Both the position numbers and the translations under genes were made by a program. From a virus, in IMG/VR virus record IMGVR_UViG_3300033153_004080, positions 1 through 32,598 of that record: DNA of 32,598 nt; one strand, given 5' to 3'. Shown here piece after piece: positions 1 through 32,598 of the stretch (position 1 is its first letter; each line of letters opens with the position of its first letter). The notes under the pieces are model-generated. The model searched no databases, was not told the DNA's origin, and worked only from the letters and a program-made list of their open reading frames with translations.

Positions 1-114
1 ATTACCTATAATATTATCACCAGAAACTAGGAGAACATCTTGTAGTTTTCCACCTATCGCATCACTTGGGATTGCTATTGTGTCTGCAGCAGAAAAATCT
101 GTGTAAGTAGTGTA
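1..114. repeat. Terminal direct repeat, left copy
   Basis: The first 114 bases are identical to the last 114 bases of the window (32485-32598). This means the contig closes on itself, giving a unit genome of about 32,484 bp. The repeat lies inside a coding sequence, which is more typical of an assembly overlap of a circularly permuted genome than of a packaging repeat, but a true short terminal redundancy cannot be excluded from sequence alone. Confidence 0.95.
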
Positions 115-267
115 GTAATCCTCTCGGTGTTTCATCACAAAAGGCAATACTTCACTATAAAATCCTTCGTTTAGGAATTTAGTGTACTCAGCGTCTGTGA
201 ACATCCCATCTGGAAGTGTTCCATCAAGCTTAATACTATCTATTAATCCTTGGATAGTTAAGTCCAT
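1..267 (-). CDS. Tail tubular protein A-like (gp11-like), N-terminal part, split by window ends
   Basis: This is the first 89 codons of a gene whose remainder is at 31876-32484. The frame runs exactly through the junction, so the joined protein has 291 residues. It begins MDLTIQGLID at an ATG 11 bases after the upstream gene's stop. The stretch around residues 45-65 continues into an internal YYYKRPHPLDV segment further on. Position directly before the very large tail protein at 29327-31876, and the size, match the T7 gp11/gp12 pair of tail tube proteins that extend from the portal. Assignment rests on order and size rather than on a catalytic motif. Confidence 0.6.
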   Translation of the reverse strand, partial: MDLTIQGLIDSIKLDGTLPDGMFTDAEYTKFLNEGFYSEVLPFVMKHREDYYTTYTDFSAADTIAIPSDAIGGKLQDVLLVSGDNIIGN

Positions 268-278
268 AGACTTGCCCC

Positions 279-596
279 TTATTTATTAAGTTTTTTCATT
301 AAAGCTTTCCTAAGACCTTCAGGAAGCTCATTCATGAAATCATCTTCATCTTCATCTTCTTCCATCATCTCTTCAGGCATTTCTTCTTCCATTTCCTCTA
401 GCTCTTTCTCATCTGGAAGCTTTAGTTTCTGTAATTTTTCAATTACTTCCTCTTTTACCTGTTCTGGTGAGTCACCTTCAGCTTTTATGACCATTTTGGT
501 CTTAGGCTTTAGGTCGTTCTCTGCTACACTCCCACTGAGTTTTTTCTGTAGTTCTTTAAGAATATCCTTCTTGAGTTTTTTATCTTTTATTTCCAT
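279..596 (-). CDS. Acidic, coiled-coil-prone small protein, unknown function
   Basis: The 105-residue product starts MEIKDKKLKKD. A longer reading from a TTG at 608 would put the Shine-Dalgarno GGAGG inside the gene, so the ATG at 596 with GGAGG five bases upstream is preferred. The N-terminal half is lysine-rich and the region around residues 65-90 is a run of Glu/Asp/Met (EMEEEMPEEMMEEDEDEDD), followed by a basic C-terminus. It is charged, probably helical, with no membrane segment. It lies between the tail-fibre cluster and the tail tube gene, directly behind a candidate late promoter. A role as an assembly chaperone for tail or fibre proteins is conceivable but only inferred. Confidence 0.75.
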   Translation of the reverse strand: MEIKDKKLKKDILKELQKKLSGSVAENDLKPKTKMVIKAEGDSPEQVKEEVIEKLQKLKLPDEKELEEMEEEMPEEMMEEDEDEDDFMNELPEGLRKALMKKLNK

Positions 597-618
597 TGAG
601 TCCTCCAATACTAAGACT

Positions 619-633
619 AAATAAGTACATTAT
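619..633 (-). promoter_or_regulatory. Candidate late (phage sigma) promoter motif, copy 1
   Basis: Read on the minus strand this is ATAATGTACTTATTT, one of seven close copies of ATAATNYACTTATNT in the genome. It lies 22 bases before the ATG of the acidic protein and would also feed the tail tube genes. No TTGACA-like -35 lies at the right distance upstream, arguing against an ordinary sigma-70 promoter. Confidence 0.6.
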
Positions 634-634
634 G

Positions 635-1204
635 TTAAGGGGTAATCAACTCATCATAAAGAGGAGTATTACCTATATAAATACATTCAAAAGTGACTAA
701 TTCTCCGTAAGGAGAACCATCTTCATAAGTGGGATAACCCCAATATAATATGATATTGTAATCCAAATCTTGATAGCCCTCTCCAAACAGTTGTTGAAAA
801 TGCCCTTCCAAAGCAGGGTTATTGAACATAGATGTGTAAAGATCGATAAGCTCAACTTTAAAGGTTGTTCTTGAGGTCATATCCCAAGTGTCCCAACCTA
901 GTTGGCTCCCACACAAATCCCATTCAATATTACGAGCAGGTTGATGGTCTAACGGTTCATCTGATTTATAACGACATCCCATATAGAAGTACCAACCTCC
1001 TCCTACATTGACAGATTCACCTGCACCTACCAAACCCCCACTAGTGTTAGAGGGTCCATACTTAGCATTGATACGATGAAGCTGCTTTTGAATACTAGTG
1101 TCACCAAAAGCTGATTTTATACCGCCATTTATATAACGAGTGTAAGGAGGATTAGCTTCCACTCTAAACTCGTATGAATCCATGTATCTTAGAAAAAACC
1201 TCAT
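635..1204 (-). CDS. Tail-associated paralogue D (189 aa)
   Basis: This is the last of four consecutive similar-sized genes downstream of the fibre gene. The product is rich in Tyr, Trp and Gly, has no signal or membrane segment, and looks like a beta-rich surface protein. It shares the C-terminal layout of its neighbours: a helical stretch with FxxEL near residue 115, then a beta strand (NIILYWG), and a closing YIGNTPLYDEL that corresponds to YLGKDPEHSLE, YMKGNDPFKQE and FRKGSDSHYDS in the others. Start: the ATG one base after the stop of the preceding gene. Likely part of or a partner for the tail fibre; no enzymatic motif is seen. Confidence 0.75.
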   Translation of the reverse strand: MRFFLRYMDSYEFRVEANPPYTRYINGGIKSAFGDTSIQKQLHRINAKYGPSNTSGGLVGAGESVNVGGGWYFYMGCRYKSDEPLDHQPARNIEWDLCGSQLGWDTWDMTSRTTFKVELIDLYTSMFNNPALEGHFQQLFGEGYQDLDYNIILYWGYPTYEDGSPYGELVTFECIYIGNTPLYDELITP

Positions 1205-1205
1205 A

Positions 1206-1742
1206 TTACACCGTCTTCTCGTTAATAATGATTTCTAGAGAGTGCTCAGGATCTTTCCCCAAATAAAAGAAGGGGAAAATCTGTCTGTCACTCAGAACAT
1301 TTACTTGGTCAGTTTGAAGTGGGTTTCCCCAACAGATATATACATTCAAATTATCAATACTCGGATATTGGTATCCACCATAGTTAGCGTACCCATATAC
1401 TGCCGCCCATTCTGCAATATTTTCATGTATTGAATTATATAGTGTCTGACACAAATCATTAGCAAATAATGCTTTAGAAGTTGTATTCCAAAGGTTGAAC
1501 GTCCACATCTCCGCTTCTCTGTAGTACCACCACTCAAAACTTATATCAGTTCCATCTAAAGGATAGATAGGAGTATAGGCAGCAGAATCAGGAGATCTTG
1601 TGACTTCATCAATAGTTCTAACCTCATCTCTAGCACTGCTAAAAGTATTATCAGAGATGACATTATCTCCTCCGTCATGAACAAAGTCATTCAACCCACT
1701 GAACACTACATAAAAATTAATTGTATGAGTCAGTACCGCCAT
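1206..1742 (-). CDS. Tail-associated paralogue C (178 aa)
   Basis: Third member of the four-gene paralogous array. It has an aromatic-rich middle (FEWWYYREAEMWTFNLW) and the shared C-terminal pattern: NDLCQTLY, then NLNVYICWGNP, then FFYLGKDPEHS. Its start codon overlaps the stop of the preceding gene by one base (TAATG), so translation is probably coupled. Divergence from the paralogues is strong in the N-terminal half and weaker in the C-terminal 80 residues, which fits a conserved attachment half and a variable exposed half. Function is inferred from position behind the fibre. Confidence 0.75.
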   Translation of the reverse strand: MAVLTHTINFYVVFSGLNDFVHDGGDNVISDNTFSSARDEVRTIDEVTRSPDSAAYTPIYPLDGTDISFEWWYYREAEMWTFNLWNTTSKALFANDLCQTLYNSIHENIAEWAAVYGYANYGGYQYPSIDNLNVYICWGNPLQTDQVNVLSDRQIFPFFYLGKDPEHSLEIIINEKTV

Positions 1743-2269
1743 TATGTCGCTACCTTTGTTTCTTGTTTAAAAGGATCATTACCCTTCATATAGACAACAT
1801 ACCAAGCCCAACCAGTGTCTGGTTCATTGGTGTATTTATACTTGAAGATGTAGAGATTATTAGTCCCATGATCTTCTCCATAACCTGCGTCTTTTGCATC
1901 TTCAAAAAATTGACAGAGTTCCTGTTTAAAAGTATCTAAATCTATCTGAGGGCTTGTCCATCCCTCACTTACCCAGTTAGCTGTTGCAAATCCTGATCCT
2001 GCACCATCATCTAAGTACCTATCATCCCAAGTAAGTAACCCCCCACTCTGAGAATAATACTGAGGAGTTGTTTGATCGGGTGGGCTTCTTTTAGCAGCTA
2101 GAGAAGTGTAGTAATAAAGATCGTTAGCATCTTCATTTAGATTAAGGACTTTCACAACTGTCGCATCCCCATCTGGGTAAGAATGGAGCATGTCATACTT
2201 GCTCTTAATATTAGAATTAAAAGCTCCTTGAAAATCACACTCAAATACTCTTATATAATAAGTTGTCAT
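1742..2269 (-). CDS. Tail-associated paralogue B (175 aa)
   Basis: Second member of the array. The N-terminus MTTYYIRVFECDF closely parallels MTNYYVRTFTCGP of paralogue A next door. The C-terminal half has EGWTSPQIDLDTFKQELCQF followed by FEDAK, NNLYIFKYKY and VVYMKGNDPF, aligning with YGWTDPQ, DEICAFFEEAK, INVYVITWE and PIFRKGSDSH of A. These alignments, made by eye, are the main evidence for a tandem duplication. No recognised domain. Starts one base after paralogue A's stop region and is probably co-translated. Confidence 0.78.
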   Translation of the reverse strand: MTTYYIRVFECDFQGAFNSNIKSKYDMLHSYPDGDATVVKVLNLNEDANDLYYYTSLAAKRSPPDQTTPQYYSQSGGLLTWDDRYLDDGAGSGFATANWVSEGWTSPQIDLDTFKQELCQFFEDAKDAGYGEDHGTNNLYIFKYKYTNEPDTGWAWYVVYMKGNDPFKQETKVAT

Positions 2270-2823
2270 TTATACCTCTATTATTGAATCGTAATGTGAG
2301 TCACTACCTTTTCTAAAGATAGGAAGATAGAACAGTCTATCTGAACCAAACATTTCCCAAGTAATCACATAAACATTTATCTCACCGTTATCTGTTCCAT
2401 ATATAGATGAGTCAGTTACTTTAGCTTCTTCGAAGAAAGCACATATCTCATCTAACCAAGTAGAGTAGTTAGTTTGAGGATCAGTCCAACCATAGCTTTC
2501 CCAAGTTTCCAGATTTCCTGCTTTATAAAAAAATATAGAATAGTAACCCGCTTCTATGTGTTGGTAAGTCTTCTGTAAATGTATATCTGTAGTTTTATTA
2601 CGAGGTGCGTGAGGGAGTATAACTCCATGACTTTCCACACTAGCACAAATATTATACAACTGGTTTTCTGCATTACCGTCATACTGACTACTGATACCAT
2701 CAGTCATCATATCCTCTGATGTTCTTCCAAAAGTAGAGTTAAAGTCATACAAGAATTTATTATGAGTGTAATCATCACCCAAAAATGGTCCGCAAGTAAA
2801 TGTTCTGACGTAGTAGTTAGTCA

Positions 2824-2824
<1 letters not shown>
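2270..2824 (-). CDS. Tail-associated paralogue A (184 aa)
   Basis: First member of the array, beginning MTNYYVRTFTCG. Its ATG overlaps the fibre gene's stop (TAATG), so its synthesis is tied to that of the fibre. The product is aromatic-rich with no membrane segment. Its C-terminal 80 residues (YGWTDPQ, DEICAFFEEAK, INVYVITWE, FRKGSDSHYDS) match paralogue B well and C and D loosely. Proteins encoded right after fibre genes are often fibre tips or fibre-assembly chaperones; either could apply. Confidence 0.78.
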
Positions 2825-6651
<3,827 letters not shown>

Positions 6652-6672
6652 ATGATAATCCTATAGAATTTA

Positions 6673-6688
6673 TTAAGTGTATCCACTT
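6673..6688 (-). other. Small leader hairpin before fibre gene
   Basis: A perfect inverted repeat, TAAGTG-TATC-CACTTA, lies 10 bases after late-promoter motif copy 2 and 22 bases before the fibre start. It would form a short stem near the 5' end of the fibre mRNA. The stem is only 6 bp and AT-rich, so chance is possible. Confidence 0.35.
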
Positions 6689-6698
6689 ACATAGTACA

Positions 6699-6713
6699 AA
6701 ATAAGTAAATTAT
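6699..6713 (-). promoter_or_regulatory. Candidate late promoter motif, copy 2 (fibre operon)
   Basis: Minus-strand ATAATTTACTTATTT, followed by TGTACTATGTAA. It lies directly after a strong terminator and is the only obvious promoter signal for the fibre operon, which needs one because transcription from the capsid side should stop at 6723-6750. This placement is the best single argument that the repeated motif is a promoter. Confidence 0.68.
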
Positions 6714-6722
6714 GCTTCAATG

Positions 6723-6750
6723 AAAAAAGGGGAGCACTTAGGCTCCCCTT
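6723..6750 (-). terminator. Intrinsic terminator downstream of capsid operon
   Basis: On the minus strand the sequence reads AAGGGGAGC-CTAAGT-GCTCCCCTTTTTT: a 7-bp GC-rich stem (6729-6735 with 6742-6748), a 6-base loop and six T residues. It follows the small gene at 6784-6969 and separates the capsid block from the fibre block. Confidence 0.9.
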
Positions 6751-6771
6751 ACTAAATTTAAATAAGATATG

Positions 6772-6792
6772 TCGGGATAGTCCTTATCCCGA
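6772..6792 (-). other. Hairpin over the stop codon of the 61-aa gene
   Basis: A perfect 8-bp inverted repeat, TCGGGATA-GTCCT-TATCCCGA on the plus strand, contains the stop codon at 6784-6786. It has no T-run of its own and lies about 25 bases before the strong terminator. It could protect the 3' end of the capsid-operon mRNA. Confidence 0.5.
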
Positions 6793-6969
6793 AGTTAATA
6801 CAGTGTAAGTAGTGTCATCAACATTACAAAGAGCAGATGCAGAGAGAGTCCCTGAGTTTACTGCTTCAAGTAAGCTAATAACTTTACGAAGTTCCCATTT
6901 TTCACCAACAAGATTATCCACTAGCTCTGTAGTATCCAAATTATCTAAAGTAATTATAAACTTTGCCAT
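6784..6969 (-). CDS. Small protein downstream of major capsid protein (61 aa)
   Basis: The product starts MAKFIITLDNLD. A longer version beginning with TTG (MELF...) would overlap the ribosome-binding site GGAGC, so the ATG at 6969 is chosen. It has a short beta-strand-like start, a central helix (LRKVISLLEAVNSG) and a Ser/Thr-rich end. Lying right after the capsid gene and before the operon terminator, it could be a capsid decoration or head-completion protein, but there is no recognisable family signature. Expression should be high if it shares the capsid transcript. Confidence 0.7.
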   Translation of the reverse strand: MAKFIITLDNLDTTELVDNLVGEKWELRKVISLLEAVNSGTLSASALCNVDDTTYTVLTSG

Positions 6970-6988
6970 GAATAGCTCCAAGTTAATA

Positions 6989-7009
6989 GAGGGGAGTTAG
7001 ACTCCCCTC
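6989..7009 (-). other. GC-rich hairpin between capsid gene and next gene
   Basis: Perfect 8-bp stem GAGGGGAG with CTCCCCTC and a 5-base loop, placed 9 bases after the capsid stop. On the minus strand it is followed by TATTAACTT, which lacks a proper U-run, so it is a weak or partial terminator at best. More likely it is an mRNA 3'-end stabiliser that sets capsid excess over the downstream gene. Confidence 0.6.
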
Positions 7010-7017
7010 AGATAATC

Positions 7018-8313
7018 TTATACGTTTGTGAATCCTGCAATTAATAGACACTTTGCCATAGACTCAGGGAATAAAGCTTGATCAGAGTATGCTCTAAGCT
7101 CGAAACCTGCGTTGTTTGGTAAGTGTAGGAAGATCTCACCTTCACGACCTGGGGTCTTGAAAGAAACATCTTGTGCTCCAACTCTTTTGAATCTCTTAAT
7201 TGGGATTATGAAACAATCTCCGTTCTTCACACAAGAGTGAGAAACAACTTCGATCTTTCCTGCTTGTCCGTAATAAACAATACTCTTAACACCGTTGTCA
7301 CCTTTTTCAGAACTGTAAGAACTATCGAAAGCTCTTAAAGCAGAAAGGTCACTAGCAAGGTTTGCCCAAGTGTCAGGGTTAAGATAAGCAACTACGTCTT
7401 CGTCAAGTCCTTTAGCAATTGGCTTCCCAAGAGCAGAAAGGATTTTACCCATAGTTAGTTGTCCAGATTCACCAACTACGTTACCTGCCCAAAGAGCATA
7501 AGTAGAGTTGTTGATTCCAAATAAAGAACCAGAGGTACTAATCATGTTATGAAGACCAATCATCTCTCTAGCAACTGGTGCAGATCCGTGAACTGAAACA
7601 GATCCAAAGAAATACATTGCTACGATAGTATCGTCATCAATGTCATCGATGTCTCCAGTTCCTGCGTCTTGACCATTAGTTTCAGTAGCTTCATCAAGAG
7701 TAATCGTCTTGTTTGCAAAATCAACTGCAGAAATGAAGAAAGGACCGAAAGTAGCAGCACCAACTTTAACAGTTAGTCTTGAATTTTCAGAACCTGCCCA
7801 AATTCCTGGTGCCCATTGTCCTGCACCTAATGTAATCACACTAGTTGTACCAGACTTAGCAGCAGAAGTTCCAGAACCTAGACCTTTAGTTGCCTGACCA
7901 TAGATAAGACCAATTTCAAGTCTTTTAGCCATTGACTCAACCATGTTCTCAACGATCATGCTTGTACCTTTAGCAAATGCTTTCTTTCCGTTACTAGAAC
8001 GAGCAGCAGCATCATAAGATAGAGCAGATCTTAAAAGGATTTGTGATCCTTGAACATAAGCGTCTTGAGTGTTCATTGCGATGTGATCAGAAAGTGCGAA
8101 AGCACCTGCATCTGCAGAAGCATAACTGAAGCCAGCTTCTTGAGAAACGATCACGTTTTGGTGGTATTTGTTACCTAATTCTTTGTCTCTAGAGACAAAT
8201 TTAATTCTTTTTTGTAGTTTTGCATTATCAGGAACGAGATTGATTTGCTCATCACCGTAAACTTCTTTGAAGAGTCCTGTTAACACATCTGGGGAAGTAT
8301 ATGTACTTGCCAT
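7018..8313 (-). CDS. Major capsid protein
   Basis: The 431-residue product starts MASTYTSPDVLTGLFKEVYG, with an excellent ribosome-binding site (AAGGAG) upstream. It has the size and composition of a podovirus major head protein of the HK97-fold type: Ala/Gly/Ser-rich, an N-terminal arm, a long helix region (FAKGTSMIVENMVESMAKRL, about residues 113-132) resembling the spine helix, and a C-terminal region with KTPGREGEIFLHLPNNAG. It follows the scaffold gene, as expected for capsid operons. It has its own candidate late promoter and a 5' hairpin in the leader. Assignment is by context plus general resemblance to capsid proteins of marine-type podoviruses. Confidence 0.85.
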   Translation of the reverse strand: MASTYTSPDVLTGLFKEVYGDEQINLVPDNAKLQKRIKFVSRDKELGNKYHQNVIVSQEAGFSYASADAGAFALSDHIAMNTQDAYVQGSQILLRSALSYDAAARSSNGKKAFAKGTSMIVENMVESMAKRLEIGLIYGQATKGLGSGTSAAKSGTTSVITLGAGQWAPGIWAGSENSRLTVKVGAATFGPFFISAVDFANKTITLDEATETNGQDAGTGDIDDIDDDTIVAMYFFGSVSVHGSAPVAREMIGLHNMISTSGSLFGINNSTYALWAGNVVGESGQLTMGKILSALGKPIAKGLDEDVVAYLNPDTWANLASDLSALRAFDSSYSSEKGDNGVKSIVYYGQAGKIEVVSHSCVKNGDCFIIPIKRFKRVGAQDVSFKTPGREGEIFLHLPNNAGFELRAYSDQALFPESMAKCLLIAGFTNV

Positions 8314-8421
8314 GATTTACTCCTTAGAGTGTAAAAGTTAATAAAAAAACAATTTTCATTGATTCATATTTACTTCTATCCATTTACCCGTAGGAGATTT
8401 TTAGAATAAGTTTGAATCTAA

Positions 8422-8468
8422 ATAGTGATTCTTAACAGGTAGCCTTAGCATCAAATAAGAATCACTAT
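8422..8468 (-). other. 13-bp inverted repeat in capsid leader
   Basis: ATAGTGATTCTTA (8422-8434) and TAAGAATCACTAT (8456-8468) are perfect complements with a 21-base loop. On the minus strand the hairpin starts 7 bases after late-promoter motif copy 3, so it would form at the very 5' end of a capsid transcript. No U-run follows, so it is not a terminator. A 5'-terminal stabilising stem or an RNase III processing site fits. Confidence 0.65.
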
Positions 8469-8475
8469 AATAGTC

Positions 8476-8490
8476 ATATAAGTAGAATAT
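8476..8490 (-). promoter_or_regulatory. Candidate late promoter motif, copy 3 (capsid)
   Basis: Minus-strand ATATTCTACTTATAT followed by GACTATTATAG, beginning at the scaffold stop codon. It is placed to give the capsid gene a separate, abundant transcript. The 176-base gap between scaffold and capsid genes holds only this motif, the 13-bp inverted repeat and the capsid ribosome-binding site. Confidence 0.6.
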
Positions 8491-9407
8491 TAATCTTTTA
8501 GGTTCTCAAGCATATCTCGCCACTCGTCCTTACTCATCTGATCACCCTTCTCAGAAGCAGGAGAAGTAGAGACACCACTGTTATTTCTAACTGCTCCACC
8601 TTGGGGATTCTTAAGTTTAGCTAGATCTGCTTTTCTAATCTTTCCAGAAATATCGTCACCTAAAATAGAAAGTAATGCATCTGCATCCAAACCTGAGTAA
8701 AGAGCTTTTGTATCATTTATGTAGTCTCTTCTTACAAGATCAGTTACGTTTTCCGCAGACACTTCATAGTTATGCTCAAGAGCTTTACTCATGTAATGAA
8801 TCATACGTTGAACAGTGAATTCAGTTTTAGGAAGTCCAGAAGTTTCAAGAGCACCAGTAATCTGCTTACTGTAGTCATCTTGGTATTGTTGTCTAACTGC
8901 AGTTTGTTGAGCTTGTTCAGCTTGCTTCTTAGTCATCTGCTCTTGCTCTTCATATCCTGCAAGTTTGGCTTTGTACTCTTCCATCTGTTTCTGCTCAGGG
9001 GTCATCATCTCCCTTTGCATCTCATTGATGAGATAGTCCTCTGCCCACTTCTTAACATCCATACCAACACTAGGGTGACTAAGCACTTTATTAGGATCAG
9101 TTTTAAGAAGTCTTATAAATTCTTCCGCTTGTTTTCTACCTTGCATTCCTTCTTGGAATCTCTTGTCGGAAGCTTTTCTTAATTGGTAGTTGTTGACTAG
9201 TTCATCTTCTCCGACTTCAATCTCTTTTCCGTCAACTTTGACTTTGTACTTTTTGAGCATTCGCTCTGCTGTTTCTCTAATCGGGTTAGTATCCTCTGCA
9301 GTCGCTCCATCGATAGTTTGAGTTTCTTGTTGATTTCCATCAGACTCACTGTTAGCTTCTCCTGCTGACTCAATTGCTCCTGCATCAGAAGTTCCTTCTT
9401 CACTCAT
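8490..9407 (-). CDS. Head scaffolding protein
   Basis: The 305-residue product has a strongly acidic N-terminus (MSEEGTSDAGAIESAGEANS), a middle segment with KYKVKVDGKEIEVGEDELVNN, and a long Gln/Glu/Lys-rich coiled-coil section (about residues 125-175). It ends with a charged helix (KDEWRDMLENLKD) suited to capsid binding. Low hydrophobicity, high charge and position between portal and capsid genes are the standard signature of podovirus scaffolds, which are absent from the mature particle. The start ATG has an AAGGAG site. Confidence 0.85.
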   Translation of the reverse strand: MSEEGTSDAGAIESAGEANSESDGNQQETQTIDGATAEDTNPIRETAERMLKKYKVKVDGKEIEVGEDELVNNYQLRKASDKRFQEGMQGRKQAEEFIRLLKTDPNKVLSHPSVGMDVKKWAEDYLINEMQREMMTPEQKQMEEYKAKLAGYEEQEQMTKKQAEQAQQTAVRQQYQDDYSKQITGALETSGLPKTEFTVQRMIHYMSKALEHNYEVSAENVTDLVRRDYINDTKALYSGLDADALLSILGDDISGKIRKADLAKLKNPQGGAVRNNSGVSTSPASEKGDQMSKDEWRDMLENLKD

Positions 9408-9480
9408 TTTATTTCTCCTTACACCGCATTGTAGGTGTAGTTAATCCCATCCATTAGGGGTAGGGATCTTATCGCTTATA

Positions 9481-9708
9481 TTAAGATTCTGTAATAGAAC
9501 TTACTTTAGTTTTGTTTGCATCTTCATAAACTATTGTGAATGTAGCTTGTTGTACTCCACCACTTACAAGACCTATTACGTCTTCAAGAGCAGAGAAAGA
9601 ACCTGTAGCAGATTCAAACTCAATTGAGTTCACTGCGGCAGCTTCAAAAACTAAACTAAATGGTTCAATAGGCTTAAAGTTAAACTGGTTTAAAGGTGTG
9701 ACTGACAT
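9481..9708 (-). CDS. Small protein between portal and scaffold (75 aa)
   Basis: The product MSVTPLNQFNFKPIEPFSL... is short and probably beta-rich, with alternating hydrophobic residues and no membrane segment. AAGGAG precedes its ATG. It lies between portal and scaffold in the head operon, so a minor head or decoration role is possible. No family recognised. The 73 bases between its stop and the scaffold gene contain a short inverted repeat, TACACC-GCATTGTA-GGTGTA. Confidence 0.7.
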   Translation of the reverse strand: MSVTPLNQFNFKPIEPFSLVFEAAAVNSIEFESATGSFSALEDVIGLVSGGVQQATFTIVYEDANKTKVSSITES

Positions 9709-9722
9709 AAATACTCCTTGGG

Positions 9723-11732
9723 TTATTGCCCCATTTTTTCAATTATTGCTTCCGTTTGAGGAGCAGTCCCCTCTGGTGCAGTTGGCATACTAGTTTTAGC
9801 CGCCATCTCCGTTACTGGAGATAGAGGTTGTACTTGAGGTACTTCCCCACTTGGCTTTGGTTGTGGTGGAATCTGTCCCTGATCTGGTTGAACAGGAGGT
9901 TGTCCAGTTTGAGCTTGTACTGGCTCTTGTCCTAGTATCTGTAACAATACTGGATCAGCAGTTTTTAGTTGAGCAATGTGCTCCATTATGTGTGCAAGAG
10001 TGACCTGAATTACTTGAGGGTTCTTACGAGACTCTGGAGAAGATAGAACTGCTTTATGCTCGTTAATATGTTGAGCGTGACTGTCTGTAATAAGTGCTAC
10101 CACTTCTTGTCCTTGAGCGAGTATCTCGTTCTCTTGACGTATTTGATATTGTTCTTTAATTGGTCCCTCTAATATAGGATCAAGGTTACCAGTTTCAAGT
10201 ACCATTAAGTATTGGTCAGGATCTTTAATAAAACCTGCTTGCATTAAGTTGTCTGCAATCTGCATCTTACCAGAAAGTGTCTGAGCAAGAGGATTACCAA
10301 CATCAACTAATACTCTTTGGATTTGAGCTAGATCTTTTCCACTGAATTGCTTCATGTAAGATTTGTTATATTTACCTGCGATCATTGCTACTCTAGGTAC
10401 AGAAGCGAAGTCCTGTAACATAGTTATAATAGCAGTACCGACATCTTCGATTATCTCAACATAAGATTGTTGTAGTCCTGAGTTGAATTGGATAGCCATT
10501 GATTGAACAAGTGCTAAAGCGTTACCAGATTTAAGGTTAGCTTCAGGATTACCACGAGAAACTGAGTTTACACCCGATAAAGTCTCCATTAACTGTTCTA
10601 GTTGTTGGATGAAGTTGAATATCTCAGGAGCAGTTAACGTCAGTTGTAGTGGTTCTGGTTTACCTACGTTTGGATCATACTCAATAAGATTAAGTCCACC
10701 TGTCAAAGAGTTGACAGAGATATTAAATCCTCTAGGGATAAGTAAGTTCTGCACACCGAAAGTTGATTGGTTAGTAGCAACAGTAGAGTAAAGACTATTA
10801 ATAGCATCTTGAATTGCTAACAGGTCGAACCCTGTTGTGTAACCAAAAGCAGAAAAGTCTTGAGTCTCTGGAGCTAATCGATAAACAGGTAGAGTACGAT
10901 AAGGGATTGGTCCATCAAATAGGACAACCTCATCAGTTAGGACAACTGTCTTTCTACCTTGAGGCATAACTGTGTTTTTCTTGTGATAAAGTGTATATAC
11001 AGGAATGTCATCTGTCTCTGCAAACGCTTCCTTGTTTAGTTTCATTTTTAAGAAGAAATCATCTTCTTCACCAGATATATCTAGTATTCTTTCTGCCATC
11101 TCTGGGTATCTAGCAGCTAAGTCAAACTTATTTTCATAAGTAGTTGTAACAAACCATTCGTTTTTCTCATAGTCCATCTTACAGATGTCACGAGCTACGA
11201 AGTGTGGTTGGAGCATGTTAAACTTAAGGTCTCCCTCAGTAATAATTGCACCTGTTTCGGGGTTTACCCCATACTCTTCACCTGCTTGAGCATCCCACTC
11301 TGCAACAACAAACCCTTCACCGTATTTAAGACCTGAAGCAACCGCTTGTTTTAGGTATCTACCTACTTTCTTCTGTCTCATATAATAATCAAGCAGACCT
11401 TTTGCTAGTTTTGCTTGAGCTAATGATTCAGTGTCAGTATTTATTGCGTGAGGTTCCAGAGAAGGTTTCTGGTTAGTTGTCATGTTGTGAATATTAGTCA
11501 GGAGGGACTTATAATGGTTGACATCCATCATCGTGAACTCATCATGCTCACCAGAGACACCTAGTTCTCCTTGCACAATAGCTCCACGGTGGTACATATT
11601 ATAGCACTTATCCCACAACTCTGCTCGACCACTAGCCATAATATAACTTCGGTAGTCTTCTACCTTTTTTATTACATCAGCAGCTAACTCATCGACTTCT
11701 TGTGCTGCAAAATAAATTCTATTATCATTCAT
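9723..11732 (-). CDS. Portal (head-tail connector) protein
   Basis: The 669-residue product forms the ring through which DNA enters and leaves the head. Its N-terminal half has the features of podovirus portals (helical N-terminus, MDVNHYKSLLTNIHNMTTNQ, YGEGFVVAEWDA) and a middle region with AIQDAINSLYSTVATNQS and SGVNSVSRGNPEANLKSGNA, the latter typical of the portal stem/crown segment. The C-terminal ~90 residues are a Gln/Pro-rich tail likely to be disordered. It follows the large terminase gene, as expected. The ribosome-binding site is GGAG before the ATG. Confidence 0.9.
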   Translation of the reverse strand: MNDNRIYFAAQEVDELAADVIKKVEDYRSYIMASGRAELWDKCYNMYHRGAIVQGELGVSGEHDEFTMMDVNHYKSLLTNIHNMTTNQKPSLEPHAINTDTESLAQAKLAKGLLDYYMRQKKVGRYLKQAVASGLKYGEGFVVAEWDAQAGEEYGVNPETGAIITEGDLKFNMLQPHFVARDICKMDYEKNEWFVTTTYENKFDLAARYPEMAERILDISGEEDDFFLKMKLNKEAFAETDDIPVYTLYHKKNTVMPQGRKTVVLTDEVVLFDGPIPYRTLPVYRLAPETQDFSAFGYTTGFDLLAIQDAINSLYSTVATNQSTFGVQNLLIPRGFNISVNSLTGGLNLIEYDPNVGKPEPLQLTLTAPEIFNFIQQLEQLMETLSGVNSVSRGNPEANLKSGNALALVQSMAIQFNSGLQQSYVEIIEDVGTAIITMLQDFASVPRVAMIAGKYNKSYMKQFSGKDLAQIQRVLVDVGNPLAQTLSGKMQIADNLMQAGFIKDPDQYLMVLETGNLDPILEGPIKEQYQIRQENEILAQGQEVVALITDSHAQHINEHKAVLSSPESRKNPQVIQVTLAHIMEHIAQLKTADPVLLQILGQEPVQAQTGQPPVQPDQGQIPPQPKPSGEVPQVQPLSPVTEMAAKTSMPTAPEGTAPQTEAIIEKMGQ

Positions 11733-11743
11733 AAGTATTGCTC

Positions 11744-13177
11744 CTATTTGAACTTCTTGAACATTTTCTTAAATCCACTATTTCTAGTATCTGCCCCATA
11801 ATTACTTTGTATGTATGAATTATTAGGATCTACCTGATGTAGTGTTGGTACTGGGTTAGTGGAAGTGTCTAAATTCCTGATTAAATACATAATTGCAGCT
11901 ATCCCATCAAAGTGACCATAAGCAGTTGTCCTACCAAAGTCTCTACGTTGTCTTCCCATCTCATTATCTGCCCAAACACCATGTTCTAAACATCCTATGA
12001 GATAAGTACATCTCGAATGAACACTAAGTCTTCCTGCACCAATAAATGTCCTCATGTTATTGACCATAGTCTCCAACGTAGTTTTATTGGTGGGGATTAT
12101 CGCTAATCCGTGCAAAGTACCCATATCATTTAAAAGAAGTGGGTTATCACTGTCTGCTATACGTCTATATATAGGTAGATTAGTGAAGTGCTTAGTCTCC
12201 TTTCTCACCATGTCGTCCACTAACTCTTGAGTAGTCATGTTCTTCATGAGATGTTCATCTAGGATTATAAGCTTTGCTTCAGCAAAATTATAATATCCAA
12301 ATAACATACAAGTATAATCTCGCTTCACCCCTAAATCCATACAGGTATATTTGTGGTAGAAGTTGAAGTATTTATCAGGCTCAGGGTCATCTAGATAAAG
12401 AGAATTCCACTCAGGTACTAACCTCTTTTCAGGATCAACCATAAACTTACACAAGTATTCCACCTGCCAAGTTACAGAGTCCTCACCACCTGATTCATCC
12501 ATGTACATTTTTATTAGTTCTGGTGTGAGTGATTTGTTATCGTAAATAGTCTTAGTAAAATATGATCCCTGTCTTTCTGCTTGGAGACAGAAGTCCTTGA
12601 ACTCTTCACCCGACTGGGTGACCTTTTTACTAGGAGTAGATGCAAGTATTAGTCTCCCCCCACAAGTTAGTGTCTGTGGAAGTAAGATGTCCTGTACAAC
12701 ATAGTTCAAGTCGTGACAGTAGGCTGCTTCATCAACAATTCCTAAGTCAGTCCTTTGTCCTCGGAGACCATCATGTCTCTGAGCATCAGTACCATGAACA
12801 TGTATCTCACTTCCGTTCCACAACCGATAACATTCATCTTGGGAGTTCCACTTAGGTTTGTACTCATTAGGAGCATCCCCCATTAACATTCTCATAATAG
12901 GAAAGATTGTTTTACGAAGTGATTTAGCTGTTGTTGTAGCTATCTTTACCTGAGCACCAGGGTTCTTAATAGCGAAGATTAGAGCATATAATAACAGAAC
13001 TGTTGTCTTACCCCACCTTCTTGATGAGTTGATGACAGTCTTGATCGATTTGCCCTGTGAGACAATTACGTATAGTTCTAGTTGGTAGTCATAAAGCTTG
13101 TAGGTTAGTAAACCTCTCTTCCAAGCGATCCTAAGAGCTTGCTTTCGCTCTAGGACTGGCTTTTTTCTTCTTGCCAT
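11744..13177 (-). CDS. Terminase large subunit (packaging ATPase/nuclease)
   Basis: The 477-residue motor cuts and pumps phage DNA into the prohead. Walker A is SSRRWGKTT (residues 51-59), Walker B is LGIVDE (145-150), and a coupling motif follows at ILASTPS (about 177-183). The RNase H-like nuclease domain begins near residue 270 with acidic residues at D281 (CMDLGVKRD), D342/D344 (IADSDNP) and D424 (GHFDGIAA). Length is normal. The start overlaps the upstream gene by 47 bases, and the Shine-Dalgarno is weak, suggesting coupled translation. Several basic residues open the protein (MARRKK). Confidence 0.95.
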   Translation of the reverse strand: MARRKKPVLERKQALRIAWKRGLLTYKLYDYQLELYVIVSQGKSIKTVINSSRRWGKTTVLLLYALIFAIKNPGAQVKIATTTAKSLRKTIFPIMRMLMGDAPNEYKPKWNSQDECYRLWNGSEIHVHGTDAQRHDGLRGQRTDLGIVDEAAYCHDLNYVVQDILLPQTLTCGGRLILASTPSKKVTQSGEEFKDFCLQAERQGSYFTKTIYDNKSLTPELIKMYMDESGGEDSVTWQVEYLCKFMVDPEKRLVPEWNSLYLDDPEPDKYFNFYHKYTCMDLGVKRDYTCMLFGYYNFAEAKLIILDEHLMKNMTTQELVDDMVRKETKHFTNLPIYRRIADSDNPLLLNDMGTLHGLAIIPTNKTTLETMVNNMRTFIGAGRLSVHSRCTYLIGCLEHGVWADNEMGRQRRDFGRTTAYGHFDGIAAIMYLIRNLDTSTNPVPTLHQVDPNNSYIQSNYGADTRNSGFKKMFKKFK

Positions 13178-13439
13178 TGCTTGTTGCCTTCTTTTTAGTG
13201 ACCTTCTTTTTAATAGGAGTCTTACGTTTCTTTACAGGTTTCTTTTTAATAGCTCTTAAAACTTCATTGTCCGTGTAGATCTGATCCTCGATTTGTATAA
13301 TTTCCGTCGGGGTGTTGAGGATCAGTCTCTGCATCTTAATAAGAATCTCTAGACGTTTGGTATCAGCGTAGTCTAACTTCTTTTTCTCTTTGAGGTGTTT
13401 AATCTCTCTAGCAATAATTTCAAGTGAGTCATTAGCCAT
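13131..13439 (-). CDS. Probable terminase small subunit (lysine-rich tail)
   Basis: The 102-residue product has a helical N-terminal half (MANDSLEIIAREIKHLKEKK) and a strongly basic C-terminal third made of KKK, KKR and KKVTKKK stretches, resembling a histone-like tail. Being directly upstream of and overlapping the large terminase gene, it is the best candidate for the DNA-recognition subunit, though no helix-turn-helix is obvious. The basic tail suggests DNA binding. Its ATG shares a base with the previous stop (TAATG). An alternative is a nucleoid-type protein unrelated to packaging. Confidence 0.6.
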   Translation of the reverse strand: MANDSLEIIAREIKHLKEKKKLDYADTKRLEILIKMQRLILNTPTEIIQIEDQIYTDNEVLRAIKKKPVKKRKTPIKKKVTKKKATSNGKKKKASPRAKASS

Positions 13440-13699
13440 TACCGAGTCCTAATCCCTTTCGCCATAGAGAGACCTGTAAGTTGTGTCTTAATCGCTGCAA
13501 TCTCCTGAACCATCTCATCATTCAATGGGATAGGTCTTACAGGTTCTTCTATTTTGAGGCGGGTATCTTCCGTGTATTTAGTCTTCTTAAAATCAGTATT
13601 AGTTCGGTGTTTAATAAGGATAGATATGGAATTTAAGATCCTAATACCTAAGATAAGAAGTGTTACACAGATGATACCCACCGATATGGTCGTCCACAT
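13439..13699 (-). CDS. Small membrane protein, possible lysis (spanin-type) protein
   Basis: The 86-residue product has a single hydrophobic segment at residues 5-25 (SVGIICVTLLILGIRILNSI) and then a charged cytoplasmic or periplasmic part ending TGLSMAKGIRTR. The N-terminal anchor plus soluble tail resembles inner-membrane spanins, but no partner lipoprotein overlaps it, so this remains a guess. It is in the pre-terminase cluster, translated with TAATG overlaps on both sides. Confidence 0.65.
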   Translation of the reverse strand: MWTTISVGIICVTLLILGIRILNSISILIKHRTNTDFKKTKYTEDTRLKIEEPVRPIPLNDEMVQEIAAIKTQLTGLSMAKGIRTR

Positions 13700-13911
13700 T
13701 AGTATGTGTCTCCCATGAAAGTCTTAATTGCTTGTACTTTTAGCTCGTCAAAACAATAGGCTCTTAAAGTATCGTGGTCGGTCTCTTCCCTCTCCACAAC
13801 CTTATCACCTTGAGTCTTTAACTTTGTAAATCTCCAACCGCTACCAGTCTTAAAGATACCTATAGTAGTAATTACTGGAAGTTCTTCCTTTTTAGCTTTA
13901 GCCTTTGCCAT
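13699..13911 (-). CDS. Small hypothetical protein (70 aa)
   Basis: The product begins MAKAKAKKEELPVITTIG and ends MGDTY. A basic start precedes a region with FKTGSGWRFTKLKTQGDKVVE, suggesting a small beta-sheet domain. It overlaps the upstream gene by 14 bases and shares a stop/start (TAATG) with the downstream gene, so it belongs to the tightly packed pre-terminase operon. Function unknown. Confidence 0.7.
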   Translation of the reverse strand: MAKAKAKKEELPVITTIGIFKTGSGWRFTKLKTQGDKVVEREETDHDTLRAYCFDELKVQAIKTFMGDTY

Positions 13912-14110
13912 CTGCTTCTCTCCTTGCTTTTACCATTCGTTCTTCATCTCTGATAATAGCTATTAGTTTCTTTATGTATTTATCTTTACCCTGCTTAGTG
14001 GTCTGCTTGAGGATGAGAGAGGACAAAGCATCCTCTTCAGTCATATCTCCAGACCAATACTTGCAAAGTATCTCAATGTTCTTTAGGTCACGCTTTTGAG
14101 TAGAGTGCAT
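13898..14110 (-). CDS. Small hypothetical helical protein (70 aa)
   Basis: The product MHSTQKRDLKNIEILCKYWSG... is rich in Lys, Arg and Glu and should be mostly helical; it ends in a basic stretch (MVKARREADGKG). Its start overlaps the previous stop (TAATG). No recognised family. A small DNA-binding or packaging accessory protein is possible from charge and location only. Confidence 0.7.
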   Translation of the reverse strand: MHSTQKRDLKNIEILCKYWSGDMTEEDALSSLILKQTTKQGKDKYIKKLIAIIRDEERMVKARREADGKG

Positions 14111-14346
14111 TACTTAAGCTCTGCAGTACCAATCTTGTGGACATCTGGCTCATAAGTTTCTGCATCTTCTCTACCTTTAAACTCAGTAAAGAGTTCCTCA
14201 TGCATCTCACTTAAGAACTCGTGTCCTTCTTTGATGTCGAGAAATGCCATCCCTGGAAAGTTACCTTTCATCATGATGTTGTTAATGTTTGCGATTTTCT
14301 TTAGGTTCTTGTGTAGCACCTCTGTGCTATCTTTTTGTAGATTCAT
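14110..14346 (-). CDS. Small hypothetical protein (78 aa)
   Basis: First gene behind candidate late-promoter copy 4. The product MNLQKDSTEVLHKNLKKIAN... is helical and acidic toward the end (EEYEPD-like, ending GTAELK). AAGGACGG lies before its ATG. No family recognised. The 74-base gap upstream contains the end of the late promoter region. Confidence 0.7.
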   Translation of the reverse strand: MNLQKDSTEVLHKNLKKIANINNIMMKGNFPGMAFLDIKEGHEFLSEMHEELFTEFKGREDAETYEPDVHKIGTAELK

Positions 14347-14409
14347 TGTACCGTCCTTAGATAGGTTATGTGCTCTCCATCATACTGGTAGGAGTAGCAG
14401 TTAATAGAG

Positions 14410-14424
14410 ATATAAGTAGTTTAT
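14410..14424 (-). promoter_or_regulatory. Candidate late promoter motif, copy 4 (packaging/head operon)
   Basis: Minus-strand ATAAACTACTTATAT, followed by CTCTATTAACTG. This closely matches copy 3 in both the motif and the downstream ATTA box. It starts at the last codon of the 14421 gene and faces the long run of genes leading to terminase, portal and scaffold. Confidence 0.6.
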
Positions 14425-14636
14425 TCCTCTTTCTTTTTCTCCACTCTTAAATACCTCTCATAAATAAGAGAGCGAGGTATTGTAATGTCTGCGTTCACTT
14501 TATAAAACTCATTAATAGGCATGATCTCCCTAGACTCTTCCATACACTCTCTAGCATAAGCGGAGTAGTGCTTAAGCAACCGTGCGAGTGACGGTGATGT
14601 CCTGTGAATTTCTCTGCTCTTGCTAGTTCTACCCAT
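14421..14636 (-). CDS. Small basic hypothetical protein (71 aa)
   Basis: The product MGRTSKSREIHRTSPSLARL... has a basic N-terminus, a helical centre (ARLLKHYSAYARECMEESRE) and a basic end (RVEKKKEE). It could be a nucleic-acid-binding protein. The Shine-Dalgarno signal is weak. It lies 7 bases after the preceding stop. No family recognised. Confidence 0.65.
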   Translation of the reverse strand: MGRTSKSREIHRTSPSLARLLKHYSAYARECMEESREIMPINEFYKVNADITIPRSLIYERYLRVEKKKEE

Positions 14637-14643
14637 TTTAGTC

Positions 14644-15075
14644 TCATATTACGTTCCACCCCTCTGGTATCGGTGGAAATTCTTTTGGAGGATCAGGTGG
14701 TCTCAACAGATCAGAACCTCCCCTCACTATAAAAAACCCTTCGTTATCTTCTTCCTCTATATGAATTATATAATCAGCACACACTCTAACAAAAAACTCC
14801 AGAGTAATATCTTCACCAGTAGTAATCTTATACTTCTGACGTAAATACTCAGATGCAATAGCTTCTGCACCAACTTCAACTAAATACTTATCATCTTCCC
14901 ACTTCTGCACCTGTATCTTTCTCTTGGGGATGAGCCTATATTTCTTGAGAAACTTCTTAATCCTGTGTGCAGGAGAGTCTTTCATGAGAATAAAAGCGTA
15001 GATAGATGCCCCTACCCCACACATCAACATTCCTATCGTTACCCCAATTAAAATATCAATCATTATCATCCTCAT
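14644..15075 (-). CDS. Membrane-anchored hypothetical protein (143 aa)
   Basis: An N-terminal hydrophobic segment (residues about 5-30, MIDILIGVTIGMLMCGVGAS) is followed by a basic stretch (RIKKFLKKYRLIPKRK) that should remain in the cytoplasm, a mixed soluble domain, and a proline-rich end (PPDPPKEFPPIPEG). The start may be any of three nearby ATG codons (MRMIMID). The first 20 bases overlap the upstream gene. A membrane-bound phage protein acting on host physiology, replication anchoring or lysis are all possible; no motif decides. Confidence 0.7.
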   Translation of the reverse strand: MRMIMIDILIGVTIGMLMCGVGASIYAFILMKDSPAHRIKKFLKKYRLIPKRKIQVQKWEDDKYLVEVGAEAIASEYLRQKYKITTGEDITLEFFVRVCADYIIHIEEEDNEGFFIVRGGSDLLRPPDPPKEFPPIPEGWNVI

Positions 15076-15391
15076 CTAGTTTATGTAGAGGGTTTATCAA
15101 GTACATCTTAGTAGATACCCCATTAAGACTTAGCTTCACTGAACTAATATCTAAATGCCCCATAGCTGCAAAGAACTTACGTCTGTCGTAGTCCTCATAT
15201 CCTTTACCTTTGAGAAACTTCCCCACATAAATATTAAGTACATCTTTAGGAATAGGAGTACCCAATTGGTTATCTAGGTCTAAGTGGTAAGTATAGACAA
15301 ACTGACCAGCAAGGTGATGAGGTTCTATCTTACCCCTCACCTGACACTTCAGTATCTCAATCATTAGTTTGTGTTCTCTATCTTTTTCCAT
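15056..15391 (-). CDS. Hypothetical protein, first gene of the leftward block (111 aa)
   Basis: The product MEKDREHKLMIEILKCQVRG... is soluble, with a sequence suggestive of a small alpha/beta domain (HHLAGQFVYTYHLDLDNQLG) and an acidic end (HKLDEDDND). Only 15 bases separate its ATG from the end of promoter motif copy 5 and no Shine-Dalgarno is seen, so the mRNA may be nearly leaderless. No family recognised. Confidence 0.7.
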   Translation of the reverse strand: MEKDREHKLMIEILKCQVRGKIEPHHLAGQFVYTYHLDLDNQLGTPIPKDVLNIYVGKFLKGKGYEDYDRRKFFAAMGHLDISSVKLSLNGVSTKMYLINPLHKLDEDDND

Positions 15392-15406
15392 AACTCATAT
15401 TACTGT

Positions 15407-15421
15407 CGATAAGTGAATTAT
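15407..15421 (-). promoter_or_regulatory. Candidate late promoter motif, copy 5
   Basis: Minus-strand ATAATTCACTTATCG followed by ACAGTAATATG. It faces the leftward block of small genes. It is back to back with copy 6, 60 bases away, which faces the HNH gene. A TTGACC with a 15-base spacer to TAATAA overlaps it, so some host RNA polymerase use cannot be excluded. Confidence 0.55.
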
Positions 15422-15480
15422 TACAATCGGGCGAATCGGGTCAAAGAGGAGCGATAAATATTGGCTCTCGATCCCCACCT

Positions 15481-15495
15481 ATAATCCACTTATAT
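15481..15495 (+). promoter_or_regulatory. Candidate late promoter motif, copy 6 (HNH gene)
   Basis: Plus-strand ATAATCCACTTATAT followed by CGGAATATTAATAG, 40 bases before the HNH start. The preceding base makes TATAAT, but no good -35 is at the normal distance. Its orientation matches the single plus-strand gene in this half of the genome. Confidence 0.55.
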
Positions 15496-15535
15496 CGGAA
15501 TATTAATAGATATTATATTGATCAAGGAGGATCAG

Positions 15536-16090
15536 ATGACAGAATTGACGGAAAAACGGTGTTCTTGGTGTAAGGAAACTAAACCTGTTAAAGAGTTTTA
15601 CAAGAATGCTCAACTATCTAGTGGTTACCACAGTTGGTGTAAGAGTTGTTGCAAGATGAAGAACAACGAGAGGTATGATCGTGTACAGTGGAGAGAATAC
15701 TACTTAAATGATAAGGAGAGGTATGATCAGTACCAGTGGGATTACTACGAGAAGAATAGAGAGAAGGTTGCTAAGAGGGCTTCTGCTTATAATAGGAAGC
15801 ATAGAGAGAGGATAGCAGAGAACTGTAGGATATGGCAGGATAACAACAGAGAAGCTGTTAGAGCACATAATCAGGTATGTAACGCTACTAAGAGAGGAGA
15901 GTTAGTTAAGCCTGATAAATGTGAGTGTTGTGGAGGATCAGGTTTTATAGAGTTTCACCACCCAGAGGATAAGTACGATAGCCCACTACAAGGAGTCTGG
16001 TTAAGGAGATCTTGTCACCGTCGTCTTCATAATGGGCATACCGATATAGAAATAAGAGTCAATGTTATTTATGGGGAAAAGTACGGCTAA
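15536..16090 (+). CDS. Freestanding HNH endonuclease (homing-type)
   Basis: The 184-residue product carries an N-terminal zinc-binding region (CSWC at 9-12, WCKSCC near 34-39), a long basic, Tyr-rich helical linker (residues 45-110), and a C-terminal HNH nuclease: CECC (129-132), EFHHPEDKYDSPLQGVWL (from 139) and RSCHRRLHNGH (160-168). The paired cysteines and HH...H arrangement are those of phage HNH endonucleases. The ATG at 15536 has AAGGAGG five bases upstream, so this start is preferred to a TTG six codons earlier. It is the only plus-strand gene in a minus-strand region and ends tail-to-tail with speE, sharing stop codons, as expected for a mobile gene dropped between operons. Confidence 0.88.
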   Translation: MTELTEKRCSWCKETKPVKEFYKNAQLSSGYHSWCKSCCKMKNNERYDRVQWREYYLNDKERYDQYQWDYYEKNREKVAKRASAYNRKHRERIAENCRIWQDNNREAVRAHNQVCNATKRGELVKPDKCECCGGSGFIEFHHPEDKYDSPLQGVWLRRSCHRRLHNGHTDIEIRVNVIYGEKYG

Positions 16091-16764
16091 GTACACTTCT
16101 TCACACAATGACAAAAACTCCAATCCATCATAGTTCTTCTATCTGGCATTGTACCAAATATGTCTTTTAGAAGAGGTCCAGAATAACTAGGCTCATATTT
16201 ATTACCATCTTGGCAACTTACTAACCCTTGAGGCAATAAACATCTGTGTATCTCTTCTAACCATTCTCTCTGATTCTGTTTCAGTCCAATAGAGGGTAGG
16301 TCAAATATAATATAGGAATAGTAATTATCAGGAGTCACTTGTAATACCTGATAACCGTCGTCAATTACTAAATTGAATTCATCTTGTCTGTCATAAATAT
16401 GGTTGTTCCAATCACTGAGGTGTTCACGGTATATCTCCATGGCTTCACCATCTAGCTCTATAGCGTCTATATTCTTCCAACCCTTACGTAATGCTACATC
16501 AATAGATACTCCTTCTCCTGAGCCTAATATGAGCATCCTCTCGTGGGGTTTAGGAGTATAAGGAGAACCAACTAAAGCTTCATGATAAGTAAAGTAATCG
16601 ACTTCACAAGTTTGGAGTTCCTCATCTAAAACTAAAGTTTTTCCAAAATAGTCAGACTTAAATATCTCTATCTCTTGGTACTTAGTTAGTTTGTGACAGA
16701 TCATCTCATTTACTTTTAAAAAACCAAAGTGTTTATGGTCACTGATCTTTGAGTATAGTGCCAT
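16087..16764 (-). CDS. speE: Spermidine synthase (aminopropyltransferase)
   Basis: The 225-residue enzyme should transfer an aminopropyl group from decarboxylated AdoMet to putrescine or another diamine. Family marks: YQEIEIFKS and FGKTLVLDEELQTCEVDYFTYHEAL (residues 29-64, with the YHE of the active site), the nucleotide loop LILGSGEGV (78-86, normally GGGDGG), AIELD (101-105), the VIDDGYQVL segment (133-141) and the catalytic aspartate in IIFDLPS (D155). It is about 50-70 residues shorter than typical bacterial SpeE. The start is the ATG that shares a base with the speD stop (TAATG), with GGAG inside the speD end. The speD-speE order and coupling show a pathway unit. Confidence 0.9.
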   Translation of the reverse strand: MALYSKISDHKHFGFLKVNEMICHKLTKYQEIEIFKSDYFGKTLVLDEELQTCEVDYFTYHEALVGSPYTPKPHERMLILGSGEGVSIDVALRKGWKNIDAIELDGEAMEIYREHLSDWNNHIYDRQDEFNLVIDDGYQVLQVTPDNYYSYIIFDLPSIGLKQNQREWLEEIHRCLLPQGLVSCQDGNKYEPSYSGPLLKDIFGTMPDRRTMMDWSFCHCVKKCT

Positions 16765-17105
16765 TACTGTCTCCAACTATAGTTATCATTATCTCTCTTT
16801 ACAACTTGCATCTCTACTACTTCTGCAGATAAATATCCTGCTAGAGTTTCTAGAACTGTTTTAGTACAAATATCAGGATTACAACAGAATAAATCAACAT
16901 GAGCTATCTGATCTTCTGGATAAGTGTGAATACTTAAGTGACTCTCTGCTAATAAGATTACTGCAGTATATCCCTGTGGTGAGAAGTTGTGAAAAGTAGT
17001 TTTAATTACTGATAAACTGTGGTTGTGACAAGTGTCTAGTAGTTTGTTGAGTATAAGGTTGTTGTCCGAGAAGTTCCCTTTCAACTTTCCTAGTGAATGC
17101 TCCAT
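16764..17105 (-). CDS. speD: S-adenosylmethionine decarboxylase proenzyme (SpeD, class 1B type)
   Basis: The 113-residue proenzyme is predicted to cut itself between E54 and S55 in LLAESHLSIHTYPED, making a pyruvoyl cofactor from the serine. H60 and C75 (DLFCCNPD) sit at +5 and +20 from S55, the spacing of S63/H68/C83 in the Thermotoga maritima enzyme. FHNFSPQGYTAVILLAESH is the family signature. The usual N-terminal VDxYGC strand is degenerate here (LGKLKGNFSDNN). Product: decarboxylated AdoMet for SpeE encoded next. Some SpeD family members have become ornithine or arginine decarboxylases, so substrate is not certain. AAGGAGA is five bases before the ATG and a sigma-70 promoter lies upstream. 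Confidence 0.92.
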   Translation of the reverse strand: MEHSLGKLKGNFSDNNLILNKLLDTCHNHSLSVIKTTFHNFSPQGYTAVILLAESHLSIHTYPEDQIAHVDLFCCNPDICTKTVLETLAGYLSAEVVEMQVVKRDNDNYSWRQ

Positions 17106-17136
17106 TAATCTCTCCTTGATTATGACATGTAAATAT

Positions 17137-17164
17137 TTTATAGTGATCGCAAATAAAAAGTCAA
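17137..17164 (-). promoter_or_regulatory. Host-type sigma-70 promoter for speD-speE
   Basis: On the minus strand, TTGACT (17164-17159), a 16-base spacer, and TATAAA (17142-17137), ending 31 bases before the speD ATG. This is a good host promoter, so the polyamine genes are likely expressed early, before the phage sigma factor acts. Confidence 0.7.
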
Positions 17165-17168
17165 ATAA

Positions 17169-17183
17169 ATAATCTACTTATCT
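17169..17183 (+). promoter_or_regulatory. Candidate late promoter motif, copy 7 (small RNA)
   Basis: Plus-strand ATAATCTACTTATCT followed by TATAATATATATG. No protein gene follows on this strand; instead a hairpin and an intrinsic terminator lie 50-90 bases downstream. The match to the other six copies is full over ATAATNYACTTATNT. Confidence 0.55.
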
Positions 17184-17189
17184 TATAAT

Positions 17190-17275
17190 ATATATGTTAA
17201 TTATCCTCCTAGATTATTAACATTATTTTCCCCTATAAGATCTTTAATACCATTTAGTCTTATAGGGGTTTTTTT
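17190..17275 (+). ncRNA. Putative small RNA with CCUCCU loop and intrinsic terminator
   Basis: A promoter motif (17169-17183) and a strong plus-strand terminator (17230-17275) bracket a non-coding stretch. A transcript starting near 17190 would be about 80-85 nt. Its first hairpin is GTTAATTAT (17196-17204) with ATTATTAAC (17213-17221), one mismatch, exposing loop CCTCCTAG, complementary to Shine-Dalgarno sequences. The second is the terminator stem. Its 3' end is antisense to the last five codons of the replication initiator gene. Start, existence and role are inferred. Confidence 0.45.
17230..17275 (+). terminator. Intrinsic terminator (plus strand)
   Basis: CCCCTATAAG (17230-17239) pairs perfectly with CTTATAGGGG (17259-17268) over a 19-base loop and is followed by seven T residues (17269-17275). 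The U-run is only on the plus strand; on the minus strand the stem is followed by AAAATAATG. It therefore terminates plus-strand transcription, although no protein gene on that strand precedes it directly. Confidence 0.8.
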
Positions 17276-18051
17276 CTGTTAAGAGACTGACCTAAACAAT
17301 TATAAATATACATATACCCAACATCATTCTCTTTAAACTTATCAGGTTTAAATCTAATAGCTAAGTTATTAATCTCTTTCCTAATAACATCTTCTTTTAA
17401 ATCAGGAAAATAAGATTGTAGATCAGCAACAATATCAAAACTACTATTTCTTAACCACCTAAAGTCTCCCTCATCATTCCTAGATAAGAGTACACTTAAC
17501 TGACCTTCTGATAAGAGTTTCTCTGTTAACTTCTTAAGTGGCTCTTTTTTATTCTCAGAGAGTGACTCCGTAGGAGTCACGTTAGAAGAAGAAATGTCAC
17601 TCTCTATAGTGACAGAGTCAGAAATGTCTTTATCTTCTCTTATCTTATGTAATGTTATCTTATCTTCTTTTATCTTATCTTCTCTTATCTGTTTACCAGA
17701 GTTCTGTAATTTCACATAGTTATTATATGTGATTGTTACAACCTTGTTACTATGCTGTAACAAGTCAATCCCAAATATCTTAAGTTCTTTAATGAAACTT
17801 ATAATAGTTGCCTTATTTAGGTGCGAGAGTGTTACTAGTCTGTTCAGATTAAGTTCAAATTCTTGATCTAAAGTTGAGTCTTCTCCTCTTAATGTGAACG
17901 TGATGTAACTTTCTATTATGATGAGAAGCAACAATATTTTATGTTGGTTTCTACCTTCTAGTTCCCAAATGTCTTCAACAGCATCCGAGTGAAATAGGTG
18001 GGTATTAAATTTGAACCAAGGTTTTGGTCCTTCAATTTTTGTCTTAGCCAT
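17260..18051 (-). CDS. Replication initiator / replisome organiser (winged-helix type)
   Basis: The 263-residue product has an N-terminal domain (about residues 1-118) with helices and beta hairpin in a winged-helix arrangement (LNRLVTLSHLNKATIISFIKEL, then VVTITYNNYVKLQ), as in phage replication organisers. A low-complexity linker rich in REDK/KEDK follows at about 119-142, then a Ser/Thr/Glu linker, and a C-terminal helical domain (about 165-255). The linker DNA is an iteron cluster, which matches phages whose origin lies inside the initiator gene. No helicase or polymerase is encoded nearby, so it presumably recruits host proteins. AAGGAG precedes the ATG. Confidence 0.7.
   Translation of the reverse strand: MAKTKIEGPKPWFKFNTHLFHSDAVEDIWELEGRNQHKILLLLIIIESYITFTLRGEDSTLDQEFELNLNRLVTLSHLNKATIISFIKELKIFGIDLLQHSNKVVTITYNNYVKLQNSGKQIREDKIKEDKITLHKIREDKDISDSVTIESDISSSNVTPTESLSENKKEPLKKLTEKLLSEGQLSVLLSRNDEGDFRWLRNSSFDIVADLQSYFPDLKEDVIRKEINNLAIRFKPDKFKENDVGYMYIYNCLGQSLNRKKPL
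17558..17692. other. Candidate replication origin: iterons plus inverted repeats
   Basis: Inside the initiator gene, the hexamer TTATCT (AGATAA on the coding strand) occurs seven times at 17630, 17640, 17655, 17660, 17670, 17675 and 17685, with all spacings multiples of five. A 16-base unit TTATCTTCTCTTATCT is perfectly repeated (17630-17645 and 17675-17690), and TTATCTTATCTTCT twice (17655-17668 and 17670-17683). Beside them lie GTGACTCC-GTA-GGAGTCAC (17562-17580) and TGTCACT-CTCTAT-AGTGACA (17595-17614). This resembles the lambda O-gene type of origin. Confidence 0.55.
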
Positions 18052-18064
18052 TTTAAAAATCTCC

Positions 18065-18101
18065 TTGACAAGACGTTATCAATTAAGTTACGGTTTGTCA
18101 A
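18065..18101 (-). promoter_or_regulatory. Promoter and operator-like inverted repeat before the replication initiator
   Basis: On the minus strand TTGACA (18101-18096) is followed after 17 bases by TAACGT (18078-18073), a perfect -35 with a weak -10. The -35 is half of a perfect inverted repeat, TTGACAA (18065-18071) and TTGTCAA (18095-18101), with centres 30 bp apart. The second arm lies just after the -10 and overlaps the AAGGAG of the initiator gene. A regulator bound to both arms would cover the promoter. Confidence 0.5.
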
Positions 18102-18138
18102 CTTTAATAAATCCCCTGTATCCATGATGCAGTGTACC

Positions 18139-18168
18139 TTGACGGAGTGTTTTAAACTTTGATATAAT
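18139..18168 (+). promoter_or_regulatory. Early sigma-70 promoter for the rightward operon
   Basis: TTGACG (18139-18144), an 18-base spacer, and a consensus TATAAT (18163-18168). Transcription should begin about seven bases later, just before the AGGAG of the first gene. This is the strongest host-type promoter in the window. Confidence 0.85.
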
Positions 18169-18186
18169 GTGGCTCTAGGAGAAGAG

Positions 18187-18528
18187 ATGAATTTACAAAT
18201 GGCTAAGAAACTTTCAGATTCTAAAGTAGAATTTATTGAGAAGAAAAAGATATATGAGGTAACGAACATTTCTAACCTTATAAGTCTACGGTGTACAAAA
18301 GAGGGCGGTGTTTTAGTTTACACTATCTACCAAGACTCTCTTAAGCAAGATCAATTCGTAACCTTATTAAAGTATATAAAGACACACATGATTGATCAAG
18401 GTTACAGTGTTGACAGAATCCCACATAATAGAACTGATTGCTACATCTTTCTATTTAGTTGGGAAAAGACTGTTGATGACATTTTATCTGAGAGTGTTGA
18501 AGAGACTATGGTAAGCGGACCAGTGTGA
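18187..18528 (+). CDS. Early hypothetical protein 1 (113 aa)
   Basis: First gene of the rightward operon. The ATG at 18187 has AGGAG five bases before it; a GTG at 18169 would fall before the expected transcription start. The product MNLQMAKKLSDSKVEFIEKK... is a small soluble alpha/beta protein without a recognised family. Early-expressed, unrecognised small phage genes often inhibit host functions, but nothing in the sequence says which. Confidence 0.75.
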   Translation: MNLQMAKKLSDSKVEFIEKKKIYEVTNISNLISLRCTKEGGVLVYTIYQDSLKQDQFVTLLKYIKTHMIDQGYSVDRIPHNRTDCYIFLFSWEKTVDDILSESVEETMVSGPV

Positions 18529-18818
18529 TAGAACATGAGATAACTCACCATTCTATAGACGGTAACATCACCATTGAGATTCATGATGAGAAACTTAACG
18601 CTCTCTTAAGAAGAAGAGGATGCTTTGAGATTTTTGATCCTGATTTAAATGGTTATGTTGACTTCTTCACAGGTACTACACCCTCTATGCCTGGAAGTCA
18701 CTATCAAGTAGTGAGAGTCTTAAAGACGCTTGGTAACTTAAAGAGGTACAACTTTATAGAGTTGTTGTTTGGGCTACCAAGAAAAGAAGAAGAGTATAAA
18801 GGTGGTTACTTATTTTGA
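18525..18818 (+). CDS. Early hypothetical protein 2 (97 aa)
   Basis: Starts at a GTG that overlaps the previous stop (GTGTGA), so translation is coupled. The product MIEHEITHHSIDGNITIEIH... has a beta-rich start, a basic patch (LLRRRGCFEIF) and a helical end. Its own stop overlaps the TTG start of the next gene in the same manner. No family recognised. Confidence 0.7.
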   Translation: MIEHEITHHSIDGNITIEIHDEKLNALLRRRGCFEIFDPDLNGYVDFFTGTTPSMPGSHYQVVRVLKTLGNLKRYNFIELLFGLPRKEEEYKGGYLF

Positions 18819-19171
18819 AACCGTGGGGATGGAGTTTATCCGTAGATTTAAAATCCTGTAACTCTGATCTCATTAGAGATGCAGAAGCTATTAAAAATTT
18901 TGTTGTTGAACTCTGTAATTTAATCGAAATGAAACGCTATGGCGAATGTCATGTAATTAACTTCGGTGAAGATCCTGATGTGGCAGGATTTTCAATGTTT
19001 CAACTGATAGAGACTAGTAACATTAGTGCTCATTTCGTTAACAAGACTAACGCCATTTATTTGGACGTGTTCTCCTGTAAAGAGTATGACCCCCAAATGG
19101 TCGCCCAATTTGCAGAAATCTACTTTGAAGCCCAATCCTATCAAACAAACTTTATTGAAAGACTCGCCTAA
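18815..19171 (+). CDS. Second SpeD-family protein (divergent AdoMet decarboxylase homologue)
   Basis: The 118-residue product begins WGWSLSVDLKSCNSDLIRDA (residues 4-23), the N-terminal VDxxxC strand of SpeD. LIETSNISAHF matches LLAESHLSIHT of the canonical SpeD without gaps through to DVFSC: S68 is the would-be pyruvoyl serine, H73 is at +5 and C88 at +20, as in T. maritima. However the residue before the serine is Thr rather than Glu, the next is Asn rather than His, and TYPED is replaced by FVNKT. It starts at TTG overlapping the previous stop. It could be a decarboxylase with another substrate (ornithine, arginine), an AdoMet decarboxylase, or a subunit that regulates the other SpeD. Confidence 0.82.
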   Translation: MKPWGWSLSVDLKSCNSDLIRDAEAIKNFVVELCNLIEMKRYGECHVINFGEDPDVAGFSMFQLIETSNISAHFVNKTNAIYLDVFSCKEYDPQMVAQFAEIYFEAQSYQTNFIERLA

Positions 19172-19200
19172 CTCCCCAGTATTATAGGGTAAAATAAATG

Positions 19201-19239
19201 TTGCACTGCATCCAGAAGTATGGTATCCTGATATCAGGA
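19201..19239 (+). promoter_or_regulatory. Promoter with overlapping 14-bp palindrome
   Basis: TTGCAC (19201-19206), 17 bases, TATCCT (19224-19229), 30 bases before the lipoprotein ATG. The -10 overlaps a perfect 14-bp palindrome, TCCTGATATCAGGA (19226-19239), a likely regulator binding site that would block or shape transcription of the lipoprotein and the genes behind it. Confidence 0.5.
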
Positions 19240-19258
19240 CTGAAACAACGGAGGATGA

Positions 19259-19594
19259 ATGAAAACAATTATAATGGCACTAACAATGATTATCTTAACT
19301 TCTTGTGGATCGACTAGCTATGTAAAAGTTGACCCTGTTAACATGAAGCGTTTTAACCATGACCAAAAGATGGTAGAGGGCTTATCGAGACAAGAGGTAC
19401 TGACTAGATTTGGTTCACCAGACCAAGCCTTTGAAACAACTTTCGGTACAAAAGGTGCGGTTGTTTGGAGATACCACCACAAGATATTCTGTTCTCATAA
19501 AGGGACAAGATGTGATGTTTATTTTAGAAACGATAGAGTAATTTATACGAGTAATTTTAGAATGGAATTTAATAATACCGTAGCAGGGAGATAA
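19259..19594 (+). CDS. BamE/SmpA-like lipoprotein
   Basis: The 111-residue product has a signal peptide with lipobox LTSC, the lipidated residue being C16. The mature part carries GLSRQEVLTRFGSPDQAFET (residues 41-60) and VVWRYHH, the signature of the SmpA/OmlA (BamE) domain fold, followed by two cysteines (C78, C85) and a beta-rich end. It would be exported and anchored in the outer or inner membrane of a Gram-negative host. Known phage lipoproteins block superinfection by binding outer-membrane receptors or act in lysis as spanins; the BamE likeness could also mean interference with outer-membrane protein assembly. GGAGG lies before the ATG. Confidence 0.82.
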   Translation: MKTIIMALTMIILTSCGSTSYVKVDPVNMKRFNHDQKMVEGLSRQEVLTRFGSPDQAFETTFGTKGAVVWRYHHKIFCSHKGTRCDVYFRNDRVIYTSNFRMEFNNTVAGR

Positions 19595-19596
19595 TA

Positions 19597-19785
19597 GTGT
19601 CTTTCTCTGATATGCGTACAGAACAGTTGGAACTCATACTCGAAGATGTAGAAGAGAGTATGGATGAAGAGATTCCAGATTCTGAAGAATGGGTAAGACT
19701 TAAACATTACCAAGGTAACTTAATAGTGATAATTGGATTTAGATTATCTAAGGAGAAGAAAAATGGCAAAGAAAGTAAGATTTGA
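19597..19785 (+). CDS. Acidic early hypothetical protein (62 aa)
   Basis: The product MSFSDMRTEQLELILEDVEE... starts at GTG with GGGAG seven bases upstream; an ATG five codons in (MRTEQ) is an alternative. Acidic first half, then helical, then basic (RLSKEKKNGKESKI). The last 23 bases overlap the next gene. No family recognised. Confidence 0.6.
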   Translation: MSFSDMRTEQLELILEDVEESMDEEIPDSEEWVRLKHYQGNLIVIIGFRLSKEKKNGKESKI

Positions 19786-20050
19786 AACGGTACAGGAACT
19801 AGAGGTATTAAAAATTAAGGCAGAGCTTGCATATGAACTCTACCACGAGTTGTGTAACAAGCTCTACAAGAAGCATGGGGAAGCTCAAATTTACTCTGAG
19901 ATGGAACCTGACGATCAAGGTAAAGCGTTCTTGCGAGTGTCTTTAATAGACAATGTGAAGAAGCTAGAGGCAGGTGAAGCTGTTGTTGGGATTAGTATGG
20001 TGAGAAGTCTAGGTGTTAAGATAGAACGTCTTAAAAACCAACCTAAATAG
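19763..20050 (+). CDS. Early helical hypothetical protein (95 aa)
   Basis: The product MAKKVRFETVQELEVLKIKA... starts at the ATG with AAGGAG before it, ten codons inside a longer open frame; the longer form lacks a ribosome site. Mostly helical with mixed charges, possibly a coiled coil at residues 8-30. No family recognised. Confidence 0.75.
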   Translation: MAKKVRFETVQELEVLKIKAELAYELYHELCNKLYKKHGEAQIYSEMEPDDQGKAFLRVSLIDNVKKLEAGEAVVGISMVRSLGVKIERLKNQPK

Positions 20051-20058
20051 GAGGATAT

Positions 20059-20301
20059 ATGACTAAAGAAGAATTGGAAAAGTTAATGACAGTGCATGGT
20101 ATTACTTACCTAGAGATCATTAAGATTTATGAAGGTAAAGGTGATGCTCTGAGTGCTTTAGCTATTACAAAAAAAGATGACCCTGTTAAGTTTACTATCC
20201 TACAGTACAACGAGGAAGATGGCTTCTCGGTTCTTACAGTTGACGATGACTTGTTAGAAACAAATATCTCTAGGGAAGCTTTTCTAAAAGATGTTAAATA
20301 A
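20059..20301 (+). CDS. Early hypothetical protein (80 aa)
   Basis: The product MTKEELEKLMTVHGITYLEI... has an N-terminal helix and then a beta-rich part (FTILQYNEEDGFSVLTVDDD). AGGAGG sits at the right distance from the ATG, predicting good expression. It precedes the separate promoter of the sigma gene. No family recognised. Confidence 0.75.
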   Translation: MTKEELEKLMTVHGITYLEIIKIYEGKGDALSALAITKKDDPVKFTILQYNEEDGFSVLTVDDDLLETNISREAFLKDVK

Positions 20302-20304
20302 AAG

Positions 20305-20334
20305 TTGACACACCACTAAGTCCTTCTATATCAT
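20305..20334 (+). promoter_or_regulatory. Sigma-70 promoter for the phage sigma gene
   Basis: TTGACA (20305-20310), 18 bases, TATCAT (20329-20334), followed 29 bases later by the sigma gene ATG. This lets the sigma factor be made from its own transcript in addition to read-through from the promoter at 18139. Confidence 0.75.
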
Positions 20335-20366
20335 AATATCATGAGCCAAGGATGGTGATATTATGA
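20331..20366 (+). promoter_or_regulatory. 11-bp inverted repeat covering promoter and start codon of the sigma gene
   Basis: TCATAATATCA (20331-20341) and TGATATTATGA (20356-20366) are perfect complements. The left arm overlaps the -10 and expected transcription start; the right arm contains the ATG (20363-20365). The 14-base loop carries the AAGGA ribosome site. As DNA it looks like an operator; as RNA in a read-through transcript it would bury the start codon, whereas RNA begun at the local promoter would lack most of the left arm. Confidence 0.7.
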
Positions 20367-20947
20367 AAGAAGTGTACACTTTAGAGGATCACTTAAAGTA
20401 TAATTCTGAAGATACCAAAAGAATTGTACTTAAGGTGTTCCCCCACATTCAGAAGTTCTACGACCTAGAAGATGTAAAGCAACATATGTATGAGAGATTT
20501 CACAAGAACCGCACCGTTCAAAGATGGGACTGTGATAAACCTGCTAAATACTCTACTTATATGTATAGGTGTATATCCAACTTTATTTTATCTTATTATC
20601 CCAAGAAACCTAGTTATGCTAATCGTTTAATCTCTGACAGTATTAGTCTAGAAACACCTGTTGCAGTAGATAGTTCTATGACTATTGGAGATACAATTGC
20701 TGACAAAGAAGTTAAGCAAGATATGTTATTAGATCTCCCCCATATTAGGACTAGCCTAGCGAAAGCCTCTAATAAAAGACAGAAACGAAAAGTAGCTTTA
20801 GATGAGTTATTTGAGTTCTATTTAAAAGGTTACACTGACACTGAAATAAGTAGAGCCAAGAACATCACTGTTGCAGGAGTTGGTTGTGCTAAAAGAGATT
20901 TACGAAAAGTTATGGTTAATATAGGTGTTACTTCTCTTTGCTATTAA
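20363..20947 (+). CDS. Phage-encoded RNA polymerase sigma factor (sigma-70 family, ECF-like)
   Basis: The 194-residue product should redirect host RNA polymerase to phage promoters. Region 2 lies at about residues 20-80: YDLEDVKQHMYERF (33-46) followed by WDCDKPAKYSTYMYRCISNF (55-74), the aromatic and polar residues that melt and bind the -10. Region 4 lies at about 144-185: LDELFEFYLKGYTDTEISRA with the helix-turn-helix IS-RAKNITVAGVGCAKRDLRKVM. The spacer between them lacks region 3, as in small alternative sigma factors. As the last gene of the early operon, with its own promoter and an operator-like inverted repeat, it is the likely early-to-late switch. It ends tail-to-tail with the lysis region, overlapping by 20 bases. 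Confidence 0.85.
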   Translation: MKEVYTLEDHLKYNSEDTKRIVLKVFPHIQKFYDLEDVKQHMYERFHKNRTVQRWDCDKPAKYSTYMYRCISNFILSYYPKKPSYANRLISDSISLETPVAVDSSMTIGDTIADKEVKQDMLLDLPHIRTSLAKASNKRQKRKVALDELFEFYLKGYTDTEISRAKNITVAGVGCAKRDLRKVMVNIGVTSLCY

Positions 20948-21152
20948 AAGGTGAGAACTTCTTTAAAGCTCTTAACACATCCCCCAATATAGGAGTAGCT
21001 AATAGCTTCTTCATAAAGCCATGATCTTTCTCATCAGGAATAAGATTATCAATAACTGTTCCGACAACAACAAGTGCTCCGAGTCCGATAAATAAATAGC
21101 TTACCCAAGGGGCTAGTGTCATTAAAAATTCTAATACTGGTGTCCACTCCAT
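20928..21152 (-). CDS. Small membrane protein, holin candidate (74 aa)
   Basis: The product MEWTPVLEFLMTLAPWVSYL... has one clear hydrophobic segment (about residues 8-35, WVSYLFIGLGALVVVGTVI) and a basic C-terminus (LKKFSPFNSKEK). Short, single-span, basic-tailed and last in the late transcript: these fit a holin or pinholin, which times lysis by permeabilising the membrane. No endolysin is recognised next to it, so the assignment is tentative. Confidence 0.55.
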   Translation of the reverse strand: MEWTPVLEFLMTLAPWVSYLFIGLGALVVVGTVIDNLIPDEKDHGFMKKLLATPILGDVLRALKKFSPFNSKEK

Positions 21153-21791
21153 TTACTTCTCCTTCTTGTAGTTCATCGAGTCTATCTTTAGCTTGTCTAA
21201 ATCCTTCTTAATATCTCTACCGATAATAAGTCCATTTATAGCTTTAGAATATACATAACTATTACCAGAATATTGCATTATCTGTTTCAAAGAGGATCTC
21301 TCATCCCCAAGTAAAGTGCTAAGTAGCTTAATATATATCCTGTGTAAGTAGGGTACTTTCTTAGCAAGTGTATCAAGTCGGTACAAATAGTTAAGAGGTG
21401 CATCGTCCATCTCTAGTCTTATTCCCCAAATATTTCCATTGATCTTTATATGATCTTTTATTGGGGTATGATTAAAGGTTAAGAAGAACTTCTCAGAGTT
21501 AATAAAAGCACTTAAAGACATCGCAATACCGCAATCTATTTCTTCATCATAGTCTGCAATAGTATCACAAATACTAATAAGCTCTCTAGCTTCCAATACT
21601 CGTAGAAACTCTAACTCGTGTTCTAGGTACTGCCTCTTAAAGTTGCAGTAATCTTCTCTGTTGTGAGTACGTCTTAATTTTATTATGTACTTTTTTAATC
21701 GGATAAATAGGTCGGGTTCTAGGGAGACATCTTCATTACAAATGCTCATGTCTTCACGGTCAATTTCAAACTTTCGGTATTTCTCTAGCAT
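21153..21791 (-). CDS. Hypothetical protein in lysis region (212 aa)
   Basis: The product MLEKYRKFEIDREDMSICNE... is soluble, Leu/Ile/Lys-rich and mostly helical, without signal peptide. I do not recognise a peptidoglycan hydrolase motif (no clear E-D-T lysozyme triad or amidase zinc ligands). It lies between two small membrane proteins and ends one base from the next gene's start, so it may be a lysis factor or an unfamiliar lysin. The start lacks a Shine-Dalgarno and is 6 bases after the upstream stop, suggesting translational coupling. Confidence 0.6.
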   Translation of the reverse strand: MLEKYRKFEIDREDMSICNEDVSLEPDLFIRLKKYIIKLRRTHNREDYCNFKRQYLEHELEFLRVLEARELISICDTIADYDEEIDCGIAMSLSAFINSEKFFLTFNHTPIKDHIKINGNIWGIRLEMDDAPLNYLYRLDTLAKKVPYLHRIYIKLLSTLLGDERSSLKQIMQYSGNSYVYSKAINGLIIGRDIKKDLDKLKIDSMNYKKEK

Positions 21792-21797
21792 GTTATA

Positions 21798-21959
21798 TTA
21801 TAACAAGATTAGCTTCCACCCTACACTTACAATAATACTTACCGCAGTAGTGATACCTATGAGTTCCCACTTGAACCTGAGAAGGCTCTTTACATCTCTT
21901 TTGACTTCTTTAAGGTCGTCTATGATCATCTGATGTACTTGTTCGTGGTCATTGCTCAT
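21798..21959 (-). CDS. XhlA-like holin-associated small membrane protein (53 aa)
   Basis: The product MSNDHEQVHQMIIDDLKEVK... has a helical, charged N-terminal half likely to be a coiled coil (IDDLKEVKRDVKSLLRFKWE) and one C-terminal membrane segment (LIGITTAVSIIVSVGWKLIL), the plan of XhlA-type holin partners. The ATG shares a base with the stop of the preceding 628-residue gene (TAATG). At 53 residues it is easily overlooked, but coupling and composition support it. Confidence 0.68.
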   Translation of the reverse strand: MSNDHEQVHQMIIDDLKEVKRDVKSLLRFKWELIGITTAVSIIVSVGWKLILL

Positions 21960-23845
21960 TATTCCTCCTCTTCCTTACCTAACATTCGATAGTTTTGGTC
22001 TGTTTGGTGAAGGAGGCTATTTCGTACTGCTTTTTGATGGTCGTTTAATCCTTCAAATAATTGTTGGTATTTAGTTCCTTGTACTTTTTCTTCAATTGGT
22101 TTTTGAGTTACTGCTTGTTGAGTAGCTTGTTGTATGATGGCAGGTCTTCCCACACCACCTAAAGTTTCAACACCTTTTCCTAATCCTTTTACCGCAGTAT
22201 CTCCTGCTTTTAGAACTTTTCCTGTCATTCCTTTGGTTAACTCTTCCGCATGAAGTTGTAGTCTAGGTCGCCAGTGTTCCCCAGTCTTTTTAGCGGTAAG
22301 TCCTGCTGCTGTTAGTACAGGAGAGTGTAATCCTTGTACCGCAACTAACCAGTCTGTTAGTCCAAATAATTTACGGAAATCTTTTTTACCAACCGCAGTT
22401 TCTATTTGATCATTTACAAAGGTAGCTAACTTATAATCTCTGTTAGCTATGTAAATCTCATTCTGCATTCTTCTAAGTTTGTTTATATCAGAAGATGGAA
22501 ATATATTATTTTTTCGCATAGCCGCTAATGCTTCATTACCACTTAACATCTTTTCTTGAATATGGTTGGACAGTTTTCTACGTGTTTTCATTAGAGCGTC
22601 TTGATAAAGAGCGTCTGACGCAGAAGTTTTACCTATTCCTTGAAAGGACTTGATTAGTTTATCTACTTCTTTTCTATAACTGTGAATATCTTTAATAGAT
22701 TCCATAGTTCCTTTAGATTCTAATTTTTGTAGATAACTTAAAGCTTTTTCTACCTGACCCTCATATCCTATAACATCTGCTTTCTGACCGAGTTTTAAGT
22801 CGTCAAAAATCTCACCTGCAACATCTGCAAAATTAAGTTTATTAGAATCTCTTAAAAACTCACGTCCTGCAACCTTTGCTTTATCTGTCACAGTAGCAGG
22901 GTTAATTAGAGTGTCATACTCTTCTAAAACATCACCTATTTTTTTACCTGTGTCATCTAGTGCTTTAGCAGTCTCATTTTTAAGTGTTTTTATATTTTGA
23001 GAGATACCACCTTTTCTTTTCATGAACTCTGGTAGCTCTTCTAAAACATTAGAAGTTTTCCCTGGTCCAGTCTTAACTATATCTCCTGCTGCGTCTGCAC
23101 GTTGTTTAGGAGTGAGTGAGAGAATATCTCCTGCAGCATCTTTAGCCATATCTCTAGTGCTTTTACCAAACATTTTCTGATAACCTGTTTTAGCTAGTTT
23201 ACCACCACCTTTAACAAGACCTGCGGTAGCTACACCAATACCTGCACCAATACCTGTATCTTTTAAAGCTTCTTTAATTTCCATCTCGTCCATATCAAGA
23301 TCAATAATACCTGACATCTCCGCTTCAGATTCTCCAAACCCAAATAAAGCTCCTTCACCTGCTGCCCTTTTAAATACAGATTTTCCTGGAGCTACAACTG
23401 TTGAAGCAATCGCTCCTCCTATCTCTCCACCTTTAAAAGTTTTAGGATGCTCTTTTTGAAGTAGCTCATCATAAGCTCTTCGCTCGTCACGACCTGCTTG
23501 GTATCTTGATTTAAGTCTATCTAATGGACCTTCATCAAAAACAGAGGATTGATCTTCACCTATACCAATTGTACCAAGACCTGCTTTTATACCCCCGTAA
23601 AGTTCATCACCAAGACCCATAGTAGCACCTTTAGTGATACCTCCAAGTCCTGCTTCAAATCCTGAAGTAGTTGGTTCTGGCTCTTCTAAAAAAGAATCAG
23701 GATCAAACGCTTCCACTTCCTCTTCAGGCATACGAATTGGTCCTTGCCCTAAAGCAAGAGTTTTATCTTCTTCTGACATATCTTCTATATAAGAATCTGG
23801 TTCAAAAGTTTCTTCTTCTGCTAAAAATTCATCTGGATCAAACAT
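21959..23845 (-). CDS. Internal virion / DNA ejection protein (628 aa)
   Basis: The product has an acidic N-terminus with repeated FDPDEFL, FEPDSYIE and FDPDSFLEE motifs (residues 1-55), a Gly-rich amphipathic region (GLGGITKGATMGLGDELYGG, about 64-83; GIGAGIGVATAGLVKGGGKL), a long helical middle (about 230-470) and a hydrophobic patch near the end. The mix of Gly-rich membrane-active segments and coiled coils is typical of podovirus internal proteins that leave the head with DNA and form a channel across the envelope. The repeated FxPDxF peptides may bind a common partner such as the capsid or portal. Confidence 0.65.
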   Translation of the reverse strand: MFDPDEFLAEEETFEPDSYIEDMSEEDKTLALGQGPIRMPEEEVEAFDPDSFLEEPEPTTSGFEAGLGGITKGATMGLGDELYGGIKAGLGTIGIGEDQSSVFDEGPLDRLKSRYQAGRDERRAYDELLQKEHPKTFKGGEIGGAIASTVVAPGKSVFKRAAGEGALFGFGESEAEMSGIIDLDMDEMEIKEALKDTGIGAGIGVATAGLVKGGGKLAKTGYQKMFGKSTRDMAKDAAGDILSLTPKQRADAAGDIVKTGPGKTSNVLEELPEFMKRKGGISQNIKTLKNETAKALDDTGKKIGDVLEEYDTLINPATVTDKAKVAGREFLRDSNKLNFADVAGEIFDDLKLGQKADVIGYEGQVEKALSYLQKLESKGTMESIKDIHSYRKEVDKLIKSFQGIGKTSASDALYQDALMKTRRKLSNHIQEKMLSGNEALAAMRKNNIFPSSDINKLRRMQNEIYIANRDYKLATFVNDQIETAVGKKDFRKLFGLTDWLVAVQGLHSPVLTAAGLTAKKTGEHWRPRLQLHAEELTKGMTGKVLKAGDTAVKGLGKGVETLGGVGRPAIIQQATQQAVTQKPIEEKVQGTKYQQLFEGLNDHQKAVRNSLLHQTDQNYRMLGKEEEE

Positions 23846-23846
23846 A

Positions 23847-25097
23847 TTATAGCCCTGCTTTTTTCCTAACAGCGTCTGCTCTAGGATCGTCTGGATTTTC
23901 TGCTAACCACTTTTTAATGGACTCTAGTTTTTTATCAGCTATCTTTGCAACTCCTGCACCTGCAGTTTTAGCTACACTTCTAGCTGCTTCTTTTTGTTCA
24001 GGACTCCAACCTTTAAGTGTGCCTTGCTCACCAAAGTAAGAAGCTCTTGAATCCATAGTTCCTGCGTTAGTCTCTAACTCCGCAATAGCTTTATCAATCT
24101 TATCTATATTTATTTGAGGGTCTTGCTTTTCGTTATAAGAAGCCGCCATGATTCTCTCGCCTTCTTTCTCAGTGAACTGAGCACCTAATGTTGCTCGTAA
24201 TGCTCCTTGAGCAGCAGCGTGAATATCTTCTCTTAATGCTATAGACTCTCCTGATCTCATCCAATCAGGTAACCTTCCTGTCATACGACCTGAAGTTCCC
24301 ATGTAATCATCTTTACGTTCTACTAAAATAGCTCTAGCATCTCTAAGACGTTTCATGTTTTTATCGTAAGTACCACGACCAGAAGTATTCCAAGTATTGT
24401 AATCTTTAGCGAACTCACGGTCCATTGTTTTCACACCTTCCGTTGGTTTTGCTAATCTTACTTTCTCGGCAATACCTGCTTTTTTCTCTGCTAACTTAGT
24501 TTGGAATTCTTGTCCTTCTTTTGTTCGCTCTCTAGATTCATCAAGACTCATTTGCTTAAGTTCTTTTTGTTGCTCAAAAGACTTATCTCCACGTTCAAGA
24601 GCTTTCATTTTAATTAGTTCATCGAGTTGTTTTCTCTGTTCTATAGAAGGATCAACAACACCTGCAATAGCTCTTTGCTTATCAACATCCCAACCTTTCT
24701 TAAGTTTTCCTGAGACAGACAAGTCTTGACCTTTAGTAGCCATTCCTTGCATCGCTGCTGCAAAGATACCTGCACCTCTTTGGAAACCACTTGGTCCTGC
24801 TTCTTGACCTGCTTGTGCTCTAGACGCTTTAAAAGCTTCTTGATCTGCTTCACGGTTTTGATATTTCTCCATAAGACTAGCTTGTAGTCTCGCTAACTCT
24901 CCACCTTGCTCTTCAGGCATATCTAAGTCACCTGTTTCTAGTTGAGGTAAATCAAAGCTAGGTGCTTGTTGAGTAGGCATAGTTGAATCGGGCATAGTGA
25001 GTTCTGGAACTCTACCACCCATTCTTTGATCTAAGTATTTTTGAAACTCAGGGTCCATTGGATCAAATTTGTATTCACCAAAATTATAACCGTTCAT
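23847..25097 (-). CDS. Internal virion protein (416 aa)
   Basis: The product MNGYNFGEYKFDPMDPEFQK... is Gln/Glu/Lys/Ala-rich and mostly helical, with acidic N-terminal PELTMPDSTMPTQQAPSFDL and a large coiled-coil-like middle (QKELKQMSLDESRERTKEGQ region). It overlaps the upstream gene's end by 14 bases and is one base from the downstream ejection protein. Position and composition suggest an internal core or ejection component. No enzymatic motif seen. Confidence 0.6.
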   Translation of the reverse strand: MNGYNFGEYKFDPMDPEFQKYLDQRMGGRVPELTMPDSTMPTQQAPSFDLPQLETGDLDMPEEQGGELARLQASLMEKYQNREADQEAFKASRAQAGQEAGPSGFQRGAGIFAAAMQGMATKGQDLSVSGKLKKGWDVDKQRAIAGVVDPSIEQRKQLDELIKMKALERGDKSFEQQKELKQMSLDESRERTKEGQEFQTKLAEKKAGIAEKVRLAKPTEGVKTMDREFAKDYNTWNTSGRGTYDKNMKRLRDARAILVERKDDYMGTSGRMTGRLPDWMRSGESIALREDIHAAAQGALRATLGAQFTEKEGERIMAASYNEKQDPQINIDKIDKAIAELETNAGTMDSRASYFGEQGTLKGWSPEQKEAARSVAKTAGAGVAKIADKKLESIKKWLAENPDDPRADAVRKKAGL

Positions 25098-26325
25098 CTT
25101 CGTCCTCCAACCTGTTCATTCTATCGTTTAGTCTTCCGACTGAAGCTAGAACCGCATGTAAAGCTTTAGTAGCATCAATGCCTTTGACTCCGTCTTCCAT
25201 AGGCTCAACAACTTTTTCACCCATTGGAGATTTTTCTAAGTCTTGAGCCATCACTCCTAATCGCTCACCTTCCCCATATTTATCAGGGTCTTTATAATTA
25301 TATTTATAACCAGTAATTTCATTTAAAAACTGATCGATATCTATTGGAGCTTCTTCAATGTTTTCTTTTACTCTAACGTCTGAAGCTGCAGTTGGAGCAG
25401 TGGTTGTCGTTGGAGTGGTTCCTCCACCCCCACCAGATCCCATTGCTACTGCAGTGGCTATTCCTGCTGCCATACCCAATCCTGCTTGGGACTGTTGACC
25501 GTACAAGTCTGCCATCTGTCTTTGTCCACCTGATCTAGCACTAGCTAGATTTAATCGGTTAGCATAGTCTTGTTGAGCCATTCCTGACTCTTGCATTAAC
25601 TCTTGGTTTCTTAGAGCAATATTTGCATCTGCAATTCTTTGTTTTTCTCTTAAATTAGCTAATTGAGCTTCGTTCATCATACCAACATTCATCCTTTCAG
25701 TTTGTTGTTGGTTAGCAACATTAAATTGATCCATAAGATCTCTAGCTTTAGCAAGTTCTGCTTGTTCACTATATTCTTGCTCTCGCATCTGACCGCCCAT
25801 CTGTCCTGCAGACATCAGAGCATCCATTTTTTGTTGTTGTGATAAAGCCGCTACTTGAGCATCTCTCATAGCTTGTCTAGTTGCTGCGTCTTGTTGACTC
25901 TGCATCTTAGACATCATCTCTAGACCACCACCTCCACGACCTTGCATTGCTGCTTGTTGCGTGATAGCTTCTCTAGCACCTCTTTCTTGTGTCATCTCCT
26001 CTTGTCGAATCTTTTTTAATTCAAATCTATCTGAAGCAGTTAATCCTTCTTCTGCTCTTTCTTGAAGAGCCATCAAAGCACCGTATTGAGCTTCTTTCAA
26101 TTTAGGGTCTGTTCTTATTTCTTCGAAAGCGGAAGATTCCATTAAAATGGTTTCTGCCATCTCAGGAGTAAGAATACCCTGCGAGGTTAGACGTTCTAAT
26201 TCTATTGCTCTTTGCTCTGGTATCTGAATTCCTTCAAAATACTCTAAAGCACGTCGCATGGCTTCTTCTTGATCTGCCCAATTAGTAAGACCTATAGCAT
26301 CTGTGACTCCTGAAAAAATTCCCAT
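25084..26325 (-). CDS. Internal virion-type protein with C-terminal S74 chaperone domain (413 aa)
   Basis: Residues about 1-270 are helical and Gln/Met/Arg-rich with long coiled coils (EYSEQAELAKARDLMDQFNV). A short hydrophobic Gly-rich stretch follows (GLGMAAGIATAVAMGSGGGG) then a Thr/Ala/Pro linker (TTPTTTTAPTAA). From S315 comes SDVRVKENIEEAP...YNYKDPDKYGEGERLGVMAQDLEKS...ATKALHAVLASV, a peptidase S74 domain with the self-cleavage serine and the helical end. S74 domains usually sit on trimeric fibres; here it is joined to what looks like an ejection-type protein. Trimerisation and cleavage after assembly are therefore predicted. Confidence 0.72.
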   Translation of the reverse strand: MGIFSGVTDAIGLTNWADQEEAMRRALEYFEGIQIPEQRAIELERLTSQGILTPEMAETILMESSAFEEIRTDPKLKEAQYGALMALQERAEEGLTASDRFELKKIRQEEMTQERGAREAITQQAAMQGRGGGGLEMMSKMQSQQDAATRQAMRDAQVAALSQQQKMDALMSAGQMGGQMREQEYSEQAELAKARDLMDQFNVANQQQTERMNVGMMNEAQLANLREKQRIADANIALRNQELMQESGMAQQDYANRLNLASARSGGQRQMADLYGQQSQAGLGMAAGIATAVAMGSGGGGGTTPTTTTAPTAASDVRVKENIEEAPIDIDQFLNEITGYKYNYKDPDKYGEGERLGVMAQDLEKSPMGEKVVEPMEDGVKGIDATKALHAVLASVGRLNDRMNRLEDEDERL

Positions 26326-26327
26326 GA

Positions 26328-26666
26328 TTACCTACCTCCGCCTAGAGCCTTTAGAGCTGCTAGTTTGTCCTGACCTCCCTCCATAGGAGGAGCAGTTTTA
26401 CCTGCCTCTTTGTCATTTTGTTCTGCGAAAGCCTCTTCCATGTCATCCATAAATTCATCAAACTCATCATCATCCCACTCATCCCAATCTGGAATTTGTT
26501 GGTTTAACAAGTTTGCAAAATCTTGAATTTCAGGTTCTTGCATTTGAGGAAGAAATTCATTTATGACCGCAGTAAATTCTTGATAAGACATTTCAGGAGA
26601 ACCTTGCCATACTTCTGTAGGTGCCTCTTGAGGTTGTCCCATCATTTCTGGTTTTATTTCATTCAT
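26328..26666 (-). CDS. Acidic structural accessory protein (112 aa)
   Basis: The product MNEIKPEMMGQPQEAPTEVW... is very acidic with DWDEWDDDEFDEFMDDMEEA around residues 56-75. Its ATG overlaps the stop of the preceding gene (TAATG) and the next gene starts two bases after its end. The strong negative charge and location among ejection proteins suggest a chaperone or DNA-mimic-like assembly factor, by inference only. Confidence 0.65.
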   Translation of the reverse strand: MNEIKPEMMGQPQEAPTEVWQGSPEMSYQEFTAVINEFLPQMQEPEIQDFANLLNQQIPDWDEWDDDEFDEFMDDMEEAFAEQNDKEAGKTAPPMEGGQDKLAALKALGGGR

Positions 26667-28885
26667 TACTTATCTCCGTTTAATACTTTAAGACATTGAT
26701 CATCAGTGAGTCCTTGGGAGTTATCAATCTCGTCATAATCCGCAAAAACTGTGTCATTTATAATCATTATATGGTTTTCACACGATAAAGTAGTCACATA
26801 TTCTATTTCATCGTCACATACCATCGCTTGTTGAGATTTGTTTACTCTGACCCATTTACCATTTTCTTTAACTGCGTGAGAACCACTAACAAGTGTCCCA
26901 CAATAGTCATACATAGGTGAATTATTTAAGTAGGAACTTTTCCCATAAACTTTACCACCCTCATAAACAATATCTCCAAGTTCTATGTAGCAAATTGGCT
27001 TGAAACTACCATCTTGCATCTTAACTTCTGTATGGTTTGGAAAACAGAATAAACCACCAATTGCACCACCTAAAAATCCACCAATCACCGCACCTGCGGC
27101 TGTTCCAACGACTGGAAAATATGATCCAACAATTGCTCCTGCAGTTGCACCAATTACTGTACCTGTTGCAGTAGCTTTCTCTTTCTTATCTTGAGCGTCT
27201 GCTCTTTCCTGAGCTGCTGCGGTAGCACTTTCTTGTGCTTGAGTATATTCGTCTGCAAGCCTAGCATTTTCTTCTCTAGCTGATCTTCTAGCTGCTACAT
27301 CTGTTTGGTATTTCTCTAAATTAAATGCTTGTGTAGGATCTGCATACTCACCATATTTACCTGCTTGTAACTCATAAGGAGAGAAAGTAGATTTTACACC
27401 AGTAAGTTCTTCAAGAGCTTTAAGTCTTGAGTAGTCCTCTGCAGTAGCTACATTATACTTACTAATTTGACCCGTTCTTCCTTGATCAAAGTAACCTGTG
27501 GCATCTAAATATTCACTTTCTTTAGTACCAACACCATATTGAGCTTTTATTTCTTCTAATTTAGCTAGGTAATCTTTTTCTGCTTGTGCTCGAATATCTC
27601 CTGCTTGAGTTTCAAACTCACCTTCTTCTCTACCTATATTGAATTCTTCTTGCATTCTTCTTCTAGTCTCTGCAGAAGTTTCTCTTCCTGATAAAACTTC
27701 ACCTGAAGCCATCGCTTTAAGAGCATCTAATCTACTTTGAATGTCTGATTCACCTGCAGTAGCTCTAAGAGCCTCCATAGACTCAGCGTCTGCTGCTAAA
27801 AGTGCTTTATCTAGATCGAGTACACCTTTTGAGTATCTTCCTGATTCAGATGGACGTGCTCTTGCAATTAGTTCTTCAAGACCTTCACCACTCTCTATAA
27901 GACCTTTAGTTCTCATAGCTTTTTGTGCTTGTCCTAAAGCAGTTTGGTAATATTCTTGACCCATAATATCTTGTGGACCACCATACTGTGCTCCGTAGAG
28001 TTCTTTGAATCTTTGTACTGCTGCTTCATCACCTAAAAATGATGTAGGTGTTTCTGGTTGAGGAGCTACTTCTCCCCCCATTTCTCTCGGAGTTGCAATA
28101 GGTTTACCGCTTGCATCTAATCCAACATTGGGGTCAGTGTACTGAGCACCTTCTCCTAGAGTCTTATAGCTAGGATCATCAAAGATACCTTTTTTTAAAG
28201 CAAATAGCCTATCAAGTTCAGCTTGTTGTTCTGGAGTATAGTCATAAACTTGTCTAGTTTTATCAATCCCTTTTACATTATAAAGTTCTTCTTTCATTGC
28301 AGAATCTTTTTGAAGATTAGCAATTTGCTCGTCATAACCTCGAATTTGATCTTGCATACCCTCATCATATTTATAAGGGTCTATATACTCGGTAGTTCTG
28401 ATTTCAGGTTGTAGTCCATCAAAAACAGGTTCTATAGCAGGACCAGAAGTTGCTATTGGAGTAGGTGGTTGAGCGACTAGAGGAGCTTGAGGTGCTTGAG
28501 GAATAACATAATCTTTATCAGTAAGCTCTTGTTTAGCTCTACCAAAGATGTCTTCATCCATTCCAACAGTTCCACCTGCAACGTCCTCTTTAAATCGAGT
28601 ACCTGCTCCTTCAAGACCTGTTCTAGCTTCTCCAACATCTCCAGAGATAACTCCACCAACATCGCTTGCTAATTTTTGAATCTTAGGTCGGTTAGCTGCT
28701 AGATACTTTTGAATATCTGTGATACCTGCACCTGCACCTGCTTTAGGAGCTTCTACTTTAGCGGCAGGAGCTGCTGCCCCACCACCTGCAGTCATTACAC
28801 CACCAGGAGCACCACCTTGGATAAATCCTTCTTCTTCCTTACCTTCTTCTTCATCAAGTTCGGGTTTTTTTACTTCATAAACCAT
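26666..28885 (-). CDS. Large internal virion protein ending in glycine zipper and Hint domain
   Basis: The 739-residue product has an Ala/Gly/Pro-rich start, a long helical, Gln/Glu/Ala-rich body (about residues 190-560), then a glycine-zipper membrane segment (about 575-613: TVIGATAGAIVGSYFPVVGT...GGFLGGAIGGLF) followed at C614 by CFPNHTEVKMQDGSFKPICY, an opening Cys block of Hint (hedgehog/intein) folds. GTLVSGSHAV (663-672) is the block-B-like TxxH motif and VFADYDEI the closing strand. No His-Asn plus downstream nucleophile is seen at the end, so cleavage rather than splicing is expected. Autocleavage would release the zipper-bearing portion from the 125-residue domain. AAGGAGC precedes the ATG. 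Confidence 0.78.
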   Translation of the reverse strand: MVYEVKKPELDEEEGKEEEGFIQGGAPGGVMTAGGGAAAPAAKVEAPKAGAGAGITDIQKYLAANRPKIQKLASDVGGVISGDVGEARTGLEGAGTRFKEDVAGGTVGMDEDIFGRAKQELTDKDYVIPQAPQAPLVAQPPTPIATSGPAIEPVFDGLQPEIRTTEYIDPYKYDEGMQDQIRGYDEQIANLQKDSAMKEELYNVKGIDKTRQVYDYTPEQQAELDRLFALKKGIFDDPSYKTLGEGAQYTDPNVGLDASGKPIATPREMGGEVAPQPETPTSFLGDEAAVQRFKELYGAQYGGPQDIMGQEYYQTALGQAQKAMRTKGLIESGEGLEELIARARPSESGRYSKGVLDLDKALLAADAESMEALRATAGESDIQSRLDALKAMASGEVLSGRETSAETRRRMQEEFNIGREEGEFETQAGDIRAQAEKDYLAKLEEIKAQYGVGTKESEYLDATGYFDQGRTGQISKYNVATAEDYSRLKALEELTGVKSTFSPYELQAGKYGEYADPTQAFNLEKYQTDVAARRSAREENARLADEYTQAQESATAAAQERADAQDKKEKATATGTVIGATAGAIVGSYFPVVGTAAGAVIGGFLGGAIGGLFCFPNHTEVKMQDGSFKPICYIELGDIVYEGGKVYGKSSYLNNSPMYDYCGTLVSGSHAVKENGKWVRVNKSQQAMVCDDEIEYVTTLSCENHIMIINDTVFADYDEIDNSQGLTDDQCLKVLNGDK

Positions 28886-28895
28886 TATGTGCTCC

Positions 28896-29324
28896 TTAAA
28901 ATATAAGCAAATTAATTCTGTATTTCTTACTAGCAGTTAAACCAGTAACGTACTTCACTCTTATTAAACCGTTTAAATAATCCCAATGTATAGTAACAGG
29001 ATCAGTGATGACCGAATATTTATCTATTTCGGTTACTTGTCCTGCAACAACACTTTTAGGTTTGTACTTTAGTGGACTAGACACTGTTTGCATCTCAAAC
29101 CCATCTGTTAAAGGAGAAGCAGTACCGTAATCAGATCTCGTTTTAAAAGAAATAAAACACGAACCACAACCTGAAATATTATCCCCCAAAGTTAGATTAG
29201 CATCTAAAGCTGAGTACACAGATTCCATAAACGTATTTAAAGGATATAAAAGGAAAGTCACCCATTCAGGAGCATCCCTTAAATCTTCTTTAGTAATACG
29301 TCTAATTGGAGGCAATCCTGCCAT
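28896..29324 (-). CDS. Small structural protein between tail tube B and ejection genes (142 aa)
   Basis: The product MAGLPPIRRITKEDLRDAPE... has a helical first part and a beta-rich second half (VTIHWDYLNGLIRVKYVTGL). It lies two bases from the tail tube B gene. Short proteins in this slot of marine-type podovirus genomes are structural; this one has no further signature. Its final codons contain a near-match to the late promoter motif on the same strand. Confidence 0.65.
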   Translation of the reverse strand: MAGLPPIRRITKEDLRDAPEWVTFLLYPLNTFMESVYSALDANLTLGDNISGCGSCFISFKTRSDYGTASPLTDGFEMQTVSSPLKYKPKSVVAGQVTEIDKYSVITDPVTIHWDYLNGLIRVKYVTGLTASKKYRINLLIF

Positions 29325-29326
29325 AA

Positions 29327-31876
29327 CTAAAACCTTGTGTTAGGGGTTAATCTTTCTGATATAACTTCAAAGCTTGAACTTATACCTGCTACACTGAAAG
29401 AACTAAAAGCATTAGCTCCTTCTATACTATAACTTATCCATAAACATTTCTGTTTTTGTCTAGGAACTCCTACTCTAATAGGTTGGTTGAAAGTATCGTC
29501 AACACCATTAAAAGGGTAGTCTCCCCAACCGAAATCTCCCCAGTCACCAACATCAATTGTAGAAACATTTGTGTAAGTATAACCAGGCTGATAATTAGTC
29601 TCGTAACCTATCTTTAAATCTGAATAAGTATCTTGTCTAAAGAATACAGTTGCATCTCTAAAGTGTTTCAACATTCCTGGATTTAGAGCAGTGTTAGCTA
29701 CCCATTTTAATCGACAAGTAATAGGCTTAACAATTGACACTGGAAATTCAGGGTCAGTTGTGTAAGAAGTAGAAGCAGGGTAAACAGTGATAACATTACT
29801 CACTTCATTTACTGCCATAATCTTACTATTTATTTTCACACCAGATACTGGATGTGTTTGAGAAATCCAATAACCTACCACTGAATCTTCAGACCTACTT
29901 AAAGTAAGTAGTGTGTTTGCTCCTGATTGGTTTACTGCAATAATTTGAGCACCCCATGAATCATCAACAAAATCATTTAAAGAATAAGTTTTTCTCTCTT
30001 TATAAACATAACCTTGAGTATAACCTGCACTTTTTCCACCGTAATAAAATTTATCATCAGTGTTCTTAATTACTCCTGCAGTCGCATCTAGTAACCACCT
30101 AGTCCAAGCGTTAGTGAATGTGTTGTAGCACATACATATCGTTGGGAACTCTTGGTTAACAGAGTTAGGCATGAAGAGTAAGTATTTTCTATCTGATTCG
30201 TAAGACACACCAAAGGCAGTGTCGTTAAACGCAGGGTACTGAATAGCTACTAGCAAGTCTTGTTCAATAGGTCTGCTTATAACCGCTACACCAGTATCTG
30301 ATACTGAGACCACTCCTTGAAGAGTCATTGCGAACACAGTGTTGTTTAAAGGCACTGCAGTTTCTGGAGCAAGTAGTTTGGTTGTGTTATCAAATAAGGA
30401 TACAGAAAAAGATACAAAGGTTTCACCAGTGATCCTAAAAATACCGTCATCCTTAAATATAAATATACTGTCTCTTAGTGCTACAACCCTTTTTATAGGT
30501 TGGTTAGCAGAGCCAATGTCTAAGTATTGGTAGAGTGGGACTGCATCGGGTTGTGCTTGTTTAGAAACATATACCCTATTTATTTTAGTGACATCATCCG
30601 AACCATTCTCTTCTCCACTATCTTGAAGTTCGGGTGTCCAAGCTACTCCTCTATCCGAAGTGAGATAAAAGGTATCTGCACCTAAATCTTTTGCTTCAAA
30701 TTTCATTTTTCCTGGTACATCTTCAAAACCACTTTCGTAGTAAGCATAAACACCAACCGCACTAGCAGTTTTGTTTACAATCTTTACTAGAGAAAAAGCT
30801 GTGTCTTGAATGTCACTGGCAGGAGTACCGCCTGTATATACTTTAAAAGTATCTGTACCTGTATCCTCACTTCCAGAAGCGGTGAAAGTAATACTATTAA
30901 TAGTTATTGTATCTCCAGACTGTAATCCCCCTGTTCCTGTAGAAACAAGAGTCAAGTCCATGTATTGTTTTAATTTAGTGTTTGCGAAGATAACGTGATC
31001 TTTATAAGTACACATATCTTTACAAAAAGGTGGGACATAGTTTGAGTTACTAATTCCCTGTTGAGAAGGTGACGTATAAAGTGTTACCCCTCTTAAATCT
31101 GGATCAAGCTCATCGAGTACGGTAAATTCACCTGCAGTAATATCACCACTGGCACACGAACCCTCTTTCACTAACTGCATTTCATCATTTGGTTCATCAG
31201 TAAGTGACTCTGTTATGCTTGATCTATAAATTTGATATTTATGGTCAGTAGTAATTTCATCAGGTATTAAAAAGGTAAGAGAAACACTTGAATCCACTCC
31301 AGTAGTATTAGCTATAACTACTCTAGGAGAAGGTGCTCCTACTAAAAAGTTTTTGTTCTCATCCTCTTTTGTCCAAATCATTCTGTACCCGACAGTCTTA
31401 CTAGTTGTAAACCATCCAGTACCTGTAGCAGAACCTAGCCCATCTAATGATCGAACCATTCCTGCATCTTCAAACTCTCCATCTACTTTATCTAATCTCT
31501 GCACACCACCATCGGTACAGATATATAAGTTTTGATTTTCTTCTACACCTCTAATCTTATATCCTGTGTCTGGAATACTGTAAGAACCTGCATAGGGAAT
31601 CCAATCAATATCTGATTCGGGATCTCTAGCAATAGTTGTTCCGTACTGCACGAGTAAAGTATCTCGGTAGTTAAACATAGAGTTAGTGTATTTATCGTAA
31701 GTACCAAAGTCTAAAGGGTTTCCATATTTAGCGAAGCCTCTTCTACTTGATCCAATATTATCAGAATCAACAACAATATTATCAGCAACAGCTAAAGCAC
31801 CATCCACCAAGTTTGGTGCAAGTGAGTTGGGATTAGTTATGAGTCCCTTTACTTTTAATGTAAGTGTTTGACCCAT
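29327..31876 (-). CDS. Tail tubular protein B-like (gp12-like)
   Basis: The 849-residue product follows the gp11-like gene with a TAATG overlap. Sequence features fit a large beta-propeller tail-nozzle protein: repeated short strands, RDSIFIFKDDGIFRITGE (about residue 470-490), MCYNTFTNAWTRWLLDATAG (582-601 region), GYTYTNVSTIDVGDWGDFGW near the end. These strings are typical of T7 gp12-type nozzles, in which repeated phrases such as 'F..DGIFRI' occur. It forms the end of the tail tube through which DNA leaves. Confidence 0.75.
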   Translation of the reverse strand: MGQTLTLKVKGLITNPNSLAPNLVDGALAVADNIVVDSDNIGSSRRGFAKYGNPLDFGTYDKYTNSMFNYRDTLLVQYGTTIARDPESDIDWIPYAGSYSIPDTGYKIRGVEENQNLYICTDGGVQRLDKVDGEFEDAGMVRSLDGLGSATGTGWFTTSKTVGYRMIWTKEDENKNFLVGAPSPRVVIANTTGVDSSVSLTFLIPDEITTDHKYQIYRSSITESLTDEPNDEMQLVKEGSCASGDITAGEFTVLDELDPDLRGVTLYTSPSQQGISNSNYVPPFCKDMCTYKDHVIFANTKLKQYMDLTLVSTGTGGLQSGDTITINSITFTASGSEDTGTDTFKVYTGGTPASDIQDTAFSLVKIVNKTASAVGVYAYYESGFEDVPGKMKFEAKDLGADTFYLTSDRGVAWTPELQDSGEENGSDDVTKINRVYVSKQAQPDAVPLYQYLDIGSANQPIKRVVALRDSIFIFKDDGIFRITGETFVSFSVSLFDNTTKLLAPETAVPLNNTVFAMTLQGVVSVSDTGVAVISRPIEQDLLVAIQYPAFNDTAFGVSYESDRKYLLFMPNSVNQEFPTICMCYNTFTNAWTRWLLDATAGVIKNTDDKFYYGGKSAGYTQGYVYKERKTYSLNDFVDDSWGAQIIAVNQSGANTLLTLSRSEDSVVGYWISQTHPVSGVKINSKIMAVNEVSNVITVYPASTSYTTDPEFPVSIVKPITCRLKWVANTALNPGMLKHFRDATVFFRQDTYSDLKIGYETNYQPGYTYTNVSTIDVGDWGDFGWGDYPFNGVDDTFNQPIRVGVPRQKQKCLWISYSIEGANAFSSFSVAGISSSFEVISERLTPNTRF

Positions 31877-32598
31877 TATTTCCTCCAGATCCCTCTAGTA
31901 TTTACCAGTTTCTTAACTTCATTAGACACTCTAGGAGTAAGAATAGTAGAAGCAGAATCTTTTGACATGGAGAGTGACTCTCCAGTAAGCTTCACGCCTT
32001 CCATATCCTTTATAGAAATCATTGCCTTTAAAATAGCTGACTGAATCAATACTTCTCTAACTTCTATAGGAAGATTAGGTATAGCTCGATAGTCCCTCTG
32101 ACAAATGAAGTCTCCAACAGTTGGTCCAGTTTCATTAAACTCAACAGTGTCTAGTGACTCTGAAGCACCTACAATTCTGTTATCTTCAAGATCATAAGGT
32201 TGGGTGTAAACTGTGTCGGTACTGTTAATAGGATAATCTACCCAATCTGCAATAGTAGTAGCAGTGGTATTTATTCTTTTAACTGTAGCAGTCAAAGTAC
32301 CTTCTACCCACTCAGTAATCTCCATAATATTATCTGGAACATCAAGAGGGTGTGGTCTTTTGTAGTAATACACTCTAATTGTGTCAGAAACAGTATTAGC
32401 AGGGTAAAACTTGATGTTATTACCTTCTAAATAAAATCCTAGCACAGTGTTATAGACGAGTTCTTCTTTGGTGAGTCTAGGGACATTACCTATAATATTA
32501 TCACCAGAAACTAGGAGAACATCTTGTAGTTTTCCACCTATCGCATCACTTGGGATTGCTATTGTGTCTGCAGCAGAAAAATCTGTGTAAGTAGTGTA
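31876..32598 (-). CDS. Tail tubular protein A-like (gp11-like), C-terminal part, 5' end at window edge
   Basis: This is the remainder of the gene that begins at 267. Because bases 32485-32598 repeat 1-114, this fragment includes codons 52 to the stop (240 residues here, 291 in the joined gene). It contains EELVYNTVLGFYLEGNNIKF, then VYYYKRPHPLDVPDN and a C-terminal helix (LSMSKDSASTILTPRVSNEV). An internal ATG (MLGFYLEG) would give a shorter product but the uninterrupted frame upstream across the junction shows the true gene is longer. It precedes the gp12-like gene with a TAATG overlap. Confidence 0.62.
   Translation of the reverse strand, partial: YTTYTDFSAADTIAIPSDAIGGKLQDVLLVSGDNIIGNVPRLTKEELVYNTVLGFYLEGNNIKFYPANTVSDTIRVYYYKRPHPLDVPDNIMEITEWVEGTLTATVKRINTTATTIADWVDYPINSTDTVYTQPYDLEDNRIVGASESLDTVEFNETGPTVGDFICQRDYRAIPNLPIEVREVLIQSAILKAMISIKDMEGVKLTGESLSMSKDSASTILTPRVSNEVKKLVNTRGIWRK
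32485..32598. repeat. Terminal direct repeat, right copy
   Basis: Identical to bases 1-114. See the left copy. No other sequence features (no cos-like site or GC-rich block) mark the repeat. Confidence 0.95.

Follow-up and report, generated by a model that had tools for sequence, protein, structure and literature searches.

The start codon of a probable sigma factor gene in the genome of an uncultured phage analysed here is enclosed in a perfect 11-bp inverted repeat that also overlaps a promoter-like sequence just upstream (Table 1), and the predicted folds suggest that the accessibility of this start codon depends on where the mRNA begins. The window, that is the whole stretch of DNA analysed, is 32,598 nucleotides long. 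We give about an even chance to the interpretation that the hairpin is an RNA lock, which silences sigma translation on read-through messages. Specifically, mRNA from the upstream promoter at 18139 would run unterminated through an island of small genes and would fold the left arm of the repeat onto the start codon, so that the sigma gene, carried 3′-most on this message, would be barely translated. Conversely, mRNA from the local promoter would start at about A20341, without the left arm, and would be translated. In other words, sigma output would depend on the local promoter and be independent of the upstream one, with whatever effect on timing this may have.

Table 1. Features of the sigma gene start and of the transcripts predicted to reach it
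Feature	Position	Strand	Basis
Upstream promoter, TTGACG-18-TATAAT, TG before −10	18139..18168	+	sigma-70 consensus 11/12; heads the island
Upstream ORF, 80 aa	20059..20301	+	ORF list
Local promoter, TTGACA-18-TATCAT	20305..20334	+	sigma-70 consensus 11/12; TTGACA 20305-20310, TATCAT 20329-20334
Lower helix, 5′ strand CUUCU	20323..20327	+	MFE fold, RNA parameters
Left arm, TCATAATATCA	20331..20341	+	perfect 11-bp complement of right arm; −10/+1 zone
Loop, 14 nt	20342..20355	+	contains Shine-Dalgarno-like AAGGA, 20348-20352
Right arm, TGATATTATGA	20356..20366	+	perfect complement of left arm; covers ATG 20363-20365
Probable sigma-70-family gene, 194 aa	20363..20947	+	TIGR02937 and phrog_351 matches
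Lower helix, 3′ strand AGAAG (sigma codons 2-4)	20368..20372	+	MFE fold, RNA parameters

The probable sigma gene and its genome

The product of 20363-20947 is probably a sigma factor, as judged from several distant similarities. In particular, the protein matches TIGR02937 with an E-value of 6.4e-6 and 25.9 bits, below the 42.9 cut-off of that model, and phrog_351 (RNA polymerase sigma factor) with an E-value of 4.5e-5, while Pfam gives matches to sigma r2 and r3, both below cut-off. It shares 24% identity with a sigma-like ORF in a contig filed as Listeria phage (tblastn, E 5e-4), and 23-25% identity, together with S-SL and YL-G motifs, with sigma-like ORFs of unannotated phage-collection contigs. 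Among solved structures none matched the protein convincingly, and a single-sequence structure model, built with no alignment, was uninformative (pLDDT 42). An in-frame TGA stop at 20342-20344 makes the ATG at 20363 the earliest start codon that the frame could use.

Relatives of the sigma protein were found neither in IMG/VR nor in genome contigs, and none close was found in phages, the best reaching 25-27% identity. The portal protein, by comparison, has 80 IMG/VR loci at 41-50% identity. Searches of 35 whole contigs of portal-related phages gave no sigma match by protein, PF04542 or phrog_351, the phrog_351 search recovering the window itself as a positive control; TIGR02937 likewise found no sigma match in portal-related contigs but missed the window too, and is given little weight. 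At the DNA level, the region 18000-21200 showed no similarity to phages.

The first 114 bp of the contig (1-114) are identical to its last (32485-32598), as found by sequence comparison within the window. This makes it either a circular or a terminally redundant contig, and it is probably a complete genome of ~32.5 kb; its GC content is 38%, i.e. AT-rich. The − strand carries nearly all genes, with those for terminase, portal, capsid and tail, and the only multi-gene island on the + strand extends over 18169-20947, with the sigma gene as its last gene. Several other features were observed along this genome. AdoMet decarboxylase and spermidine synthase genes (18815-19171, 16764-17105, 16087-16764) represent polyamine synthesis genes in a phage, the small ORF 16764-17105 beside the synthase being, by eye, a second AdoMet decarboxylase look-alike. 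TTATC-type tandem repeats at 17630-17690, within the − strand ORF 17260-18051 and near the divergent promoter region, are iteron-like and a possible replication origin. A perfect 13-bp inverted repeat with a loop of 21 (8422-8468) occupies the gap that precedes the gene for the major capsid protein, without a T run, and a perfect 18-bp palindrome (8182-8199) lies inside that gene. The C-terminal part (26666-27100) of a 739-aa protein starts with CFPNHTEV and has, by eye, the look of a Hint or intein-type domain, Pfam recognising in this protein only a Gly-zipper ahead of that part. Finally, the tail fibre of 1275 aa (2824-6651) contains long collagen-like repeats and ends with a Peptidase_S74 chaperone, and ORF 25084-26325 carries a second S74 domain.

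Promoter overlap and predicted occlusion of the start codon

The earlier note had described a perfect 11-bp inverted repeat whose arms lie on the −10/+1 region (left) and on the ATG (right), and both coordinates and description are correct. The left arm takes in the last four bases of the −10-like TATCAT and extends to the predicted +1, which the spacing from the −10 would place at about A20341, the last base of the arm, and the AAGGA lies ten bases ahead of the sigma ATG. With a +1 at A20341 the mRNA would open with the AUG of a 5-codon ORF (MSQGW stop), and a second short ORF (MVIL), beginning at 20352, has a stop codon that shares bases with the sigma ATG.

Across the genome, just two sites, those at 18139 and 20305, agree with the sigma-70 consensus at 11 of 12 positions or better (shuffles give 1.0). 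No terminator-like site was found on the + strand between 18168 and 20331, the stretch that a read-through mRNA would have to cross. The inverted repeat was also tried as an intrinsic terminator, and this was rejected, as neither arm is followed by a T run on either strand. The stop codon of the 80-aa ORF and the sigma ATG are separated by 61 nt, so that, judging from the footprint of the ribosome, a ribosome terminating at this ORF should be too distant to melt the hairpin.

In the RNA, the stem consists of 12 pairs, i.e. the 11-bp repeat and a G-U pair, followed by a lower helix (CUUCU/AGAAG) that falls outside the DNA inverted repeat, whereas the Shine-Dalgarno-like AAGGA is mostly unpaired and lies in the loop, outside the stem. 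The 61-nt segment has a minimum free energy of −19.4 kcal/mol (z −4.12), and none of 200 shuffles was as stable. In the predicted fold of the read-through RNA the probability that the AUG is unpaired is 0.00, and the codon is fully paired in every read-through context tried. By contrast, in RNAs starting at 20341-20345 the AUG is predicted to be 70-93% unpaired. Similarly, the energy needed to open the region −14..+3 falls from 16.0 kcal/mol in the read-through RNA to 4.0 when transcription starts at 20341 and to 3.4-3.7 for later starts. The cost of opening the translation initiation region of the sigma gene is the highest among 44 genes (15.5, the next being 10.5). The claim that the start codon is hidden in the read-through mRNA and open in the local one is therefore well supported by folding, in the sense of a prediction and for starts at 20341 or beyond.

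The outcome hinges on the exact start, and this counts against the RNA lock. The predicted +1 at 20341 suits a transcript without the 5′ strand of the hairpin, but the AUG would be only partly released if transcription began 1-4 nt further upstream: in RNAs beginning at 20337-20340 the codon is 72-97% paired through a smaller alternative fold, although for starts at 20338-20340 the opening of this fold is cheaper (5.0-6.5 kcal/mol). The position of the Shine-Dalgarno-like sequence in the loop and the host type of both promoters are further points against the lock, as is the lack of covariation that follows from having found no relatives. An RNA thermometer was considered and rejected: there is no Rfam match, and the opening cost drops smoothly from 22.4 kcal/mol at 10 °C to 16.0 kcal/mol at 37 °C, which implies no melting near growth temperature.

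It had also been proposed that this arrangement places a timing check on the early-to-late switch, and this part is not supported. Since both promoters, local and upstream, match the same host-type sigma-70 consensus at 11 of 12 positions, their sequence gives no reason for a later firing of the local one. The anatomy supports a sigma output uncoupled from the upstream promoter, rather than an early-to-late delay. A search for late-promoter motifs in the gaps on the − strand gave nothing above shuffles. The sequence TAAGTRGATWM has three exact matches (6679-6689, 15482-15492 and 17170-17180), all on the − strand and in gaps before − strand genes; it is a possible phage-sigma promoter element, but one that was picked out post hoc and does not exceed shuffles.

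Operator and chance as alternatives

The repeat can also be read at the level of DNA. In this case a phage or host regulator would bind the palindrome on the −10/+1 region together with the arm at the ATG and repress the local promoter, the hairpin being a by-product. The left arm sits on the −10, in favour of such an operator; the two arms are 22 bp apart, approximately two helical turns, and the left half TCATAATATCATGA (20331-20344) is itself a near-palindrome. In addition, a 16-mer matching TATCMTRATATCAKGA is present at 20329-20344 and at 19224-19239 (13 of 16 positions identical). The second copy reads TATCCTGATATCAGGA, and its last 14 bases form the perfect palindrome TCCTGATATCAGGA, which overlaps a weak extended −10 before a lipoprotein-like ORF at 19259, in an intergenic gap of the island. 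That a second promoter-like site carries a similar palindrome favours a role in the DNA, against the RNA lock. Nevertheless, the shared motif was noticed after the fact and is a lead only, 6 of 400 shuffles of the two gaps giving an equally good 16-mer match, and in the entire genome there are just two such sites, none of them at the 18139 promoter. Moreover, Pfam and PHROGs searches recognised no repressor in the proteins encoded by the island, and the pairing extends into the asymmetric lower RNA helix, which an operator does not need. We consider this reading rather unlikely.

A further possibility is that an AT-rich repeat in a genome of 38% GC fell on the start codon by chance and has no function. 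The window contains three perfect repeats with arms of 11 bp or longer and loops of 3-30, where 0.5 would be expected, and no relative was found in which the repeat is conserved. In terms of occlusion, the sigma start is the second most occluded among all 998 ATGs of the genome, and 2 of the 998 reach its value; from this the chance that any one of 44 genes would be this occluded is about 9%, which is not negligible and weighs against the RNA lock, though the chance is lower once occlusion is joined with the promoter overlap. On the other hand, the repeat coincides with a strong promoter match, of which the genome has only two, its fold has a z of −4.1, and among the 44 ATG-first ORFs of the window the sigma gene alone has its start codon covered by such a repeat. 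The same was seen in 0 of 1490 ORFs of portal-related phage contigs, a rough background as base composition was unmatched, and in 0 of 139 ORFs in pieces of T4, phiEco32 and 7-11, likewise unmatched in base composition. Within the window no Rfam model matched, and two exact copies of the repeat were found in IMG/VR, both in unrelated contexts. Taken together, the repeat is probably real beyond chance, though not certainly so, and a functionless coincidence appears unlikely.

The operator and the RNA lock are not mutually exclusive, since in T4 I-TevI one promoter is shared between an operator and a hairpin. It is conceivable, if improbable, that a promoter-embedded start-codon hairpin and an operator at the same sequence jointly gate sigma, so that despite strong read-through sigma could be made from one regulated promoter only; if true, the master switch of the phage transcription programme would be guarded by a translational insulator. 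A double lock as in I-TevI (PMC2988022), in which the operator would switch the local promoter and the hairpin would stop leakage from read-through, draws on the evidence for both functions and has that precedent, but it is very unlikely, as its regulator is without independent evidence and one short sequence would have to carry both functions.

Comparison with known systems

For the RNA lock, the closest parallel is the lysozyme gene e of bacteriophage T4, in which long transcripts lead to 100-fold lower synthesis, and late promoters lie in the 5′ strand of the structure, immediately upstream of the gene, giving transcripts without the 5′ part (PMC3014915). As in gene e, and in soc and 49, a start-site hairpin would form in long upstream transcripts and the predicted local promoter lies inside its 5′ strand. 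The opening energies of both RNAs are also nearly equal to those of gene e, for which the same calculation gives 15-17 kcal/mol in the long RNA versus 2.7-3.7 in the short one. In these respects, and as far as predicted folds of one sequence can tell, the window appears to have the anatomy and the energy scale of the experimentally proven gene e device. There are also differences: gene e is driven locally by phage late promoters and has its Shine-Dalgarno sequence in the stem, whereas here the promoter is host-type, the stem contains the AUG, the Shine-Dalgarno-like sequence lies in the loop, and the gene probably encodes a sigma factor in an unrelated phage genome. The resemblance to T4 genes that had been suggested thus holds for hairpin layout and energies but not for temporal class: by sequence, the local promoter does not belong to a later class, both promoters being of the sigma-70 type (11/12), and for this reason the sigma gene is not classed with gene e.

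The same hairpin layout is found in the homing endonuclease genes I-TevI, I-TevII, I-TevIII, segB and Aeh1 mobE. In I-TevI the late promoter overlaps with both a hairpin and an operator (PMC2988022), and for I-TevII we computed an opening cost of 13.0 kcal/mol. Unlike the gene described here, these are intron-borne or inserted between genes, have late promoters and encode no transcription factor.

With regard to its probable function, the gene resembles the phage sigma genes of 7-11 (gp47), phiEco32 (gp36) and T4 (gp55). The sigma gene of phage 7-11 is thought to be first read by read-through from early promoters, and a stem-loop is present in the preceding gap (PMC8948821); that stem-loop, in contrast to the one in the window, has a UUCGG-type loop and is proposed to help expression. 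The starts of these known sigma genes are open (7.5 kcal/mol for gp47, 5.9 for gp36 and 4.5 for gp55), which indicates, for a small sample, that phage sigma genes do not commonly have a hairpin occluding their start. The start-hiding layout was already known from T4 lysis and homing-endonuclease genes, and it offers a simple two-transcript test of how phages block sigma synthesis by read-through. If the RNA lock is true, promoter, start site and RNA lock would all be contained in one short sequence, and the device known from T4 lysis and endonuclease genes would also guard a transcription switch in an unrelated phage.
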